DNA from: Leucobacter ruminantium
Lineage (GTDB): Bacteria; Actinomycetota; Actinomycetes; Actinomycetales; Microbacteriaceae
DNA: 64,000 nucleotides
Assembly: GCF_017565705.1 (NCBI RefSeq)
Contig: NZ_JAGDYL010000001.1
Coordinates: 186,001-250,000 of the forward strand
Reading direction: 5' to 3'
Shown: positions 1 to 64,000 of the stretch, piece after piece
Numbering within the stretch: position 1 is the first letter of the stretch
Layout: every line of letters begins with the position of its first letter
Notes under the pieces: generated by a model
Seen by the model: the letters and a program-made list of their open reading frames with translations, nothing else
Told to the model about the DNA's origin: nothing
The model's database searches: none
Translations under genes and position numbers: made by a program

Positions 1-120
1 GCGTGCGCCCACCGACCCGATCGCGTAGGCGAGCAGAATCGCCTTCACGAGGCCGAGGATGCGCGACACCATGGTGCCCGATGCCATCACCGCGCTCGCC
101 CGCAGGAGTCCGCCGGCCAT
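1..120 (-). CDS. murJ: MurJ/MviN lipid II flippase, N-terminus only
   Basis: The first 40 residues of a protein that runs off the window. It begins MAGGLLRASAVMASGTMVSR and continues RILGLVKAILLAYAIG, the conserved first-helix signature of the MurJ/MviN (MOP superfamily) flippase, which moves lipid II across the membrane for peptidoglycan synthesis. The ATG overlaps the TGA of the upstream FemX-like gene (TGATG), so translation is probably coupled. Both act on peptidoglycan precursors, which fits the pairing. Family call rests on a short stretch but the motif is distinctive. Confidence 0.75.
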   Translation of the reverse strand, partial: MAGGLLRASAVMASGTMVSRILGLVKAILLAYAIGSVGAR

Positions 121-1295
121 CAGTAGTAGGGATCCTTCTTGAGCGCGAGAGAGGCACGGCGGGCGATGCGGTCTCCGAGCTTCGACCAGATCGCGTAGGC
201 GCGGGGCTTCAGCGGCAGGTCGAATGCGCCGGCGTAGTCGGTGATCTCGGGCGAGAAGGAGCGCTTGAACTGCCCCACGCCGTGCAACGGATGGCCCTTG
301 TCGTCCGCGCGATCATTCGGCGGTGCGCCGCACAGATCGTGCACGGTCGCACCGCGCTCGTGCGCCCAGCGCAGCACCTCCCACTGCAGCGCATGCGAGG
401 CGCCGTATGCGGTCTTCGCGCGCACGGAGGCGCCGTCCTTGTAGGTGGTCTTGGCGCCGAGCCCCATCGCGAACGCGCCCGCGACGAGCCGCGGCTCGCC
501 CGCGGCACCCGAAGCGGTGGCGTCGGCGTCGGAAGGATGCGATGCTTCCTTCCCCGAGGGATCGGCGCGGTACGCGAGGAAGATCTGGCCGGACCCCTCG
601 CGCTCGAACGCCTGCCAGAACTCGCGATAGTACCCCTCCCGCCGCAGCACGAAGCGGCCCTCCGCCGTCTCGCGCAGCAGCCCGTAGAGCGCGGCGCAGT
701 TCTCGTCGGTCGCGGGGGCGCGTGTCACCTCGATGCCGTCGCGGCGGGCGCGGTTGATCGAGTTGCGGGCCTTCTTGCCGAGGCTCGCGAAGAGCGCGTC
801 CTCCACGGCGGAGGGATCGCCGAGGTCGACGAGCACCGTCGACGGATTCGGCACGATGCGCACCGTGTCTCGGTAACCGGCGGCGTGGATCGCTGCGCGC
901 GCGTCGAGTCCGAGGCGCGGCTCGATCTTCAGCAGGAAGGCTCCGCGATCCCTCGCGAAACGCGCGACCGCCGCCGCGACCTCGAGCACCGCCTCGGTGC
1001 TCTCACCGGCGGGCCCGGCCGGCAGATGCCACCACTCGCCGAGCAGCGGCACGCGCTTCGCGAGCACGCCGACGGCGATGGGCTGCCTGCCGGGCCGCTC
1101 CACCACGACGCGGTAGTCGCGGTAACGGCCCTCTCGGCGCTTCACGCCGAGGTAGGCGTCGCCCATCCAGACCTCGCCGCCGCCCGGGTTCGCCGCGACG
1201 AGCGCATCCCAGGAGGAGCGCTCGGCGTCGGTCGCGAAGCGGGCGGTGACGGCCTCGGCCGGCGCCGGGCCCCCGGAGACGAGGGATCCCTCCAC
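120..1295 (-). CDS. FemX/FemAB-like peptidoglycan aminoacyltransferase (GNAT fold)
   Basis: A 391-residue protein resembling the FemABX family, which adds amino acids from aminoacyl-tRNA to the stem peptide of lipid II. Visible family features are GKKARNSINRARRDG (basic loop between the two GNAT domains, about residue 175), LYGLLRETAEGRF, and the C-terminal segment with YGASHALQWEVLRWAHERG and LCGAPPN, then GVGQFKRSF, which closes the acetyltransferase fold. The start is GTG; it lies 4 nt after the RNase J stop with no clear Shine-Dalgarno, so it is probably coupled to the upstream gene. The murJ start overlaps its stop. Substrate (Gly, Ala or Ser) cannot be told. The palindrome GAGGGATCCCTC forms codons 2-5. 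Confidence 0.8.
   Translation of the reverse strand: MEGSLVSGGPAPAEAVTARFATDAERSSWDALVAANPGGGEVWMGDAYLGVKRREGRYRDYRVVVERPGRQPIAVGVLAKRVPLLGEWWHLPAGPAGESTEAVLEVAAAVARFARDRGAFLLKIEPRLGLDARAAIHAAGYRDTVRIVPNPSTVLVDLGDPSAVEDALFASLGKKARNSINRARRDGIEVTRAPATDENCAALYGLLRETAEGRFVLRREGYYREFWQAFEREGSGQIFLAYRADPSGKEASHPSDADATASGAAGEPRLVAGAFAMGLGAKTTYKDGASVRAKTAYGASHALQWEVLRWAHERGATVHDLCGAPPNDRADDKGHPLHGVGQFKRSFSPEITDYAGAFDLPLKPRAYAIWSKLGDRIARRASLALKKDPYY
1281..1292. repeat. palindromic copy of genome motif GAGGGATCCCTC
   Basis: Perfect 12-bp palindrome combining the over-represented octamer on both strands. It lies within the first codons of the FemX-like gene. Confidence 0.7.
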
Positions 1296-1299
1296 GTCG

Positions 1300-2976
1300 T
1301 TACACCACCACCACGACGGGCACGATCATCGCCTTGCGGCGCAGCTTCGTACCGACCCAGCGGCCGATGGTGCGGCGCACGATCTGCTGCAGCTGGTGGT
1401 GGTCGGTCACGCCGTCCTTCATCGCTGCCTCGAGAGCGTCGGCGATCTGCGGCTTGATCTTCTCGAAGACCTTCGCCTCCTCGGCGACGCCCTTAGCGTG
1501 GATGTCGGGGCCCGACACGATGTGCGCGGTCGTCGGCTCGACGACCGTGATCACCGAGATGAAGCCCTCCTCGGCGAGCGTGCGGCGATCGCGCAGATCG
1601 TCGTCGGTCACCCGACCGACGCTCTTGCCGTCGACGTAGATGAACTCGGTGTCGAGCTGGCCGACCGGCCTTGCGACGCCGTCGACGAGGTCGACCACGG
1701 TGCCGTTCTCGGCGATCACCGTGCGGTTCTGCGGCACGCCCGTCTCGATCGCGAGTGCAGCGTTGGCCACGAGCATGCGGTACTCGCCGTGGATCGGCAT
1801 GACGTTCTTGGGGCGCACGATGTTGTAGCAGTAGAGCAGCTCGCCCGCTGCGGCGTGACCCGAGACGTGCACCTTGGCGTTGCCCTTGTGCACGACGTTG
1901 GCGCCGAGCTTGATGAGGCCGTCGATCACGCGGTAGACCGAGGTCTCGTTGCCCGGGATGAGACTCGATGCCATGATCACGGTGTCGCCCTCGCCGACCT
2001 CGACCTGGTGCTCGCGGTTGACCATGCGGCTCAGCACCGCCATCGGCTCGCCCTGCGAACCCGTCGACATGTAGACGATGCGGTGATCGGGGATGTCGCC
2101 GCTCTTCTTGAGGTCGACCAGCACGCCCTCGGGCACCTCGAGGTAGCCGAGGTCTGCCGCGATCTTCATGTTGCGAACCATCGAGCGGCCGAGCAGCACG
2201 ACGCGGCGGCCGTTGGCGTGCGCGGCGTCGAGCACCTGCTGCACGCGGTGCACGTGGCTCGAGAAGCTCGCGACGACGACCTTGCCCTTCGTCTTCGCGA
2301 TGACCTGCTCGATGACGGGGCCGATGTTCTTCTCGAGCGGGGTGAAGCCCGGCACGTCGGCGTTCGTCGAGTCGGTCATGAAGAGGTCGACGCCCTCCTC
2401 GCCGAGCCGAGCGAAGGCGCGCAGGTCGGTGATGCGGCCGTCGAGCGGCAGCTGATCCATCTTGAAGTCGCCCGTGCCGATGACCAGGCCGGCCTCGGTG
2501 CGGATCGCGACCGCGAGCGCGTCGGGGATCGAGTGGTTCACCGCGACGAACTCGAGGTCGAAGGGGCCGTAGGAGACGCGGTCGCCCTCGGCCACGACGC
2601 GCGTGACCGGCCGGATGCGGTGCTCCTTGAGCTTCGCGGTAACGAAGGCGAGGGTGAGCTTCGAGCCGACGAGCGGGATGTCCTCGCGCTTCTTCAGCAG
2701 GTAGGGCACACCTCCGATGTGGTCCTCGTGGCCGTGCGTGAGCACGACCGCGACGATGTCGTCGAGGCGGTCCTCGATCTTCGTGATGTCGGGGAGGATG
2801 AGGTCGACGCCCGGGTGCTGCACCTCGGGGAAGAGCACGCCGCAGTCGACGACGAGCAGCTTGCCGTTGATCTCGTAGACCGTCATGTTGCGGCCGACCT
2901 CGCCGAGTCCGCCGAGCGGAACGATGCGGAGGGTGCCCGGTTCGAGCGCGGGCGGAGCGTAAGGGGGATTCGTCAT
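1300..2976 (-). CDS. rnj: Ribonuclease J (metallo-beta-lactamase/beta-CASP RNase)
   Basis: A 558-residue RNase J, the usual length for actinobacteria. The enzyme has 5'-3' exo- and endonuclease activity in mRNA turnover and rRNA maturation in the cytoplasm. Zinc ligands are visible as HGHEDHIGG (His81, His83, Asp85, His86) and GTGDFK. The beta-CASP domain includes MSTGSQGEPMAVLSR and HVSGHAAAGEL, and PIHGEYRML follows. The ATG (MTNPPYAPPALEP) opens the conserved GTLRIVPLGGLGEVGRN block. It is upstream of the FemX-like and MurJ genes and downstream of dapA, a gene order common in actinobacteria. The protein ends in an unusual run of valines (IVPVVVVV). Confidence 0.95.
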   Translation of the reverse strand: MTNPPYAPPALEPGTLRIVPLGGLGEVGRNMTVYEINGKLLVVDCGVLFPEVQHPGVDLILPDITKIEDRLDDIVAVVLTHGHEDHIGGVPYLLKKREDIPLVGSKLTLAFVTAKLKEHRIRPVTRVVAEGDRVSYGPFDLEFVAVNHSIPDALAVAIRTEAGLVIGTGDFKMDQLPLDGRITDLRAFARLGEEGVDLFMTDSTNADVPGFTPLEKNIGPVIEQVIAKTKGKVVVASFSSHVHRVQQVLDAAHANGRRVVLLGRSMVRNMKIAADLGYLEVPEGVLVDLKKSGDIPDHRIVYMSTGSQGEPMAVLSRMVNREHQVEVGEGDTVIMASSLIPGNETSVYRVIDGLIKLGANVVHKGNAKVHVSGHAAAGELLYCYNIVRPKNVMPIHGEYRMLVANAALAIETGVPQNRTVIAENGTVVDLVDGVARPVGQLDTEFIYVDGKSVGRVTDDDLRDRRTLAEEGFISVITVVEPTTAHIVSGPDIHAKGVAEEAKVFEKIKPQIADALEAAMKDGVTDHHQLQQIVRRTIGRWVGTKLRRKAMIVPVVVVV

Positions 2977-2996
2977 GTATTCCTTGCCTGCGCCCC

Positions 2997-3044
2997 GAGC
3001 CTGTCGAGAGGAGCAGCTGTCGTTCGCCCCCGTCCGACAGGCTC
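2997..3044. repeat. stem-loop repeat between dapA and rnj
   Basis: Inverted repeat GAGCCTGTCG / CGACAGGCTC with a 28-nt loop, in the gap between dapA and rnj. The same GACAGGCTC core occurs again near 14.85 kb, so this is a dispersed intergenic repeat; it may attenuate or process the dapA-rnj transcript. Confidence 0.6.
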
Positions 3045-3058
3045 AGGGGGCTGTTTCG

Positions 3059-4036
3059 TCAGCGGGTGGTGCCTGCGATCTTGGGCAGGGCACCGCCGGC
3101 GGCCGCGTTGCGGTCCGGCCTGAAGTTCGAGAAATCGACGCCCGGCACATCGTGCACGAGTGCGAGCTCGTCCTCGATGATGGCGGCCTCCCACTCCTCG
3201 GGGCCGACGAGCGGCAGGCGCACGCGCGGGCTGCCGATGCGGCCGAGGCCGTGGAGGATGTACTTCGCGGCGACCGTGCCCGGCACGTGGGTCATCACCG
3301 CGCGCACGAGCGGCTCGAGGTTCTGATGCGCGGCGGTGGCCGCGCGCAGATCGCCCGCGTTCACCGCGTCGACGATGGCCCGGTAGGGCGCAGCCGCGAT
3401 GTTCGCGGTGACGCCGATGAGCCCGGTCGCGCCGATCGAGAGCTCGGGCAGCACCGCAGCGTCGTCGCCGCAGAAGTACATGAGGTCGGTCTGGTTGAGC
3501 ACGCGGCTGACCTCGCTGAGGTCGCCCTTCGCGTCCTTGATCGCGAGCACGTTCGGGTGCTTCGCGAGACGCAGGATCGTCTCGTACTTGATCGGCACGC
3601 CGGTGCGGCCGGGGATGTCGTAGAGGATGACCGGCAGATCGGTCGCGTCGGCGACCATGCGGAAGTGCGTGAGCAGGCCGGCCTGGGTCGGCTTGTTGTA
3701 GTAGGGGGTGACGATCATCACACCGTCGGCACCGGCCTTCTCGCTGGCCTTGTAGAGCTCTATCGCGTGCGCGGTCTCGTTCGACCCTCCGCCCGTGATG
3801 ATCTTCGCGCGCCCGCCCGAGACCGACTTCGCGACCTCGACGAGCTTGATCTTCTCGGGGTCGGTGAGCGTCGAGGTCTCGCCCGTGGTGCCGGTGACGA
3901 CGATGCCGTCGGCGCCGCTCACGATGCAGTCGTCGATGTGCTTCTCCGTCGCGGCCCAATCGACCTCGCCGTCAGCCTGGAAGGGCGTAACGAGCGCGAC
4001 GAGCACCTGACCGAAGGGATTCTCTACCTGTGCCAC
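3059..4036 (-). CDS. dapA: 4-hydroxy-tetrahydrodipicolinate synthase
   Basis: A 325-residue DHDPS that condenses pyruvate with aspartate semialdehyde, the first committed step of lysine and meso-DAP synthesis. Catalytic residues in place are Tyr139 (PVILYDIPGR) and Schiff-base Lys167 (VLAIKDAKGD), with the GTTGE loop near residue 50. I chose the GTG start (VAQVENPFGQV) because it directly precedes the conserved N-terminus and because the hexamer TACCCT ends 6 nt upstream, as expected for a leaderless transcript; longer in-frame extensions are low-complexity and unlike the family. It lies upstream of rnj, with a stem-loop between them. dapB is about 6 kb away, so the pathway genes are split. 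Confidence 0.93.
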   Translation of the reverse strand: MAQVENPFGQVLVALVTPFQADGEVDWAATEKHIDDCIVSGADGIVVTGTTGETSTLTDPEKIKLVEVAKSVSGGRAKIITGGGSNETAHAIELYKASEKAGADGVMIVTPYYNKPTQAGLLTHFRMVADATDLPVILYDIPGRTGVPIKYETILRLAKHPNVLAIKDAKGDLSEVSRVLNQTDLMYFCGDDAAVLPELSIGATGLIGVTANIAAAPYRAIVDAVNAGDLRAATAAHQNLEPLVRAVMTHVPGTVAAKYILHGLGRIGSPRVRLPLVGPEEWEAAIIEDELALVHDVPGVDFSNFRPDRNAAAGGALPKIAGTTR

Positions 4037-4042
4037 TCGTCT

Positions 4043-4048
4043 AGGGTA
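4043..4048 (-). promoter_or_regulatory. putative leaderless -10 box of dapA
   Basis: TACCCT on the minus strand, ending 6 nt before the GTG start. No Shine-Dalgarno is present, so the transcript probably starts at or next to the start codon. Confidence 0.4.
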
Positions 4049-4114
4049 CCGGACGCGGGCTGACACCGGGTCCAGCGGTGGTGCCCGCGCGCCTCCGCTC
4101 CGCAGTCGTCTCGC

Positions 4115-4138
4115 CCCGTGCCCGTGCCCGTGCCCGTG
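4115..4138. repeat. CCCGTG hexanucleotide tandem repeat
   Basis: Four perfect CCCGTG units followed by degenerate copies (GCACGTGCCCGTGCCCG). This is simple-sequence DNA prone to slippage; it is outside any credible gene. Confidence 0.8.
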
Positions 4139-4236
4139 CCGCACGTGCCCGTGCCCGCGCCGCACGTTTCCCCGCAGGCCGCACCTGCGACATTCCCCTG
4201 CGCGCCTCGCCTCTCCCTCGCGCACGTGCCCCGCGT

Positions 4237-4296
4237 GCATCGACTTGACGCGTTCGGACCTCAAACACGCAGGAGACAGCAGCATGCGTCAAGTCG
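4237..4296. repeat. 60-bp stem-loop direct repeat, copy 1
   Basis: Contains 11-12 bp perfect inverted arms (CGACTTGACGC / GCGTCAAGTCG) separated by about 34 nt. A second copy with 51 of 60 identical positions lies at the 3' end of the DUF559 gene in the same orientation. The pair brackets that gene. Confidence 0.75.
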
Positions 4297-4551
4297 ACGC
4301 TCGCGCGGGGCGAGAGGAGTCGATCGAGACGGCGTAGGGGCGGCGCTCGATTCCACCCCAGCGGTGGCCCCGCGCCCCTCCAGTGGCTCCGGCGCCTGTG
4401 GGCTCGAATACGACGACACCGGCGAGGGATCGCGACGGATACCCCGAGCTTCTCCCCTCACAGGCCCGGTCCACCGGATAATTCGTGAGAAAAGGTCCTT
4501 CCGCCTGTGCATTACCCGCGCCGGTGGCTCAGCCTGGAGCACGATGGCAGC

Positions 4552-5592
4552 ATGCCCTCTCCTCCTGTGCCGCTTCCCTCGCACCTACGCGACCGCGCGT
4601 TCTCGCTCTCGGACGGCCTCGCCGCGGGTCTCACGATCCCTCAGTTGCGCCATTCGCGTCTCAGCGCACCGCACCGCGGAGTGCGCTCCTCTGCACCGTC
4701 GCCGCCGGAGCCCGAGCTGCTCTCGGAGTACACCGTCCGCACCGCGCAGGCCTATCTGCCACGGCTTCGCACACGCCTCGGCGAACTCTTCAGCCACACG
4801 ACGGCACTGGTGCTGCACGGAGCCCCGATCCGTTTCGAACGAACGCCGCCGCACGTGTCGATCCCCCTTCCCCACGGCCCGGCAAGATCCCCGGGCGTGC
4901 GGGGCCACAACTCGGTCGACCCGACCTCCGCTGCATTCGTCGCCGACGAGGAGCTCATATGCGATTTCCCGTGCGTGCCGGCTTCTGTGGCCCTGATACA
5001 GTCGGCGCCGCTGCTGGGCTTCCGCGAACTCGTCGTCGCCGTCGACCACCTGATCAAGTGGCGCGACAACGGGGCGACACCGCCCATCGTCGCGCAGGAG
5101 GACCTCCGAGAGACCGTCCGCACCGCATCCACGCGGGGCATTCGAAGGCTGCGACTGGCCGTTGATGTGGCACGCGTCGGGGCCGAGTCACGCGGCGAGT
5201 CCCTGATGCACTACGAGCTCGCGAAGCACGGCCTGGACCTCCTGGAGCTTCAGGCCGTGATCCACGACCGCGGCGGAGCCTTCATCGGTCGCTTCGACGC
5301 GTGCGATCGGACGTCGCGGAAGATCCTGGAGTACGACGGCGAGCAGCATCGCACGAGTCGCCGACAGTACCTGCGCGACATCAGGCGTCTGGAACGCGTC
5401 CGCGACGAGAAATACGGCGTGCTGCGGCTGCACAGTGAAGACTTCGCCGAGGACGCGATCGAAACGACGGCGGCCAGGATGCGCGACTTCCTCGGGGAGA
5501 CGGCGCGTCCCATCGACCCCGCTCTCGCTCGCTGCTTCGCCGAACCGGAGTGGCACGATCGTCCGAGTCGGGAAGCGAGCGCATCGACTTGA
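4552..5592 (+). CDS. DUF559-family protein (VSR-like nuclease fold), AbiEi-like N-terminus
   Basis: A protein of about 346 residues of a type common in Microbacteriaceae. The N-terminal part (PLPSHLRDRAFSLSDGLAAG) resembles the winged-helix region of AbiEi-like antitoxins; the C-terminal part has EYDGEQHRTSRRQYLRDIRR and YGVLRLHSEDF, the DUF559 core, which has a VSR/restriction-endonuclease-like fold. Whether it cuts DNA is unknown. I prefer the ATG giving MPSPPVPLP; an in-frame ATG lies 45 nt upstream at 4507. The last codons and the TGA stop lie inside the second 60-bp stem-loop repeat. It interrupts a core-gene region, and the flanking repeats suggest a cassette. Confidence 0.7.
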   Translation: MPSPPVPLPSHLRDRAFSLSDGLAAGLTIPQLRHSRLSAPHRGVRSSAPSPPEPELLSEYTVRTAQAYLPRLRTRLGELFSHTTALVLHGAPIRFERTPPHVSIPLPHGPARSPGVRGHNSVDPTSAAFVADEELICDFPCVPASVALIQSAPLLGFRELVVAVDHLIKWRDNGATPPIVAQEDLRETVRTASTRGIRRLRLAVDVARVGAESRGESLMHYELAKHGLDLLELQAVIHDRGGAFIGRFDACDRTSRKILEYDGEQHRTSRRQYLRDIRRLERVRDEKYGVLRLHSEDFAEDAIETTAARMRDFLGETARPIDPALARCFAEPEWHDRPSREASAST

Positions 5593-5640
5593 CGCGTTCG
5601 GCTCTCAAACCGCCGGAAGACAGCAGTACGCGTCAAGTCG
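5581..5640. repeat. 60-bp stem-loop direct repeat, copy 2
   Basis: Twelve-bp perfect arms (CGACTTGACGCG / CGCGTCAAGTCG). The left arm contains the TGA stop of the DUF559 gene. It may also terminate transcription, though no T-run follows. Confidence 0.75.
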
Positions 5641-5748
5641 GTGGCGCGGGCGGGCTCGGAGCGGCGCGGGCGGCTCGACGCGGCGCCGCCAAGGCGGGCG
5701 GGTTTGGCGCCGACCCGGCGCGACACGAGCGCCACCGTCAGCGGCCGC

Positions 5749-6306
5749 TCAGCGACGCACCCAGCGCTCGAAGCGGTAGCCGAGTCCGGTCTTGGAGACG
5801 AGCGGTTCCCCGGCCTCCGCGAGCTCCCACTCGGGCCCGATCTCGGGCGCGAAGGTGTCGGCGCCGTCGACCTCGAGGTCGATGCGCGTCACCGACAGCT
5901 CGTCGGCGAGGGGCATCGCCGCCCGGTAGAGCTGTCCGCCGCCGGTCACCCAGGCGATCTCGGGCGAGGGATCCCCCGCCTCGCCGTCGACCACGGCACC
6001 CGCCGCCCCGGAACCCCCGCCGCTCAGCTCGGCGACGGCGTCCTCGAGCGAGGCGACGACCCCGGCACCCGGGGCGTCGTACACCGGGTCGCGGGTCACG
6101 ACGAGGTTCCTGCGGCCGGGCAGCGGCCGGAACCGCTCGGGCAGCGACTCCCAGGTGCGGCGCCCCATGATCACGGGCGCGCCGAGCGTGACCCGCTTGA
6201 AATACGCGAGATCCTCGGGCAGATGCCAGGGCATGTCGCCGCCCCGGCCGATCACCCCCCTGCCGTCCGCGTCCCGGGCCTCGGCCCAGATCATGCCGAG
6301 CCGCAT
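5749..6306 (-). CDS. dfrA: Dihydrofolate reductase
   Basis: Reduces dihydrofolate to tetrahydrofolate with NADPH, regenerating the cofactor consumed by the adjacent thymidylate synthase. Family motifs are GMIWAEARD, the GDMPWHLPEDLAYFKRVT active-site block with the Asp/Glu-containing helix, VIMGRRTWESLPERFRPLPGR, and WVTGGGQLYRAAMPLAD. About 185 residues; a Gly/Ala-rich insertion (GGGSGAAGAVVDGE) in the middle is longer than usual. I chose the ATG preceded by GAGAAGGGG; an alternative ATG lies 21 nt upstream (6327), abutting a repeat. Probably cotranscribed with thyA across a 46-68 bp gap. Confidence 0.9.
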   Translation of the reverse strand: MRLGMIWAEARDADGRGVIGRGGDMPWHLPEDLAYFKRVTLGAPVIMGRRTWESLPERFRPLPGRRNLVVTRDPVYDAPGAGVVASLEDAVAELSGGGSGAAGAVVDGEAGDPSPEIAWVTGGGQLYRAAMPLADELSVTRIDLEVDGADTFAPEIGPEWELAEAGEPLVSKTGLGYRFERWVRR

Positions 6307-6326
6307 CGACCCCTTCTCGATTCTCA

Positions 6327-6358
6327 TTTCGACTCGCTTCGCTCGCTCAATGGGCGGG
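6327..6358. repeat. tttcgactcg-type intergenic repeat, single arm
   Basis: One arm of the repeat family found also near 27.6, 37.0, 40.4, 48, 52.3 and 63.2 kb. It fills the thyA-dfrA gap. Confidence 0.65.
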
Positions 6359-6373
6359 TAGCCTGTCGCATCG

Positions 6374-7183
6374 TCACACCGCTACCGGGGCCTTGATGCC
6401 CGGATGATGCTCGTAACCAACGAGTTCGAAATCGTCGAGGGTGTAGTCGAAGATCGAATCGGCCTTGCGGATCTCGATCCGCGGGTAGGGATAGGGATCC
6501 CTCGCCAGCTGCCGCTCCACCTGCTCGACGTGGTTGTCGTAGATGTGGCAGTCGCCGCCCGTCCAGATGAACTCGCCCGGCTCGAGACCCGCCTGCTGCG
6601 CGACCATGAGCGTCAGCAGGGCGTAGCTCGCGATGTTGAACGGCACGCCGAGGAACATGTCCGCGGAGCGCTGGTACAGCTGGCACGAGAGCCTGCCGTC
6701 GGCCACGTAGAACTGGAAGAACGCGTGGCACGGCATGAGCGCCATCTCGTCGAGATCGGCCACGTTCCAGGCCGAGACGATGATGCGCCGCGAGTCGGGG
6801 TTCGACTTCAGCTGCTCGATCACCTGCGAGATCTGGTCGATGTGCTCGCCCCCGGGGGTCGGCCACGACCGCCACTGCACGCCGTAGACGGGTCCGAGGT
6901 CGCCGTTCTCATCGGCCCACTCGTCCCAGATCGTGACGCCGTGCTCCTTGAGGAACGCGATGTTGCCCTCGCCGCGCAAGAACCACAGCAGCTCGACCGC
7001 GACCGATTTGAAGTGCACACGCTTCGTGGTGATGAGCGGGAACGACTCCGAGAGGTCGTAACGGATCTGCTTGCCGAAGAGGCTGCGCGTGCCGGTGCCC
7101 GTGCGGTCGCCCTTCGGCGTTCCTCGCTCGAAGATCTCGCGCAGCAGGTCTTCGTAGGGGGTGGGGATCGCGTTCGCAGTCAC
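6374..7183 (-). CDS. thyA: Thymidylate synthase (ThyA)
   Basis: A 269-residue ThyA-type enzyme that methylates dUMP to dTMP using methylene-tetrahydrofolate. Catalytic Cys152 is in [14 protein letters not shown]; other signatures are [51 protein letters not shown] and DCHIYDNH. The start is GTG ([14 protein letters not shown]). TAGAAT ends 6 nt before the start and there is no Shine-Dalgarno, consistent with a leaderless transcript. dfrA follows in the same direction, the standard folate pairing. Confidence 0.96.
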
Positions 7184-7189
7184 CCTGCG

Positions 7190-7195
7190 ATTCTA
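7190..7195 (-). promoter_or_regulatory. putative leaderless -10 box of thyA
   Basis: TAGAAT on the minus strand, 6 nt before the GTG start of thyA. Confidence 0.45.
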
Positions 7196-7243
7196 CCGCC
7201 GCGGTACTCGGCGGGGGCTGGGCGGCGAGCGGGTGGGACTCGC

Positions 7244-7255
7244 GAGGGATCCCTC
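7244..7255. repeat. palindromic copy of genome motif GAGGGATCCCTC
   Basis: Perfect 12-bp palindrome upstream of thyA, outside any gene. Confidence 0.7.
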
Positions 7256-7284
7256 ACGGAGCGCCCACCCGCTCCTCCCGGCTA

Positions 7285-7444
7285 GGGCGTGTCTCGCAAA
7301 CCCTCGCCTACTGCGCGCGCCCGTTCGGGGCGCCTCGCTGCGTTGTCGTCGTCAGATTTACATCCAGCAAACCGTCCTCCTCCGCCTTGCGAGGCACCCC
7401 GCCCAAGCGCTGCTCGCAACGGCAACGATTTACGAGACACGCCC
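7285..7444. mobile_element. MITE-like element, 160 bp, with 16-bp terminal inverted repeats
   Basis: Ends are GGGCGTGTCTCGCAAA and TTTACGAGACACGCCC (one mismatch as inverted repeats), flanked on both sides by TA, as in the TA-targeting IS5-type subgroups. There is no coding capacity; an internal GCCTCGC/GCGAGGC pair makes a nested hairpin. The right end plus the flanking TA forms the TAG stop of the amino-acid permease, so insertion probably reset that protein's C-terminus. Classification as a MITE is inference; no transposase is in the window. Confidence 0.65.
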
Positions 7445-9042
7445 TACGAGCCGAGGCCGTCGTCGAAGACGTCGATCGCCGAGGTGTCGTTGCTGGCGTC
7501 GGCCTTCGCGAGCACCTCCCCGCGGAAGAACGCGGGCGATGCTTTGGCCTGCACGAACATGAGCACGACGCCCAACCCCAGCACGACCACGCCGATGATG
7601 CCGACGAGCCCGACGCCCGCGATGTTGCTGCCCGACCCCGCGGCCGGGTCCATGGCGTCGATCGTGGTCTTCACGAAGACGATCAGCAGCAGGATACCGC
7701 CGATGCCCGGCAGTACGACCTTGGAGATGACGGATCCCAGCCCCTCGCGCGCCGCCGTCTTGCGGAAGTACCAGGGGCTCGCGAGCGCGGTGACGCCGTA
7801 GTAGAAGCACACCATCATGCCGAGGGCGGTGATCGTGTCCCAGAGCACGTCCTCGCTGATGAAGCGCATCACCGCGTAGAACGCCGAGGCGACGACGGAC
7901 GACACGAGCAGCGCCACGTGGGGCGACTTGTACTTCGGGTGCACCTTCTTGATGGCGGGCGGGAGCGCCTGGTAGTGCGACATGGCGAGCAGGGTGCGCG
8001 CCGGGGAGATGGCCGTGGAGTTGATCGACGCCATCGCGCTCACGAGGATCGCGAGCGAGAGCAGGATCGCGGCCCCGCCCATGACGGGGTGCGCGAGCGC
8101 GGCGAACACGTTCTCGATGATGTCGGGGTTGCCGAGGCCGGTGGGTCCGTCGCCCAGACCGGCGTAGGCGACGGTCGCGGTCGCGGTGCCGACGTACAGC
8201 ACCACGAGGATGGCGACGAGGATCATCGCGGCCTTGCTCTCGGTCGAGAGGCGCCCCTTCGACGGCTTGGTCTCCTCACCCATGGTGAGCACGGTGTCCC
8301 AGCCCCAGTAGACGAAGATCGAGACGGCGATGCCCGCGGCGAAGGCGCTGAAGCTCGACACTTCGAAGGGATTGAACCAGGAGAGCTGCGGGGTGGTGCC
8401 CTCGGCGTTCGCGGGATCGCCCGACCCCACGAACATCGCGATGATGAACCACACCATGACGGCCATCTGGAAGAACACGGTGACGTACTGGAACACCTTC
8501 GTCGAGGTCATGCCCCGGTAGGAGATGAAGGTCGCGAGCGCCATGAAGCAGAGGCAGACGGCGATGTTGATGAACTTGTTGTCGGCGAGGTCTGCGATGC
8601 CCGGGTCTCCGACGAGGATGCCGATCGACTGGAAGAGGAACTCGACGGCGATGCCTGCGAGGTTCGACAGCACGAGCACGGTCGCGGCGACGAGGCCCCA
8701 GCCCGCCATCCAGCCGATCCAGGGCCCGAAGGCGCGGGTGGCCCAGGTGAAGGAGGTGCCCGAGTCGGGCATCGCACTGTTGAGGGCGCGGTAGCCGAGA
8801 GCGACGAGCAGCATGGGGATGAAGCCCATGAGGAAGATCGCCGGGGTCTGATATCCGACCTCGCTCGCGGCAGGGCCCACCGCCGCGGTGAGGGTGTAGG
8901 CGGGGGCGCAGGTGGAGATGCCGATGACGAGAGCGCCGAGCACGCCCACCGTGCCCTGCGGAAGCCCCTTCTTGCTGATCCCGCTCACCGAGTCGAGTGT
9001 TCGTGTCGCCGGCGCTGGGGCATTCATGTCGTATTTGGACAC
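7444..9042 (-). CDS. APC-superfamily amino-acid permease
   Basis: A 532-residue integral membrane transporter with about 12 hydrophobic segments. The conserved first helix region (GLPQGTVGVLGALVIGISTCAPAYTLTAAVG) and SGTSFTWATRAFGPWIGWMAGW match APC permeases for amino acids or polyamines; substrate unknown. The start is GTG with AAGGAC 8 nt upstream; a later ATG five codons on is less well placed. The stop codon TAG is made by the boundary of the MITE-like element, so the final few residues (DVFDDGLGS) may be altered relative to the ancestral protein. It lies alone on its strand, with thyA downstream. Confidence 0.88.
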   Translation of the reverse strand: MSKYDMNAPAPATRTLDSVSGISKKGLPQGTVGVLGALVIGISTCAPAYTLTAAVGPAASEVGYQTPAIFLMGFIPMLLVALGYRALNSAMPDSGTSFTWATRAFGPWIGWMAGWGLVAATVLVLSNLAGIAVEFLFQSIGILVGDPGIADLADNKFINIAVCLCFMALATFISYRGMTSTKVFQYVTVFFQMAVMVWFIIAMFVGSGDPANAEGTTPQLSWFNPFEVSSFSAFAAGIAVSIFVYWGWDTVLTMGEETKPSKGRLSTESKAAMILVAILVVLYVGTATATVAYAGLGDGPTGLGNPDIIENVFAALAHPVMGGAAILLSLAILVSAMASINSTAISPARTLLAMSHYQALPPAIKKVHPKYKSPHVALLVSSVVASAFYAVMRFISEDVLWDTITALGMMVCFYYGVTALASPWYFRKTAAREGLGSVISKVVLPGIGGILLLIVFVKTTIDAMDPAAGSGSNIAGVGLVGIIGVVVLGLGVVLMFVQAKASPAFFRGEVLAKADASNDTSAIDVFDDGLGS

Positions 9043-9171
9043 CAGGGATCGTCCTTACTCTCGCAGCAGTGCGCGCAGCTCCGTTGCCGCTCGCGTACCC
9101 CAGGATAACAAGCGCCCGGAGCCCGGACGATTCTAGGCGCTTCCTGCCGATATCACCTAATCAACGAGGGA

Positions 9172-9633
9172 TCAGCTTCGGATTTCGTTGCGTTCCAAGG
9201 TGATTGCTTGCCGAATCGCCGCTCGGGCTCGCTTCCGGTCTCCCGCCGCGTCGTACACGATGCCGAGCCGCATCCAGGCCGACCACGAACCGGGGTCGGC
9301 CTCGGCCTCCTCGCGATACCTCGGGAAGGCTGCGTCGGCCTCCTCGCGCAGGGGCCGGCCCGACGGGAGGGTCTCGACCGTCTCGTCCGGCATGCGTCCC
9401 TCGGCTTCGAGTCGGTCTGCGAGCCGCGTGGCATCACGGCCGAAACGCAGCTCGCGCAGCAGCGCCCACGCCCCGATGAGGGGCAGCACCAGCATCGCGA
9501 CGCCCATGGCCACCGCGATCGGCGTACCCGAGCCGATGAGCGCGATGCCGCGCACGCCCGCGAGCGCGAAGTAGAGCACGAGCACGGCGCTCATCACCAC
9601 GACCCCGGTCAGGGAACGCGCGCGAGCGCTCAT
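9172..9633 (-). CDS. small membrane protein with TPR-like C-terminal segment
   Basis: A 153-residue protein with two predicted membrane helices near the N-terminus (VVVMSAVLVLYFALAG and the VAMGVAMLVLPLIGAWALL segment) and a soluble C-terminus whose SWSAWMRLGIVYDAAGDRKRARAAIRQAI resembles a tetratricopeptide repeat. Its ATG overlaps the dapB stop (ATGA), so it is translated as part of the dapB operon. Orthologues are commonly found downstream of dapB in Microbacteriaceae (from memory). Function unknown; a membrane-anchored protein-protein adaptor is possible. Confidence 0.75.
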   Translation of the reverse strand: MSARARSLTGVVVMSAVLVLYFALAGVRGIALIGSGTPIAVAMGVAMLVLPLIGAWALLRELRFGRDATRLADRLEAEGRMPDETVETLPSGRPLREEADAAFPRYREEAEADPGSWSAWMRLGIVYDAAGDRKRARAAIRQAITLERNEIRS

Positions 9634-10376
9634 GCGCGCACCGCTCCCCCGGCGATCCCCAGCACGGCGTCGAGCCCGACGACGAGGCCCTCGGTCCCCC
9701 CGATGGCCTCGAGCGCCGCGACGACACCCGCGCGGTAGGCCTCGTTCGAGTGGGTGTCGTGCGTCACGGTCAGCACCTCGCCCGGCCCCCCGAAGCGCAC
9801 CTCCTGCTTCGCGACCACGCCGGCGAGGCGCAGGCTGTGCACGGGGATGCCGGCGATCAGCTCGCCCCGGGCGGGCTGATCGGCGTAGGGAGCGTCGACC
9901 GGCCGACCACCGCGGGCTTCGGCCATGAGCTCGGCCGTGCGCACGGCGGTGCCCGACGGCGAGTCGATCTTGCCCGGGTGGTGCGCCTCGACGACCTCGA
10001 CCGCGTCGAAGTAGGGCGCGGCGATGCGCGCGAGCACCGTGCCGATGACCGAGCCGAGCGAGAAGTTCGGCACGACGATGACTCCCGCGCCCGGCGTGCC
10101 GTCGACCCGTGCGCGCAGCCCCTCCAGGCGCTCGGCCGACCACCCGCTCGTGCCGATGATCACTTTCTGACCGTGGTCGAGCGCCCGCTCCACGATCGCG
10201 GGTGAGGCATCGGGCCGGGTGACATCGACGAGGACGTCGGCCCCGGATCCCTCATCGGGATCGGAGGAGCTGCTGAGGCGGGCGGCGAGTTCGAAGTCCG
10301 GGTGCCCCTCGACCACTTCGCAGATGAGGGATCCGAGACGCCCGGTCGAACCCGAGACGGCGACGCTGAGTGACAT
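9630..10376 (-). CDS. dapB: 4-hydroxy-tetrahydrodipicolinate reductase
   Basis: A 248-residue NAD(P)H-dependent enzyme catalysing the second step of the lysine/DAP branch after DapA. Seen are the nucleotide-binding start VAVSGSTGRLGS, GTSGWS, VVPNFSLGSV and the catalytic block EAHHPGKIDSPSGTA (His132, His133, Lys136). The ATG is preceded by GGAGATC and by TAGACT ending 7 nt upstream, so either a short-leader or leaderless start is possible. The next gene overlaps its stop by 4 bp; the M16 peptidase gene lies 27 bp upstream. Confidence 0.94.
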   Translation of the reverse strand: MSLSVAVSGSTGRLGSLICEVVEGHPDFELAARLSSSSDPDEGSGADVLVDVTRPDASPAIVERALDHGQKVIIGTSGWSAERLEGLRARVDGTPGAGVIVVPNFSLGSVIGTVLARIAAPYFDAVEVVEAHHPGKIDSPSGTAVRTAELMAEARGGRPVDAPYADQPARGELIAGIPVHSLRLAGVVAKQEVRFGGPGEVLTVTHDTHSNEAYRAGVVAALEAIGGTEGLVVGLDAVLGIAGGAVRA

Positions 10377-10403
10377 GATCTCCAGTCTACGTTCCGCCCG
10401 GTG

Positions 10404-11771
10404 CTACAGGCGTGCGCGGCTCGTGTCTCCGACGGCGACCGCGGTGGTCGGGCGCTCGGCGAGCTCGGTCGCGACGGCGCGGATCTCGCCGGCGGTGACT
10501 GCGGCGAATCGTTCGAGCGAGGTGTCGAGGTCGAACAGCTCGCCGCTGCCGAGCTCGGCGCGCGCGAGCCTCCCCATGCGCGTGTCGGAGTCCTCGAGCG
10601 CGAGCGCGGAGGAGCCGGAGATCTGCCCGAGCGCGCGCTCGCGCTCCTCCTCGGTGATGCCGCCGTCGGCGATGCGCTGCAGTTCGAGGCGGCTGAGTTC
10701 GAGCACCTCGGCGGCCTTCTCGGGCGCGGTGCCCGCGTACATGCCGAAGAGCCCGGCGTCGGAGTAGCTCGCGCCGAAGGAGTAGGCGGTGTAGGCGAGG
10801 CCGCGCTTCTCCCGGATCTCCTGGAAGAGCCGGCTCGACATGCCGCCGCCCAGCACCGAGTTCATGATGCCGAAGGCGAAGCGGCGAGGATCGTTCGAGC
10901 GGAAGCCCTCGGTGCCGATGAGCAGGTTGATCTGCTCGGAGGGGCGTTCGGTGATGTGCACGGCGGGTGCATCCGCAGCGTGTGCGGCCGTGGGTGCGGT
11001 CGTGCCATCGGGCTGCGCGCGCCGCACGGGGCGCGCGTCGCGCTCCATGCGCCAACGCGCCTCGGGAGAGAGACGGAGCGCCTCGAGGATCTGCTCGACG
11101 AGGCGGTCGTGGTCGACGGCCCCGGCGGCGGTGATCACGAGGGTCGAGGGATCGTAACGGTCGCGGTAGTGACGGTCGACGTCGTCGCGCCGCGCGGCGC
11201 GGATCGTCTCGGGGCTGCCCCCGATGGGACGGCCGAGGGCGCGATCCCCGAAGACCGCCTCGAAGAAGCGCTCGTTCGCGACGTCTGCGAGGTCGTCGGC
11301 CGCCATCGCGAGTTCCTCGAGGATCACGCCGCGCTCGGTCTCGAATTCACCCTCGTCGAGCACCGAGTTCGTCACCATGTCGGCGAGCACCTCGACCGCG
11401 ATGTCGAGGTCTTCGTCGCGCACCTTGGCGTAGTAGCAGGTGTACTCCTTGGCCGTGAGAGCGTTGTGCTCGGCGCCGATGCGGTCGAATGCCGTGGCGA
11501 TGGAATACGCGTCGCGGCTCGGGGTGCCCTTGAACAGCAGGTGTTCGAGGAAATGGGTGGAGCCGAGGCTGCCCGGGGCGTCGCCGCGTTCGGCCTGCTC
11601 GTCGCGCGAACCGACGCCGACCCAGAAGCCGATCGAGGCACTCCGGGCGCCCGGCATGCGCTCGGTGAGCACGCGGAGGCCGCTCGGGTGCACGGTGCGG
11701 CGCATCGTCCCGCCGCCCAGCTCGGCGGTGATCTCGGCTCGGTCGAGGGGCAGCAGGATCGGTTCGCGCAT
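10404..11771 (-). CDS. M16 family zinc metallopeptidase (processing peptidase-like)
   Basis: A 455-residue M16B peptidase. The inverted zinc motif is HFLEH (His73, Glu76, His77), with the distal Glu in the ERGVILEE helix, and the R/Y substrate-binding block EKRGLAYTAYSFGA lies in the C-terminal half. These peptidases degrade or process short peptides; the actinobacterial member is regularly encoded beside pnp and dapB. The ATG is chosen because TAAGCT ends 6 nt upstream (leaderless pattern); a GTG directly precedes it. A Thr/Ala-rich linker (TTAPTAAHAADAPA) separates the two domains. Confidence 0.92.
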   Translation of the reverse strand: MREPILLPLDRAEITAELGGGTMRRTVHPSGLRVLTERMPGARSASIGFWVGVGSRDEQAERGDAPGSLGSTHFLEHLLFKGTPSRDAYSIATAFDRIGAEHNALTAKEYTCYYAKVRDEDLDIAVEVLADMVTNSVLDEGEFETERGVILEELAMAADDLADVANERFFEAVFGDRALGRPIGGSPETIRAARRDDVDRHYRDRYDPSTLVITAAGAVDHDRLVEQILEALRLSPEARWRMERDARPVRRAQPDGTTAPTAAHAADAPAVHITERPSEQINLLIGTEGFRSNDPRRFAFGIMNSVLGGGMSSRLFQEIREKRGLAYTAYSFGASYSDAGLFGMYAGTAPEKAAEVLELSRLELQRIADGGITEEERERALGQISGSSALALEDSDTRMGRLARAELGSGELFDLDTSLERFAAVTAGEIRAVATELAERPTTAVAVGDTSRARL

Positions 11772-11777
11772 CACCCC

Positions 11778-11783
11778 AGCTTA
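11778..11783 (-). promoter_or_regulatory. putative leaderless -10 box of the M16 peptidase gene
   Basis: TAAGCT on the minus strand, 6 nt before the ATG. It faces the promoter of the small membrane protein gene on the other strand. Confidence 0.35.
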
Positions 11784-11818
11784 GAGGTCGCGACGAACCC
11801 TGCGCTCGCGCGTCGCCC

Positions 11819-11824
11819 TATACT
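11819..11824 (+). promoter_or_regulatory. -10 box for the small membrane protein gene
   Basis: TATACT in a GC-rich setting, about 50 nt before the ATG of the downstream gene. No convincing -35 is visible. Confidence 0.5.
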
Positions 11825-11876
11825 GGGTGCCGTACCTGTTTCGTTCGCGCTCTAGTGAATCAGCGAGGCTTTCTCC

Positions 11877-12128
11877 ATGTCGAACCCCGAGTCCAACGGT
11901 CAGTCGCACCCCACCGCAGTCTTCGCGCCCTCCCCGCGTCCGCGGTTGTCAGCGGGATCGGCGATCGCCGTGCTCTTCGCCATTGCGCTGATGCTGGGCG
12001 GCTTCTACGTGATGGCGACCGCTTTCTCCGTCCACGAGTACGCGATCCCGCTGTTCGCGGCCGGCCTGCTCATGGAGGTCATCGGCTTCTGGTTCACCTT
12101 CGGCTGGCTGCCCGGCCGCGAAAGCTGA
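11877..12128 (+). CDS. small two-helix membrane protein, function unknown
   Basis: An 83-residue protein with a hydrophilic, Ser/Pro-rich N-terminus and two membrane helices (AIAVLFAIALMLGGFYVMATAF and PLFAAGLLMEVIGFWFTFG). It has its own -10 box (TATACT) and a strong downstream terminator, so it is a monocistronic unit between the divergent M16 gene and convergent pnp. I do not recognise a family. Clear coding composition and isolated regulation support a real gene. Confidence 0.7.
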   Translation: MSNPESNGQSHPTAVFAPSPRPRLSAGSAIAVLFAIALMLGGFYVMATAFSVHEYAIPLFAAGLLMEVIGFWFTFGWLPGRES

Positions 12129-12188
12129 GCGCCCCGGCCGTCGGAGCCGGCTGACTCCCGCTCGGGAGACGGCCGGCTCCAGCTCTGC

Positions 12189-12223
12189 AACGGGCTCCGC
12201 CCCCGAGGGGCGGGGCCCGTTTG
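12189..12223 (+). terminator. intrinsic terminator of the small membrane protein gene
   Basis: A 15-bp stem with triloop (AACGGGCTCCGCCCC paired with GGGGCGGGGCCCGTT) followed by TTTGCC. A second hairpin (GGAGCCGGC / GCCGGCTCC, 12143-12180) precedes it. Confidence 0.75.
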
Positions 12224-12352
12224 CCGTTCGCCCGACGCCGGTTTCGCCCGAGCGATCGCTCGGCGAACGGCAGAAACGTGTGGATGGCCTCGGGCTCGCC
12301 GGCCCGTGCCGGCCCAGCCCGTGACCCGTACACGGGCCCCGACGTCCGGACA

Positions 12353-12406
12353 ACGACGAAGCGCCCGCCGCTCCCCCGCTCGGGGTCGCGACGGGCGCTT
12401 CGTCGT
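12353..12406 (-). terminator. terminator-like hairpin downstream of pnp
   Basis: Perfect 15-bp arms ACGACGAAGCGCCCG / CGGGCGCTTCGTCGT with a 24-nt loop, 45 bp past the pnp stop. The minus-strand 3' side reads TTGTCC, a weak T-tract. Confidence 0.6.
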
Positions 12407-12411
12407 GCGGC

Positions 12412-12423
12412 GAGGGATCCCTC
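12412..12423. repeat. palindromic copy of genome motif GAGGGATCCCTC
   Basis: Perfect 12-bp palindrome between the pnp stop and its terminator hairpin. Confidence 0.7.
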
Positions 12424-12451
12424 GCCCGTGACGCATGAGGCAGCCGCAGCC

Positions 12452-14719
12452 TTACTCCGCGGCGGCCTCAGCAGCCTCAGCGGGAGCGGCCTCGGCCGCG
12501 GCCGCCTGCTCCTCGAGCACCGGCTCGAGCGAGAGCTTGCCGCGGTCGTCGACCTTCGTGATCTTCACGAGGATCTTCTGACCGATCGAGAGCACCTCGT
12601 CGACACCCTCGATGCGCTTGCCGCCGACGAGCTTGCGCACCTCGGAGATGTGCAGCAGGCCGTCCTTGCCCGGGAGCAGCGAGATGAACGCACCGAAGGT
12701 GGCGTTCTTCACGACGGTGCCGAGGTACTGCTCGCCGACCTCGGGGTTCTGCGGGTTGGCGATGGCGTTCACCTGGGCGCGGGCGGCCTCGGCCGAGGGG
12801 CCGTCGACCGCGCCGATGTACACGGTGCCGTCGTCGTCGATCGAGATGTCGGCGCCGGTCTGATCCTGGATGCCGTTGATCGTCTTGCCCTTGGGGCCGA
12901 TCAGCTCGCCGATCTTGTCGACCGGGATGTTGACGGTGATGACGCGCGGTGCGGTGGGCGCCATCTCGTCGGGGGTATCGATCGCCTGGTTCATGACGCC
13001 CAGGATCTGGGTGCGCGCCTCCTTGGCCTGCGACAGGGCGCCCGCGAGCACATCCGAGGGGATGCCGTCGAGCTTGGTGTCGAGCTGCAGCGCGGTCACG
13101 AACTCCGAGGTGCCTGCGACCTTGAAGTCCATGTCGCCCAGCGCGTCCTCGGCACCGAGGATGTCGGTGAGGGTCGCGTAGCGGGTCTCGCCGTCGATCT
13201 CGTCGGAGACGAGGCCCATCGCGATGCCCGCGACGGGGGCGCGCAGCGGCACGCCGGCGTTGAGCAGCGACAGCGTCGAGGCGCAGACGGAGCCCATCGA
13301 GGTCGAGCCGTTGGAGCCCAGCGCTTCGCTGACCTGACGGATCGCGTAGGGGAACTCCTCGCGGCTCGGCAGCACCGGCACGAGCGCGCGCTCGGCCAGG
13401 AAGCCGTGGCCGATCTCGCGGCGCTTCGGGCTGCCCACGCGGCCGGTCTCACCGGTCGAGTAGGGCGGGAAGTTGTAGTGGTGCATGTAGCGCTTGCTGG
13501 TCGTGGGCGACAGCGAGTCGATCTGCTGCTCCATCTTCAGCATGTTCAGCGTGGAGACGCCCATGATCTGGGTCTCGCCGCGCTGGAAGATCGCCGAGCC
13601 GTGCACCCGGGGGATGACCTCGACCTCGGCGTCGAGCGCGCGCACGTCGCGCAGCCCGCGGCCGTCGATGCGAGCGCCCTCCGTGAGGATGCGGCCGCGC
13701 ACGATCTTCTTGGTGACCGACTTGTAGGCTGCCGATACCTGACCCTCGGCCTCGGCGGGCAGTTCCCCGGCCTCGACCTTGGCCGCGACGGCCTCCTTGA
13801 CGCGCGCCTTCAGCGCGTCGTCGGCGTCCTGGCGCTCCTGCTTGTCGGCGATCTGGTAGATGCCGGTGAGCTCGTCGAGCGCGAGAGCCTCGACCGCGGC
13901 GTAGACCTCGTCGGTGTAGGGCAGGAAGACGGGGTACTCCTGCACCTCCTTCGCCGACTGGGCGGCAAGCTGCTCCTGCGCCTTGACGAGCTGGGCGAGG
14001 AACGGCTTCGCGGCCTCGAGGCCCTGCGCGACGACGGTCTCGTCGGGCTTCACGGCGCCGCCCTTGATGAGGTTCCAGGATCCCTCGGTCGCCTCGGCCT
14101 CGACCATCATGATCGCGACGTCCTCGGTGCCGTCGGCCTTGGTCACGACGCGGCCGGCGACCATGAGGTCGAAGACCGCGTCCTGCAGCTGCTCGGCGTT
14201 CGGGAAGGCGACCCACTGCTCGCCGATGAGCGCGAGGCGCACACCCGCGATGGGGCCCGAGAAGGGCAGGCCCGAGATCTGCGTCGACGCGGAGGCGGCG
14301 TTGATCGCGAGCGCGTCGTAGAACTCGCCCGGGGCGATCGACAGCACGGTGACGACGATCTGCACCTCGTTGCGGAGGCCGTCGACGAACGACGGGCGCA
14401 GCGGGCGGTCGATGAGGCGGCAGACGAGGATCGCCTCGGTCGAGGGGCGGCCCTCGCGACGGAAGAACGAGCCGGGGATCTTGCCCGCGGCGTACGAGCG
14501 CTCCTCGACGTCGACGGTCAGCGGGAAGAAGTCGAAGTGATCCTTCGGGTTCTTCGATGCGCTGGTGGCCGAGAGGAGCATGGTCTCCTCGTCGAGGTAC
14601 GCGGCGACGGCGCCCTGCGCCTGCTGCGCGAGACGGCCGGTCTCGAAGCGGATGGTGCGCTTGCCGAACGAGCCGTTGTCGAGCACGGCCTCGGCGAACT
14701 TGATATCAGGACCCTCCAC
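12452..14719 (-). CDS. pnp: Polyribonucleotide nucleotidyltransferase (PNPase)
   Basis: A 755-residue PNPase, the phosphorolytic 3'-5' exoribonuclease of mRNA decay and (p)ppGpp-linked RNA metabolism. Order: first RNase PH domain from the N-terminus ([26 protein letters not shown]), alpha-helical linker, second RNase PH domain ([47 protein letters not shown]), KH domain ([18 protein letters not shown]) and S1 domain ([19 protein letters not shown]). It ends in an acidic Ala/Glu tail ([17 protein letters not shown]). The usual upstream partner rpsO is not here; upstream is an SRPBCC gene after about 310 bp. Start: ATG of [16 protein letters not shown]. Confidence 0.97.
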
Positions 14720-15028
14720 GGGCTCTCCTCACTCACGAGAGCACGCGGCGGGCAGCCCGGAGCGCCAAAAGCCTCTGCGGCAGGCTGCGGGTGCTGATGT
14801 TCAGTAGAAGGCCACTCTCCGCCCTTCGACAAGCTCAGGGGCCCCGTCGACAGGCTCGGGGACCGCCCGGCGAACGCGGGAACGGGAGAGGGATCCACCA
14901 CCGAAGACCAGCCCGCCAGCCGACGTGCTCGGTTCATCGTTGATACGGGCATTCGCCCGCAGGTCCAGAATACCACCGCGACCCGGGGAAACGACAGAAC
15001 GGCGGTTCGGGCCGCTTTCCGGCGCGCG
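14720..15028. other. pnp upstream region with dispersed repeats
   Basis: No gene. It contains two copies of a GACAAGCTCAGGG/GACAGGCTCGGGG repeat (14823-14862), one GAGGGATC octamer (14888-14895), and on the minus strand TATTCT (complement of 14967-14972), a plausible -10 for a long-leader pnp transcript. PNPase mRNAs are often autoregulated through their leaders, which would fit. Confidence 0.5.
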
Positions 15029-15514
15029 CTACTTGTAGAAACCGTCGCGCAGATCGATCCGGTGCTCCAACCACGCCTTCATCGCGGCGAGCATCCCGGT
15101 CCACCCCATGCAGTTGCCGAAGGCGGCCTGGGCTCCACCGGGAGTCGGTCGCCAGGATCGTTCGGTCACGCGCACCTCCGTGCGGACACCGTCGTCGACG
15201 GCGCGGAACTCGAAGCGAACCTCGGTGTCGTCGGCTCCGCCGACGATCGCGGCCGGGTCGCCGCCCCACCGGAAGACGATCCGCTGGGGCGGCACGGCCT
15301 CGGTCACCCGCACGGGGAACGCGCCGGGGAAGTCGGCGAAGTCCCACTGCACCGTCGTTCCCGCAGTCATGCGCCCGACCGCTCCCCCTGTCGTGAAGTA
15401 GCGGCTGAGGGTCGAGGGATCCGCGACGGCCTCGTACACCTCGGCGGGCGGCCGGGAGATGAACCCGAACACCGTGAACTCCAGTTCGTCCAGCGTGTCG
15501 TCCGATGCGCTCAT
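15029..15514 (-). CDS. SRPBCC (AHSA1-like) domain protein
   Basis: A 161-residue START/Bet v1-type protein. Visible are the N-terminal strand and helix ISRPPAEVYEAVADPSTLSRYFTT, the central WDFADFPGAFPVRV, RIVFRWG, and the C-terminal helix GNCMGWTGMLAAMKAWLEHRIDLRDGFYK typical of AHSA1-like polyketide cyclase/ligand-binding proteins. Ligand unknown. TAGGAT ends 6 nt before the ATG on the minus strand, suggesting a leaderless message. It is divergent from the radical SAM cluster with 63 bp between starts, so they share a control region. Confidence 0.85.
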   Translation of the reverse strand: MSASDDTLDELEFTVFGFISRPPAEVYEAVADPSTLSRYFTTGGAVGRMTAGTTVQWDFADFPGAFPVRVTEAVPPQRIVFRWGGDPAAIVGGADDTEVRFEFRAVDDGVRTEVRVTERSWRPTPGGAQAAFGNCMGWTGMLAAMKAWLEHRIDLRDGFYK

Positions 15515-15577
15515 ACCCGCATCCTACGCCGCGAAGGCGGCCCCGCACAGGGAGCGATCCGGTAGTAGCGTGGAGCC

Positions 15578-17224
15578 ATGTCAGCGAAGACCGCAGCACC
15601 CAGGCCCGGAATGCCCCTGCGCGACTATCGCGTGCACCGCTATGTGAACGCGTTCTGCCCCGAGTGCCACGAGGAGCGGCCCGACCGGCCGCTCACCGAG
15701 GTGCAGCGGCTCTCCGGCTGGCTCGCCGAGCGCGACGGCAGGATCTGGCTCGAACGGGGCTGCCGCTTCCACGGCGTGCAGCGCACCCTCTACGACGAGT
15801 CGGCCGAGATCCTGAGCTACCTGGAGCAGTGGACCGCGCCGACGAAGATCCACACCCCCGACCTCGCGGGCAACTTCAAACCGGTGCCGGAGGCCTACGA
15901 GGACGGCCTTCCCGAGATGCAGACCCAGCACACCTGCATCCTGCTGCAGGACATCACCGACCACTGCAATCTGAAGTGCCCCACCTGTTTCGCAGAGTCG
16001 AGCCCGGCGGCGAGCGCGGTCGCGCCTCTGGAGGAGGTGCTCGCCTCGGTCGACGCGCGGCTCGCGCGCGAGAACGGCCGCATCGACGTGCTCATGCTCT
16101 CGGGCGGCGAGCCGACGCTCTACCCGTGGCTGGAGCAGCTGCTGGAGCATCTGGTCGCGCGGCCGGTGGTGCGGATCCTCATCAACTCGAACGGGCTGCG
16201 CATCGCGAACGACGACGCCTTCGTCGAGACGCTGAGGCGGCACCGGGAGCGCGTCGAGATCTATCTCCAATACGACGGGGAGGAGCCGGAGTCGTCTCGC
16301 TACCACCGCGGTGCCGACATTCGCCGTTTCAAGGAGCGCGCGCTCGCGCGCCTGTCGGAGGCGGGGGTCTTCACGACGCTGACGATGACCGCGGCCCTGG
16401 GCGTGAACGACCACGAGATCGGCGCCGTCATCCGCCGCGCGATGGTCACCCCCTACGTCGGAGGGGTGACCATCCAGCCGGTGTTCGGATCCGGGCGCTC
16501 CGCCGGCATCGACGCGCAGGACCGGCTCACGCACACGGGCGTGCTCGCCCGCCTCGGGCCTCAGACCGACGGCGAGGTGACGTGGCGCGACCTCACGGCG
16601 CTGCCCTGCTCGCACCCGCACTGCTGCTCGGTCGGCTATCTGCTGCGCGACGACTCGGACGAGTGGAAATCGCTGACCTCGCTCGTCGGGCACGAGCAGC
16701 TCAAGGAGTTCCTGGATCTCAACCCCGATCTGATCGCGAATCGGATCGCCGACAGCGGCGTCAACCAGGCGCTCAAGGAGAGCGTGAAGCAGTCGCTGCT
16801 CGATCTGCTGAGCGAGCAGTCGTCGCTCTCCCACCCCTCGATCGGCTCGCTGTGGAAGGACATCTGCGCAGGCTGCGATCTCGGGATCGGCACGCTGACG
16901 CAGCTCGCGACGGCGGCGCTGCCCGGTCAGCACCGCCGGCTGCGGAGGTTCCTCGGCGAGCGGGTGAAGCGGATCACGGTGAAGCCGTTCATGGACATCA
17001 ACACGATGATCGAAGAACGGTTGACCCAGTGCTGCGTGCACGTCGCGACGGTGCACGAGGAGCCGACGGCCGACGGCGGCAGCGCGCACCAGTGCGCGCC
17101 GTTCTGCGCGGTGCAGGCCTGGGCGCCGCTCGCCGACCGGAAGCTCTCGACCGCGACGGGCAGGCGCGGCGCGACACGGCTGCCCGACCCCGTATCGCGC
17201 GCAGAGGAGGCGGTCTCCCGATGA
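15578..17224 (+). CDS. Tes/MJ0619-type radical SAM protein
   Basis: A 548-residue radical SAM enzyme. The AdoMet cluster motif CNLKCPTC (Cys130, Cys134, Cys137) is followed by GGEPT (176-180). Extra cysteines match the MJ0619/tetraether lipid synthase architecture: an N-terminal zinc-type CPEC (27, 30) with Cys62, a mid-protein PCSHPHCC (344, 349, 350), CAGC (430, 433), CC (485, 486) and CAPFC (506, 510). In archaea this family (Tes) joins lipid tails by C-C bond formation; bacterial members are mostly uncharacterised. ATG with GGAG 6 nt upstream. The stop overlaps the next start. Reaction here is unknown; a lipid or prenyl substrate is inferred from the Lgt-like neighbour. Confidence 0.85.
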   Translation: MSAKTAAPRPGMPLRDYRVHRYVNAFCPECHEERPDRPLTEVQRLSGWLAERDGRIWLERGCRFHGVQRTLYDESAEILSYLEQWTAPTKIHTPDLAGNFKPVPEAYEDGLPEMQTQHTCILLQDITDHCNLKCPTCFAESSPAASAVAPLEEVLASVDARLARENGRIDVLMLSGGEPTLYPWLEQLLEHLVARPVVRILINSNGLRIANDDAFVETLRRHRERVEIYLQYDGEEPESSRYHRGADIRRFKERALARLSEAGVFTTLTMTAALGVNDHEIGAVIRRAMVTPYVGGVTIQPVFGSGRSAGIDAQDRLTHTGVLARLGPQTDGEVTWRDLTALPCSHPHCCSVGYLLRDDSDEWKSLTSLVGHEQLKEFLDLNPDLIANRIADSGVNQALKESVKQSLLDLLSEQSSLSHPSIGSLWKDICAGCDLGIGTLTQLATAALPGQHRRLRRFLGERVKRITVKPFMDINTMIEERLTQCCVHVATVHEEPTADGGSAHQCAPFCAVQAWAPLADRKLSTATGRRGATRLPDPVSRAEEAVSR

Positions 17225-17556
17225 GCGACGTGTCCGCGCACCTGACTCCGAGCACTCCCCCGCTGAACCAGCGGGACGCGGGTGTCGGCCCGGCCGAGCC
17301 CGGTTTCGACCCCCTGCGGCTCTGCGTGCACACGACGGTCGCCCTCATCGTCTGCGTGTTCGGACCGGCGGCCCTGCTCGGCTTCGCCCTGGTCGCCATC
17401 GCGGGGTACGCCCGCGCGCGGCGGGCTGGGCTGGTGCGATCCAAGTGCAAGCTGGGCGACACCCGGCTCGTCATCGGCTACCTCACGGTCGTCGCGCTGC
17501 TCGCCGCGGCTGCGATTCCGCTCTGGGTCCTCATGTGGATCCGCGTCTTCGGGTAG
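17221..17556 (+). CDS. small membrane protein in the radical SAM cluster
   Basis: A 111-residue protein with two long hydrophobic segments (LCVHTTVALIVCVFGPAALLGFALVAIAGYA and LVIGYLTVVALLAAAAIPLWVLMWI) separated by a basic cytoplasmic loop (RARRAGLVRSKCKLGDTR). Its ATG overlaps the radical SAM stop by 4 bp, so the two are translationally coupled. The alternating hydrophobic-basic-hydrophobic layout resembles DUF4190-type proteins, but I make no firm assignment. A membrane partner or scaffold for the radical SAM enzyme is an inference from coupling. Confidence 0.75.
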   Translation: MSDVSAHLTPSTPPLNQRDAGVGPAEPGFDPLRLCVHTTVALIVCVFGPAALLGFALVAIAGYARARRAGLVRSKCKLGDTRLVIGYLTVVALLAAAAIPLWVLMWIRVFG

Positions 17557-17563
17557 CCCGGAC

Positions 17564-18370
17564 ATGTTCCCGCGCCTCGACGACCTCCTCGGCTTCGGCC
17601 CGCCGCTCGACACGCACGGCGTGTTCGTGGCGCTCGGCCTCGCCGCGGGCGGCCTCGTGTTCTGGCTCGAGGCGCGGCGCAGGCGGGCCAGCGATCCGCG
17701 CATCCCCTACCTCGTCATCGGCGCGCTCGTCGGAGCGGGCGTCCTCGCCCGACTGGGCACCTGGGCGCAGCACCTCGATCCCTCGCAGAATCTGAACCTC
17801 GGCGAGCAGCTGCTCCGGGGCAACGCTTCGATCCTCAGCGCTCTGGTGGGCGCGTGGCTCGGCGTCCACATCACGAAACGCATCGTCGGCTACCGCGAGC
17901 GCACCGGCGACCTGTTCGCTCCAGCCGTCGCCATCGCGCTCGCGATCGGCCGCTTCGGCTGCCTCCTCACGGAGCGGCCGGGCACGCCCACCTCCGGCGG
18001 CTGGGGCATCGTGCTCGACCGGGAGGCCGCCGAGCGGCTCGGTTCCCCCGCGGGTGTCGGCCTGCACCCCAGCTTCATCTACGAGATCGCCTTCCACGCG
18101 ATCGCGTTCGCGCTGCTCTGGTTCTGGCTGAGGCATCTCGGCCTCGGCGCGGGCGAGACCCTCACCCTGTACATCGGCGCGTACGCCGTGTTCCGGTTCC
18201 TCGTCGAGTTCGTGCGCGGCAACGAGGTCGCCTGGCTCGGCCTGACCCGGCCCCAGCACTTCCTGCTCGTGACCATTCCGCTGTTCGTCGCGCGGATCTG
18301 GTGGTTGGCGAGGCAGGGCAGACTCACCCCCGACCGATCGAGGAGGCAAGATGAGCGCCAACCAGCCTGA
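17564..18370 (+). CDS. Lgt-like prolipoprotein diacylglyceryl transferase homologue
   Basis: A 268-residue membrane protein with about seven helices. GRFGCLLTERPGTP and LHPSFIYEI match the Lgt signature (the GRxGN block and HP-x-x-YE), although the usual asparagine is replaced by Cys. Lgt transfers diacylglyceryl from phosphatidylglycerol to lipobox cysteines. The sequence is short and divergent and lies outside a housekeeping context, so it may be a paralogue with a different acceptor. The ATG is 7 bp after the previous stop. Its end overlaps the next gene by 20 bp. Confidence 0.8.
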   Translation: MFPRLDDLLGFGPPLDTHGVFVALGLAAGGLVFWLEARRRRASDPRIPYLVIGALVGAGVLARLGTWAQHLDPSQNLNLGEQLLRGNASILSALVGAWLGVHITKRIVGYRERTGDLFAPAVAIALAIGRFGCLLTERPGTPTSGGWGIVLDREAAERLGSPAGVGLHPSFIYEIAFHAIAFALLWFWLRHLGLGAGETLTLYIGAYAVFRFLVEFVRGNEVAWLGLTRPQHFLLVTIPLFVARIWWLARQGRLTPDRSRRQDERQPA

Positions 18371-18929
18371 GCCGGGGCAGCCCGAGCAAAACCCGCAGCC
18401 GGAGCAGTACCCCCGCCCCGAGCAATACCCGCAGCAGCCGCGACCCGAACAGCAGCAGGTGCCCGAACAGCAGCAGGGCCCGTATCCGCAGCAATCGTGG
18501 CCCTACCCGCAAGGGTCGGAGCCTTACCAGCAGCAGCCGGGACCCTACCAGCAGCCCCACGAGTCGTACCCGCAGCAGGCTCTGCCCTACCAGCAGCCCG
18601 GATATCCCGGCGCGCCGCCCGGGCAGTACCCCTCGTACCAGGCGCCTCCGCCCGCGGGAGGCCGCATCTGGCTGGGCATCCTCCTCGCGATCGGGATCCC
18701 GCTCCTGGGCGCCCTCCTCCCGTGGGCGCTGGAATCGCTGCTGACCGATCCCCCGTACGAGATGCTGTTCCTGCTGCCGATCATCGGATTCGTCCTCGCG
18801 ATCATCCTCGCGATCGTGCTCACCTGCATCCGCGGCACGAGGCGCACCGGCATCGGCATGTGGATCGGCATCGCCTGCCTGCCCGTCATCGCATTCGGCA
18901 CCTGCGTCGCGATCCTCTTCAGCTACTGA
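18351..18929 (+). CDS. Pro/Gln/Tyr-rich membrane protein
   Basis: A 192-residue protein. The first ~100 residues are a low-complexity Pro-Gln-Tyr-Glu tail with recurring QPEQYP, QQPGPYQQP and YPQQ units, probably disordered and cytoplasmic. Two membrane helices follow (IWLGILLAIGIPLLGALLP and MLFLLPIIGFVLAIILAIVLTC), then a short basic loop (RGTRRTGIGMW) and a third helix. Function unknown. It overlaps the Lgt-like gene by 20 bp, so it belongs to the same transcript. Such tails can mediate condensation or protein-protein contacts, which is inference. Confidence 0.75.
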   Translation: MSANQPEPGQPEQNPQPEQYPRPEQYPQQPRPEQQQVPEQQQGPYPQQSWPYPQGSEPYQQQPGPYQQPHESYPQQALPYQQPGYPGAPPGQYPSYQAPPPAGGRIWLGILLAIGIPLLGALLPWALESLLTDPPYEMLFLLPIIGFVLAIILAIVLTCIRGTRRTGIGMWIGIACLPVIAFGTCVAILFSY

Positions 18930-19036
18930 GTCGAGAACCGAAGTATTCAGGAGACGAGGGATCGCGGCCCCGGCGATCACGGGCTCAGGGAACGCGGGCC
19001 GCGGATCGGCACGGCCCGCCGCTGCTCCCCGTCGAA

Positions 19037-20722
19037 TCAGGCGCCCGGACGGTCCTCGGGCAGCGCGGGCGTCGAGGCGGGCGGCACGCGGAAGGATCCT
19101 TCTCCCCCGGTCTCGAACGCGGTCGCGTACGCGAGCAGCGAGGGATCGGAGTAGGCCGCCCCCGCGAAGGTGAGGCCGACGGGCACGCCGATGTCGCTCA
19201 GCGGACCCATCGTCACGGTGACCGAGGGGATGCCGAGGTGGCGCAGCGCGTAGTTGCCGTTCGAGAAGAACACGCCGTTCGACCAGGCGTGGTCGGCCGA
19301 TTCGAGGTTGAACTCCGCGTCCTCGCGTCCCACGTCGGCGTTGGCCGGGAAGACCACGCCGTCGAAGCCCTGCTCGTCGAGCCAGGTCTCGAGCAGATCC
19401 CTCCGCAGCCGGTTCAGCGCCCGCAGCCCGTCGGCGAAGTCGCTCCGCTCGCGCGGGTCGGGGATGCCCTGCGCGGCGAGCGCGACCGTCGCCCGGTAGC
19501 GGTTCTCGTAGTCCTCGACCTCCTCGTAGCGATCGGGCAGCGCGCCCTCGACGCGCGGGAAGATCGTGTCGGGGTCGACGGAGGCGAGGTCGGGGATGTT
19601 CGGATCGCGGTTGGCCTTCAGGAAGTCGTCCCAGCCGAAGGCGAGGAAGTGGTTGAACTCGGTGTCCATCCATCCCTCGGGCAGCACGCCGGGCGCGCCG
19701 ACGTTCTCCTGGCCGGGGCGGTCCCCCTCGTACTGCTCGATGAGCGGGAAGTCGGTGACGACGACCTCCGCGCCGAGCGCCTCGAGACGGGCCTTCGAGC
19801 GCTCCCAGAGCTCGAGCACGGTCGGGCGCACGGCGATCGGGAAGTTCGGATCCTGCCCCAGATACATCCGGGGCGCCGCCAAGCGCTTGCCGCGCAGCGC
19901 GTCGGGATCCCTCACCTCGAGATAGGAGGCGGGCCGATGCTCGCTCGGCTTCGGCAGCTCGACCACGCTCTGATTGCGCCAGAAGTCGCCGCGGGTGATC
20001 GGGTCGTCCTGCACGAGCACGTCGAGGAGGCGGAGCATGTCGGGCATCGAGCGCGTGTGCGGCACCACGACGTCGCGGGCGGGGAAGAGCGGCCAGTTGC
20101 CGCGGATCGACAGGATGCCCCAGCTCGGCGTGTACGCGCAGAGGCCGTTGTTCGAGGCTGGGCTGCGGCCGCTCGACACCGTCTCCTCGCCCATGCCGAA
20201 CACGGCGAGGTTCGCCGCGGTCGATGCGCCCGAGCCGTTCGAGGAGCCGGAGGCGTACGCCGCGGCGAGGTACTCGCGGTTGTAGGGGTTCTCGGCGCGG
20301 CCGTAGACGCCGCGCTGCATGCCGCCGTCGGCCATGGGCGGCATGTTGGTCTTGCCGATGAGCACCGCTCCGGCCTCCCGCAGCTTCTCGACCGAGAAGG
20401 CGTCCCACTGCGCGACGAGGTTCTGGAAGGCGGGCGAGCCGGAGGCGACCGTGAGGCCGCGCACCATGTACGAGTCCTTGACGGTGAACGGCACGCCCTC
20501 GAGCGGGCGGGCCTCGCCCGCGGCCCAGCGGCGGTCGGACTCGGCTGCCTCGGCGAGCGCGTCGGGGTTCAGGACCACGATGGAGTTGAGCCCGTCGGGG
20601 CCGCGATCGTAGGCCTCGATGCGCGCGAGATAGCGCTCGGTCAGCCAGGTGCTCGTGATCTCCCCGCTGCGCAGCGCGCCCAGCACATCCTCGATGCTCG
20701 CCTCGATCAGTTCGAACGCCAT
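19037..20722 (-). CDS. Amidase signature family protein
   Basis: A 561-residue amidase hydrolysing a C-N amide bond; substrate unknown. The Ser-cisSer-Lys triad is readable: Lys82 in FTVKDSYM, the SGSSNGSGAS loop around residues 158-167 (cis-Ser), and Ser184 in EETVSSGRSPAS, a divergent form of the usual DTGGSIR. I chose the ATG of MAFELIEASIEDV, preceded by GGAAGG about 9 nt upstream; upstream in-frame sequence is not amidase-like. It is monocistronic, in line with the acyl-CoA dehydrogenase upstream but separated by about 165 bp. Confidence 0.88.
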   Translation of the reverse strand: MAFELIEASIEDVLGALRSGEITSTWLTERYLARIEAYDRGPDGLNSIVVLNPDALAEAAESDRRWAAGEARPLEGVPFTVKDSYMVRGLTVASGSPAFQNLVAQWDAFSVEKLREAGAVLIGKTNMPPMADGGMQRGVYGRAENPYNREYLAAAYASGSSNGSGASTAANLAVFGMGEETVSSGRSPASNNGLCAYTPSWGILSIRGNWPLFPARDVVVPHTRSMPDMLRLLDVLVQDDPITRGDFWRNQSVVELPKPSEHRPASYLEVRDPDALRGKRLAAPRMYLGQDPNFPIAVRPTVLELWERSKARLEALGAEVVVTDFPLIEQYEGDRPGQENVGAPGVLPEGWMDTEFNHFLAFGWDDFLKANRDPNIPDLASVDPDTIFPRVEGALPDRYEEVEDYENRYRATVALAAQGIPDPRERSDFADGLRALNRLRRDLLETWLDEQGFDGVVFPANADVGREDAEFNLESADHAWSNGVFFSNGNYALRHLGIPSVTVTMGPLSDIGVPVGLTFAGAAYSDPSLLAYATAFETGGEGSFRVPPASTPALPEDRPGA

Positions 20723-20888
20723 GATGCGCCGCCTTCCGGTTCTCGATGACCCACTGCAGAGCACTATAGCCGCCGCGCGGCCCCGGGTGAGACGGCGCCC
20801 GTGATTCGGATCGCAGCGATATTTCGGAACGGATCGTCGGCGCCAGATCCGAACGACGGGCGTGATCCGAACGAGGGTGCGCTCGGAC

Positions 20889-22109
20889 TCAGGCGAAGGC
20901 CGACAGGCCCGTGATCTCACGGCCGATGATGAGCGCCTGCACGGTCTCCGTGCCCTCGTAGGTGTGCAGCGCCTCGATGTCGGCGAAGTGCCTGGCGACG
21001 CGGTTCTGCAGCAGGATGCCGTTGCCGCCGAGCAGGTCGCGCGCGTTCGCGGCGAGGGATCGGGCGGTGCGCGTCGCCGTGTACTTGCCGAGCGAGGCCC
21101 CCGGCCCGCTGAGCTCGCCCGCCTCCTCCGCGCGGGTGAGCTGCATCAGCAGCGTCTGCAGCGACGTCAGCTGCGAGAGCATCTCGGCGAGGCGCGCCTG
21201 CACGATCTGCGAGGCGGCGAGCGGGCGGCCGAACTGGATGCGCTGCCTCGCGTAGTGCACGGCCGTCTCGTACACGGCCGTCGCGTGCCCGAGCGCGCCC
21301 CAGGCGACGCCGAGCCGGGTCGCCGCGAGCACGCGGCCCGTGTCCTTGAAACTGCGGGCTCCCGGCAGCTTCGCGCTCGCGGGCACCCGCACGCCGTCGA
21401 GCTCGATGTGGGCCTGCCAGATCGCACGCAGCGACACCTTGCCCTCGATCGTCGTCCCCGTGTAGCCCGGGGCGTCCTGCGGCACGAGGAAGCCCTGCAC
21501 CTGTCCGTCATCGCCGCGCGCCCAGACGACGGCGACCTGGCCGACGCTGCCCGACCCGATCCACTTCTTGTGGCCCGTGATCACGTACTCGTCGCCGTCC
21601 GCGGCGGCTCGCGTCTCGAGACTCACCGAGTCGGAGCCGTGCGTCGGCTCCGTCAGTGCGAACGCGCCGAGTTCGGTGCCGCGCGCGAGCGGTTCGAGCC
21701 AGCGCTCGCGCTGCTCGTCGGATCCGCACATCGCGATCGAGCGCAGCGCGAGCCCGCCCTGCACGCCGACGATCGTGGCGATCGAACCGTCGCCGCGCGA
21801 GAGCTCCATCGTGACGAGGCTCGCGGCGAGCAGGCTCTGCTCGGGGAAGCCGGGCACGTCGATGCCGTCTCGCAGCAGGTCGAGCTCCCCGAGGCGGCGG
21901 GCGAGGTCGAGCGGATACTCCGCGCGATCCCAGATGCCGTCGATCACGGGGCGCACCTCCTCCTGCACGAAGGCGCGGGCGCGGTCACGATAGGCGAGGT
22001 CGTCGGCGGAGAGGCCGCGGAAGACGCCGACCATATCCGGGTCGAGCGGCTCCCAGAGCTCGTACTCGGGTTCTGCGGTCCCCTGGCCGGCTGCACTCGT
22101 ATTCGACAT
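20889..22109 (-). CDS. Acyl-CoA dehydrogenase, glutaryl-CoA dehydrogenase-like
   Basis: A 406-residue FAD enzyme. FAD/substrate motifs are AFALTEPTHGSDSVSLET and WIGSGSVGQVAVVWAR; the C-terminal block HTYEGTETVQALIIGREITGL carries the catalytic Glu and is closest to glutaryl-CoA dehydrogenases (YEGT-x-x-x-x-ALI-x-GR-x-ITG). It probably oxidises (and perhaps decarboxylates) a short dicarboxyl- or acyl-CoA. ATG chosen for a strong GGGAGGAAG upstream; an in-frame ATG 60 nt earlier lacks one. Divergent from a TetR regulator that likely controls it. Confidence 0.87.
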   Translation of the reverse strand: MSNTSAAGQGTAEPEYELWEPLDPDMVGVFRGLSADDLAYRDRARAFVQEEVRPVIDGIWDRAEYPLDLARRLGELDLLRDGIDVPGFPEQSLLAASLVTMELSRGDGSIATIVGVQGGLALRSIAMCGSDEQRERWLEPLARGTELGAFALTEPTHGSDSVSLETRAAADGDEYVITGHKKWIGSGSVGQVAVVWARGDDGQVQGFLVPQDAPGYTGTTIEGKVSLRAIWQAHIELDGVRVPASAKLPGARSFKDTGRVLAATRLGVAWGALGHATAVYETAVHYARQRIQFGRPLAASQIVQARLAEMLSQLTSLQTLLMQLTRAEEAGELSGPGASLGKYTATRTARSLAANARDLLGGNGILLQNRVARHFADIEALHTYEGTETVQALIIGREITGLSAFA

Positions 22110-22187
22110 CGCGCTTCCTCCCTCTGTCGGCGGATCGTCCGACGCGTCCGACACGAGCATGCCTGACACGGCGTCTCAGGTCAAGGC

Positions 22188-22199
22188 GAGGGATCCCTC
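22188..22199. repeat. palindromic copy of genome motif GAGGGATCCCTC
   Basis: Perfect 12-bp palindrome in the divergent acyl-CoA dehydrogenase/TetR control region. Confidence 0.7.
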
Positions 22200-22236
22200 A
22201 CCTACCCGTCAAGATCCTCGAAGCAGCGTGCGTGCA

Positions 22237-22262
22237 GCATTCGATACTGAGTGCCAGAATGC
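22237..22262. promoter_or_regulatory. putative TetR operator
   Basis: Interrupted palindrome GCATTC...GAATGC with an ACTGAGT centre, upstream of the TetR gene. It covers a GTGCCA -35-like hexamer (22251) that is 17 bp from TACCTT (22274-22279), which ends 7 nt before the ATG. Autorepression is the natural reading. Confidence 0.45.
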
Positions 22263-22286
22263 GTCCGCTGTGCTACCTTGCTGTGC

Positions 22287-22970
22287 ATGCCACCCGCACG
22301 AATCGGCCCCGCATCGCCCGGCGACAACTCGGCGGCGGCCATCCGCAGCCTCGCCGAACGCGGCTACGACGCGACCACGGCAGAGGATCTCGCGGAGGCG
22401 CTCGGCGTGAGCCGCAGCACCTTCTTCCGCCGCTTCGGCGGCAAGGACGACATCGTCTTCGCCGACCACGACCACGCGCTCGCCCGGCTGACGGTGTTTC
22501 TGGAGTCGACCGAGCGGCCCGCGCGGGAGGCGGTGGTGCAGGGCACCCTCGAGGTCATGCAGCTCCTCACCCGGGATGCCGAGACCGCGCGCCTCCGCTC
22601 GGAGCTGCTCAGGAGGACCCGCCCGCTCCGCGAGCGCGAGCTCGTGATCACGCACCGCTACGAGCGCCTCTTCGCCGACTACCTCGCCGCGCATACCCCG
22701 GCCGACACGCCGAGATGGGTGGCCGTCGCCGCGGCCGCGGGGGTCGTCGCCGTGCACAACGCGGCTCTCCGCAGCTGGCTGCGCGATCCGGATCCCGGCG
22801 TCATCGCCTCGCTCGACCGCGAGCTGCGGGAGCTGCTCGCGCGTTTCTCCCCCTGGCTCGGGGGCCCCGACGGTGCGGACGGCAGCACTCGCGTCGTCGT
22901 CGCAGTCGCGGACGCCTCGGAACCGTCCGAGCGGATCCTGGAAGCCGTGCGCGACGCGCTCGAGCGCTGA
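22287..22970 (+). CDS. TetR/AcrR family regulator
   Basis: A 227-residue repressor. The N-terminal HTH reads RSLAERGYDATTAEDLAEALGVSRSTFFRRFGGKDDIVF, a textbook TetR DNA-binding domain; the C-terminal all-helical domain (ligand pocket) is not assignable. I chose ATG (MPPARIGPASPG): the upstream GTG would place the operator palindrome inside the gene, whereas TACCTT ends 7 nt before this ATG (leaderless). Divergently placed next to the acyl-CoA dehydrogenase gene, the likely target; an acyl-CoA ligand is possible. Confidence 0.88.
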   Translation: MPPARIGPASPGDNSAAAIRSLAERGYDATTAEDLAEALGVSRSTFFRRFGGKDDIVFADHDHALARLTVFLESTERPAREAVVQGTLEVMQLLTRDAETARLRSELLRRTRPLRERELVITHRYERLFADYLAAHTPADTPRWVAVAAAAGVVAVHNAALRSWLRDPDPGVIASLDRELRELLARFSPWLGGPDGADGSTRVVVAVADASEPSERILEAVRDALER

Positions 22971-23001
22971 GCACCGGGGCGATCTCTCGCGAGCGCCCAG
23001 A

Positions 23002-23067
23002 GATCCCTCCCGATCTGGTCTCTCACGAGCGTCCGGGGGATCCCTCGCGGTCGGTCAGCGATCCCTC
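23002..23067. repeat. cluster of three GATCCCTC octamers
   Basis: Three copies (23002, 23039, 23060) in 66 bp, all in the same orientation, between the 3' ends of the convergent TetR and ROK genes; the last lies in the ROK C-terminal codons. The densest cluster in the window. Confidence 0.75.
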
Positions 23068-24224
23068 GCGGCCTCTCCGACCGGCAGCTCGACGGCCTCG
23101 AGCGCCAGCAGCACGCTTCCGAGACACGATGCGCGCCCCTCGATCGTCGACGCGAGCACCCGCACATCCCGCCCGATCGGCGTCAGCACGTGGCGCCGCA
23201 GTGAGGCGCGCACCTCGTCGAGCAGCAGATCTCCCGCAGCCGACATCTCGCCGCCGACGACCACGACCCCCGGCCCCAGCAGATTGACCACGACCGACAC
23301 CGCCCTGCCGAGCTGACGCCCCGCGTCCTCGATCAGGCGGCGAGCGCCCTGGTCGCCTCCGAGCGCCGCGGCGACGAACGACGCGACGTCCGTCTCGCCG
23401 CTCACCTGGGCGTACTGCTGCACCAGCGCCGCGCCGCCGACGTAGGCCTCCAGGCACCCGCGACTGCCGCAGCGGCACAGCGGGCCGCCCTCGTCCAGGG
23501 TGAAGTGGCCCAGCTCGCCCGCCGTACCGAGACTGCCGCGGTGCACGCGCCCGTCGAGCACGAGGCCGCAGCCGACCCCCGATCCCACCTTGATGTACAC
23601 GAGGTCGTCGTGACCCCGCCCCGCTCCGAGGGCGTGCTCGGCCAGTGCGCCCAGATTCGCGTCGTTGTCGACCAGCACGACGCAGCCGAAGACGGCTTCG
23701 GCCTCGAGACGCGCATCGACCCCGACCCATCCGGGCAGGATCATGCCGGAATCGATCGTGCCGTCGCGGCCGATCGGCGACGGCACGGCCATGCCGACCG
23801 CGCGCAGCTCAGAGCGGGTGCGCCCGGCAGCAGCCAGCATCTCGTCGATCAACGAGTCGGCGAGGCGCAGAGCATCGCCGCTCGCCGTATCGGGCGCGAG
23901 GGGCACCGAGCGGGAGCGGGAGATGCGACCCGCCAGATCGGCCACCGCGACCTCGAGGTGGGAGTGACCGAAGTCGACCCCGGCCACGACGCCGGCCGAC
24001 GGCGCGATCGTGACGGCCGCGCCGCGTCTGCCCGCGCCCGCCTCGGAGTGGAGGAATCCGTGCGCCACCAGGTCGCGGATGATGCCGGAGACAGTCGGAG
24101 GCGCCAGCTGCGTGCGGCGCGCGATCTCCGCCTGACTCAGCGGACCGGCCTCTCGGATCGCGCGGACCACCCGATGCTGGTTGGCGGCTCTGAGCGCTGC
24201 GGTGGTTGCGGGAAGGGAGGTCAT
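23055..24224 (-). CDS. ROK family transcriptional repressor
   Basis: A 389-residue XylR/NagC-type regulator. The N-terminal winged helix is QHRVVRAIREAGPLSQAEIARRTQLAPPTVSGIIRDL; the ROK domain follows with VAGVDFGHSH, the NDANLGALAEH site, the GSGVGCGLVL loop and the zinc motif CRCGSRGCLEAY. ROK repressors release DNA on binding a sugar. It is divergent from a xylose/ribose-type ABC operon across a 165-bp AT-rich region with a perfect 16-bp palindrome, so it very likely controls that operon. Start: ATG MTSLPATTAALRAANQ. Confidence 0.92.
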   Translation of the reverse strand: MTSLPATTAALRAANQHRVVRAIREAGPLSQAEIARRTQLAPPTVSGIIRDLVAHGFLHSEAGAGRRGAAVTIAPSAGVVAGVDFGHSHLEVAVADLAGRISRSRSVPLAPDTASGDALRLADSLIDEMLAAAGRTRSELRAVGMAVPSPIGRDGTIDSGMILPGWVGVDARLEAEAVFGCVVLVDNDANLGALAEHALGAGRGHDDLVYIKVGSGVGCGLVLDGRVHRGSLGTAGELGHFTLDEGGPLCRCGSRGCLEAYVGGAALVQQYAQVSGETDVASFVAAALGGDQGARRLIEDAGRQLGRAVSVVVNLLGPGVVVVGGEMSAAGDLLLDEVRASLRRHVLTPIGRDVRVLASTIEGRASCLGSVLLALEAVELPVGEAARDR

Positions 24225-24314
24225 GGAACAACTGTGCTCACTCTCGCCTTTGTCGTCAAGACATAAACACTAATTGCCAAAAAATACGATTCTTTATCTC
24301 TTTACATTCATGTA

Positions 24315-24343
24315 TTGACCCTTAATCCGCGATGTAGTTCAAT
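24315..24343 (+). promoter_or_regulatory. promoter of the sugar ABC operon
   Basis: TTGACC, 17-bp spacer, TTCAAT, in an AT-rich stretch that stands out from the GC-rich background. It lies upstream of the binding-protein gene. Confidence 0.55.
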
Positions 24344-24351
24344 GAGCTCAC

Positions 24352-24367
24352 TCCACGACGTCGTGGA
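24352..24367. promoter_or_regulatory. palindromic operator, probable ROK binding site
   Basis: Perfect 16-bp palindrome with core CCACGACGTCGTGG, just downstream of the predicted -10 and before GGAGG at the GTG start. Position fits a repressor roadblock for the divergent ROK protein. Confidence 0.55.
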
Positions 24368-24389
24368 CTGATATCTCTCGGAGGACAAC

Positions 24390-25454
24390 GTGAACACCTT
24401 CAAACGTGTCGCCGCCGTGACGGCGACCCTGACCCTCGCCATCGGCGGCCTCGCAGCGTGCGGATCGAACGGCGGCGGCTCGGACTCGGGCGACTCGGGC
24501 GATGGCGCCACGATCGCGCTGCTGCTTCCCGAGACGAAGACGACCCGCTACGAGAGCTTCGACAAGCCGCTCTTCGAGGCCAAGGTCAAGGAGCTGTGCG
24601 CCGACTGCAAGGTCAACTACCTCAATGCCGACCAGGACGCGGCGAAACAGCAGCAGCAGGCCGAGTCGGCCCTGACCGACGGCGCCTCCGTGCTCGTTCT
24701 CGACCCCGTCGACGGCAAGGCCGCGACCTCGATCGTCAAGTCGGCGCAGAGTTCCGACGTGCCCGTCGTCGCCTACGACCGCTTCATCGAGGGCGCCGAC
24801 TACTACATCTCCTTCAACAACGAGCGGGTCGGCGAGATGCAAGGCGAAGCGCTCGTCGAGGCGACGGGCGACAAGGGCGACATCCTCATGCTCAACGGCT
24901 CGCCCACAGACCCCAACGCCGCCCAGTTCAAGAAGGGCGCCCACTCGGTGCTCGACAAGAGCAACCTGAACATCGTCGGCGAGTACGACAACCCCGACTG
25001 GAGCCCCGACAACGCGCAGAAGTTCACGAGCTCGCAGTTCAACAAGATCGACCCGGGTTCGCTCGCCGGCGTCTACGCCGCGAACGACGGACAGGCCGGA
25101 GGAGTCTTCGCCGCGTTCCGCGCCGAAGGCGGCGACGCCGTGCCCCCGATCACGGGCCAGGACGCCGAGCTCGCGGCCATCCAGCGGATCGTGGCCGGCC
25201 AGCAGTACATGACGGTCTACAAGCCGATCAAGCTCGAAGCCGAGCAGGCCGCCGAACTGGCCGTGAACCTCGCCACGGGGAAGGATGTCAGCGGCACCAG
25301 CGACTTCGAAGGCGTCCCCTCGTACATCCTCGACCCGATCTCGGTCACGAAGGACAACGTGAAGGACACGGTCGTCGCCGACGGCTTCTACCAAGTCGAA
25401 GACATCTGCACGGCCGAGTACGCCGACGCCTGCGCGGCAGCCGGACTCTCCTGA
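24390..25454 (+). CDS. sugar ABC transporter substrate-binding lipoprotein (XylF/RbsB-like)
   Basis: A 354-residue periplasmic-binding-protein-like lipoprotein. Signal peptide and lipobox (LAIGGLAACGS, Cys at about residue 25), a Gly/Ser linker, then a type I binding fold: NADQDAAKQQQQAESALTDGASVLVLDPVDG, VPVVAYDRFIEGADYYISFNN, GDILMLNGSPTDPNAAQF, VYAANDGQAGGVFAAF, PITGQDAELAAIQRI. The pattern is closest to xylose-binding XylF. The GTG start has GGAGG 6 nt upstream. First gene of a three-gene importer with a divergent ROK repressor. Confidence 0.92.
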   Translation: MNTFKRVAAVTATLTLAIGGLAACGSNGGGSDSGDSGDGATIALLLPETKTTRYESFDKPLFEAKVKELCADCKVNYLNADQDAAKQQQQAESALTDGASVLVLDPVDGKAATSIVKSAQSSDVPVVAYDRFIEGADYYISFNNERVGEMQGEALVEATGDKGDILMLNGSPTDPNAAQFKKGAHSVLDKSNLNIVGEYDNPDWSPDNAQKFTSSQFNKIDPGSLAGVYAANDGQAGGVFAAFRAEGGDAVPPITGQDAELAAIQRIVAGQQYMTVYKPIKLEAEQAAELAVNLATGKDVSGTSDFEGVPSYILDPISVTKDNVKDTVVADGFYQVEDICTAEYADACAAAGLS

Positions 25455-25513
25455 CCGACGCGGAGCGGAGCGGCCTCGGGCCGCTCCGCTCCCCCACCTC
25501 TCAAGGAGGCCCC

Positions 25514-26320
25514 ATGACTCAGTCCGTACTGTCGCTGCGCGGCATCGGCAAGCGCTTCGGCGCCGTGCAGGCGCTGACCGACATCGACTTCGATGTGCGA
25601 CCAGGCGAGGTCGTCGCGCTCGTCGGCGACAACGGCGCAGGCAAGTCCACGCTCGTCAAGATCATCTCGGGCGTGTACGGCCCGGATGCCGGAACCATCG
25701 AAGTCGACGGGAAGCAGGTCGAGATCCACGGCCCGCGCGCCGCGCAGGCGCTCGGGATCGCGACGGTCTTCCAGGATCTCGCGCTCGCCGACAACCTCGA
25801 CGTCGTCGCCAATCTCTTCCTCGGCCAGGAGACCACCAGGGCCGGCGCCCTCGACGAGGAGACGATGGAGGCGCGCAGCTGGGAGCTGCTGCGCCAGCTG
25901 TCGGCCAAGATCCCCTCGGTGCGGATCCCCATCGCCTCACTCTCGGGCGGACAGCGCCAGACGGTGGCGATCGCCCGCAGCCTCGTCGGCTCCCCCAAGG
26001 TCGTGCTGCTCGACGAGCCGACCGCGGCGCTCGGCGTCGCCCAGACCGCAGAAGTACTCAACCTCATCGAGCGCCTCAGGGACTCGGGCCTCGGCGTCGT
26101 CGTGATCTCGCACAACATGGCCGACGTGCAGGCCGTCTCCGACCGCATCTACGTGCTGCGCCTCGGGCGCAACGCCGCGGAGTTCGCGATCGAGGACGTC
26201 ACGACCGAACAGCTCGTCGCGGCGATCACCGGCGCCTCCGACAACGTGGTCGCCGCACGCAGGGCGCGCTCGACCGACGCGGCCGCACCGGCCGCCTCGA
26301 CGAAGGAGGAAACCCGATGA
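25514..26320 (+). CDS. sugar ABC transporter ATP-binding protein
   Basis: A 268-residue single-domain ATPase: Walker A GDNGAGKST, Q-loop VFQD, signature LSGGQRQ, Walker B VVLLDEPTAAL, switch ISHNM. Carbohydrate-uptake (CUT2) ATPases such as RbsA and XylG usually have two fused domains of about 500 residues; this has one, as in a recognised single-domain actinobacterial subset. A Shine-Dalgarno AAGGAGG lies 7 nt upstream. A C-terminal Ala/Thr-rich tail follows residue 245. Its TGA overlaps the permease start by 4 bp. Confidence 0.92.
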   Translation: MTQSVLSLRGIGKRFGAVQALTDIDFDVRPGEVVALVGDNGAGKSTLVKIISGVYGPDAGTIEVDGKQVEIHGPRAAQALGIATVFQDLALADNLDVVANLFLGQETTRAGALDEETMEARSWELLRQLSAKIPSVRIPIASLSGGQRQTVAIARSLVGSPKVVLLDEPTAALGVAQTAEVLNLIERLRDSGLGVVVISHNMADVQAVSDRIYVLRLGRNAAEFAIEDVTTEQLVAAITGASDNVVAARRARSTDAAAPAASTKEETR

Positions 26321-27543
26321 GCTTCGCCGACCGAACCGATGAGCGACTCATCGACGACAACTCTCCCCGTGCGCTGTGGGGCAACCTGGTGCGCCGCCTG
26401 CGATCGGGCGACCTCGGGATGATCCCCGTCGTGGTGGGGCTCATCGTGATCTGGATCGTGTTCTACGCGATGAACAGCCGCTTCCTGTCCTCGCGCAACC
26501 TCGTCCAGCTCAGCCTCGACTCCGCGACGATCGGCATGATCTCCGTCGGGATCGTGCTCGTGCTGCTGCTCGGCGAGATCGACCTCTCCGTCGGCTCGGT
26601 CTCCGGACTCTCCGGCGCCGTGCTCGCCGTGCTGCTCGTCTACCTCGGCTGGCCACTGCCGGCGGCCATCCTCGCCGCCCTCTGCACCGGGCTGGTGATC
26701 GGCATGCTCTACGGGGTGCTCTGCACGAGATTCGGCGTGCCGAGCTTCGTGATCACCTTGGCAGGCCTGCTCGCCTTCCTCGGTCTGCAGCTGCTGACGC
26801 TCGGCAAGAACGGCACGGTCAACCTTCCGGGCGAGTCGGCGCTGATCGCCTTCGCCAACTTCACCTTCCTGCCGCCGTGGGCGTCCTACGCGCTCGCCGT
26901 CGCGATCGGCGCGGTCTACTTCCTGGCGAGACTGCGCACCATCAGGCGCCGCGCCGCCGCGAACCTGTCGGCGCCGAGCGTGCGCTCTGCGGTGATCCGC
27001 GCGGTCGTGCTGATCGCGGCCGTGGCGCTGGTGGCCTGGTACCTCAACCTCGACCGCGGCATCGGCGCCATGCCGCTGCTGTGGGTGGGCGTGATCATCG
27101 GCATGGACTTCCTGCTGCGCCGCACGACCTGGGGGCGGCACGTGTACGCCGTCGGCGGCAATGCCGAGGCGGCCCGTCGAGCCGGAATCAACGTCAACCG
27201 CGTCTACATCTCGGTCTTCGCACTGTGCTCGACCTTCGCGGCGCTCGGCGGAGTGCTCGCGGCCGCACGCCTGCAGTCGGTCAGCCAGACGAGCGGCGGC
27301 ACCGACACCAACCTGATGGCGATCGCGGCGGCCGTCATCGGCGGCACGAGCCTGTTCGGCGGGCGCGGATCCGTCTACTCCGCGCTGTTCGGCATGCTCG
27401 TGCTGCAGTCGATCACGAGCGGCCTCAACCTCATCGGCGTCGACGCCTTCGTGCGCTACATGGTGACCGGCGGCGTGCTCGTGCTCGCCGTGACGATCGA
27501 CTCGCTCTCGCGTCAGGCGCGCAAGAGCAGCGGCAGCGGATGA
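26317..27543 (+). CDS. sugar ABC transporter permease (XylH/RbsC-like)
   Basis: A 408-residue membrane protein with about ten helices, of the BPD_transp_2 family. Signature segments are LLGEIDLSVGSVSGLSGAVLAVLL, FGVPSFVITLAGLLAFLGLQ, GRHVYAVGGNAEAARRAGINVNRV (the cytoplasmic EAA-equivalent contact) and AAVIGGTSLFGGRGSV. The XylH-like length reflects an insertion (residues ~190-240) between helices. Coupled to the ATPase by ATGA overlap. The operon ends at a large stem-loop shared with the convergent metallo-beta-lactamase gene. Confidence 0.93.
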   Translation: MSFADRTDERLIDDNSPRALWGNLVRRLRSGDLGMIPVVVGLIVIWIVFYAMNSRFLSSRNLVQLSLDSATIGMISVGIVLVLLLGEIDLSVGSVSGLSGAVLAVLLVYLGWPLPAAILAALCTGLVIGMLYGVLCTRFGVPSFVITLAGLLAFLGLQLLTLGKNGTVNLPGESALIAFANFTFLPPWASYALAVAIGAVYFLARLRTIRRRAAANLSAPSVRSAVIRAVVLIAAVALVAWYLNLDRGIGAMPLLWVGVIIGMDFLLRRTTWGRHVYAVGGNAEAARRAGINVNRVYISVFALCSTFAALGGVLAAARLQSVSQTSGGTDTNLMAIAAAVIGGTSLFGGRGSVYSALFGMLVLQSITSGLNLIGVDAFVRYMVTGGVLVLAVTIDSLSRQARKSSGSG

Positions 27544-27584
27544 GCAGGGTTTGACCATCGGTCGGCGTGCCCTCCGTCGACTGG

Positions 27585-27633
27585 ACGAGCGAAGCGAGTC
27601 GAGACCACCGTGGTCTCGACCCGCTTCGCTCGT
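27585..27633. terminator. bidirectional stem-loop between convergent genes (repeat family)
   Basis: 24-bp arms with one mismatch, nearly no loop (ACGAGCGAAGCG...CGCTTCGCTCGT, centred on CCACCGTGG). It is a full inverted copy of the tttcgactcg repeat family and lies between converging operons, where it probably ends both transcripts. Confidence 0.6.
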
Positions 27634-27662
27634 TCGCTCAGTGGCGGGTGGGGCTCGTTCGC

Positions 27663-28289
27663 TCAGTGGCCGCGGTCGATCCACTCCTGGAGGTGCGGCT
27701 TCTCGGCGCCGATGGTCGTCGTGTCGCCGTGACCCGTGTAGACCACGGTCTCCTCGGGGAGCGTCAGCAGCCGCTCGCGGATCGAATCGATGATCGTCTC
27801 GAAGCTGCTGTACGAGCGCCCCGTCGCCCCCGGCCCGCCCTGGAAGAGCGTATCGCCGGTGAACACCGCGCCCAGAGCCGGTGCGACGAAGCAGGTGGAT
27901 CCGGGCGAGTGCCCGGGCGTGTGCTTCGCGTGCAGCTCGACGCCCGCGACGGCGTAGACGTCTCCGTCGGCGATCGCCGCGTCGGGAGCCTCGTCGTACA
28001 CGGCGTCCCACAGCATCCGGTCGGCGGGGTTCAGGTAGAGCGGAGCGTGCAGCAGGTCCGCCGCCTCGCGCGCGGCCCTGATATGGTCGTCGTGCCCGTG
28101 GGTCAGCAGGACCGCGTGGACCCTGCGCTCTCCCACAGCCGCGGCGGCTGCCGCCGCGTCATGGGCGGGATCGATCACGATGACCTCGGCATCGTCGCCG
28201 ACGATCCAGACGTTGTTGTCGACCTCCCAGGTGCCTCCGTCGAGCGAGAAGGTGCCGCTCGTGACGAGCCGTTCGATCCGCACGACCAT
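27663..28289 (-). CDS. metallo-beta-lactamase fold hydrolase paired with MscR
   Basis: A 208-residue MBL-fold protein with zinc motif THGHDDHI, HTPGHSPGSTCF, TGDTLFQ and a final His in YTGHGDTTT, the glyoxalase II-like layout. It is translationally coupled to the S-(hydroxymethyl)mycothiol dehydrogenase (TGATG). The same pair occurs in mycobacteria (Rv2259/Rv2260), so it probably hydrolyses the S-formylmycothiol product; that role is inferred from context. ATG chosen as it overlaps the upstream stop. Confidence 0.85.
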   Translation of the reverse strand: MVVRIERLVTSGTFSLDGGTWEVDNNVWIVGDDAEVIVIDPAHDAAAAAAAVGERRVHAVLLTHGHDDHIRAAREAADLLHAPLYLNPADRMLWDAVYDEAPDAAIADGDVYAVAGVELHAKHTPGHSPGSTCFVAPALGAVFTGDTLFQGGPGATGRSYSSFETIIDSIRERLLTLPEETVVYTGHGDTTTIGAEKPHLQEWIDRGH

Positions 28290-29374
28290 CAGAGCACCAC
28301 CACCGAGCGCAGAATGTTGCCGCCGGCCATCTTGCCGAAGGCCTCCTCCACGTCGCCGAGACCGATGCGCTCGGTCACGAACCCCTCGAGGTCGAGGCGA
28401 CCCAGCTTGTACTGGTCGATGAGCATCTGGAAGTCGCGGCTCGGCAGGCAGTCGCCGTACCAGGAGGACTTGAGGGATCCGCCCCGACCGAACACGTCGA
28501 GCAGCGGCAGTTCGAGCTTCATATCGGGCGTCGGCACGCCGACGAGCACCACGCGGCCCGCGAGATCCCTCGCGTAGAAGGCCTGCTTGTAGGTCTCGGG
28601 GCGTCCCACGGCGTCGATCACCACGTCGGCGCCGAAACCTCCCGTGAAGCCCTGGATCGCCTCGACCGGGTCGTCGGAGCGCGAGTTCACCGTGTGCGTC
28701 GCACCGAACCGCTTCGCCTGTTCGAGCTTCGCGTCGTCGATGTCGACCGCGATGATCGTGGTGGCTCCCGCGAGCTGTGCGCCCGCGATCGCCGCCGTGC
28801 CGACACCGCCGCATCCGATCACGGCCACCGACTCGCCGCGCTTCACCTCGCCCGTGTTGATAGCGGCGCCGATACCCGCCATGATGCCGCAGCCGAGCAG
28901 CCCGACCGCCGCGGCGTCGGACTCCTCGTCGATCTTCGTGCACTGTCCGGCGGCGACGAGCGTCTTCTCGGCGAAGGACCCGATACCGAGCGCCGCCGAC
29001 AGCTCCGTGCCGTCCTCGAGGGTCATCTTCTGCTTCGCGTTGTGCGTGGCGAAGCAGTACTGGGGCTGCCCCTTCTTGCACGCCCGGCACTGGCCGCACA
29101 CGGCGCGCCAGTTCAGGATCACGCGATCCCCGACCGCGACCTCGGTCACGCCCTCGCCGACCACCGCGACGCGAGCCGTCGACTCATGGCCCAGCAGGTA
29201 GGGGAACTCGTCGCCGATGCCGCCCTGCTGGTAGTGGTAGTCGGTGTGGCAGACGCCGCAGCTGAGCACGTCGACGACCACCTCGCCCGGGCCCGGCTCG
29301 GGCACGATGATCGTCTCGATCGTCGCGGGCGCGTTCTTCTCCCGCACTACAACACCTTGAACTCGATAGGCCAC
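28289..29374 (-). CDS. mscR: S-(hydroxymethyl)mycothiol dehydrogenase
   Basis: A 361-residue zinc-dependent class III-type alcohol dehydrogenase that oxidises the formaldehyde-mycothiol adduct with NAD. Catalytic zinc ligands are Cys40 in [10 protein letters not shown] and GHES; structural zinc cysteines are [15 protein letters not shown]. The NAD site is [17 protein letters not shown]. The N-terminus [16 protein letters not shown] and [16 protein letters not shown] match MscR/AdhE2. Mycothiol is restricted to actinobacteria, which supports the taxonomic call. First gene of a two-gene operon. Confidence 0.93.
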
Positions 29375-29452
29375 GGGGGCTCCCTCCTCGGAACGTCGTC
29401 AGGGCCGAGCGGCCCTGCTCCCCAGGCTAGCGGGGAACGCGGACATTCGTGC

Positions 29453-29501
29453 CGGGTGAGGGTCCGCGGCGGCCGAAGGGCCGCGAGGGGTCCCTCACCC
29501 G
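29453..29501 (-). terminator. terminator-like hairpin downstream of the GNAT gene
   Basis: Outer arms CGGGTGAGGG / CCCTCACCCG with an inner CGCGGC / GCCGCG stem. It lies 8 bp past the GNAT stop. Confidence 0.5.
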
Positions 29502-29509
29502 ATCCGCGC

Positions 29510-30082
29510 TCAGGCCAGCTCGAGCCGCATGAGCACGCGCGGAAAGCCGTTGAGCACCGATCCCGTGTCGGCCGCCTTCGCGAAACCGGCCTTCTCGAAC
29601 AGGCGGCGCGTGCCGACGTAGGCCATGGTCAGGTCCACGCGCGCGTCGCCGTTGTCGACCGGGTAGCCCTCGATCGCTGGCGCGCCGCTGCGCCTCGCGT
29701 GCTCGACCGCACCGTCGATGAGCGCGTGCATGATCCCCTGCTTGCGGTGCCCGGGGCGCACGCGGAAGCACCACAGCGACCACACGTCGAGGTCATCGAC
29801 ATGAGGGATCAGGCGGTTCCGAGCGAAGCTGGTGTCCGCCCGCGGATGCACGGCCGCCCAGCCCACCGGTTCGTCGTCGAGGTAGGCGAGCACGCCGGGC
29901 GGTGGATCCTGCGCGCACAGCTCGCGCACACGTGCGGAGCGCGCCGGCTCGCGCAGCGCGTTGTTCTCCTTGTTACCGATGCGGTAGCTCAGGCAGAAGC
30001 AGACATTCGATGTCGGCTTCTTCGGCCCGACCACCGCCGCGACGTCTTCGAACACCGTCGCGGGACGTACCTCGCTGTTCAC
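29510..30082 (-). CDS. GNAT family N-acetyltransferase
   Basis: A 190-residue acetyltransferase. The acetyl-CoA loop is RVRPGHRKQGIMHALIDGAVEHARRSGA (R-x-x-G-x-R/G), preceded by the beta strand DDLDVWSLWCFRV and followed by GTRRLFEKAGFAKA, the typical C-terminal strand. The N-terminal segment NVCFCLSYRIGNKENNALRE resembles a subgroup with a conserved cysteine-containing strand. Substrate unknown. The start is GTG (MNSEVRPATVFEDV). It stands alone downstream of the DoxX-like gene on the same strand (54-bp gap). Confidence 0.85.
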   Translation of the reverse strand: MNSEVRPATVFEDVAAVVGPKKPTSNVCFCLSYRIGNKENNALREPARSARVRELCAQDPPPGVLAYLDDEPVGWAAVHPRADTSFARNRLIPHVDDLDVWSLWCFRVRPGHRKQGIMHALIDGAVEHARRSGAPAIEGYPVDNGDARVDLTMAYVGTRRLFEKAGFAKAADTGSVLNGFPRVLMRLELA

Positions 30083-30136
30083 GATTCCCAGTATGTCCCG
30101 ACGCGCTTCCGAGGGGAAGCGACGTTCCCGTCGGCA

Positions 30137-30469
30137 CTACGACCTCGTCGCGCGTCGGGAGAACGCGAGCGCGGACAGCGCGAGGCCGCCGACGAGCAGG
30201 CCGAAGTCGCGCAGAGCGATGTCGAGGTAACCGCCCACGGAGACGAGACTGACGATGATTCCCGCGAGCCAGGCTGCAACGAGCAGACCGCCGAACCGGG
30301 GCAGGAACGCCACTACGACACCGGCGACGATCTCGACAACACCCACGATCGCCATGGCGGTCGTGGCATTGCCGGGGATGAGGCGGTCCATCCATGGGGC
30401 CAGGTAGCGCTCCCAATCGTCGGTCAGGACGCGGACGAACTTATCGAGACCGAAGAGGATCGGCGCCAC
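30137..30469 (-). CDS. DoxX-like membrane protein, 5' end apparently damaged
   Basis: About 110 residues from the first usable start (GTG). Three helices are present (TTAMAIVGVVEIVAGVVVAFLP, GLLVAAWLAGIIVSLVSV, FGLLVGGLALSALAF), with LTDDWERYLAPWMDRLIPGN before them. The conserved frame continues upstream of this start as VAFLLLRTVYTVAPILFGLDKF, which is the expected first helix of the family, but no in-frame ATG/GTG is found before a long stretch. Two ATGs at 30565 and 30529 lie in a different frame. This suggests a frameshift or an assembly error. Divergent from the HTH regulator. Confidence 0.6.
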   Translation of the reverse strand: MAPILFGLDKFVRVLTDDWERYLAPWMDRLIPGNATTAMAIVGVVEIVAGVVVAFLPRFGGLLVAAWLAGIIVSLVSVGGYLDIALRDFGLLVGGLALSALAFSRRATRS

Positions 30470-30606
30470 CGTGTAGACGGTGCGCAGCAGGAGGAAGGCG
30501 ACGCGGTCGCCGCTCGAGGCTCGGACATGCGGCCTCGGCTGGACGGGGCTTGGATTGCGGACATGATCGGGGTCCTTCGCAAGATCGATGCTTCTATCGG
30601 AAGTTA

Positions 30607-30660
30607 ATATGAACGTTAGATATCCCGACCTCTAAAGTCAAGTTCTGCGGACGATAGAAT
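30607..30660. promoter_or_regulatory. divergent AT-rich control region of the HTH regulator and DoxX-like gene
   Basis: Contains the imperfect palindrome ATATGAACGTTAGATAT (30607-30623), a minus-strand TTGACT (30636-30641), and TAGAAT (30655-30660) that ends 6 nt before the regulator ATG (leaderless pattern). It is probably the regulator's own operator. Confidence 0.5.
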
Positions 30661-30666
30661 GGGTGC

Positions 30667-31377
30667 ATGTCCGAACACCCCTCGGTAACCGCGATCGGCT
30701 CCCTCTCCGACCCGTTGCGCATGCGCCTCTACCGCTTCATCGTGGGCCGTCGCAGCGCGGTGAGCCGCGAGGAAGCCGCAGAGGCCCTCGACATCCCCGT
30801 CTCGAAGGCGAAATTCCACCTCGATCGCCTCGCCGATGAGGGCGTGCTCGACATCGAGTACCGGCGCCTGACCGGCCGGCGCGGACCGGGCGCCGGGCGA
30901 CCCGCGAAGCTCTACCGTAGGTCGGCGACGGAATTCCGCGTGTCGCTTCCCGAACGGCGCTACGACATGATGGGCCACATCCTCGCCGCGGCGATCGAGC
31001 GGACCCGCGCGGACAGCGAGGACCTCGAATCGGCGATCGACGCAGCCGCCCTCGCCGCGGGCCGCGCCGCCGGCGCGGGCGCGCATCCGAGCGACACGGC
31101 ACCTGCAGCCTCCTCCACGGATGATGTTCTCGCCCGCGCGGGATCGGTGCTCACCGCCCTCGGCTACGAGGCCGACGTCGATCGCGACGAGGTGCTATTG
31201 CGCAACTGCCCGTTCGACGCGATCGCGCGGCAGCATCGCGAACTCGCCTGCGGCGCGAACCGGCATTTCGTGCGCGGCGTGCTCGACGGCGCCGACTGCA
31301 GCGGCGTCGAGGCGGAGCTCGAACCCTGCCCGGGGCGCTGCTGCGTGGTGGCGCGTCGTCATTCGCCCCAGCGGTAG
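30667..31377 (+). CDS. HTH regulator with C-terminal cysteine cluster (SufR-like)
   Basis: A 236-residue winged-helix regulator. The N-terminal HTH is SDPLRMRLYRFIVGRRSAVSREEAAEALDIPVSKAKFHLDRLADEG, with wing residues RRGPGAGRPAKLYRR. The C-terminal domain has four cysteine sites, LLRNCPFDAIARQHRELACG and CPGRCC, the pattern seen in SufR-type iron-sulfur-sensing regulators. It may therefore sense iron-sulfur status or redox state; that is inference. ATG is leaderless-like. Divergent from the DoxX-like gene. Its 3' end overlaps the convergent M20 gene by 19 bp. Confidence 0.8.
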   Translation: MSEHPSVTAIGSLSDPLRMRLYRFIVGRRSAVSREEAAEALDIPVSKAKFHLDRLADEGVLDIEYRRLTGRRGPGAGRPAKLYRRSATEFRVSLPERRYDMMGHILAAAIERTRADSEDLESAIDAAALAAGRAAGAGAHPSDTAPAASSTDDVLARAGSVLTALGYEADVDRDEVLLRNCPFDAIARQHRELACGANRHFVRGVLDGADCSGVEAELEPCPGRCCVVARRHSPQR

Positions 31378-32669
31378 CGGCCGCCTCGCGCGACGAACTC
31401 CTCCGCGACGGCTGCGCGCAGCTCGGCGTCGGCGAGGTAGTCGGCCGCGGCGCAGGCGAGCCCGAACGCGGCGTCGGCCATCGCATCGAACGCCGCGGCC
31501 CGCACCGACCACTCGGCGAAAACCGCGTTGTGCGGTTGCACGTCTTCCGGTCCGCCGAGCCCGATGGAGGGGTGGATGGCGGGGATCAGCTGGGTGACGT
31601 TGCCCATATCGGTGGAGGCGCCGCTCAGCACGGGAACCGGCGGCGACGGCGGCGCCACGCGACCTCGGGCCGCGAGCGCCGCGGCCCAGCGCTTCGTGAG
31701 CGCGACGTTGGGTTCGAGCGGCAGGTAGGGCGGCACCGGATCGACTTCGATCTCCGCCGCGGTGCCGGTGGCGAGCGCCGCGCCCTCGAGTGCGGCGACG
31801 ACACGGTCGGTCAGCGCGCGCAGGGTGTCGATCTCGCCGGAGCGCACGTAGAACAGGGCGGACGCGCGCTCGGGGACGATGTTGGGCGCCGCGCCGCCGT
31901 CGGTGATGATGCCGTGCACGCGGTCGATCGGGAGGATGTGCTGCCGCAGCTGAGCGACCGACTGATAGGCGGTGACGACCGCGTCGAGGGCGTTGAGGCC
32001 GAGCCAGGGTGCTCCGGCTGCGTGGGCTGCACGCCCGCGATAGGTGACGGCGACGCGGCGCACCCCGGTGCTGCGCTCGCCGGCCACGGGAGACAGGGCC
32101 GATCCCCCGCCGGGATGCACCATGCCCGCCGCGTCGACCCCGTCGAAACCACCCGCGCGGATGATGTGCTCCTTGCCTCCGCCGTTCTCCTCGGCGGGCG
32201 TGCCGATGAGCGAGAGCCTGCCACCGAGTCGCTCGACAACCGGTGCCGCCGCGAGGAAGGCGCCGACCCCGATCCCGGCGATGATGTTGTGCCCGCAGGC
32301 CTGGCCGATGCCGGGGAGCGCGTCGTATTCGGCGATGACCGCGAAGTGGGGGCCGTCGCCCGAGCCGACCGTGGCGCGCAGCGCGGTGTCGAGACCGAAC
32401 GCGCCGACCTCGGCCCGCACGCCGTGCCGCTCGAGCAGTGCGGCGAGCTTGCGCACCGAGCGGTGCTCGGCGAAACCGATCTCGGGCTCTTCGAAGAGCG
32501 ACACCGCCAGCGCCTGCAGTTCGGGGCGCAGGGCGTCGACCGCGCCGCCGATCTCGTCGGCCGCGGCCGCGCCCGCACCCGCGAAGCCCGACGGAGCATC
32601 GTCGGGCGCCGCCGACGGCCGCGCGTTCCGCTGCTGATACGCGAGGTAGACGTCTCGCGGGTCGCTCAC
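31359..32669 (-). CDS. M20D family amidohydrolase/peptidase
   Basis: A 436-residue M20 metallo-aminoacylase-like protein (AbgB/hippurate hydrolase group). Readable motifs: FAVIAEYDALPGIGQACGHNIIAG (metal Asp and the CGHN site), GTPAEENGGGKEHI (Glu ligands), MVHPGGGSALSP, the dimerisation domain AVTYRGRAAHAAGAPWLGLNALDAVV and SGASTDMGNVTQLIPAIHP. It removes an acyl or p-aminobenzoyl group from an amino acid or dipeptide; substrate unknown. ATGA overlap with the upstream VOC gene. It is convergent with, and overlaps, the HTH regulator gene. Confidence 0.88.
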   Translation of the reverse strand: MSDPRDVYLAYQQRNARPSAAPDDAPSGFAGAGAAAADEIGGAVDALRPELQALAVSLFEEPEIGFAEHRSVRKLAALLERHGVRAEVGAFGLDTALRATVGSGDGPHFAVIAEYDALPGIGQACGHNIIAGIGVGAFLAAAPVVERLGGRLSLIGTPAEENGGGKEHIIRAGGFDGVDAAGMVHPGGGSALSPVAGERSTGVRRVAVTYRGRAAHAAGAPWLGLNALDAVVTAYQSVAQLRQHILPIDRVHGIITDGGAAPNIVPERASALFYVRSGEIDTLRALTDRVVAALEGAALATGTAAEIEVDPVPPYLPLEPNVALTKRWAAALAARGRVAPPSPPVPVLSGASTDMGNVTQLIPAIHPSIGLGGPEDVQPHNAVFAEWSVRAAAFDAMADAAFGLACAAADYLADAELRAAVAEEFVARGGRYRWGE

Positions 32670-33325
32670 GACCGGCCTCGCAGCACGAGGCTCTCGCCAT
32701 CGGCGAGACGCAGTTCGAGGCGGTAGCCGGGCTCCTCCCCCGCTTCGACCGCAGCGGCACCGTCCCCGAGCCCGAGGGCAGCGAGCGTCTGGCGCAGCAG
32801 CGAGGGATCGGCCTCGACCCGCACGAAGGAGACGAGTTCGATCGACGGGAGGTCACCGAGACCCGGCTGCGGTGTGCTGCCCCAGTCGATGAGGAAGGGC
32901 AGGTCGAGACGATCCTCGCCGGTTCCCGTGAGCCGCCACTCGAGCAGCTGCCCGCCGGGCGTGCGCCGCGAGAGGCCGCGCACCTCGCCCGGATCATAAC
33001 CGCGCTCGCGCGCGCCTGCGACCGTGGCGTCGATGTCTTCGGGGTGCACCGCGTAGGCTTGCACGCTCGGCCCGGCGAGGCCGTCGATGCCGAAGGTCTT
33101 CGGCGGGGCCTCGCCCGCCCTCGCCGGGTCGGGTCCGATGAGCTCGATGTAGTGCGGGCCCCGCCTCCCATCGACGGTGAGGGCGACGAGCGCGTTCGCG
33201 GTGCCCGTCGGGTGCGCACCGCCGGGGGCCGCGGTGACCCCGGTGCGCTCGGCGAACCAGGCGACAAGGGCGTCGAGGTCGGGACCGGCGATGACGATGT
33301 GATCCAGCAGTCGTGGGATGCTCAT
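32666..33325 (-). CDS. VOC (glyoxalase-like) family protein
   Basis: A 219-residue protein with a glyoxalase-like fold: DHIVIAGPDLDALVAWFAERTGV at the start, ALVALTVDGRRGPHYIELIGPDP, and a C-terminal half with SIELVSFVRVEADP. Metal ligands of the first module would be His8 and Glu (HYIEL). It matches Glyoxalase_3-type proteins of unknown substrate. The ATG (MSIPRLLDHIV) fits the domain start. Coupled to the M20 gene by a 4-bp overlap, so the two probably act on related acyl-amino compounds. Confidence 0.83.
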   Translation of the reverse strand: MSIPRLLDHIVIAGPDLDALVAWFAERTGVTAAPGGAHPTGTANALVALTVDGRRGPHYIELIGPDPARAGEAPPKTFGIDGLAGPSVQAYAVHPEDIDATVAGARERGYDPGEVRGLSRRTPGGQLLEWRLTGTGEDRLDLPFLIDWGSTPQPGLGDLPSIELVSFVRVEADPSLLRQTLAALGLGDGAAAVEAGEEPGYRLELRLADGESLVLRGRS

Positions 33326-33375
33326 GGCGATGAGTTCACCACACGTCGCCCGCGCGGCGCGCGGGGACTCGTCAC

Positions 33376-33392
33376 ACGCCGTAAGACGGCGT
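33376..33392 (-). terminator. small hairpin after the DapA-like operon
   Basis: ACGCCGT-AAG-ACGGCGT, 35 bp past the DapA-like stop and upstream of the VOC start. The stem is short and no T-run follows. Confidence 0.35.
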
Positions 33393-33426
33393 CCACCCTC
33401 GCCGTCCGGTTCCCGGCCGAGGCGCC

Positions 33427-34329
33427 TCAGGTGAGACCGAGTTCGCCCACCACGGCGGCGACGCGATCGCGCTGCGCCTCGGTGAGCCCCTGGATCGGCA
33501 GCGGCAGGCAGTTCCTCGGCGCGAGACCGAGGTGCTCGGCGATCGCGGCGGTCACGCGCAGGCTTCCCCCGAACTCGGAGAAGAGCCCCCACAGGGGCGC
33601 GAGCCGTTTCGACTCGGCGACGGCTTCGGCCGCGCGTCCCGCTTGCGCAGCGCGGGTGATGCCCAGCGCGGCGCCGGGCAGAGTGCCGCCGATGACGGAG
33701 TACCAGGCGTCGCAGCCGGCGTTCAGCCCCGCGGCGGCGGACGCGTCTCCCGAGACTCCGATCGTGACGTGCTCAGGTACCACCGCCCGGATCGCGGCGA
33801 TCCTCTCGGAGGCCTCGGCCGAATTCGCGGGCACGCCCGGGATCTTGATCGACGCGATGCCCGGCAGCTCGGCAATACGCGCATACAGTTCTACCGTGAA
33901 CGTGAAGCGGGTCGTACCCGGGTTGTCGTAGACGATCACCGGCAGCTCCGTCGAGGCGGTGACGGTGCGGTAGAGCTCGAACACGTCGTCCACGGTCAGC
34001 GGCTGATAGCTCATCGGCGCCAGCAGCAGACCCGCCGCACCGGCTGCCTCGGCGGATGCGGCATGGGCGAGGACGTGCGAGGTGCGCAGTCCCCCGACCC
34101 CGACGAACACGGGCGTCGACCCTGCGTGCTCGACGGCGAGGCGGGCCACGCTGGCACGCTCCTCCGGGGTGAGGTAGGCGTAGGATCCCGTCGAACCGAG
34201 CGCAGTGATCGAATCCACGCGCGCCGTGACGAGGCGCTCGATGAGCCCCGCGAAGGCGCACTCGTCGACGCGGTCGTCGCGCAGCGGGGTCAGCGGGAAC
34301 GCGCTCAGGCCGGTGAAGATGCCGGTCAC
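33427..34329 (-). CDS. DapA-family (DHDPS/NAL) aldolase, second copy
   Basis: A 300-residue TIM-barrel lyase of the N-acetylneuraminate lyase/DHDPS superfamily. Motifs: ALGSTGSYAYLT (GxTG loop), PVIVYDNPGTTRF (active-site Tyr) and IASIKIPGVPAN (Schiff-base Lys). It differs from the dedicated lysine enzyme at 3.1 kb in the substrate loop, so it is likely catabolic (2-keto-3-deoxy or related substrates) rather than biosynthetic; this is inference. The ATG overlaps the upstream monooxygenase-like stop (ATGA). It ends the MerR-peroxiredoxin operon. Confidence 0.85.
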   Translation of the reverse strand: MTGIFTGLSAFPLTPLRDDRVDECAFAGLIERLVTARVDSITALGSTGSYAYLTPEERASVARLAVEHAGSTPVFVGVGGLRTSHVLAHAASAEAAGAAGLLLAPMSYQPLTVDDVFELYRTVTASTELPVIVYDNPGTTRFTFTVELYARIAELPGIASIKIPGVPANSAEASERIAAIRAVVPEHVTIGVSGDASAAAGLNAGCDAWYSVIGGTLPGAALGITRAAQAGRAAEAVAESKRLAPLWGLFSEFGGSLRVTAAIAEHLGLAPRNCLPLPIQGLTEAQRDRVAAVVGELGLT

Positions 34330-34691
34330 GGCCGATCCCGTCCGGGTCGGTGGTCAAGGCCGAGGATCGGGTTGCCGTAGACGGACCGCACCTCCGAGAT
34401 GACGACGCGGTAGTCGCCGAGCCACTCGTCGTGGCGGCTCTTCGCAAGCCGATGCGTATCCATGCCCATGAGCTGCTGCAGAGCATCCATGTCGGTCCAG
34501 TAGTAGACCTCGGCATGCAGGCCGGTCTCCTCATTGTGCCAGGCCTCCTCCCCCAGGAAGCCGGGGATCTCGCGCGCCCGGCGCGCGATCTCGCCGTCGA
34601 GGCGGTGGAACTCCTCGGTGAGTTCCCCCGTCTCGAAGATGAAGGTCGAGCTGTACCGTGGCCTGGGCGCGGGTTGGGCTGCGACGGTCAC
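34326..34691 (-). CDS. ABM-like (dimeric alpha+beta barrel) small protein
   Basis: A 121-residue protein with the antibiotic-biosynthesis-monooxygenase/NIPSNAP-like layout: RYSSTFIFETGELTEEFHRLDGEIARRAREIPGFLGEEAW followed by VYYWTDMDALQQLMGMDTHRLAKSRHDEWLGDYRVVISEV. Such small dimers act as heme-independent monooxygenases or as scavenging enzymes; which applies here is unknown. The GTG start (VTVAAQPAP) overlaps the peroxiredoxin stop by 4 bp, and its own stop overlaps the DapA-like ATG, so the three genes are a tightly coupled operon. Confidence 0.72.
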   Translation of the reverse strand: MTVAAQPAPRPRYSSTFIFETGELTEEFHRLDGEIARRAREIPGFLGEEAWHNEETGLHAEVYYWTDMDALQQLMGMDTHRLAKSRHDEWLGDYRVVISEVRSVYGNPILGLDHRPGRDRP

Positions 34692-35668
34692 GATCCGCCC
34701 TCCGTTCGAGGGTGCTCCTGCAACCAGGCCAGCACCTGCTGCGCGTGGGTGTTCGGCGGGAAGATCGGGTAGAAGACGTGCTCGATCGCGCCGTCCGCCA
34801 CGACCAGCGTGAGGCGGCTGTAGAGACGGTCGTGCCCCTCGGCCGCGAAGGTCGGCAGCCGCAGCGCGTCGGCCAGCGCGAGTGACACGTCGGAGAGCAT
34901 CGGGAACGGCAGCCGCAGGCGATCCACGACCTCGGCCTGGTAGCTCGGGCTCTGGCTCGACATCCCGAACACGCGGGCGGCTCCGGCCTCGTGCAGCTCG
35001 GAGAAGTGGTCCCGGAAGTCGCACGCCTCCGTCGAGCAGCCCCGCGCGCCGGGGATCGCGTCCCACCCATCCGGCAGGTCCACTCCGGGGCGGCCCGTGA
35101 GGGGGTAGAGATAGATCACCGTGCGTCCGGACCCCAGCTCGTCGAGACGGGCGGATCCGCCGTCGCTCGTGGCCAGCTCCAGCGGCGGCAGCGCCAGGCC
35201 CGGCAGGTGCCGCGCGGCCCCGTCGTCCTCTGGCACCGGCAGCCCCTCGGGCAGGATCGTGTAGTCGGTCATCCTCGTCTCCTTCCGGTCGTCGGGCGGC
35301 GGCGACCGATCGAACGTCCTCGACGCGCCCGCGTCGAGGCGCTCCTGCAGCTCGGCCCGCCGCCGCGTCAGCTCAGCCGCCACGCGGTCGATCTCGGCGA
35401 TCGCGTCGCGGTACACCGCGAGCGAGCTGACGCACTCGTCGCCGTGCTCATGGCCCGCATCCAGGCACTCCACGAACGGCCGCGCGCGGCTCGGCGCGAT
35501 CCCGAGCCCGCTCAGCTCGCGGATCTCGCTCACCACCCGCGCGTCGCGCTCGCTGAACGAGCGGTACCCGTTCTCCTCGCGCACGGGCGAGAGCAGTCCG
35601 AGCCGCTCGTAGTAGCGGATCGCCTTCGTCGAGACGCCCGAGCGCTGCGCGAGTTCTCCGATTCGCAT
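34688..35668 (-). CDS. MerR regulator-peroxiredoxin fusion
   Basis: A 326-residue protein in one uninterrupted frame. Residues 1-130 are a MerR regulator: MRIGELAQRSGVSTKAIRYYERLGLLSP, dimerisation helix from about 83 (YRDAIAEIDRVAAELTRRRAELQERLDAG). From residue 133 a BCP/PrxQ-like peroxiredoxin follows: GRTVIYLYPLTGRPG, and GCSTEACDFRD with Cys211 (peroxidatic) and Cys216 (resolving). Internal Met133 (35272) is preceded by GGAAGGAG, so the peroxiredoxin can also be made alone. The start ATG has GGAGG 8 nt upstream. An oxidant sensor joined to its effector is a natural reading (inference). Confidence 0.83.
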   Translation of the reverse strand: MRIGELAQRSGVSTKAIRYYERLGLLSPVREENGYRSFSERDARVVSEIRELSGLGIAPSRARPFVECLDAGHEHGDECVSSLAVYRDAIAEIDRVAAELTRRRAELQERLDAGASRTFDRSPPPDDRKETRMTDYTILPEGLPVPEDDGAARHLPGLALPPLELATSDGGSARLDELGSGRTVIYLYPLTGRPGVDLPDGWDAIPGARGCSTEACDFRDHFSELHEAGAARVFGMSSQSPSYQAEVVDRLRLPFPMLSDVSLALADALRLPTFAAEGHDRLYSRLTLVVADGAIEHVFYPIFPPNTHAQQVLAWLQEHPRTEGGS

Positions 35669-35689
35669 GGCTGCCACCTCCGGCTCCAC

Positions 35690-35719
35690 CGTAAACCCTG
35701 CCCTATGGGGCAGTGTCAA
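35690..35719 (-). promoter_or_regulatory. MerR-type promoter of the fusion operon
   Basis: On the minus strand, TTGACA (complement of 35714-35719) and TTTACG (complement of 35690-35695) with a stretched 18-bp spacer that consists of the palindrome CTGCCC-CATA-GGGCAG (35698-35713). Over-long spacers with a palindrome are diagnostic of MerR-activated promoters, so the fusion probably activates its own operon. Confidence 0.65.
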
Positions 35720-35807
35720 GTGGAGCAGCGAGACGGCCGGACACCGCCTTGATCGCTCGAGGGGGCCTTCACACGCGATGTTGCGGTAGTGGGGCTCAGC
35801 AGGGCAC

Positions 35808-35838
35808 CGACAGCTCCAGCCAGCGCTCCTCGAGCTCG
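35808..35838. repeat. 31-bp direct repeat, left copy (ABC-F 3'-end duplication)
   Basis: Matches 30 of 31 bases of 36739-36769. Read on the minus strand it encodes ELEERWLELS followed by VPC and a stop, an intact alternative ABC-F C-terminus. It marks the left edge of an approximately 930-bp insert. Confidence 0.8.
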
Positions 35839-35876
35839 TCCCCGTGAATGTCGTATGCGCCTGGGACGATTCGTGA

Positions 35877-36551
35877 ATGGTAGCGTCCGAAATCCAGGCA
35901 ACGCGGTTGCGACTGCTCCAAGATGCGTATCGACGCCTCGGCGCCGACACGCATGTAGCCTTCGTCGACGAGAGCTACGTCGTGCCAGAAGTCGCTCACG
36001 GCGGCCGCACGTTCTACATCGCCACCGCTTACGTCTCACCAGTTCGGCTTCATGAGCCGGTGAGACGCGACCTCGTCGATATCGTAGGCGGCACTTACTG
36101 GCACACGAACGAAGCACACGGTTCCGGAAAGGCACGCAAGATACGGGAGCTCTGCGAGTACCTCGCTGAAGCCGAGGCCGACGAGTCTTTTCTCCTCGCG
36201 GTGAAGTCGCCCATCGAAGTTATAGCGGACGGAGATGAGCGTGCGCGCGAAGTCTGTCTTACGGCGTTGCTCGAGGCGTTGCATCGAGGCGATGTCTCAC
36301 AGCGCCCGTCTCTCGTCATCGCCGAGGAACGACATCATCAGCGTCAACGTGCCAGGGATCAGCGGACCGTCAGGAGCGCCAGACGAGCCCAGAGGATCGG
36401 ACAAACGCAGGTCTTGTTCACGTCCCCCGCAGTCGAAACGCTGCTCTGGGTTCCCGACATCGTGTCGTTCGCGCAGAATCATAAGGAGCGAGGCAGCAAC
36501 ATCGGCTACGTCGCGCCGCTCGAGCCACTACTCAGGATCATCTCGCTGTGA
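35877..36551 (+). CDS. DUF3800-like protein in a small insert
   Basis: A 224-residue protein not clearly assignable. HVAFVDESYVVPEV followed by GRTFYIATAYVS resembles the D-E-S start of DUF3800 (RNase H-like fold) proteins found in defence and mobile contexts. Further segments are EAHGSGKARKIRELCEYL, FLLAVKSPIEVIADGDERAREVCLTALLEAL and LLWVPDIVSFAQNHKERG (a late Asp/Asn/His cluster). A weak Shine-Dalgarno precedes the ATG. Codon use is visibly less GC-biased than its neighbours. It lies between 31-bp direct repeats derived from the ABC-F gene, with its own terminator, so it is probably an acquired single-gene cargo. Confidence 0.65.
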   Translation: MVASEIQATRLRLLQDAYRRLGADTHVAFVDESYVVPEVAHGGRTFYIATAYVSPVRLHEPVRRDLVDIVGGTYWHTNEAHGSGKARKIRELCEYLAEAEADESFLLAVKSPIEVIADGDERAREVCLTALLEALHRGDVSQRPSLVIAEERHHQRQRARDQRTVRSARRAQRIGQTQVLFTSPAVETLLWVPDIVSFAQNHKERGSNIGYVAPLEPLLRIISL

Positions 36552-36561
36552 AACGAAGCAA

Positions 36562-36591
36562 CCCCCGGCAGCCGAAGCATGAGACCGGGGG
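36562..36591 (+). terminator. terminator-like hairpin after the DUF3800-like gene
   Basis: Stem CCCCCGG / CCGGGGG with a 16-nt loop, 10 bp past the stop. A second hairpin (GAGCATT / AATGCTC) follows at about 36605-36626. The remaining DNA up to 36723 is unusually AT-rich for the window and carries no gene. Confidence 0.55.
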
Positions 36592-36723
36592 CCTCCGGAG
36601 CTATCGAGCATTGCCGCTGGAATGCTCCGGATTGCACATACAAGTCTACAGCAAAAGCATCACGAGACTACTGGCACTTCCAGAAACTAGCCGTAATCAC
36701 AGGCCGATAGTCGCTCCAAACGA

Positions 36724-38580
36724 CTATTCCAATAGCGTCGACAGCTCGAGCCAGCGCTCCTCGAGCTCGGCCACCTCGTCCTCGACGGCCGTGATCTTCG
36801 CCATCTCGGCGTTCAGCAGCGCGTAATCGCTCTGGTCGAGCTCGGCGAGACCATCGCGCGACCTCACGATATCGGCCTGCAGGCGCTCCATCTTGCGCTC
36901 CACCGAGGCGAGTTCCTTCTCGGCCGCGCGGCGCTCCGCTCCGGAAAGGGCGGGTGCCGCCGCACCGCCGGCCCGGCGAGGCGAAGCCGAGTCGAAACCC
37001 GGCTCGCTCGACTTCGACTCGCTTCGCTCGCTCGATCGGCGGGAGGGATCGGCGGAGGCGGCCTCCTGCGCCGCGCGCAGCCGCAGGTACTCGTCCACTC
37101 CGCCTGGCAGGTGCCGCAGGTGCCGGTCGAGGATCGCGTACTGCTGATCGGTCACCCTCTCCAGGAAGTACCGGTCGTGCGATACCACGATGAGGGTGCC
37201 GGGCCACGAGTCGAGCAGGTCCTCCATCGCGGCCAGCATGTCGGTGTCGAGGTCGTTGGTCGGCTCGTCGAGGATCAGCACGTTCGGCTGATCGAGCAGG
37301 ATGAGCAGCAGCTGCAGCCGCCGCTTCTGCCCACCCGAGAGATCCTTCACCGGGGTCGACAGCTGCGCGCTCGTGAACCCCATGCGCTCGAGCATCTGCC
37401 CCGGCGTGAGCTCCTGCGCCTTCGAACCGCTGCCGACCGTGAAGCTCGTACGCAACCGCCCGATCACCGTGCGCACCGGCTCGTTCAGGTGCTCCTCGAG
37501 TTCGTCGAGACGCTGCGTGAGCGTCGCGACTTTCACGGTCTTGCCGCGCTTCACAGTGCCGCTCGTCGGCTCGACGTCGCCCGAGATGAGGCCGAGCAGC
37601 GTCGACTTGCCCGCGCCGTTCACGCCGAGGATACCCGTGCGCTCGCCGGGGGCGAGCCGCCACTCGACGTCTTCGAGGATCGTGCGCCCGTCGTACGCGA
37701 CACCCGCCTCCTCCAGGTTCACGACCTCCTTGCCGAGGCGCTGCACCGCCATCGACTGCAGCGAGACCCGGTCGCGGATCTCGGGCACGTCGGCGATGAG
37801 CGCGTTGGCGGCGTCGATGCGGAACTTCGGCTTGGATGTGCGCGCGGGAGCCCCTCGGCGCAGCCACGCCAGCTCCTTGCGTGCGAGGTTCTGCCGCTTC
37901 TGCTCGATCGCGGCGGCCTGGCGATCCCTCTCCACCCGCTGCAGGATGTACGCGGCATAGCCGCCCTCGAACGGCTCGACGATGCGGTCGTGCACCTCCC
38001 ACGTGGTGGTGCACACCTCGTCGAGGAACCAGCGGTCGTGCGTCACGACGAGCAGCGCCCCCTGCCCCGCGGGCCAGCGGCGCTTCAGGTGCTCGGCGAG
38101 CCAGGCGATGCCCTCGACGTCGAGGTGGTTGGTCGGCTCGTCGAGGAAGAGCATCTCATGGTCGCCGACCAGCAGCCGTGCGAGGGCCACCCGTCGCCGC
38201 TGCCCGCCGGAGAGCGCGTCGAGCCGGGCGTCCCAGCCGAGGTCTCCGACGAGGCCGTCGATCACGTTGCGCGTGCGCGCCTCGCCCGCCCACTCGTACT
38301 CGGGCCGATCGCCGACGATCGCGTGCCCCACCGTCTCATCGGCGTCGAACGCATCGGCCTGATCGAGCACGCCGATCGTCGTGCCGGAGCGCTTCGTGAC
38401 CTGCCCACCGTCGGGCTCCCGTCGCCCCGCGAGCATCATGAGCAGCGACGACTTCCCGTCGCCGTTGCGGCCGACGATGCCGATGCGGTCGCCCTCGGCC
38501 ACGCCGAGGGTCACGGAGTCGAACACGACCTTGGTCGGAACCTCGAGGTGCAGGGCCTCGGCCCCCAGAAGATGCGCCAT
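36724..38580 (-). CDS. ABC-F family ATPase (ribosome-associated, Uup-like)
   Basis: A 618-residue cytosolic protein with two ABC domains and no membrane domain. N-domain: GRNGDGKSS, LSGGQRRRVALARLL, MLFLDEPTNHLDVEG; C-domain: GVNGAGKST, LSGGQKRRLQLLLILL, LDEPTNDLD. Between them is the charged linker (QAAAIEQKRQNLARKELAWLRRG). ABC-F proteins act on the ribosome in antibiotic resistance or stalled translation. The C-terminal coiled-coil (ASVERKMERLQADIVRSRD...) is preceded by SSERSESKSSEPGFDSAS, encoded by an inserted intergenic repeat. The C-terminus TLLE results from the insertion that duplicated its 3' end. ATG MAHLLGAEALHLEVP. Confidence 0.93.
   Translation of the reverse strand: MAHLLGAEALHLEVPTKVVFDSVTLGVAEGDRIGIVGRNGDGKSSLLMMLAGRREPDGGQVTKRSGTTIGVLDQADAFDADETVGHAIVGDRPEYEWAGEARTRNVIDGLVGDLGWDARLDALSGGQRRRVALARLLVGDHEMLFLDEPTNHLDVEGIAWLAEHLKRRWPAGQGALLVVTHDRWFLDEVCTTTWEVHDRIVEPFEGGYAAYILQRVERDRQAAAIEQKRQNLARKELAWLRRGAPARTSKPKFRIDAANALIADVPEIRDRVSLQSMAVQRLGKEVVNLEEAGVAYDGRTILEDVEWRLAPGERTGILGVNGAGKSTLLGLISGDVEPTSGTVKRGKTVKVATLTQRLDELEEHLNEPVRTVIGRLRTSFTVGSGSKAQELTPGQMLERMGFTSAQLSTPVKDLSGGQKRRLQLLLILLDQPNVLILDEPTNDLDTDMLAAMEDLLDSWPGTLIVVSHDRYFLERVTDQQYAILDRHLRHLPGGVDEYLRLRAAQEAASADPSRRSSERSESKSSEPGFDSASPRRAGGAAAPALSGAERRAAEKELASVERKMERLQADIVRSRDGLAELDQSDYALLNAEMAKITAVEDEVAELEERWLELSTLLE
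36739..36769. repeat. 31-bp direct repeat, right copy, in the ABC-F 3' end
   Basis: Encodes ELEERWLELS near the ABC-F stop. It pairs with the left copy 931 bp away (one mismatch). Repeats at a gene 3' end resemble attachment sites, but no integrase is present. Confidence 0.8.
36977..37043. repeat. inverted-repeat element inserted in frame in the ABC-F gene
   Basis: A full tttcgactcg-type element with both arms (GCGAAGCCGAGTCGAAACC and TTCGACTCGCTTCGCTCGC), here read through as the Ser/Glu-rich linker before the C-terminal coiled coil. Confidence 0.75.
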
Positions 38581-38656
38581 AACCCGTTCAGTCTAGTTCG
38601 CCGTGGCTGCGCAAGGGTTCTACCCGTGCGGTGAGGGCCTGTGCCAAAGTGGGTGC

Positions 38657-40435
38657 ATGACCCACTCGGCAGCCCACTCGACGACGCCGCTCCGCATCAT
38701 GCTCGGGCTCAGCTCGGTGCTCGCGGGAGTCGCACTGATCCTGGCACCGCTCTCACCGCAGGCAATCGCTGTCATCGTCGGCATCGGGCTCTCGCTCACC
38801 GGCGTCGCACTGCTGCTGCGCGCTGGGCGAGACCGCCACGAGCACCGTGATGCGCTCTCGGCATCCGGAATCGGACTAGGGTTCGTGGTGCTCGCGCTGG
38901 GAACGATCATCGCACTCTGGCCTTCCCTGGGCGCCCCGGGGCTCGCCGCCTTGATCGGCGCGGCACTCATCGCGCACGGGCTCTTCTCCGCACTGCGCGC
39001 GCTGCGAGCGGCGGCATCGGACCGCGCCTCCGAGATCATCGCCGCTGCCGCGACGGTGATCTTCGGCGCTCTGACCTTCGCCTGGCCGGTGCTCACCCTC
39101 ACCGTCTTCAGGTACGCGCTCGGCGCCTGGTTCGTGTTCTTCGGCCTGCGGGCACTCGTCGGGCTGCTGCCCCGGAAGGGATCCCTAGCCGCACCTGCCG
39201 CCGCCGGCACGCGGCACCCGGTCCTCCGTCGCTGGACCCGCACGATCGGCTCGGTCGCGGCGCTCGTCGTCGCCGTGGCGTTCGCCTGGGGCAGCGGCTC
39301 CATCCTCGGCGGCGTGCCGCTGCCCGAGCCCGACGGCTTCTACACCGCGCCCTCGCAGGTTCCCGACGAACCGGGCAGGCTGCTGCGCTCCGAGCCCCTC
39401 ACCACCGGCGTCCCAGCCGGGGCGGAGGCCTGGAAGATCCTCTACACGACCACGCACCCCGACGGCTCCCCCGCCGTCTCGAGCGGCACCGTGATCGCGC
39501 CGAAGCAGCGCGGTAAGACCCCTCTCCCCCTGCTCACGATCTCGCACGGAACAACCGGTGTGGTGCCCAAATGCGCGCCCTCGCTCAGCGCGACGCCCTT
39601 CGCGGACGGCGCGGGAGCGGCCCTCGCCGAGATGGTGACCGAGCACGGCTGGGCGGGCGTGATCTCCGACTACATCGGACTCGGCACCGAGGGTCCGCAC
39701 CCGTACCTCATTGGGGAGGCCGAAGCCAGGAACGTGCTCGACGCGTCACGCGCGGTGCAGCAGCTCGGTCACATTCGGACCACCACCGACACCGTCGTCT
39801 GGGGCCACTCGCAGGGCGGGCAGGGCGCGCTCTGGACGGGACAGATCGCCGAGGACTACGCCCCCGAACTGACCGTCAAGGGCATCGCCGCCTTCGCCCC
39901 GGCCTCGGATCTCTTCGGACTCGCGGAGATCGAGAAGACCGAGGTCGGCGGGAAGACGGTCTCGGCTTACATTGCCTCCACCTGGGACCGAATCTACCCC
40001 GATCTCGAGCTCGAGCAGCACCTCACCCCCGGCTCCGCGGGGCCCGTGGAGCAGATCGCGGACCACTGCTTCGACGGTCGGGACGCGCTCGCCGCGCTGC
40101 TGCGCGGTTCCCAGGTGCCCAATCAGATCTTCCCCGACAGCGTGCTCGACGGCCCGTTCGGCGATCGACTCAAGGCGCAGGAGCCGAAGGGACCGTTCCC
40201 GGCGCCGGTGATGGTCGCGCAGGGTCTCGCCGACCCGCTCGTGAAACCTCAGATGCAGCACGACTGGGTCGAGGGTCGGTGCCGAGCAGGCGAGCAGATC
40301 GACTACCGCACCTTCCCCGGTCTCAGCCACAACACCCTCGTCGCCGCGGATTCGCCGCTCACCCCGCAGATCGTGCAGTGGACGCTGGATCGTTGGAACG
40401 GAAAGGCGGCGACGCCGAACTGCCCCGCCGGTTGA
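38657..40435 (+). CDS. HdeD-like membrane domain fused to a secretory-lipase-type alpha/beta hydrolase
   Basis: A 592-residue protein. Residues 1-175 hold about six membrane helices with the HdeD/DUF308 pattern (MLGLSSVLAGVALILAPLSP, GLSLTGVALLLRAG, FFGLRALVGL). After one more helix (TIGSVAALVVAVAFAWGSG) an alpha/beta hydrolase begins at about 220: LLTISHGTTG (oxyanion), catalytic Ser385 in VVWGHSQGGQGALW, Asp in GLADPLVKPQM, His in FPGLSHNTLVA, as in secretory lipases. So a lipase-type domain is anchored at the membrane, facing outward (inference). ATG chosen after GTGGG; the in-frame upstream extension is unlike the family. The stop TGA is supplied by a repeat. Confidence 0.82.
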   Translation: MTHSAAHSTTPLRIMLGLSSVLAGVALILAPLSPQAIAVIVGIGLSLTGVALLLRAGRDRHEHRDALSASGIGLGFVVLALGTIIALWPSLGAPGLAALIGAALIAHGLFSALRALRAAASDRASEIIAAAATVIFGALTFAWPVLTLTVFRYALGAWFVFFGLRALVGLLPRKGSLAAPAAAGTRHPVLRRWTRTIGSVAALVVAVAFAWGSGSILGGVPLPEPDGFYTAPSQVPDEPGRLLRSEPLTTGVPAGAEAWKILYTTTHPDGSPAVSSGTVIAPKQRGKTPLPLLTISHGTTGVVPKCAPSLSATPFADGAGAALAEMVTEHGWAGVISDYIGLGTEGPHPYLIGEAEARNVLDASRAVQQLGHIRTTTDTVVWGHSQGGQGALWTGQIAEDYAPELTVKGIAAFAPASDLFGLAEIEKTEVGGKTVSAYIASTWDRIYPDLELEQHLTPGSAGPVEQIADHCFDGRDALAALLRGSQVPNQIFPDSVLDGPFGDRLKAQEPKGPFPAPVMVAQGLADPLVKPQMQHDWVEGRCRAGEQIDYRTFPGLSHNTLVAADSPLTPQIVQWTLDRWNGKAATPNCPAG

Positions 40436-40508
40436 GCGAGGAGCTTGCGACGAGTCGAAACCTGCGGGCGGACGTTGGTTTCGACTCGCTTCGCTCGCTC
40501 AACCAGCG
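40428..40508. repeat. inverted-repeat element between convergent genes
   Basis: Arms GGTTGAGCGAGGAGCTTGCG...GAGTCGAAACC and GGTTTCGACTCG...GCTCAACC around a 14-nt centre. The left arm supplies the TGA stop of the HdeD-lipase gene and the element ends just before the aldehyde dehydrogenase stop. Likely acts as a bidirectional terminator. Confidence 0.75.
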
Positions 40509-40509
40509 G

Positions 40510-41985
40510 TCAGAACAGGTTCGGGTTGGAGTCGAAGTTGAGGTGCTTCGTCTCGGTGAACTCGAGCAGTCCCTCGATGCCCTGCTGGCGCCCGATGCCG
40601 GAGCGCTTGAAGCCCCCGACCTCGGTCTCGCCGTAGAAGTGGTGGTAAGTGTTGATCCAGATCGTGCCCGACTCGATCGCGCGCCCCATCCGCCAGGTGC
40701 GGTTGAGGTCGTTCGTCCACAGGCCGCAGGCGAGGCCGAACTCCGACGAGTTGGCGATCGCGATCGCCTCATCCTCGTCGGCGAACGGCTGCACCGCCAG
40801 CACGGGGCCGAAGACCTCCTCGGCGACCAGCCGCGACGTACTCGGCAGATCGGCGACGATCGTGGGTCGCACGAAGTGGCCGTTCGCGTGCGCGCCGCTC
40901 TCCATGGCCTCGCCTCCGGCGATGATCGTGCCCTCGCTGCGGCCGATCTCGATGTAGTCGAGCACCGTGCGCTTCTGCTCCGCCGAGACGACCGGTCCCA
41001 TCTCCGATGAGGGATCGAGGCCGTCGCCGACCCGCATGGCCTCGGCCCGCTCGGCGAGGCGCCCGACGAACTCATCCTTGATCGACTCCTCGACGAGCAG
41101 GCGGCTTCCCGCCGTGCAGATCTGCCCCGCCGCCGAGAAGATCGCGTTCTCGGCGCCGGCAAGCGCCTTCTCCATGTCAGCGTCCGCGAAGACGATGTTC
41201 GGCGACTTGCCACCGAGTTCGAGCGATACCCGCTTCAGACCGTCCGCCGCGCTCTTCATGACGTTGATGCCCGTCGAGGAGTCACCGGTGAAGGCGATCA
41301 TGTCGACGTCGGGATGGGTCACGAGGCGGTCGCCGACGGTGCCGCCCGGGCCCACCACGACGGCGGCGATGTCGGCGGGCAGGTCCTCGTGGTCGAGCAG
41401 CGACATCGCGGCGGCGACGATCGCCGGGGTGAGGCTCGCGGGCTTCACGACGACGGCATTGCCCGCGGCGAGCGCGGGGGCCACGGCGCGGATGGTGAGG
41501 TTCAGCGGGTAGTTCCAGGGCGTGATGGCCGCGATGACGCCGACGGGCTCGCGCAGCACGACGCCGTGCACGCCCTCCTTCAGCGCGATGGAGCGGCCGT
41601 AGATGGCGCGCGCGAGACCCGCGTTGTACTCGATCATGCTGATGCTGCTCGCGACTTCGCCGCGCGCCTGGCCGAGTGTCTTGCCCTGCTCTCGGGTGAG
41701 GAGTTCGGCGAGCCACTCGCTGTTCTCCCGCATGCGCGCGGCCCAGCGGAAGAGCACTCGGGCGCGGAGGGCGCCGTCGTTGCGCCACGGCGATCGCCGC
41801 ACGCGTGCGGCCGCACGATCGATGGCGTCGTCGACGTCCGATATCCCGGAGGTCGCGACGGTCGCGACGAGCTCGCCGGTTGCAGGGTCGTACGACTCCA
41901 GCTCACCGGCCGTGCCGAGCACCAGCGGGTGCGTTGCCGGGCTGATCTTGACGACGTTCCAGGAGCTTCTTCCCGTGGCGGCCAT
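40510..41985 (-). CDS. Aldehyde dehydrogenase (NAD(P)+)
   Basis: A 491-residue ALDH superfamily enzyme. Motifs: TPWNYPLNL and VVVKPASLTP, IAFTGDSSTG (cofactor loop), LELGGKSPNIV (general base Glu), GQICTAGSRLLVEESI (nucleophile Cys), EEVFGPVLAV and the C-terminal GGFKRSGIGRQQGIEGLLEFTETKHL. The pattern resembles betaine/succinate-semialdehyde or hydroxymuconic-semialdehyde dehydrogenases; substrate unknown. It is divergent from the tautomerase-isochorismatase operon across a 220-bp region with regulatory palindromes, so the two are probably co-regulated. Confidence 0.93.
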   Translation of the reverse strand: MAATGRSSWNVVKISPATHPLVLGTAGELESYDPATGELVATVATSGISDVDDAIDRAAARVRRSPWRNDGALRARVLFRWAARMRENSEWLAELLTREQGKTLGQARGEVASSISMIEYNAGLARAIYGRSIALKEGVHGVVLREPVGVIAAITPWNYPLNLTIRAVAPALAAGNAVVVKPASLTPAIVAAAMSLLDHEDLPADIAAVVVGPGGTVGDRLVTHPDVDMIAFTGDSSTGINVMKSAADGLKRVSLELGGKSPNIVFADADMEKALAGAENAIFSAAGQICTAGSRLLVEESIKDEFVGRLAERAEAMRVGDGLDPSSEMGPVVSAEQKRTVLDYIEIGRSEGTIIAGGEAMESGAHANGHFVRPTIVADLPSTSRLVAEEVFGPVLAVQPFADEDEAIAIANSSEFGLACGLWTNDLNRTWRMGRAIESGTIWINTYHHFYGETEVGGFKRSGIGRQQGIEGLLEFTETKHLNFDSNPNLF

Positions 41986-42031
41986 TTCTCACTCTCCATT
42001 GAATCTCTCGCACGTCTCCGCCGGTCGCGGT

Positions 42032-42081
42032 GGGGGAAAATCCCCCTTCCCACTGGACTGACATGTGATAAGTTGATGACA
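42032..42081. promoter_or_regulatory. control region between ALDH and the catabolic operon
   Basis: Holds a hairpin GGGGGA-AAA-TCCCCC (42032-42046) and the imperfect repeat TGACATGTGATAAGTTGATGACA (42059-42081), whose TGACA/ATGTGA half-sites recur upstream of other genes in the region (49.6, 53.8, 54.9 and 62.6 kb). Candidate GntR/FadR-family operator. Confidence 0.4.
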
Positions 42082-42206
42082 ACAGCAATCGTCCAATGAC
42101 CCGTACACGGATGTCAAGCGCAGGAGCTGACACCGGGAGCCGCCGAGAGCGGCCGGGCGGGGCGGATGCCGTCGGCCACATGAACACCACCAATGGAGGA
42201 GGAACC

Positions 42207-42401
42207 ATGCCATTCGTCCAAGTACACATCTGGGAAGGGCGCACGGTCGACCAGAAGCGGAAGCTCGCCAAGGCGATCACCGATGCCATGGTCGAGCACG
42301 TCGACGCCGATCCGACCGGCCTGCACGTCGCGATCGCGGAGTACCCGCGCGAGAGCTGGGCGCGGAACGGCGTACTCGGAGTGGATCGGAAGGACGTATG
42401 A
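42207..42401 (+). CDS. 4-oxalocrotonate tautomerase family protein
   Basis: A 64-residue tautomerase; after Met removal the N-terminal Pro1 is the catalytic base, with Arg11 next in line (PFVQVHIWEGRTVDQKRKLAKAI). GGAGGAGG precedes this ATG by about 6 nt, which decides the start over longer in-frame frames. 4-OT proteins isomerise enol/keto forms of ring-cleavage products, fitting a catabolic operon. Its TGA overlaps the next ATG (ATGA). Confidence 0.9.
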   Translation: MPFVQVHIWEGRTVDQKRKLAKAITDAMVEHVDADPTGLHVAIAEYPRESWARNGVLGVDRKDV

Positions 42402-43393
42402 ACGCCGAAGCACTCTCAGGTATCGCCGCGGGCTCAGCCGCCCTGCTCGTCATCGACCCGCAGAACGCGTTCGTGCACCCCGAGGGCACGCTCGGCCTCT
42501 CCGGCGTCGACATCGCGCCCGCGCAGGCGGCGATGCTGTCAATCCGCCGCCTCGCGGAGCAGTTCAAGGCCGCGGGCCTCCCGGTGATCTGGACCCAGCA
42601 GGTGCACCTCGAGAAAGACGCGTCGCGCGAGCGCAAGGTGCTCGCCTCGCACACCTCGAAGCGCAAGCGCGTCTCGGCGCTCTCGGGCACCTGGGACGCT
42701 GAGTTCGTGGACGAGGTCGCCGACCTGGTCGACGACCCGACCTACGTGATCGTGAAGCACCGCTTCGGCGGCTTCTACGAGACCCGCCTCGACGAGTTGC
42801 TGCGCATGCTCGGCACCCAGACCATCTTCATCACCGGCGTCACCGCCAACGCCTGCGTCGAGACCACCATCCGAGAGGCATATCTGCGGGATTACGACGT
42901 CGTCGCGGTGCTCGACGGCATCGCCGCCGTTCGACCCGAGTGGACGCAGACCGCACATGAGGTGTGGTCGCACTACCTCGGCGTCACCGCCTCGGAGGAC
43001 GACGTGTCGACGTGGCTCGAAGAGCAGCAGAAGCCATCGGTCGGCGCACTGCACCACATCCAGCTCGAGGTCGGTGACATTCAGGCATCGGAGGACTTCT
43101 ACGTCGGCGTGCTCGGATTCACCGTGCGCAAACGCGAAGCCTTCCGCGACGGGCGCCCCTTCTTCAACACGCACCAGGGCCTCGGCCTCGTGCAAGCTGC
43201 GGGCGAGCTCGCGCAGGAGGGTCGCACACTCGGCCACTTCTGCTTCCCTGCGCAGGGCGTCGATGAGATCGCCGCGCGCGCGGAGGCCGCAGGTCATCGC
43301 ATCGTGCGGGGCCCCGGCCCCGGCCCCTACGGCCACACGGTCTACATCGCCGATCCCGACGGCAACGAGGTCGAGCTCTTCGACCAGAAATGA
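42398..43393 (+). CDS. isochorismatase-type hydrolase fused to a VOC domain
   Basis: A 331-residue two-domain protein. Residues 1-205 are a cysteine hydrolase of the isochorismatase/N-carbamoylsarcosine amidase group with the triad Asp20 (LLVIDPQNAF), Lys120 (VIVKHRFGGF) and Cys153 (GVTANACVETT). From about 217 a VOC module follows: GALHHIQLEVGDIQASEDFYVGVLGF, ending in DPDGNEVELFDQK, with His and Glu metal positions. The fusion is unusual; it suggests a single active unit hydrolysing an amide and then rearranging the product (inference). Sits in the same operon as 4-OT and the enolase-superfamily gene. Confidence 0.87.
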   Translation: MNAEALSGIAAGSAALLVIDPQNAFVHPEGTLGLSGVDIAPAQAAMLSIRRLAEQFKAAGLPVIWTQQVHLEKDASRERKVLASHTSKRKRVSALSGTWDAEFVDEVADLVDDPTYVIVKHRFGGFYETRLDELLRMLGTQTIFITGVTANACVETTIREAYLRDYDVVAVLDGIAAVRPEWTQTAHEVWSHYLGVTASEDDVSTWLEEQQKPSVGALHHIQLEVGDIQASEDFYVGVLGFTVRKREAFRDGRPFFNTHQGLGLVQAAGELAQEGRTLGHFCFPAQGVDEIAARAEAAGHRIVRGPGPGPYGHTVYIADPDGNEVELFDQK

Positions 43394-43442
43394 CCCGAGC
43401 GGTCACCGCAACTCCACGTCCTCCGACCCGAAAGTCCTCAAC

Positions 43443-44597
43443 ATGCACATCGCAGACATCAAAGTGCACCTCGTAGCACTCCCCGCCCGGCGCGACCACA
43501 ACTGGGCCTCCAAGATGGCCACCCCCATCGGTCACCACGCCATCATCGAGATCACGACCGACGACGGCATCGTCGGCTGGGGCGAATCGCCGGCAGGAGC
43601 CACCTGGGGCGGGTCGCACGGGAAGTACTTCGGCGAATCGCCCGAGACGGTGCAGGTCGTCATCGAGACCCTGCTGAAGCCCGTGCTGATCGGCGCCGAT
43701 CCCACCCAGATCTCCCTGATCCACGCGGCGATGGACAAGCAGGTCAAGGGCAACGTCTACGCCAAGGCCGCCATCGACATCGCCTGCTACGACATCACCG
43801 GCAAGGCGCTCGGCGTCCCCGTCAGCACCCTGCTGGGCGGCGCGCACCGCGATTCCATCGAGGTCGCCCACTCGCTCGGCATCATGGAGCTCGAGCGCTG
43901 CTACGAGGAGGCCGAGCAGGCCGTCGCCGAGGGCGCGCTCACGATCAAGTGCAAGACCGGCCTCGACGCGGAGCGCGACGTCACCCTGGTGCGCGAGCTG
44001 CGCAGCCGCCTCGGCTCCGGTGTCAAGATCCGCGTCGACGGCAACGAAGGCTACGCGAGCGTCGCCGAGGCGGTGCGGGTGACCCGGGAGCAGGAGAAGT
44101 ACGACATCCTCCTCTGCGAGGAGCCGGTCGTCGGCGCCGTCGGCCTGAGCCGCGTCGCCGACCGCATCGACTCTCCCGTCATGGCCGACGAGTCGGCCTG
44201 GAACACCTACGACGTGCTCGAGCTCTACCGCCTCAACGCGGCCGCCTGCATCTCGCTGTACGTGACCAAGCCCGGCGGCCTCTACCACGCCCGCCGCCTC
44301 GGGTCCCTCGTCGAAGAGCTCGACATGTACAACGACATCGGCGGTTCGATCGAGACCGGCATCGGCAACGCGGCCAACCTGCACCTCGGCGCCGCCGTGC
44401 GCACGGCCACCCTGCCGAGCGTCTGCCCCGTCTCGCAGCCCGCGGGCTCCGGCGGCCCCGAGGTCGCCGGCGTGTACTACCTCGACGACCTGGTCACCGA
44501 GGGCTTCCGCTTCGAAGAGGGCCGCGTCCACGTGCCCTCCGGCCCCGGCCTCGGCATCGAGGTGGACCGCGAGAAGATCGAACGGTACTCGGTATGA
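43443..44597 (+). CDS. enolase-superfamily enzyme (MLE/NSAR-type)
   Basis: A 384-residue mandelate racemase/muconate lactonising enzyme family member. The barrel has the KxK pair Lys169 and Lys171 (TIKCKTG), metal ligands Asp199 (VDGNEGY), Glu226 (CEEP) and Asp249 (ADES), and Lys276 (VTKPGG) on the opposite face, the MLE-subgroup arrangement shared by muconate cycloisomerases, N-succinylamino acid racemases and dipeptide epimerases. A hydantoinase and amidase nearby favour an N-substituted amino acid racemase, but cycloisomerisation cannot be excluded. Coupled to the next gene by ATGA overlap. Confidence 0.88.
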   Translation: MHIADIKVHLVALPARRDHNWASKMATPIGHHAIIEITTDDGIVGWGESPAGATWGGSHGKYFGESPETVQVVIETLLKPVLIGADPTQISLIHAAMDKQVKGNVYAKAAIDIACYDITGKALGVPVSTLLGGAHRDSIEVAHSLGIMELERCYEEAEQAVAEGALTIKCKTGLDAERDVTLVRELRSRLGSGVKIRVDGNEGYASVAEAVRVTREQEKYDILLCEEPVVGAVGLSRVADRIDSPVMADESAWNTYDVLELYRLNAAACISLYVTKPGGLYHARRLGSLVEELDMYNDIGGSIETGIGNAANLHLGAAVRTATLPSVCPVSQPAGSGGPEVAGVYYLDDLVTEGFRFEEGRVHVPSGPGLGIEVDREKIERYSV

Positions 44598-45661
44598 CGA
44601 TCGCAGTGCTCGGGGCTGGGGCCGGCGGGCTCGCGGCGGCCGTCGAGCTGACCCTCGCGGGTCACGAGGTACGGCTCTGGAACCGCAACCCCGCCCGGCT
44701 CGAGCCCCATCGAGCCGAGGGCATCCGGCACCGGGGAGTGCTCGGCGAGGGCGCCCTCCCGCCGGCCGGCGGCTTCACCAGCGACCTGGCCGAGGCCATC
44801 GCCGGCGTCGACGCCGTCGTGGTCTGCCTGCCGTCGGCCGTGCACCCGGCGCTCTTCGCCGATCTCGCCGAGCTCCGCTGCGCCGCCCCGATCGTGCTGA
44901 ACCCCGGCCACACGGGCGGGGCGCTCCATCTGCGGCAGGTGTTCGCCGCGGCCGGGGCTCCCCTGCCGCCCGTCGCCGAGTTCTCCACGCTCACCTACGT
45001 CGGTCGCGTCTACGACGGCGTGGCGGACATCACCGGTCGGGCCGGGCAGGTGCGCGTCGGCGCCCTGCCCGGCGGCCGGGCCGCCCTCGACTGGGCGGTG
45101 CGCCTCTTCCCCGGCGCGAGCCCGGTGCCCGACGTGCTCGCCTCGAGCCTCTCGAACGTCAACCTCGTGCTCCACCCGCCGGGGGCGATCCTCGGCGCGT
45201 CCTGGGTCGAGGCGACGGGCGGCGCCTTCACCTTCTACGTCGAGGGCATGACCCCGGGCGTCGCCCGGGTGCTCGAGCGGCTCGACGCGGAGCGCCTGGC
45301 GGTCGCCCGCGCCTTCGGGCACGAGCTGCCCTCCCTCATCGAGGAGATGTCGGCCGTCGGCACAGTGGACGCCGACGCGGCGAAGCGGGGCGACACCCTC
45401 GCCGCGATCCGCGGCGGGGCGGCGAACGCCACGATCCCCGCGCCCGACTCGCTCGAGCACCGCTACTACCGCGAGGACTTCGCCTTCGGCGTGCTCCCCT
45501 TCATCGCGCTCGCCGACGTCGCCGGCGAGCAGGTGCCCGTCGCCCGATCCCTCTTCGCGATCGCCTCCGCGCTGGTTCCCGGCGACCTGCACGGCCTGAG
45601 CGCCGAACGGCTCGGAGTCGCCGGCCTCTCGCGGGACGAACTGACCGCCAGCGTCCGGTAA
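44594..45661 (+). CDS. octopine/nopaline-dehydrogenase-type oxidoreductase
   Basis: A 355-residue NAD(P)-dependent enzyme. An N-terminal Rossmann fold (TIAVLGAGAGGLAAAVELTLAGHEVRLWNRN, VVVCLPSAVHP) is followed by the all-helical opine-dehydrogenase domain (SNVNLVLHPPGAILGASWVE with the catalytic HP pair, LERLDAERLAVARAFGHELPSLIEEM). Opine dehydrogenases form or oxidise secondary amines between amino acids and 2-oxo acids. In this cluster a catabolic direction is plausible. ATG overlaps the upstream stop. Confidence 0.83.
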   Translation: MTIAVLGAGAGGLAAAVELTLAGHEVRLWNRNPARLEPHRAEGIRHRGVLGEGALPPAGGFTSDLAEAIAGVDAVVVCLPSAVHPALFADLAELRCAAPIVLNPGHTGGALHLRQVFAAAGAPLPPVAEFSTLTYVGRVYDGVADITGRAGQVRVGALPGGRAALDWAVRLFPGASPVPDVLASSLSNVNLVLHPPGAILGASWVEATGGAFTFYVEGMTPGVARVLERLDAERLAVARAFGHELPSLIEEMSAVGTVDADAAKRGDTLAAIRGGAANATIPAPDSLEHRYYREDFAFGVLPFIALADVAGEQVPVARSLFAIASALVPGDLHGLSAERLGVAGLSRDELTASVR

Positions 45662-45695
45662 CCGACCGGCGCGCGACCGTTTAAGGACACAGACT

Positions 45696-46583
45696 ATGGA
45701 CTTCTCCCACCTCACGATCGCCGTCGTCGGCGGCGATGAGCGCGAGCAGGAGATCGCGCGGCTCGCCGCGACGACCGGGGCGACGGTGAAGGCGTACGGC
45801 TTCCCCTGGCCCGACGAGGGCGTGCCCGGCGTCGAGCTCTCGGCCACGCCCGAGGAGGCGCTCGCCGGCGCGAACTACGCGCTGTTCCCGATCCCCGGTC
45901 AGGCGAAGGACGGCACGCTCTTCGCCCCCGAGTCGCCGGCGCCGATCCTGCCGAACCGCGAACTGCTCGAGGGCATGGCCCCGGGCGGCGCCATCATCCT
46001 CGGCTGGGCCAACGAGATGCTGCAGGACGCGGCGAAGGATCTCGGCCTGTCGATCAGCGAGTACGAATGGGACGTCGAGCTCATGCTGCTGCGCGCCCCG
46101 GCGATCGTCGAGGGCGCCCTGCAGCGGGCCATCGCGAACTCACGGGTCACGATCCACAACACCGACGTGCTCGTGGTCGGTCACGGCAACATCGGCCGGA
46201 TCCTCGCCCGAACGCTCGTGCTGCTCGGCGCGCGCGTGCACCTGGCGGCCCGCAACCCCGTGCAGCGCGCCGACGCCCTGTCGGCGGGCTGCATCCCCGT
46301 GCCGCTCGAGGACATCCGCGAGGTCGCGCCGAAGGTCGGCATGGTGTTCTCCACCGTGCCCGCCGCGGTGGTCGACGCGGAGACCCTCGCGCTGCTGCCG
46401 CCGCACTCGCTCGTCATGGATCTCTCCGCCCCTCCCGGCGGCATCGACCTCGCCGCGGCCGAAGAGCTCGGACACACCGCGCTCTGGGCCCGCGGGCTCG
46501 GGCGCCGCGCCCCCATCACGGTCGGCGCCAGCCAGTGGAGCGGCATCGCGAAGCGCATCGCAGACATGGAGGAAGCACGATGA
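45696..46583 (+). CDS. DpaA-like (dipicolinate synthase subunit A-type) dehydrogenase
   Basis: A 295-residue protein resembling subunit A of dipicolinate synthase: an N-terminal domain (TIAVVGGDEREQEIARLAATTGATVKAYGFPWP), then a NAD-binding domain with NTDVLVVGHGNIGRILARTLVLLGARVHLAARNPVQRADAL and VFSTVPAAVVDAETLALLPPHSLVMDLSAPPGG. Dipicolinate is a spore component, and nothing here suggests sporulation, so the protein probably acts on another cyclic or imino substrate, or as a dehydrogenase partner of the opine enzyme. AAGGACA precedes the ATG. Its stop overlaps the hydantoinase start. Confidence 0.8.
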   Translation: MDFSHLTIAVVGGDEREQEIARLAATTGATVKAYGFPWPDEGVPGVELSATPEEALAGANYALFPIPGQAKDGTLFAPESPAPILPNRELLEGMAPGGAIILGWANEMLQDAAKDLGLSISEYEWDVELMLLRAPAIVEGALQRAIANSRVTIHNTDVLVVGHGNIGRILARTLVLLGARVHLAARNPVQRADALSAGCIPVPLEDIREVAPKVGMVFSTVPAAVVDAETLALLPPHSLVMDLSAPPGGIDLAAAEELGHTALWARGLGRRAPITVGASQWSGIAKRIADMEEAR

Positions 46584-47962
46584 ACGTCGATCTGATCATC
46601 AGGAATGCCAGGCTCGTCGACCACTCGGGCGAGCAGCACGGATCGATCGCGATCGCGAACGGCCGCATCGTCGCGATCGGGGCCGACGAAACGATGCCCG
46701 ACGCCGAACGCGTCATCGACGCGGGAGGCAAGGTGGTCATGCCCGGCGTGATCGACCCCCACTGCCATCTGGGCGTCGACTACGACTACGACGAGGACAT
46801 GCGCACGGAGACCGCCGCGGCCGCCCGCGGAGGCGTGACCACCATCCTGCTCTTCGCGCGCAGCATGAACGGACCCTACGTGCCGTTCTACCGCGAGCGC
46901 CGCGCGCGCGGGGAGGCGGCCTCGGTCATCGACTTCGGCTTCCACTTCGGCATCCAGCGCGAGGAGCATCTCGATGAGATCGACGACATCGTCGAGCACA
47001 CGGGCGTGCAGTCGTTCAAGTGCCACATGGGCTACGAGCCCGGCAACTCGATCGGCATCAACTCCTCGCCCGACAGCTGGGTGTTCGCGGCGATGCAGAA
47101 GGCGGCGAAGCTGCCCCGCGGCGTCGTGTCGGTGCACTGCGAGAACACCGACCTCGTCGGCCTCCTGAAGAAGCAGATGATCGCCACGGGCCGGGAAGAC
47201 CTCGCGGCATACACCGAGTCCCGCCCCGTCTACGTCGAGGAGGAGGCGATCGCCCGCATGATCCGCTTCTCCGAGGTCACCGGCTGCCCGCTCTACGTCG
47301 TGCACACCACCGCCGCGAACGGGCCGCGCATGGCCGCGGAGGCTCGGAATCGCGGCGTCGATGTGACGATCGAGACCTGCCCCCACTACCTCACCCGCAC
47401 CGCCTACGACGAGGACCTCGGCCCCACCGCCCGCATCTCTCCGCCGCTGCGCGACCGGGAGCAGCTCGAAGGGCTGTGGGAGGGCATGCTGAACGGTCAG
47501 ATCGGCACGCTCGGCACCGACCACGTGCCGTTCCGAAAGAACGGCGGGCCGGTCTGGACGGAGAAGCCGGGCGTCGTGAGCTTCGCGTGGGAGCTGCCCC
47601 TCATGCTGCACTTCGCGGTGAACGAGCGGGGCATGTCGCTGTCGCGCCTGTCGGAGCTGAACGCCGCGAACCCGGCCAAGCAGTTCGGCCTGTTCCCCCA
47701 GAAGGGATCGCTGAGCGTCGGGGCTGACGCCGACCTCGTGCTGATCGACCTCGACCTCGAGCAGGAGGTGACGCACGAGAGCGGCAAGGGCACCTGCCTC
47801 TACGAGGGCTGGAAACTGCGCGGCTGGCCCGTGCTCACGCTGTCCCGCGGCGAGGTCGTCTTCGACGCGGACGAGCCGGCCTCCGAACCGAAGTACGGTC
47901 GGGGACAGTGCGTCACCGTGCCGGACGCCGAGCGCGAGGCGCGCCTGGCCGCCGCCGGTTGA
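46580..47962 (+). CDS. hydantoinase/dihydropyrimidinase-type amidohydrolase
   Basis: A 460-residue cyclic amidohydrolase. The zinc site reads DPHCHLG (His61, His63), carboxylated Lys147 in QSFKCHMGYE, VSVHCENTDL, YVVHTTAANGPRMAAEARNRG and GTDHVPFRK (Asp). It opens a cyclic amide ring (hydantoin, dihydropyrimidine or allantoin-like). ATGA overlap with the DpaA-like gene; the operon ends here in a cluster of repeats. The TGA stop (AAAGGT-TGA context) lies in the left arm of the first repeat. Confidence 0.9.
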   Translation: MNVDLIIRNARLVDHSGEQHGSIAIANGRIVAIGADETMPDAERVIDAGGKVVMPGVIDPHCHLGVDYDYDEDMRTETAAAARGGVTTILLFARSMNGPYVPFYRERRARGEAASVIDFGFHFGIQREEHLDEIDDIVEHTGVQSFKCHMGYEPGNSIGINSSPDSWVFAAMQKAAKLPRGVVSVHCENTDLVGLLKKQMIATGREDLAAYTESRPVYVEEEAIARMIRFSEVTGCPLYVVHTTAANGPRMAAEARNRGVDVTIETCPHYLTRTAYDEDLGPTARISPPLRDREQLEGLWEGMLNGQIGTLGTDHVPFRKNGGPVWTEKPGVVSFAWELPLMLHFAVNERGMSLSRLSELNAANPAKQFGLFPQKGSLSVGADADLVLIDLDLEQEVTHESGKGTCLYEGWKLRGWPVLTLSRGEVVFDADEPASEPKYGRGQCVTVPDAEREARLAAAG

Positions 47963-48434
47963 GCGCAGCTCACTTCGCTGGTTGAGCGAGGAGCGAAGCG
48001 ACGAGTCGAAACCGAGGAGCACGCCACCGACGGTCTCGACTCGGCTCCGGCCCGCTCAACCAGCGGGAGGGGTTCGTCTCGTGGCTCCACTTACCCAACC
48101 AGCGGGCGATTCGCGCTTGACAGGCATCAGTCGCGGCGCACACTCATCGAAGAGGGTGCCGAGGGTCCGAAGGGGTGGAGTCGAAGAGAGCGCGCAGCGC
48201 GGTTGAGCGGGGATCCGGTGGTTTCGACTCGCTCCGCTCGCTCAACCGGCGGAAATGCGTCGACACCACCCGCTGGTTGAGCGAGGAGCCTGCGACGAGT
48301 CGAAGCCGAGGAGCGAGCCGTCGACGGTTTCGACTCGGCTCCGCCTCGCTCAACCAGCGGGACGGGTTCGACTCGCGGCTTCGCTCCTCGCTCAGCACGG
48401 TGTTCGCTCCGCTCGCGAGACCGACGGCGTGCGC
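47957..48434. repeat. array of inverted-repeat elements between convergent genes
   Basis: No gene. At least three complete elements (about 47979-48064, 48199-48250, 48269-48360) and a fragment (48365-48393). Each has arms of the GGTTGAGCG...GAGTCGAAACC / GGTTTCGACTCG...CGCTCAACC type around variable centres. Not CRISPR: spacing and repeat lengths vary and the units are themselves inverted repeats. Sequence between 48080 and 48198 is unstructured. Confidence 0.8.
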
Positions 48435-49553
48435 TCAGGCCTCGATGCGGAAGAGGGCGTCGGTGTCGGTGACGTCGGAGAGCAGGCGCGCCCCGCCGGC
48501 CTCGACCGCGATCATGTCCTTGATCTGCATGCCGAAGCCGTGGCCGCTGCGGTACACGAGCGGCTCCATGCCGAGCACCATGTTCTCCTCCACGACGTGG
48601 TCGGAGTGCGGGCCGAAGTAGACCGGCTCGTGCAGGTTCACGCCGATGGAGTGGGCGACGAACGAGATGGCGGGCATCTTGAGCGCGTTGAAGGTCTCGC
48701 GGTAGGTCTCGTAGACCCCTCTCGTGCTCGCGCCGGGCCTGATCGCGTCGAAGACGGCGTGCTTGCACTCGACGAGGTTCGCGTAGATGCGTTCCGCGAT
48801 GGGCGGCGCCTCCCCCACGACGGCCGTGCGGCAGACGCCGGCGTGGTAGCCGTCGATGACCGAGAAGATCTCCACGCGGCAGATGTCCCCCGGCGTCAGG
48901 ATGCGCGAGGTGGGGCCCACGTTCGGCAGTTCGCTTCGCTCGCCCGTCGCGACGATCATGAGCTTGAACTGCTGCGCCCCCTGCTCGTAGACGCTGCGAG
49001 TGAGTGCGGCCGCGATGTCCATCTCGCTGTCGCCGGCCGAGACCGAGCTCAGCGCGTCGCGGATCGCCGTGTCGGAGATCCGCGCCAGACGCCCCAGCAA
49101 CTCGATCTCGCCGGGCGTCTTGACCTGCCGCGAACGGGTGAGCAGATCGTCCACGGCCGAGAAGGCGGCGTCGGGCAGCAGTTCCTGCAACCGCGCGAAG
49201 TCGCCGGCGGGCAGGAAGCCCAGCTCGATACCGATGCGCCCTCGAGCAAGGCCCCAGTCGCGCAGCATCTCGGCGAGCACGTCCATGGGCGCGTCGACGA
49301 ACTCGCGCCACACCCGCAGTTCGGTGTCGGGCGCCGCCGCGCGCACGGTGGTCTCCTCCATGTCGATCGAGAGGATCCCTTCTCGGCCGTCGGCCCCGAT
49401 CAGCACGGCGGCGTGCCGCCATCGCATGAGCGGCTGCGAGGGGATCACGAATCCGGCGGTGTATGCGACGTTCTCCGGCGACAGCGCGACGAGAACGTCG
49501 AGGCCCTGCGTCTCGAGACTGTTGCGGAGCCGCTGCGTCACTTCTTCGCGCAT
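48435..49553 (-). CDS. creatinase-like M24 family protein lacking metal aspartates
   Basis: A 372-residue 'pita-bread' fold protein. The N-terminal creatinase domain is followed by the M24 domain with SFVAHSIGVNLHEPV and a GMEPLVYRSGHGFGMQIKD block. The two Asp metal ligands of aminopeptidases are replaced: CRVEIFSVIDGYHAGVCRTAVVG has Glu and Gly where Asp is expected. Creatinase (creatine amidinohydrolase) also lacks the metal site, so a metal-independent C-N or C-S hydrolase or lyase is likely, not a peptidase. ATG with GGAAGG upstream. Convergent with the hydantoinase operon. Confidence 0.8.
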   Translation of the reverse strand: MREEVTQRLRNSLETQGLDVLVALSPENVAYTAGFVIPSQPLMRWRHAAVLIGADGREGILSIDMEETTVRAAAPDTELRVWREFVDAPMDVLAEMLRDWGLARGRIGIELGFLPAGDFARLQELLPDAAFSAVDDLLTRSRQVKTPGEIELLGRLARISDTAIRDALSSVSAGDSEMDIAAALTRSVYEQGAQQFKLMIVATGERSELPNVGPTSRILTPGDICRVEIFSVIDGYHAGVCRTAVVGEAPPIAERIYANLVECKHAVFDAIRPGASTRGVYETYRETFNALKMPAISFVAHSIGVNLHEPVYFGPHSDHVVEENMVLGMEPLVYRSGHGFGMQIKDMIAVEAGGARLLSDVTDTDALFRIEA

Positions 49554-49581
49554 AACAGGAACCTTCCGACTTTCTCTCTGG

Positions 49582-49596
49582 TCATACAACTGACAT
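49582..49596. promoter_or_regulatory. GTCA-N6-TGAC palindrome upstream of the M24 gene
   Basis: GTCATACAACTGAC with a trailing A, between the M24 gene and the divergent deaminase gene. Related GTCA/TGAC half-sites occur in the control regions of other catabolic genes. Confidence 0.4.
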
Positions 49597-49663
49597 CCTA
49601 TTAGTATCGAGAGCAACCCCCACCGTCAAGTAGTCACCCCAACCGAGAGGTCAGGTCACCACC

Positions 49664-51091
49664 TTGCTGAAACTCATCGAGCATCTCGAGTTCGCGATCA
49701 CCGCCGACCGCGAGGACCGCATCATCCGCGACGCGGCCCTCCTGATCGGGGACAGCCGGATCGTCGACATCGGCACCACCGAGGAGGTGCTCGGCCGCCT
49801 GGGCGGGCGCACGCCCGACGAGACCGTCGACGGCCGACGCAAGGGCGTCACCCCCGGTTTCATCGACACCCACGTGCACCTCTCCGAATCGCTCAGCCGG
49901 GCGGTCTTCCCCGACGTGCTGGCGACGCGCGCATGGGTGTTCCACTGGGCCAAGCCCTTCTACGCCCACGTGCGCGAGTCGGATGAGGGCGTCAGCGTGC
50001 TCACCGGCGCGGCCGAGATGCTGCGCAGCGGCACCACCTGCTTTCTCGACATGGGCGCCCAGAACGACGCCGGCCTCACCGCCCGAGCCGTCGAGCAGAT
50101 CGGCATCCGCGGCATCGTCGCCCGCCACGCCGCCGACGTGCGCCCCGCAGAGGCGCCCCCGGGGTGGTCGCAGGAGATGATGGACCACCACTTCTTCCCC
50201 GATCACAGGGTCGCGCTCGAGACCCTCGAGGCGAGCGTTCGGGAGTGGAACGGCTACGCTGACGGCCGCGTGCGCTGCTGGGTGAACATCGAGGGCAAGG
50301 AGCCCTGCAGCCTCGAACTCCACATCGGCGCCCGCGCGCTCGCCGAGGATCTGGGCGTCGGCACGACCTACCACATCGCCTCGAGCATCGAGGAGTCGAA
50401 CGTCGCCGAGCAGAAGTACGGCGTCACCCCGGTCAAGCGCATCGCCCAACACGACGGCCTCGGGTCGAACCTCGTGCTCGCGCACGCCGTCGCCCTCAGC
50501 GACGAGGAGGTCGACCTGCTCGCCGAGCACCGCACCTCCGTCGCGTTCTGCCCCTCGACCTCTCTGAAGCTCGCGAAGGGCGCCACCGACATCGGCAAGT
50601 ACCCTGAGATGATCGAGCGCGGCGTCACCGTAGGCCTCGGCACCGACGGGGTCTCTGCCGCGGGCAACCTCAACCTGCACCGCCAGATCCACCTCGTCGC
50701 GGGTCTCTTCAAGGATTCGCGCCGCGATCCCACCCTCATCGGCGCCACGAAGGCGATCCGCATGGCGACGATCGAGGGCGCTCAGGCGCTCGGCTGGGAG
50801 GACGAGATCGGATCCCTCGAGGCGGGCAAGCAGGCCGACCTCGTGCTGTTCGACCTGAACCACCACGAGTGGACGCCCTACCTCCGCCCAGAGCAGGCCC
50901 TCGTCTGGTCGGCGAGCCCCGCCAGCATCGCAGAGACCTGGGTCGCCGGCCGCGCCGTGTTCGCCGACGGAAAGGTCACGACCATCGACGAGCAGAGCCT
51001 GCGCGAGGAGGCCCGCGAGCGCGCAGCCACCATCGTGAAGCTCGCCGGGCTCGACGGCGACGTGCCGGTCACCACGAACCTCTACGACTGA
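49664..51091 (+). CDS. amidohydrolase (MTA/SAH-deaminase, AtzB/TrzN-like)
   Basis: A 475-residue zinc amidohydrolase: PGFIDTHVHLSES at the metal site, HVHL and later HDGLGSNLVLAHAVALSDEEVDLLAEH, SVAFCPSTSLKLAKG, VGLGTDGVSAAGNLN. The pattern fits deaminases or dechlorinases of amino-substituted heterocycles (guanine, adenosine-type, s-triazines). TTG is the only plausible in-frame start near the conserved N-terminus (LKLIEHLEFAITADR). It stands upstream of a binding-protein gene and opposite the creatinase-like gene. Specific substrate unknown. Confidence 0.85.
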   Translation: MLKLIEHLEFAITADREDRIIRDAALLIGDSRIVDIGTTEEVLGRLGGRTPDETVDGRRKGVTPGFIDTHVHLSESLSRAVFPDVLATRAWVFHWAKPFYAHVRESDEGVSVLTGAAEMLRSGTTCFLDMGAQNDAGLTARAVEQIGIRGIVARHAADVRPAEAPPGWSQEMMDHHFFPDHRVALETLEASVREWNGYADGRVRCWVNIEGKEPCSLELHIGARALAEDLGVGTTYHIASSIEESNVAEQKYGVTPVKRIAQHDGLGSNLVLAHAVALSDEEVDLLAEHRTSVAFCPSTSLKLAKGATDIGKYPEMIERGVTVGLGTDGVSAAGNLNLHRQIHLVAGLFKDSRRDPTLIGATKAIRMATIEGAQALGWEDEIGSLEAGKQADLVLFDLNHHEWTPYLRPEQALVWSASPASIAETWVAGRAVFADGKVTTIDEQSLREEARERAATIVKLAGLDGDVPVTTNLYD

Positions 51092-51241
51092 CCCAGACTC
51101 CGGCCGCGGGGCCGCCGTCCGCCAAGCAGGGCCCCACGGCCGGATCCGCTCCATCCGACCATCACGACGAAAAGGATCCACACCCACCCCACCGGGCCGT
51201 CACGCGACCGTCGCACCAGGCCCACACCCAAGGAGGAGACG

Positions 51242-52237
51242 ATGAAGTCTCGTTTGACCGCCACACTCGCCGCAGCCGCACTCCTCGCCGCGGGCCTCTC
51301 CGCCTGCGCATCCTCGAGCGCGAACGATCCGCCGGCAGACAGCGATCCCGCAGCGGAGAAGCAGTCGGCCACGATGCTCATGAACTACTTCGCGCAGGCC
51401 GAGCAGGGCGGCTACTGGGACACCGCCGTGCATCAGTACGCGGAGGATGCCGGGGTGACGATCGACGTCGAACAGGGCGGTCCGGGAATCGCCACCGTTC
51501 CGCAGGTCGCATCGGGCAGCTACGACTTCGGCGTCGCGCAGGCCGACGACATCGTGATCGCCCGCGCCAGCGGCATGCCGGTCGTCGCCCTCATGGCGCC
51601 GATCGACAAGACCCTCTTCGTGCTCATGACGCATAAGGACAGCGGCGTCACCGACTTCGACCAACTCGGCGGCCACCAGGTCGCGGTGCGACAGGGCGCC
51701 CCCTACTGGGACTACATCAAGGCGAAGTACGAACTCGACGACGTCTCGCAGATCGCGTTCCACGGCTCGATGTCGGAGTTCAAGGCCCAGCCCGACCTGG
51801 CCCAGCAGGGCTACGCGACCTCGGACGTCTATCTCGCGGCGCAGAACGACATCGATATCAACGTGCTGAGCGTCGCCGACCAGGCGGGCTACAACCCCTA
51901 CAGCCAGGTGCTGTTCACGAGCGAGGACTTCATCGAGAAGAACCCCGAGCTCGTCGCCGAGGTGGTGAACGCCAGCATCGAGGGGTGGCAGCACTTCCTC
52001 GACGACCCCGCAGACGCGAAGGAGAAGGTGCTCGCCACGAACACCGACACCGATCCCGAGGTCTTCGACGCCTCGGTCGAAGAGCTCCACGCCGACGGCT
52101 GGTTCACCGACCCCATCGGAAGCATGACCGCCGACCGGTGGGAGGAGCTGCGCGATCAGCTCGCACTCATCGAAGCCGTACCGGAGGACTTCGACATCTC
52201 GACCACCTGGACCGACGAGTACCTTCCGCAGAAGTAG
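51242..52237 (+). CDS. ABC substrate-binding lipoprotein (NMT1/SsuA-like), copy A
   Basis: A 331-residue lipoprotein with lipobox LLAAGLSACAS, then a type II binding fold: LMNYFAQAEQGGYWDTAVHQYAEDAGVTIDVEQGGPG, TVPQVASGSYDFGVAQADDIV, GAPYWDYIKAKYEL, ADQAGYNPYSQVLFTS, ASIEGWQHFLDDPADA. It is a clear paralogue of the protein at 56.6 kb, sharing FAQAEQGGYW, QGGPGI, PYWDYI and EGW-x-x-x-L-x-DP. There is no permease beside it, so it may share the ATPase/permease pair at 55-56.6 kb. AAGGAGG precedes the ATG. Confidence 0.88.
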   Translation: MKSRLTATLAAAALLAAGLSACASSSANDPPADSDPAAEKQSATMLMNYFAQAEQGGYWDTAVHQYAEDAGVTIDVEQGGPGIATVPQVASGSYDFGVAQADDIVIARASGMPVVALMAPIDKTLFVLMTHKDSGVTDFDQLGGHQVAVRQGAPYWDYIKAKYELDDVSQIAFHGSMSEFKAQPDLAQQGYATSDVYLAAQNDIDINVLSVADQAGYNPYSQVLFTSEDFIEKNPELVAEVVNASIEGWQHFLDDPADAKEKVLATNTDTDPEVFDASVEELHADGWFTDPIGSMTADRWEELRDQLALIEAVPEDFDISTTWTDEYLPQK

Positions 52238-52534
52238 ATCATCCGGTCGGTCGAGGGATCGGACCTCCTGCCGGACCGCGAGGCGGAGCGAGCCGAAACC
52301 ACCCGCTGGTTGAGCGAGCGGAGCGAACGGAAACCCGGGGCAGGGCCTTGATTTCGACTCGCTCCGCTCGCTCGATCGGCAGGAGGGGCCGCTCGCTCAA
52401 TCGGCAGGAGGGTCCGCTCGCTCCGCAGGAAAGCGGCTCCGCTTCCTCCTCAGCTCGGCAGTAGATGTTCGCAGATTTCGAGAAGAGAGCATCTACCGAC
52501 CAGCGCAGAGTCTCCACCGCCGGACCGGCGAGCC
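52238..52534. other. repeat-rich region between binding protein and deaminase
   Basis: No gene. Contains a GAGGGATC octamer (52253) and degraded inverted-repeat elements (about 52303-52410 with GGTTGAGCGAGCG, ATTTCGACTCGCTCCGCTCGCTCGATCGGCAGG and a tandem GCTCGCTCAATCGGCAGGAGG copy). Confidence 0.7.
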
Positions 52535-53818
52535 TCAGCGAGCCGAGACCTCGGGCGCGAACTCGGTCTGCACGCGGGTGCGCGCGACCACGCGGCCGCG
52601 CGAGATCACGACGCGATCCTCGCTCGCCCTCCCCACAGCCTCCTCGAGATTCTCGGCGCGGATCGCGAGGAGGCTCGCCTCCGAGCCCGCCTCGACAGCG
52701 ACGGGCTCGAGCCCCATGACCGACCGCGCCGAGGTGGACACGCGAGCGTACGCGTCGGCGACGCGGCGGTGCCCGGCGGCGACGAGCAGGGACGCGGTCT
52801 CCATCGGGTCGATGCGCCCCATGGGGTTGAAGGGATCCCGCCAGTTGTCGCCACCGCCCGCGACCACGACGCCGGCCTCGTCGAGCAGCGAGATGGCCGT
52901 GATCCCTCGCGGCACGCTCGCCTCGGGCCCGCGCCCCTGCAGGTAGAGGTTGGTCTGCGGCAGCGCGACCACTCCGATGCCGGCCTCGGCAACGCGCGCC
53001 GCGGTCTCGCGGATGTCTGGGAGCGGTTGCTCAGAGAGGCTGACGCAGTGCGAGGCGGTCACGCCCCCGGAGAACCCGGTCTCGATGACGCGCTCCGCGA
53101 GCAGCCGCAGCACCCGCGCGCCGGGGTCGAGGGTCTCGTCGACGTGCAGGTCGAGGCCGACCCCGGACCCGGCCGCGATCGCGAGCAGTTCGCGCAGGGA
53201 TCCTTCACTGTCGCTCTCCAGGGTGGGCACGCCGCCGACGAGATCGGCGCCCGCCCGCAGGCTCTCGTCGAGCAGTGCCCGCGACACGGCCCCCTCCGTC
53301 CCGGCGACGGGGCCGGCGAGCGCGACGACCTGCAGGTCGATCACCCCGCGCAGCTGCTCCCGCAGCTCGACGAGCACCTTGACGCTGCGGGCGCCGATGC
53401 CCTCGCGGCAGTCGATGTGGGTGCGCACGGCGGTGTATCCGTGGGCCACCGCCTGGCGGATCGCCTCACGGGCGCGGCGCTCGGTATCGACCGCGTCCAT
53501 CGAGCCGTAGGCGGCGATGATCGCCGTGATCGCCCCGTCGAGGTCCTCGCTCTCGTTGCGCACCCGAGCGCCGAGCAGCGCCTTGTCAAGGTGGGCGTGC
53601 GGTTCGGCCGGAGCAGGCAGCAGCACGTAGCCGTCGAGGTCGAGCTGCTGCGCGGAGAGCGGCCCGGGGTCCGGGTCGACGCCGGGCGCAGCGGTGTGCA
53701 TGGACCCCGGCTCCCCCACGCGAACGATGCGCCCGGCTGCGATATCGATATCGCGACGCCCGAGACCGGGGACGAATGCGTTCCGCAGAGTCAACGACGA
53801 TGCTTGGTCAGATGTCAT
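52535..53818 (-). CDS. cytosine-deaminase-type amidohydrolase
   Basis: A 427-residue zinc amidohydrolase of the CodA group: EPHAHLDKALLG (His pair and Lys), RTHIDCREG, LDLHVDETLDPG, GVTASHCVSLSEQ, ALPQTNLYLQGRG and the metal/substrate motif GGDNWRDPFNPMG, typical of cytosine/creatinine/isoguanine deaminases. TACCCT ends 7 nt before this ATG (MTSDQASSLTLRNAF), a leaderless pattern; upstream in-frame sequence belongs to the divergent regulator region. Divergent from the FadR-type regulator. A creatinine-like or pyrimidine substrate fits the neighbours. Confidence 0.88.
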   Translation of the reverse strand: MTSDQASSLTLRNAFVPGLGRRDIDIAAGRIVRVGEPGSMHTAAPGVDPDPGPLSAQQLDLDGYVLLPAPAEPHAHLDKALLGARVRNESEDLDGAITAIIAAYGSMDAVDTERRAREAIRQAVAHGYTAVRTHIDCREGIGARSVKVLVELREQLRGVIDLQVVALAGPVAGTEGAVSRALLDESLRAGADLVGGVPTLESDSEGSLRELLAIAAGSGVGLDLHVDETLDPGARVLRLLAERVIETGFSGGVTASHCVSLSEQPLPDIRETAARVAEAGIGVVALPQTNLYLQGRGPEASVPRGITAISLLDEAGVVVAGGGDNWRDPFNPMGRIDPMETASLLVAAGHRRVADAYARVSTSARSVMGLEPVAVEAGSEASLLAIRAENLEEAVGRASEDRVVISRGRVVARTRVQTEFAPEVSAR

Positions 53819-53861
53819 ACTAGTAAGGGTATCTGCCCCGGCCCCTCGCTGCACATATAGT
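53806..53861. promoter_or_regulatory. divergent control region of the deaminase and GntR regulator
   Basis: Contains GGTCAGATGTCATAC (53806-53820) over the deaminase start, minus-strand TACCCT (complement of 53826-53831) and plus-strand TATAGT (53856-53861) as -10 boxes. A GntR protein bound at the GTCA sites would cover both promoters. Confidence 0.5.
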
Positions 53862-53894
53862 TTGGGGAAGCAGTACCCATAAGGAGTTGGTGAT

Positions 53895-54665
53895 ATGAAT
53901 GCCCTCAGCACGCCCGGTACCGGCCCCGCCCCAGGGCTCGGAAACGGCGGTCTCTCCGCCGTCTCGCGAGTGAGCCCGACGCAACAGGTGCAGAACCAGT
54001 TGCTCGCGGCGATCAACGGCGGCGAGTACCCCCCGGGGAGCAAACTCCCCTCGGAGCGCATGCTCTGCGAGGCCTTCGGCGTCAGCCGTGTGAGCGTGCG
54101 CGAAGCGCTCGCCGGACTCGTCGCCACCGGACTCATCGAAGTGCGACAGGGGCAGGGCGCGTTCGTGCGAGCCCGCATCGCGGACAAGTACGCGGGCCCC
54201 TTCGGCCTGTACATCGCGGCGAACCGCGGCGAGCTCGCCGAACTCCTCAGCGTGCGAGGAGCACTCGACGGACTCGCGGCGGCCGAGACCACGCAACGAC
54301 TCACCGACGAGGGCCGCGCCTCCATCGAGGCATGCCACCGCGCCTTCACCGAGGCGGCCGAGAGCGGCGCCGACCCGAAGACCCTCACCGAGCTCGACGT
54401 GGCCTTCCATCAGGCGATCGCGGCGGCGGGCGGCGGAGAGCTGCTGCCGACGCTGCTGCAGCAGTTGAACTCGCTACTGGTCGAGTCTCGGCACATCCTC
54501 TATGCGCGCGAGGGCCAGCCCATTCGATCCCTCGCGGATCATCAGGGCATCCTCGACGCCATCATCTCCGGCGACTCGGCGACCGCCCAGCAGCGCGCCA
54601 CCGAGCACGCGTGGAAGATGCGGGCCTGGGTCGAGGCCTTCGAGACCGCGGACCAACCGGCCTGA
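53895..54665 (+). CDS. FadR-family GntR transcriptional regulator
   Basis: A 256-residue regulator. The GntR winged helix spans about residues 28-90 (VQNQLLAAINGGEYPPGSKLPSERMLCEAFGVSRVSVREALAGLVATGLIEVRQGQGAFV) and an all-helical FCD effector domain follows, with the metal/effector residues in ELDVAFHQAIAAAGG and the SLADHQGILDAI helix. FCD proteins sense small carboxylates. AAGGAG lies about 9 nt before the ATG. Placed between the deaminase and the ABC operon, it is the best candidate regulator of the 42-62 kb cluster. Confidence 0.92.
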   Translation: MNALSTPGTGPAPGLGNGGLSAVSRVSPTQQVQNQLLAAINGGEYPPGSKLPSERMLCEAFGVSRVSVREALAGLVATGLIEVRQGQGAFVRARIADKYAGPFGLYIAANRGELAELLSVRGALDGLAAAETTQRLTDEGRASIEACHRAFTEAAESGADPKTLTELDVAFHQAIAAAGGGELLPTLLQQLNSLLVESRHILYAREGQPIRSLADHQGILDAIISGDSATAQQRATEHAWKMRAWVEAFETADQPA

Positions 54666-54744
54666 CACCCGCGCCGACCACTCACGGCGCACTCCAGACT
54701 TCCCGAGCAGGGGCCGGACCCCTCCCCTCGGAAGCGAGCACACC

Positions 54745-54792
54745 GGCCCCGCGGGGGATCCGCGCAATGACGCGCGGATCCCCCGCGGGGCC
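54745..54792 (+). terminator. strong hairpin after the GntR gene
   Basis: 21-bp perfect arms (GGCCCCGCGGGGGATCCGCGC and its complement) around the 6-nt loop AATGAC, followed by TTCGC. It should terminate the regulator transcript and insulate the ABC operon. Confidence 0.75.
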
Positions 54793-54896
54793 TTCGCATG
54801 CTCCGAAAAACCGCTGCGATCAGGCATCCACCCAGCCCGATCGGCACTTCGTAACAATTTCAGCCCGGGTTGTTCCGTTCGCAACATTCACCTGGT

Positions 54897-54914
54897 AAGT
54901 TGTCACACAAGTTG
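54897..54914. promoter_or_regulatory. putative GntR operator upstream of the ABC operon
   Basis: AAGTTGTCACACAAGTTG, with a TGTCACA half-site like those in other promoters of the cluster. It lies about 35 bp upstream of the ATPase start. Confidence 0.4.
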
Positions 54915-54948
54915 AATCGCCGTTGATCAGCAAGGAGCCGTCAGAATT

Positions 54949-55731
54949 ATGCAAGATACCGCAGAACGGGCCGCACACGGGACCGGTGCCGCTGAACCGT
55001 TCGACCGCATCCGGGTCGAAGGCGCGAGCAAGGTCTACCCCAACGGCACGGTGGCGCTGTCGCCGGTCGACCTCAACATCAGGGATCGCGAGTTCGTCTC
55101 GCTCCTCGGCCCATCGGGTTGCGGGAAGTCGACGCTGCTGCGCGTCATCGCCGGCCTCATCGACCCGAGCGAGGGCGATGTGAAGATCAACGGCGACGCG
55201 CAGCGCGCCTTCGTCTTCCAGGATCCGACCATGCTGCCCTGGCGCAATGTCGAGAAGAACGCCAGGCTCCTGCTCGAGCTCGAGAACATCCCGCGCGAGG
55301 AGCGGGAGCGCCGAGTCTCCGATGCGCTCGAACTGGTCGGCCTCGCCGGATTCGAGAAGTCGTATCCCCGCGGCCTCTCGGGAGGCATGCGCATGCGCCT
55401 TTCGCTCGCCCGCGCCCTCGCGCTCCAGCCCGAGCTCTTCCTCATGGATGAGCCGTTCTCGGCCCTCGACGAGATCACCCGTGAGGTCATGCAACTCGAG
55501 CTGCTGCGCATCTGGCAGGAGCGCGGCTTCACCTCGGTGTTCGTCACCCACAACCTGTTCGAGGCGGTGTTCCTGTCGCACCGCGTCGTCGTGATGTCGC
55601 CGCGGCCGGGCCGCATCGTGAAGGTGTTCGACATTCCGTTCGAGTATCCGCGCAAGGAGGAGCTGCGGGCGGACCCCGAGTTCCAGGCGCTCTGCCAGGA
55701 GATCTCGGACTGCCTTCGGGAGGTATCGTAA
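54949..55731 (+). CDS. ABC transporter ATP-binding protein (SsuB/TauB/NrtD type)
   Basis: A 260-residue ATPase: Walker A GPSGCGKST, Q-loop FVFQDPTMLPWRNVEKN, signature LSGGMRMRLSLARAL, Walker B LFLMDEPFSALDE, switch VTHNLFEAVFLSHRV. The QDPTMLPWRNV and EPFSALDE forms are typical of transporters for sulfonates, nitrate, and NMT1-type substrates. AAGGAG 11 nt upstream. First gene of an operon with permease, binding protein, isomerase and SDR. Confidence 0.93.
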   Translation: MQDTAERAAHGTGAAEPFDRIRVEGASKVYPNGTVALSPVDLNIRDREFVSLLGPSGCGKSTLLRVIAGLIDPSEGDVKINGDAQRAFVFQDPTMLPWRNVEKNARLLLELENIPREERERRVSDALELVGLAGFEKSYPRGLSGGMRMRLSLARALALQPELFLMDEPFSALDEITREVMQLELLRIWQERGFTSVFVTHNLFEAVFLSHRVVVMSPRPGRIVKVFDIPFEYPRKEELRADPEFQALCQEISDCLREVS

Positions 55732-55733
55732 CC

Positions 55734-56594
55734 ATGACCGCGACCACGAACATCAACCTGATCAGCAAGCCCGGTCAGAAGGTCAAGCCGCAGCAGCAGA
55801 ACCGTCTGCGCAGGTTCGTCTTCAACGCGGGGCCTCCCGTGCTCGTCTTCATCCTCTTCATCGCGCTGTGGTGGGTCGTCTCGGCGACCATCTACGCCGA
55901 CCGCAACTACCTGCTCCCCCGCCCGCCCGCCGTGATCAAGGCCATGGTCGACAACTGGTCGCTCATCGCCGAGGGCACGTGGATCACCTTCACCTCCGCG
56001 GTGACCGGCTTCGCGCTCGCGATCGTGCTCGGCATGCTGGGCGCCGTCATCATGTCGCTGAGCAAGGGCCTCGAACGCAGCTTCTACCCCTACGCGGTGC
56101 TGCTGCAGACGGTGCCGATCGTGGCGGTCGCCCCCGTCATCGTGCTGTGGTTCGGTTACAACCAGAACTCCGTGATCGTCATCGCGTTCATGATCGCGGT
56201 GTTCCCGATCCTGAACAACACGATGCTCGGCCTCGCGAGCGCCGATCGCAACCAGATCGACCTGTTCCGCATGCACCGCGCGAACAAGATCACCGAGTTC
56301 ACGAAGCTCCGCTTCCCCGGCGCCCTGCCGAACATCTTCGCCGGTCTGCGCATCTCTGCGGGCATGTCGGTCATCGGCGCGATCGTCGGCGAGTTCATCA
56401 TCGGCTCCGGCGGCGAGAAGGGCGGCCTCGGCGTGAAGGTCATCTTCGCGCAGGCCCGCCTGCAGACCGACCTGCTGTTCGCCGAGGTCATCGCGGCGAC
56501 GCTGCTCGGCTTCGTCTTCTTCATGGTCGTCAGCTGGATCGGCAACCTCTCGCTCCGCTCTTGGCACGAGTCCGCACTGAAAGCCGACGCCTGA
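55734..56594 (+). CDS. ABC transporter permease (SsuC-type)
   Basis: A 286-residue BPD_transp_1 permease with six helices. The EAA loop is HRANKITEFTKLRFPGALPNIFAGLRISAGMSVIGAIVGEFI; other marks are YLLPRPPAVIKAMVDNW and LLQTVPIVAVAPVIVLWFG, characteristic of the taurine/nitrate/riboflavin-precursor group. Three bases separate it from the ATPase gene. It may serve both binding proteins in this region. Confidence 0.93.
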   Translation: MTATTNINLISKPGQKVKPQQQNRLRRFVFNAGPPVLVFILFIALWWVVSATIYADRNYLLPRPPAVIKAMVDNWSLIAEGTWITFTSAVTGFALAIVLGMLGAVIMSLSKGLERSFYPYAVLLQTVPIVAVAPVIVLWFGYNQNSVIVIAFMIAVFPILNNTMLGLASADRNQIDLFRMHRANKITEFTKLRFPGALPNIFAGLRISAGMSVIGAIVGEFIIGSGGEKGGLGVKVIFAQARLQTDLLFAEVIAATLLGFVFFMVVSWIGNLSLRSWHESALKADA

Positions 56595-56646
56595 TCCCTC
56601 ATCCTCCGAACTCCTCTACCCCGTTCTTCGAAGGGAACACACGGAA

Positions 56647-57630
56647 ATGAACAGAAAAACAGTCATCGCCGGATTCGCCGGCATCGCAGCGCTGGCGCTG
56701 ACCCTCACGGGCTGCGCCGGCGGCGACAGCGGCTCCGGTGGCGGTGAGGGATCGAGCAAGGAGGCCACGATCCTCACCAACTGGTTCGCGCAGGCCGAGC
56801 AGGGCGGCTACTGGGCCGCCGAGGCCGAGGGCCTCGCCGAGGCCGAGGGGGTCGACCTCACGGTCACCCAGGGCGGCCCGGGCATCCAGACGATCCCCCA
56901 GGTCGCGGCCGGAGAGGCCGACTTCGGGGTTGGCAACGCCGACGAGGTGCTCGTCGCGATCGACAGCGGCCTCCCGATCGTCGCGGTCGCGGCGGGCCCG
57001 GCGAAGAACCTGCAGTGCATGGCCTACCACGAGAGCACCGGCATCAAGGGCTTCGAGGATCTCAACGGCCACACGGTGGCACGCGTGCCGAGCCCCTACT
57101 GGGACTACATCCGCGATTCGTTCAAGCTCGATGACGTGAACGAGATCAACATCGGCGACCTCGCGAGCTTCCAGAACGACCAGAACATGGTCACCCAGTG
57201 CTTCCTCACGTCCGAGCCGTTCATCATCGAGAAGATGGGCATGACCGACGTGGGCTTCCTCTCGGTCGCCGACGACGGCGGCTACAACGCCTATCAGAAT
57301 CTGCTCTTCACGACGAAGAGGTTCGCCGACGAGAACCCCGAGACCGTGCAGGCCGTCGTCGACGCCAGCGTCGAGGGCTGGAAGGCGATGCTCGAGGATC
57401 CGACCGCGACGAAGGAGCTCATCCTGAAGACGAACTCCGACGGCGACCCCGAGGTGTTCGACTACACGGTCGACCTCTTCAAGACCGATGAGTCGCTGCT
57501 CGGCGGCGACGAGGTCGGCCAGATGACCGACGAGCGATGGGAGGAGCTGAGCAAGCAGCTCATCAGCATCGGTCTGCTCTCCGAGGACTTCGACGTGAGC
57601 AAGGCCTACACGACCGAGTTCCTGAAGTAG
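56647..57630 (+). CDS. ABC substrate-binding lipoprotein (NMT1/SsuA-like), copy B
   Basis: A 327-residue lipoprotein with lipobox LALTLTGCAG and a Gly/Ser linker, then ILTNWFAQAEQGGYWAAEAEGLAEAEGVDLTVTQGGPGIQTIPQVAAGEADFGVGNADEVLVAIDSG, SPYWDYIRDSF, ADDGGYNAYQNLLFTTKRF and ASVEGWKAMLEDPTATKELIL. It is paralogous to the protein at 51.2 kb and lies directly with the ATPase and permease. NMT1-like binding proteins often bind small nitrogen or sulfur compounds such as pyrimidines or sulfonates. Followed by a strong terminator, so downstream genes may be read less. Confidence 0.92.
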   Translation: MNRKTVIAGFAGIAALALTLTGCAGGDSGSGGGEGSSKEATILTNWFAQAEQGGYWAAEAEGLAEAEGVDLTVTQGGPGIQTIPQVAAGEADFGVGNADEVLVAIDSGLPIVAVAAGPAKNLQCMAYHESTGIKGFEDLNGHTVARVPSPYWDYIRDSFKLDDVNEINIGDLASFQNDQNMVTQCFLTSEPFIIEKMGMTDVGFLSVADDGGYNAYQNLLFTTKRFADENPETVQAVVDASVEGWKAMLEDPTATKELILKTNSDGDPEVFDYTVDLFKTDESLLGGDEVGQMTDERWEELSKQLISIGLLSEDFDVSKAYTTEFLK

Positions 57631-57657
57631 AAGGCCGGAAGACCCATCGACGGGCAA

Positions 57658-57697
57658 GGGGCGGGCTGCTCGGATTGTCGGGCGGCCCGCCCCTCGG
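57658..57697 (+). terminator. terminator after the ABC binding-protein gene
   Basis: Arms GGGGCGGGC / GCCCGCCCC with an 18-nt loop, followed by TCGGTGTTT. It lies before the isomerase gene, so downstream expression is by partial readthrough or a separate promoter. Confidence 0.65.
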
Positions 57698-57743
57698 TGT
57701 TTCATGCCGCACCTCCCCGGCACCGCAACAGAAAGGAGCGCAC

Positions 57744-58559
57744 ATGCTCTGGTCGATATCCATCCAGCTGATGTGGGATCGGCTGCCCTTCCCCGACCGC
57801 GTACGCGCGGTCGCCGCCTCGGGCTTCGATCTCGTGGACCTGTGGGACTGGCGGAACAGCGACATCGACGCCGTGCACGCCGCCTGCCTGGAGACGGGCA
57901 TCGGCGTCAACGGCTTCTTCGGCACGCGCGATACGGCGCTGTGCGATCCCGCGGAGCGCACCGACGTGCTCGACGAGATCAAGCGCAACCTCGACGTCGC
58001 CGTGCGCGTCGGGGCCAGACAGCTGCACGTGTTCTCGAACGCGATCCTGCCCGGCGGCGTCGTGCGGCCGGGCCCCGACCTCGATGCCGCACAACTGCTC
58101 GACGTATGCGCCGAACGGCTCACCGAGGCCGCCGACGTCGTGGCGGGCAGCGGCGTGCAGATCGTGCTCGAGCACCTCAACACCGTGTTCCTACCCGGTT
58201 ATCTGTGGGACGACGTGCGCATCACCGCCGAGCTCGTGGGGCGCATCGACAGGCCCGCGGAGGTCGGCGGCGTCTTCGATACCTTCCACCAGCAGCTCAC
58301 CCACGGCCGGCTCACCGACGCCCTGATCGAGACGCTCCCCCGGCTCAGCCGCATCGACCTCGCACAGGTTCCCGGTCGATTCGAACCAGGCAGCGGCGAG
58401 ATCGACCTCGGCTTCCTGCTCGAGACCGCGCGGAACCGCGGTTGGGACGGCACGGTGACCTTCGAGTGCGTGCCGAGCAACGGGAACCCCGAGACGGCGA
58501 TCGCGGCTGTGCGATCCCTCATCCAGAGATTCGAGAACGGTCAGGAGGACCAGAGATGA
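57744..58559 (+). CDS. hydroxypyruvate-isomerase-like TIM-barrel protein
   Basis: A 271-residue AP-endonuclease-2/xylose-isomerase-like barrel. Features: SISIQLMWDRLPFPDRVRAVAASGFDLVDLWDW, GVNGFFGTRD, VRVGARQLHVFSNAILPGG, QIVLEHLNTVFLPGYL (Glu metal ligand), GGVFDTFHQQLTHG (Asp, His) and GTVTFECVPSNGNPETAI. It matches the Hyi group that interconverts hydroxypyruvate and tartronate semialdehyde. GAAAGGAG precedes the ATG. Its stop overlaps the SDR start. Confidence 0.85.
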   Translation: MLWSISIQLMWDRLPFPDRVRAVAASGFDLVDLWDWRNSDIDAVHAACLETGIGVNGFFGTRDTALCDPAERTDVLDEIKRNLDVAVRVGARQLHVFSNAILPGGVVRPGPDLDAAQLLDVCAERLTEAADVVAGSGVQIVLEHLNTVFLPGYLWDDVRITAELVGRIDRPAEVGGVFDTFHQQLTHGRLTDALIETLPRLSRIDLAQVPGRFEPGSGEIDLGFLLETARNRGWDGTVTFECVPSNGNPETAIAAVRSLIQRFENGQEDQR

Positions 58560-59302
58560 ACCAGCCCTTGCCACTGCAGGATCGCGTCGCGATCATCACG
58601 GGCGCGGGGTCGCGCGGCGGACAGGGAGAGGCCGAGGCGCGCCTCTTCGCGGAGAACGGCGCCCGCGTCGTCATCGCAGACCTGCCCGGTTCGGAGGGCG
58701 CCGCGATCGCGGCCGAACTCGGCGACCGCGGGCTCTTCGTCGATCTCGACGTCACGTCGGAGGAGGCATGGACCGCCTGCGTCGCCCACGTCGCGGAGCA
58801 CTGGGCCCACCCCGACATCCTCGTGAACAACGCGGGCGTGTGGCTGGCGAAGCGGCTCGAGGAGACGAGCGCCGCCGAGTTCCGTCGAGTCGTCGAGATC
58901 AACGAGACCGGCACCTTCCTCGGCATGGCCGCCGTGGTCGAGGGCATGAAGGAGCGACGCTCGGGCGCCATCGTGAACATCTGCTCGGTCGCAGGCATGA
59001 AGGGCGGCGGGCAGCCGTTCGCATACGCGGCGAGCAAGTGGGCCGTGCGCGGTATGACGCGCGTCGCCGCCTACGACCTCGCCCCGTTCGGCATCCGGGT
59101 GAACTCGATCAGCCCGGGCGTCGTCGCCACTCCGATGATCGGCGGCGGCCCGGAAGAGCTCGAGCGCCTCGCCTCGTTCATCCCCTCGGGGCGGGTGGCC
59201 GAGCCTCGCGAGATCGCCACCGTGGCGCTCTTCCTCGCGAGCGATGCGAGCAGCTACGTCTCGGGTATCGAGGTCACCGCTGACGCCGCGCTGACCGCCT
59301 GA
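58556..59302 (+). CDS. SDR family oxidoreductase (after isomerase)
   Basis: A 248-residue classical short-chain dehydrogenase: the cofactor site IITGAGSRGGQGEAEARLF (a variant of TGxxxGxG), NNAG, and the active site with Ser in NICSVAGMKGG and the Tyr-Lys pair of FAYAASKWAVRGM. PGVVATPM follows. It probably oxidises a hydroxy acid or alcohol in the degradation route. ATG overlaps the isomerase stop. Ends the plus-strand operon. Confidence 0.88.
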   Translation: MNQPLPLQDRVAIITGAGSRGGQGEAEARLFAENGARVVIADLPGSEGAAIAAELGDRGLFVDLDVTSEEAWTACVAHVAEHWAHPDILVNNAGVWLAKRLEETSAAEFRRVVEINETGTFLGMAAVVEGMKERRSGAIVNICSVAGMKGGGQPFAYAASKWAVRGMTRVAAYDLAPFGIRVNSISPGVVATPMIGGGPEELERLASFIPSGRVAEPREIATVALFLASDASSYVSGIEVTADAALTA

Positions 59303-59320
59303 CGGCCGTCCTCGCCGGCT

Positions 59321-59387
59321 GACTACTCCCGTTCCGGCCGAGCACACCCGTACTGTTCGGGTGTGCTCGGCCGGAACGGGAGTAGTC
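59321..59387. repeat. 30-bp perfect inverted repeat
   Basis: Arms of 30 bp, perfectly complementary, around the 7-nt loop TACTGTT. It lies 19 bp past the SDR stop between convergent operons. It is followed by TTTCTG, so it could act as a terminator, but the perfection and length are striking. Confidence 0.75.
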
Positions 59388-59436
59388 GTTTCTGCGCGGC
59401 CGCGGACAGCGCCAGGCGGAACCGGCGGAGCACACA

Positions 59437-59472
59437 CGAGAACCCCCGCGCCCATGGGCGCGGGGGTTCTCG
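59437..59472. terminator. 36-bp perfect palindrome, bidirectional terminator
   Basis: Perfect 36-bp palindrome, centre CCCATGGGC, outer part GAGAACCCCCGCG. It lies next to the lipoyl-protein stop, so it probably ends the minus-strand operon; its symmetry makes it usable from both sides. Confidence 0.7.
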
Positions 59473-59488
59473 TATCAGGGGCCGGGGA

Positions 59489-59764
59489 TCAGGCCTGCGA
59501 GGCCCTGTAGGCGTCGTAGTCGGCCTGATCGTCGGCGATCACGAGCACGTCGACACCGCACTCGACGTCATCGCCCTCATCGGCGAGGAGCGCTGCGATG
59601 ACGCCGTCGGCCGGGCTCTCGAAGTCGATGTCGATCTTGTCGGTCGAGACGGAGGCGATGATGTCGCCCTCCTTCACCGCGTCGCCGGGCGACACGGTCC
59701 ACTCGTTGATCTGTCCGCTTTCCATCGTGACGCCCCACTTGGGCATCGGGTACGTAGTCGCCAC
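59489..59764 (-). CDS. free-standing lipoyl (biotinyl-lipoyl) domain protein
   Basis: A 91-residue protein that is only a lipoyl domain: MPKWGVTMESGQINEWTVSPGDAVKEGDIIASVSTDKIDIDFESP, with the modified Lys43 in the STDK turn. No peripheral-subunit-binding or acyltransferase (E2) domain follows. The GTG start is preceded by AAGGAG. It is the last gene of an operon with E1-alpha and E1-beta. A mobile arm without its catalytic core is odd; it may serve another E2 or accept from an unusual E1. Confidence 0.85.
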   Translation of the reverse strand: MATTYPMPKWGVTMESGQINEWTVSPGDAVKEGDIIASVSTDKIDIDFESPADGVIAALLADEGDDVECGVDVLVIADDQADYDAYRASQA

Positions 59765-59817
59765 TGTTCTCTCCTTCTCGAAGTTCTTATGGTTTCGCTG
59801 ATCGAGCGAGCGGGTTC

Positions 59818-60807
59818 TTACGAGCCCTCGACCACCGCGCGCACCTCGCGCACGATGTCGTCGACTCCGGGCAGCACGGTCTGCTCCAGGATCGGCGCGT
59901 ACGGGATCGGTGCGTTCTGGGCGCCGATCCGGGAGACCGGCGCCTTGAGATCGCCGTAGCACTCCTTCGCCGCCCAGGCCGCGATCTCGCCGCCGAAGCC
60001 GCCGCGCAGCGGCGCCTCATGGGCGATGAGCAGCCTGCCCGTCTTCTCGACCGAGGCCTTCAGCCCCTCGTAGTCGAAGGGGTTGAGGGTGCGCGGATCC
60101 CACACCTCGCAGCTGATGCCCTCTTCCGCCAGCTTCTCTGCGGCCTCGAGCGAGTGATGCAGGGTGCGCAGGTAGGAGACGATCGTGATGTCGGTGCCCT
60201 CGCGGTGCACGCGGCCCTTACCGAACGGGAGCGGGTCGATCGGCACGACGTCGCCGGCGGGGCCGCCGCGACCTCCGTAGAGCAGCTTGTGCTCGAAGAA
60301 GATGACCGGATCGGGGTCCTGGATGGCAGCGCGCAGCAGGCCCTTCGCGTCCTCTGGCGTCGACGGCGCCACGACCTTGAGGCCGGGCACGTGCGTGAAC
60401 CACGCCTCGAGGCTCTGGGAGTGCTGGGCCGACGTCGATCCGCCGGTGCCCGTGACCATGCGCACCACCATCGGCACCGACAGATTGCCGCCGGTCATGT
60501 AGTGCAGCTTGGCCGCCTGGTTCACGATCATGTCCATCGCGTAGGTCACGAAGTCGCTGAACATGATCTCGGCGATCGGCTTCGCGCCCACCATCGCAGC
60601 TCCGACCGCTGCGCCGACGATCGCCTCCTCCGAGATCGGGGTGTCCCAGAGCTGGTGAGGGCCGTGAGCATCCCACAGGCCCTTCGTCACGCCGAAGACT
60701 CCGCCGGGTGCACCGACGTCCTCGCCGATCATGAAGACGTCGGAATCCGCGTCCATCTCCTCGGAGATCGCCTGGCGGATCGCATCTGCGTAGGTGAAGC
60801 GGATCAT
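59818..60807 (-). CDS. 2-oxo acid dehydrogenase E1 beta subunit
   Basis: A 329-residue transketolase-like beta subunit: FTYADAIRQAISEEMDADSDVFMIGEDVGAPGGVFGVTKGL, DTPISEEAIVGAAVGAAMVGAKPIAEIMFSDF, HSQSLEAWFTHVPGLKVVAPSTPEDAKGLLRAAIQDPDPVIFFEHK and the C-terminal GGFGGEIAAW. It pairs with the alpha subunit to decarboxylate a 2-oxo acid; the acetoin/branched-chain group is the nearest type. ATG overlaps the E1-alpha stop by 4 bp. Confidence 0.92.
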   Translation of the reverse strand: MIRFTYADAIRQAISEEMDADSDVFMIGEDVGAPGGVFGVTKGLWDAHGPHQLWDTPISEEAIVGAAVGAAMVGAKPIAEIMFSDFVTYAMDMIVNQAAKLHYMTGGNLSVPMVVRMVTGTGGSTSAQHSQSLEAWFTHVPGLKVVAPSTPEDAKGLLRAAIQDPDPVIFFEHKLLYGGRGGPAGDVVPIDPLPFGKGRVHREGTDITIVSYLRTLHHSLEAAEKLAEEGISCEVWDPRTLNPFDYEGLKASVEKTGRLLIAHEAPLRGGFGGEIAAWAAKECYGDLKAPVSRIGAQNAPIPYAPILEQTVLPGVDDIVREVRAVVEGS

Positions 60808-61790
60808 CGCAGCGCCTTCCCTTCGTAATCGTTGACAAACACGTCCTCGGTCGATTCGGTCGGCACGGGGTGCGGCTGCTCCTCGGCCCAGGCCGCGGCG
60901 TCGTCGAGCTGCTGTTCGACCGCGGCGCGCACCTCCTCGATCCGCTCGTCGGAGATTCCTCGCTCGCTCAGCACCGCGATGTAGAGATCGATGGGATCCC
61001 TCGCCATCCAGTGCTCGACCTCCTCCTTGGGCCGGTACTTCGCCATGTCGCCCTCGAAGTGGCCGCGGTGGCGGTAGGTCTTCGCCTCGAGCAGCGTGGG
61101 GCCCTCGCCGGCGCGCGCACGGGCGGCGGCCTCGGCTGCGACCTCGGCCACGGCCTCGACGTCGTTGCCGTCGACGACGACACCGGTCATGCCGTAGCTG
61201 TCGGCCCGGTCGGCCACGTCGGTGATCACCTGGTGCTGGTCCTGCCGGGTGAACTCGCCGTAGAGGTTGTTCTCGCAGACGAACAGCACCGGCAGCTTCC
61301 ACAGCGCGGCCAGGTTGAGGCTCTCGTGGAAGCTGCCCTCGTTGCTGGCGCCGTCGCCGAAGAAGGTGACCGCGAGACCGTCGCTCTCCTTGCGCTTGAA
61401 CTGCAGGGCCGCACCCGTCGCGAGCGGGATACCGCCGCCGACGATGCCGTTCGCGCCGAGGAAGCCGAGGGCCGTGTCGATCATGTGGAGGGATCCGCCC
61501 TTGCCGCGGTTGTACCCGGTCGTGCGGGCGAAGAGCTCCGCGTACATACGGGCCGGGTCGGCGCCGCGGGCGAGCATGTGCCCGTGACCGCGGTGGGTCG
61601 ACGTGAGCACGTCGTTGCTCTGCAGGGCGTCGCAGACGCCGACGGCCACCGCCTCCTGCCCGATGTAGGGGTGGAGGAAGCCGGGGATGAGGCCCTTGGC
61701 ACGCAGACGCGCTGACTTCTCCTCGAATCTCCGGATGAGGATCAGCTGGCGCAGAAGCTCCAGCTGTTCTTCTTGCGTTCGGTCAGTCAT
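60804..61790 (-). CDS. 2-oxo acid dehydrogenase E1 alpha subunit
   Basis: A 328-residue TPP-binding subunit: the TPP motif FFGDGASNEGSFHESLNLAALWKLPVLFVCENN (GDG to NN), TSTHRGHGHMLARGADP, GGSLHMID, and the regulatory loop TYRHRGHFEGDMAKYRPKEE. It resembles acetoin or branched-chain dehydrogenase alpha subunits. I chose ATG (MTDRTQEEQLELL) after AAGGAGC; a GTG directly precedes it. Part of the operon SDR, E1-alpha, E1-beta, lipoyl protein. Confidence 0.92.
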   Translation of the reverse strand: MTDRTQEEQLELLRQLILIRRFEEKSARLRAKGLIPGFLHPYIGQEAVAVGVCDALQSNDVLTSTHRGHGHMLARGADPARMYAELFARTTGYNRGKGGSLHMIDTALGFLGANGIVGGGIPLATGAALQFKRKESDGLAVTFFGDGASNEGSFHESLNLAALWKLPVLFVCENNLYGEFTRQDQHQVITDVADRADSYGMTGVVVDGNDVEAVAEVAAEAAARARAGEGPTLLEAKTYRHRGHFEGDMAKYRPKEEVEHWMARDPIDLYIAVLSERGISDERIEEVRAAVEQQLDDAAAWAEEQPHPVPTESTEDVFVNDYEGKALR

Positions 61791-61832
61791 CACTGCTCCT
61801 TCGTGAACGTGCGTACAAGACGGTCCCGCCTC

Positions 61833-62555
61833 TCACGCCATCGAGTAGCCGCCGTCGACCATCATCGCGCTGCCCAGCACGAACGAGGACTCGTCCGAGA
61901 GCAGGAAGGCGACGCCGGCGGCGATCTCGGACGGCTCTGCGTAGCGTCCGATCGGGTGGCGTTCGAGGAAGTGGTCGCGGCCGACGCGGCTGGCGTCGAT
62001 CTCGCGCATCATCGGGGTCATGGTGCCTCCGGGGCAGATGCAGTTACTGCGGATGCCGCGCGAGCCGTACTCGGCTGCGATCGACCGGGTGAACTGCAGC
62101 ACCGCACCCTTGGCCGCGGCGTAGGAGGCGAGCTCGGGGGCCGCGCCCACGGCGGCCGTGGACCCGAAGGTCACGATGCTGCCGCCCCCGGCTTCGAGCA
62201 TGCGAGGGATCACGAAGCGCGTCGCGAGGAAGGTGCCGACGAGACTCACGTCGACGACCTTGCGCAATTCGTCGACCGTCAGCTCGTGGGTGGGCTTCGA
62301 GACCTGGATACCCGCGGTGGCGACGAGGCCGTCGATGTCTCCGACCGCGTCGACGGCGGCCTGGAAGACGCCGTCGACGCTCTGCTCGTCGGTGACGTCG
62401 CAGGTGCCGCGGAACTCGGCGCCCGACTCCTTCGGCTCGACCATGTCGACGGCCAGCACGCGGCAGCCCTCCTCGACGAGGCGGCTCACGATCGCAGCGC
62501 CGATGCCTCCGGCCGCTCCCGTCACCAGCACACGTTTTCCAGAAAGTCCGCGCAT
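61833..62555 (-). CDS. SDR family oxidoreductase (first gene of E1 operon)
   Basis: A 240-residue SDR: cofactor site VLVTGAAGGIGAAIVSRL, CDVTDEQSVDGVF, GLVATAGIQVSKPTHEL, active-site Ser in GSTAAVGAA with the Tyr-Lys pair in SYAAAKGAVLQF, and CPGGTMTPMM. GAGGAGG precedes the ATG. It precedes E1-alpha by about 42 bp, so it shares the transcript and may oxidise the alcohol whose keto product feeds the E1 enzyme (inference). Confidence 0.88.
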   Translation of the reverse strand: MRGLSGKRVLVTGAAGGIGAAIVSRLVEEGCRVLAVDMVEPKESGAEFRGTCDVTDEQSVDGVFQAAVDAVGDIDGLVATAGIQVSKPTHELTVDELRKVVDVSLVGTFLATRFVIPRMLEAGGGSIVTFGSTAAVGAAPELASYAAAKGAVLQFTRSIAAEYGSRGIRSNCICPGGTMTPMMREIDASRVGRDHFLERHPIGRYAEPSEIAAGVAFLLSDESSFVLGSAMMVDGGYSMA

Positions 62556-62583
62556 TTCGCCTCCTCGACGCCCATGTCCTATA

Positions 62584-62600
62584 GTCATCATACATGTGAC
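62584..62600. promoter_or_regulatory. putative GntR operator of the E1 operon
   Basis: GTCATCATACATGTGAC, GTCA...TGAC arms, between the divergent SDR and VOC genes. The ACATGTGA segment matches the one at 42062-42069. Confidence 0.45.
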
Positions 62601-62657
62601 AGGTTGGCGATTGGAAGGGGCGCTCGGGAAACTGGAATGACGAACACGAGGAGCGAC

Positions 62658-63164
62658 ATGACGAACCGCATCGAGCGCGGCGGCGAACCCCTGCGCACCG
62701 AACCCCGCTATCGCGTCGATCATCTCGGCCTCGCGGTGCCCGACCTCGACGAGGCGGTCGGGTTCTTCGCGGCGCACCTCGACGCCGAGGTGGTCTTCCG
62801 CCTCGACCGCTTCATCGACGAGAGCGGCGAGGCCCCGGCGCGGCTCGGCGCCGATCCCTCGGCGAGTTTCGCGCTCGCGATGCTGCGCATCGGCGACGCC
62901 GAGATCGAGCTGCTGCAGTGGTGGCCGGCGCTCGACGGCGCGGACGATGGTACGAACGCGCCGAACAGGGTCGGCGCGGCGCATCTCGCGCTCTCCGTCG
63001 CAGATGTCGCCGAGGCCTACGAGCGGCTCTGCGCCGTGCCCGGAGTGCGGCGGCTCGGCTCACCCGTGACGTTCTCGGGCGATCCCACCGACGGCCTCAC
63101 CAACGCCTTCGTCGCGACGCCATGGGGCCTGCTCATCGAGCTGATGGGGTGGCCGAGAGGCTGA
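62658..63164 (+). CDS. VOC family protein (methylmalonyl-CoA epimerase-like fold)
   Basis: A 168-residue glyoxalase-superfamily protein: RVDHLGLAVPDLDEAVGFFAAHLDAEVVFRLDRF, LRIGDAEIELLQWW, RVGAAHLALSVADVAEAYERLCAV and TPWGLLIELM. Metal-site His and Glu are present in each half (DHLGLA, EIELL, AAHLAL, LIELM). Substrate unknown. GAGGAG precedes this ATG; an earlier in-frame ATG at 62637 lacks one. It is divergent from the E1 operon across the GTCA palindrome, so it is likely co-regulated. Confidence 0.82.
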   Translation: MTNRIERGGEPLRTEPRYRVDHLGLAVPDLDEAVGFFAAHLDAEVVFRLDRFIDESGEAPARLGADPSASFALAMLRIGDAEIELLQWWPALDGADDGTNAPNRVGAAHLALSVADVAEAYERLCAVPGVRRLGSPVTFSGDPTDGLTNAFVATPWGLLIELMGWPRG

Positions 63165-63188
63165 ATCTCCGCCGGGTGAGCGCACCCC

Positions 63189-63229
63189 TCCGCTGGTTGA
63201 GCGAGGAGCCTGCGACGAGTCGAACCCGA
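63189..63229. repeat. tttcgactcg-type repeat, single arm
   Basis: GCTGGTTGAGCGAGGAGCCT...GACGAGTCGAACCC, one arm only, closely matching the left arms at 40.4 and 48.3 kb. Confidence 0.65.
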
Positions 63230-63288
63230 GGCCCGCGCTCAGGTCCCAACGATGAGTCGACGTATCGAAGCCCAGGGCGCCGCGGCGC

Positions 63289-63492
63289 TCAGGCGCTGCA
63301 GCAGCTCCCGCCGCAGCACGACCCTCCGGCCCCCGCGTCGCCCAGCAGGTTCAGGATCTCGCGGGTCTCCGCGTCGGCGAACGACGCCGCGCCCCCGAAG
63401 CCGGCCTCCTCGCCGAGCTCGGCCGCCCCAGCGGCCTCGGCGATCCTCTCTCCGGCCTCCTCGACCACCGTCGTCTCCCGTTTCTCGCTCAT
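63289..63492 (-). CDS. small protein with C-terminal CCGGSCC motif
   Basis: A 67-residue acidic, Ala/Glu-rich protein ending GDAGAGGSCCGGSCCSA. Paired vicinal cysteines at the very C-terminus suggest metal binding, a thiol-disulfide partner or a processed peptide. It lies 59 bp downstream of the FrnE-like oxidoreductase in the same direction, so the two are probably cotranscribed and functionally linked (inference). ATG MSEKRETTVVEEAG. I do not recognise a family. Confidence 0.65.
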   Translation of the reverse strand: MSEKRETTVVEEAGERIAEAAGAAELGEEAGFGGAASFADAETREILNLLGDAGAGGSCCGGSCCSA

Positions 63493-63551
63493 GACGCTCC
63501 TTCTGCTCCGTGTCCGTTCTCGACGAGGGACCCCTCCCCCGCTCCGGATCC

Positions 63552-64000
63552 CTATGCCGTTGCGGCCCCGGCGGCCTCGGCCTCGCGCAGCCCGAGCACC
63601 TGCTCGAACGCCCCGGCGAAAGCATCGGCCGTCTGCGCACCCGAGACGCCGTATTTCTGATCGATCAGGAAGAACGGAACGCCGGTGACACCGAGCATAC
63701 GCGCCCGCGTGATGTCGGCCTCGACGGCGGAGCCGAGCTCGTCGTCGTCGAGCGCGGCGCGCACGGCATCGGGGTCGAGACCCGCCTCGGCGCCCAGCCT
63801 GGCGAGGGTGTCGGGATCCGACATGTCCTCGCCCTCGGCGAAGTAGGCGCGGAAAAGCCGCTCCTGCACCGCCTGCTGCACGCCCTCGCGCTTCGCGAGG
63901 TGCAGCACGCGATGAGCCCGGGCGGTGTTGGCGTGCTTCACCCGGTCGAAGTCGAACTCGATCCCCTCCGAGGCGGCGAGCGCGGTCATCTGCCCGAGCA
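63552..64000 (-). CDS. FrnE-like DsbA family oxidoreductase, C-terminal part
   Basis: Runs off the window at its 5' end (reading LGQMTALAASEG at the edge), so the N-terminal thioredoxin CxxC is not visible. The visible 149 residues include NTARAHRVLHLAKREGVQQAVQERLFRAYFAEGEDMSDPDTLARLGAEAGLD, EADITRARMLGVTGVPFFLIDQKYGVSGAQTADAF, the FrnE/HCCA-isomerase type, with the conserved GVPFF cis-Pro loop. A cytoplasmic thiol-disulfide oxidoreductase linked to oxidative stress. Confidence 0.88.
   Translation of the reverse strand, partial: LGQMTALAASEGIEFDFDRVKHANTARAHRVLHLAKREGVQQAVQERLFRAYFAEGEDMSDPDTLARLGAEAGLDPDAVRAALDDDELGSAVEADITRARMLGVTGVPFFLIDQKYGVSGAQTADAFAGAFEQVLGLREAEAAGAATA

Follow-up and report, generated by a model that had tools for sequence, protein, structure and literature searches.

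A conserved bacterial gene cassette with a Tes-related radical SAM protein, an Lgt paralogue and a C-terminal Gly-x-Cys protein hints at lipid attachment to a protein C-terminal end

Results

We identified a conserved gene cassette in Leucobacter ruminantium whose core encodes a radical SAM protein related to the tetraether lipid synthase Tes, a paralogue of the lipoprotein-modifying enzyme Lgt, and a membrane protein with a G-x-Cys motif shortly ahead of its stop codon. The cassette hints at an undescribed attachment of lipid to the C-terminal end of a protein. Features of the locus and of its relatives are described below.

Organization of the locus

The window analysed here is a 64,000-nucleotide stretch (positions 186,001 to 250,000 of contig NZ_JAGDYL010000001.1). 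It contains four real open reading frames that are closely packed on the plus strand, with the following features:

15578..17224, + strand: P0001, radical SAM protein of 548 amino acids, divergent Tes/TrsS-type (Pfam and NCBIfam matches, PDB 7tol, ligand counts in 87 sequences, Foldseek)
15635..15796, + strand: Zn_ribbon_HMPTM / rubredoxin-type domain, residues 20-73 of P0001 (PF23545, E 1.1e-10; C27, C30, C62 and H65 in 87/87 sequences)
15965..15988, + strand: CX3CX2C motif of the radical SAM cluster (C130, C134, C137; 87/87 sequences)
17221..17556, + strand: P0002, small two-helix membrane protein of 111 amino acids (in 80/96 loci; invariant C35 and C76; hydropathy)
17564..18370, + strand: P0003, Lgt paralogue of 268 amino acids with the motif GRFGCLLTExPG (PF01790, Foldseek match to 5azb, linkage in 92/96 loci)
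18351..18929, + strand: P0004, Pro/Gln-rich three-helix membrane protein of 192 amino acids with a C-terminal G-x-Cys, the proposed acceptor (profile, 81/96 loci; helices by hydropathy)
18831..18926, + strand: C-terminal signal of P0004, consisting of RGTRRT, a membrane helix, G183-T-C185, seven residues and the stop (it contains every invariant column of alignment A4)
18897..18905, + strand: codons for G183-T184-C185 of P0004 (sequence)

The ATG of P0002 at 17221 creates a 4-bp overlap with the radical SAM frame, the Lgt-like frame begins 7 bp downstream of the P0002 stop, and the P0004 frame and the Lgt-like gene share 20 bp. A first-pass annotation of this DNA had noted the 4-bp overlap and the 7-bp gap and treated the four genes as a single unit; both spacings are correct, and the linkage described in the next section identifies the genes as one conserved cassette. 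A scan of the locus for promoters and terminators found none, and the viral contigs searched gave no match.

Linkage and distribution of the cassette

In 92 of 96 loci, no more than 3 kb separates the Lgt-like gene from the radical SAM gene, and the grouping of these two genes is therefore far above chance, although the loci are mostly from Microbacteriaceae and Nocardioidaceae and hence not independent, and the 96 include one place counted twice (L003 and L153) and two halves of one cassette (L137 and L149). In the remaining four, the contig breaks off at the radical SAM gene, on the side where the Lgt-like gene is expected. Nearness is thus preserved, whereas the gene order suggested by the window is variable: by count from the locus table, 42 loci have the Lgt-like gene downstream of the radical SAM gene and 37 have it upstream.

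In a 396-genome sample, the same in size and handling for both searches, the cassette-type radical SAM protein (E ≤ 1e-100) and the Lgt-like protein (E ≤ 1e-70) turned up in an identical set of 10 genomes; both limits were chosen afterwards at wide gaps (the next matches are at 1.8e-58 and 3.9e-43, respectively). A representative is also present outside the Actinomycetota, on a plasmid of Persicobacter (Bacteroidota), where an Lgt-like gene, a radical SAM gene and a 59-amino-acid ORF ending in ...GTGICGSLLS overlap consecutively. The Persicobacter proteins join the cassette clade in both the Lgt tree (support 100/99) and the radical SAM tree (93/88), with a long-branch flag in each.

Members of the P0002 family, which has two helices by hydropathy and shows no variation at C35 and C76 across an alignment of 29, were found in 80 of the 96 loci. 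The family is absent from 13 loci that have flanking sequence, and P0002 was dropped for this reason as a candidate universal substrate; it is an accessory part of the cassette.

A membrane protein with a conserved C-terminal cysteine

An early tblastn comparison, which detected P0004 in just 8 of 82 loci, suggested that the fourth gene is unconserved, but this was overturned by an iterated profile that finds the family in 81 of the 96 loci. This profile overlooks the tail proteins of L084, L136 and Persicobacter, which could be assigned only by inspection. Recognition by eye in three loci (L084, L136 and L183) brings the total to 84 of the 88 loci with usable flank; neither profile nor inspection found the protein in the other four (L031, L133, L134 and L135).

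P0004 had been described as a disordered-tail membrane protein. What is conserved, however, is a G-x-Cys that lies within the final membrane helix or beyond it, forms the sole invariant columns of the family alignment (A4) and sits 5 to 20 residues ahead of the stop, following positive charges and the helix. Among 99 family members, Gly is present at position -2 in 96 and Cys in 91, and position -1 is Pro in 34 and Val in 32. The eight members that have no Cys are paralogues whose loci also carry a Cys form, and every locus with a profile-found member (81 of 81) holds at least one Cys-bearing copy. Two tandem copies are present in the M. branderi and M. avium plasmids. A pattern of K/R residues, helix, GxC and tail, combined with a hydrophobicity filter, fits 88 of the 99 members and only one of 969 other neighbouring ORFs; that single ORF adjoins cassette L048 and appears to be an additional copy. 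Among the 386 genomes without the cassette, A4 has three weak matches, none of which has the tail, and it matches in only five of the 10 cassette genomes themselves.

As a whole, P0004 is fast-changing, with pN/pS of 0.83-0.84 versus 0.16-0.18 for the radical SAM gene in two comparisons. Scans of the tail and P0002 families against Pfam and NCBIfam gave scattered weak matches only, and a cleavable N-terminal signal is not evident in P0004. The tail cysteine is predicted to lie at the outer membrane face, an orientation read only from hydropathy and the positive charges. Bacterial lipoproteins carry an N-terminal signal with a [LVI][ASTVI][GAS]C lipobox. The P0004 tail resembles such a signal in its positive charges, hydrophobic helix and Gly near the Cys; unlike it, the tail is C-terminal and has Gly at -2 and mostly Pro or Val at -1, and only 5 to 20 residues follow the Cys.

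The Lgt paralogue

P0003 matches the Pfam family LGT (PF01790) with an E value of 1.5e-25 and 90.3 bits, above the gathering threshold of 24.9, and its predicted model matches E. coli Lgt (5azb, Foldseek E 1e-5). In contrast, it falls far below the cut-offs of the NCBIfam Lgt equivalogs (61.7 bits versus 334 for the best, and 47.1 versus 118.9 for TIGR00544), and the cassette paralogues form their own clade in the Lgt tree (100/99). Residues R130, R211, E215 and R218 of P0003, invariant in 31 members, occupy the places of E. coli Lgt R143, R239, E243 and R246. According to the accessible text of PMC4728403, R143 and R239 are essential, and E243 and R246 are conserved and intolerant of change. 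Two further Lgt genes are present in the same genome.

The paralogues carry the signature GCxxTE-xPG (GCLLTE in P0003) in place of the GNxxNxE of the ordinary Lgts aligned, and C133 and E137 are invariant in the 31 members. The first-pass annotation took the Cys in place of Asn as a sign that the acceptor may differ. The motif does read GRFGC; however, Lgt homologues unconnected with the cassette can have GRxGC as well, and the substitution was dropped as a special sign. The missing HGGL-type His of P0003 was likewise set aside, because the ordinary actinobacterial Lgts in the alignment lack it too.

The radical SAM protein

P0001 matches the Pfam families Radical_SAM (E 4.7e-19) and Zn_ribbon_HMPTM, and its sole relative in the PDB at E ≤ 0.001 is Tes (MJ0619, 7tol; E 2.3e-32). 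Its predicted model, which is of moderate confidence (pLDDT 69), also matches 7tol (Foldseek E 4.2e-21, TM 0.58/0.64, rmsd 7.6), in agreement with the proposed kinship to Tes. This kinship does not extend to membership in a curated family: P0001 scores 151 bits against the Tes / GDGT-MAS model NF045702 (cut-off 450), and its best NCBIfam match, TrsS (NF045646), reaches 186.5 bits over residues 42-492 (cut-off 490).

The metal sites are not the full MJ0619/Tes cysteine layout that had been reported for this protein. In addition to the CX3CX2C motif, the rubredoxin-type site CX2C...CX2H and the cysteines aligned to MJ C338, C455 and C456 are retained in all 87 cassette-type sequences, and an HxHC segment is shared with Tes. 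In contrast, the ligands of the N-terminal auxiliary [Fe4S4] cluster (MJ C73, C77, C80 and H83), which are V, D, P and Q in P0001, are all gone in 87 of 87 sequences, the window included. Eleven of 12 distant Actinomycetota relatives retain all four, and the ligand motif is present in the Persicobacter sequence. Moreover, each of the 87 cassette-type sequences has Lys in place of the labile Met439 at the C-terminal cluster of Tes, and in place of Tyr459 there is Val in 86 and Ala in one. The accessible part of PMC9433317 reports both residues as fully conserved in archaeal Tes and an M439A mutant as active. Since P0001 has neither the N-terminal cluster nor Met439 and Tyr459, lipid coupling cannot be transferred to it from Tes.

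Of 15 distant loci, 8 have a methyltransferase next to the TrsS-like radical SAM gene, and these relatives show that the family occurs in other contexts too. We take a neighbouring methyltransferase to be a defining trait of TrsS. A search of 83 cassette and plasmid loci other than the window (L023-L102 and L183-L185) revealed none, and neither did a scan of neighbours in the window. Identity with Tes is therefore ruled out by the missing metal sites and the score against NF045702, and identity with TrsS by the score against NF045646 and the missing methyltransferase partner. By its sequence and predicted model, P0001 is a Tes-fold protein related to both Tes and TrsS, but not a Tes. A further difference from Tes is the Lgt paralogue encoded no more than 3 kb away in every locus whose contig extends far enough.

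Possible function of the cassette

Because a relative of the Tes family by sequence and fold is encoded beside an Lgt homologue in a conserved cassette, the system is most naturally read as acting on lipids or on proteins modified with them, and the lipid or lipoprotein system proposed in the first-pass annotation is upheld in this form. The best explanation we can offer, to which we give somewhat less than even confidence, is a self-contained lipid modification system whose acceptor, donor lipid, topology, order of steps and radical reaction we infer as follows. P0004, as a small tail-anchored protein, carries a signal like that of a lipoprotein at its C-terminus rather than its N-terminus. 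The Lgt paralogue, with an active site expected to face outward as in Lgt, would move a glycerolipid from phosphatidylglycerol onto the sulfur of the tail cysteine. The radical SAM enzyme, at the inner membrane face and perhaps docked there by P0002, would activate an sp3 carbon in the lipid tails, either ahead of the transfer or once it is complete, leading to their modification or coupling.

The product could instead be a free membrane lipid, tail-coupled or alkylated, with the Lgt paralogue passing the diacylglyceryl unit on to a non-protein acceptor or supplying substrate, the small proteins acting as scaffolds and the tail cysteine being structural. This fits the radical SAM and Lgt-like genes being the most constant pair, as well as accessible text reporting that Tes couples free glycerolipids (PMC9433317) and proposing the bacterial Tes homologues, 456 by one count, for membrane-spanning lipids (PMC8941075). 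However, it leaves unexplained why G-x-Cys is the sole invariant part of a fast-changing protein and why the same tail occurs on a 59-amino-acid protein in another phylum, and the P0001 family has lost the two residues fully conserved in archaeal Tes; we regard it as rather unlikely. We also doubt, more strongly, that the tail protein is a substrate of the radical SAM enzyme akin to a ribosomal peptide, receiving for example a thioether or C-C link, and that the Lgt paralogue does no more than anchor or lipidate the product. Such a role would suit a small protein that varies outside its fixed C-terminal motif, occurs in tandem at some loci and has a radical SAM neighbour with further conserved cysteines, and RiPP-lipoprotein hybrids are reported in the accessible part of PMC12636315, but the Cys is predicted at the outer face, far from a cytoplasmic enzyme, the nearest solved relative acts on lipids, and Pfam detects no RRE or protease domain in P0001.

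The retained arginines of P0003 and the TrsS score of P0001 are both compatible with a simpler arrangement, in which a TrsS-like protein stands beside a normal additional Lgt acting on the tail protein or on other lipoproteins. We consider this improbable, as the TrsS cut-off is not reached, the methyltransferase common among distant relatives was not found in the cassette loci searched, the genome has two other Lgt genes and P0003 lies under the Lgt equivalog cut-offs. A bolder form of the preferred explanation is a second bacterial protein-lipidation pathway, with the trio found in Actinomycetota and at least one member of the Bacteroidota, in which the Lgt paralogue lipidates the C-terminal Cys and the Tes-type enzyme fuses the lipid tails with a lipid from the other leaflet, producing a membrane-spanning anchor. 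This would be an unlikely outcome in our judgement.

Implications

A search of the open-access literature found no description of the cassette and no article that joins prolipoprotein diacylglyceryl transferase, tetraether and radical SAM, and the accessible parts of PMC11186832 and PMC13188914 contain nothing on it. Another bacterial coupler of lipid tails is the membrane-spanning lipid synthase Mss, likened here by description only; the accessible text (PMC13274423) reports it with Ger and does not mention Lgt.

The cassette gives one subfamily of bacterial Tes homologues a fixed Lgt partner and a likely substrate protein with a G-x-Cys tail, and the question of its function can therefore be tested with three genes. 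It also cautions that not every bacterial Tes homologue need be a source of the membrane-spanning lipids used as climate proxies. We know of no lipoprotein modification at a C-terminus. If the tail cysteine is lipidated, such a modification would be new, and the substrate of the radical enzyme would follow from it.

Organization of the locus

We examined four closely spaced genes that lie in a 3.3-Mb genome and encode a radical SAM protein (P0001), a two-helix membrane protein (P0002), an Lgt paralogue (P0003) and a Pro/Gln-rich membrane protein with a Cys-bearing tail (P0004).

Features of the four-gene locus
15578-17224, + strand, ORF encoding radical SAM protein P0001
17221-17556, + strand, ORF encoding P0002; 4-bp overlap with the P0001 gene
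17564-18370, + strand, ORF encoding Lgt paralogue P0003; 7-bp gap after the P0002 gene
18351-18929, + strand, ORF encoding P0004; 20-bp overlap with the P0003 gene

A consensus scan found no promoter-like or terminator-like sites at this locus, and its description as one operon therefore rests on spacing and conservation. The flanking genes all lie on the - strand and encode an AHSA1/SRPBCC protein (15029-15514), an amidase (19037-20920) and an acyl-CoA dehydrogenase (20889-22169). The two same-genus genomes that lack the cassette each have a homologue of the amidase, and the acyl-CoA dehydrogenase gene is found some kilobases from it in one of the two same-genus stretches fetched.

Linkage and distribution

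Loci entered the analysis on the basis of radical SAM protein similarity, and many are close relatives; ORFs and start codons were called mechanically. A species-genome scan gave 263 relatives, and the best 80 of these 263 were fetched and joined by two from a genome search (82 loci). A P0003 match occurs in 79 of the 82; it lies downstream of the radical SAM gene in 42 of them and upstream of it in the other 37. Of 96 loci, 92 carry an Lgt-like gene no more than 3 kb from the radical SAM gene; the remaining four (L036, L080, L099, L149) sit on contigs that stop at most 3 bases from the radical SAM gene, on the side where the Lgt-like gene would be expected. The nearness of the genes is conserved, but their order is not. 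Two of the 96 (L003 and L153) are the same place recovered twice and two (L137 and L149) are halves of one split cassette; apart from these, no two loci share an identical radical SAM sequence.

Across 396 evenly sampled Actinomycetota genomes, the cassette-type radical SAM protein (E<=1e-100) and Lgt (E<=1e-70) are confined to the same 10 genomes, at limits chosen afterwards where the lists show wide gaps. Five of these genomes are outside the window's class (listed as 'same phylum' only). The distribution is patchy, with strong matches in 2 of 150 family-sample genomes and none in the two same-genus genomes listed. The closest relatives are mainly Leucobacter records (89-91% identity in the radical SAM protein), and the pair is also carried by Mycobacterium avium and M. 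branderi plasmids and by a Nonomuraea record. P0002 is an accessory of the cassette: of 96 loci, 80 have it, 13 truly lack it and three are cut. Its residues C35 and C76, in a protein of two helices, are invariant in 29 aligned members.

The radical SAM protein

P0001 carries Radical_SAM and HMPTM zinc ribbon Pfam domains and scores below the NCBIfam cut-offs for both TrsS (186.5 bits against 490) and Tes (151 against 450). Its sole PDB relative at E<=0.001 is the Tes enzyme MJ0619/GDGT-MAS (2.3e-32). Structure prediction agrees with this kinship: the AlphaFold model, moderately confident at a mean pLDDT of 69, has Tes structures 7tol (4.2e-21) and 7tom (7.7e-21) as its top matches, with the third at only 1.4e-5.

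We aligned 87 cassette-type sequences, including P0001, with 12 distant Actinomycetota relatives and MJ0619, in which chain numbers minus 20 put the known ligands on the correct letters. The CX3CX2C motif and the rubredoxin-type site are kept in all 87. The full Tes cysteine layout initially assigned to P0001 is incorrect, since the N-terminal auxiliary cluster ligands are lost in every one of these 87 aligned sequences. All 87 have Lys at the Met439 position; at the Tyr459 position 86 have Val and one has Ala. Tes variant M439A is reported to be still active (PMC9433317), so loss of the Met alone does not exclude coupling by P0001.

The Lgt paralogue

P0003 matches PF01790 (E 1.5e-25) and scores far under the Lgt equivalog cut-offs. 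E. coli Lgt is the single PDB match (E<=0.001) to its model (mean pLDDT 86). By alignment and spacing, the positions equivalent to E. coli Lgt R143, R239, E243 and R246, which PMC4728403 reports to be essential or mutation-intolerant, are invariant among 31 members. The signature GNxxNxE of Lgt is replaced by GCxxTE. This Cys-for-Asn change had been read as a hint that the acceptor may differ, but by itself it is no such sign, because Cys occupies that position in further Lgt homologues. The genome has two more Lgt genes of ordinary look (contigs C37, locus L172, and C67, locus L164).

The Cys-tailed protein family

P0004 seemed poorly conserved by tblastn (8 of 82 loci), an impression overturned by an iterated profile that recovers 99 members spread over 81 of 96 loci. 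Members vary at the N-terminus, where Pro is often abundant. They share one C-terminal plan: positive charges, then a hydrophobic helix, the G-x-Cys motif, a further 5-20 residues (median 9) and a stop. Counting back from the Cys, the nearest K/R/H at least 10 residues away lies at a distance of 17-25 residues (median 21). The predicted topology, drawn solely from hydropathy and positive charges, places the tail outside. Of the 99 members, 91 have the Cys and 96 have Gly at -2; no other columns are invariant in a 30-row family alignment, whose mean column identity is 27%. All eight members without the Cys are paralogues that accompany a Cys-bearing form in the same locus; such a form is found in 81 of 81 loci. 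The Cys-less paralogues belong to Nocardioides-type loci (L066, L069, L070, L075, L076, L078, L080, L082), where the two forms may have different roles.

Three tail proteins missed by the profile were spotted by eye: in L084 (one helix), in L136 (DUF2510 domain, one helix, tail) and in the Persicobacter locus L183. Eight loci are truncated or short of flanking sequence (L003, L028, L030, L036, L053, L099, L137, L149), and four with usable flanks show no tail protein (L031, L133, L134, L135). In Dactylosporangium vinaceum (L098, 7292-7992), visual inspection showed near-perfect tandem repeats separating the Lgt-like gene from that of the tail protein.

The tail pattern with a hydrophobicity filter captures 88 of 99 family members and one of 969 other called ORFs in 82 neighbourhoods; that one adjoins the L048 cassette and is apparently a further copy. 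With at most 12 first-look candidates scored per genome, a search with the 30-row alignment matched at the cassette in 5 of the 10 cassette genomes among the 396, and elsewhere gave three weak partial matches, all without the tail. In three comparisons each with close relatives, the radical SAM gene has a pN/pS of 0.16-0.18, the Lgt gene 0.24-0.34 and the P0002 gene 0.40-0.48; two such comparisons give 0.83-0.84 for the P0004 gene.

Distant relatives

Persicobacter psychrovividus (Bacteroidota) carries, on its plasmid pPP1, a gene for a 248-aa Lgt-like protein that overlaps a Tes-family radical SAM gene, whose product has the N-terminal cluster motif. A 59-aa ORF overlaps the radical SAM gene by 4 bp and ends in K/R, a helix, GIC, GSLLS and a stop. 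The pPP1 proteins join the cassette clade in the Lgt tree, against other Lgt rows (100/99), and in the radical SAM tree (93/88); both rows are flagged as long branches of unsure place. About 2 kb downstream of this trio lies a very long gene (L183, 11581-17010) in which acyl-carrier-like segments recur; we take it to resemble a polyunsaturated fatty acid synthase subunit.

Among 15 loci of distant Actinomycetota relatives (L138-L152), some of them short contigs, 8 have a methyltransferase gene adjoining the radical SAM gene and none has a P0003-like Lgt. Such Tes/TrsS-like radical SAM and methyltransferase genes constitute a separate two-gene module. The pair was also observed on Mycolicibacterium and haloarchaeal plasmids (L186, L187).

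Possible function

We found no published description of the cassette in the open-access literature searched. Its product could be a free special lipid, although we consider this rather unlikely, and a radical-modified peptide is a more doubtful candidate. Least probable in our estimation is that P0003 is an ordinary extra Lgt that stands next to a TrsS-like enzyme. Because an enzyme pair occurs together with a Cys tail, C-terminal lipidation is the simplest reading. We tentatively favor this model, in which the Lgt paralogue would lipidate the C-terminal Cys and the radical SAM enzyme would work on lipid tails.
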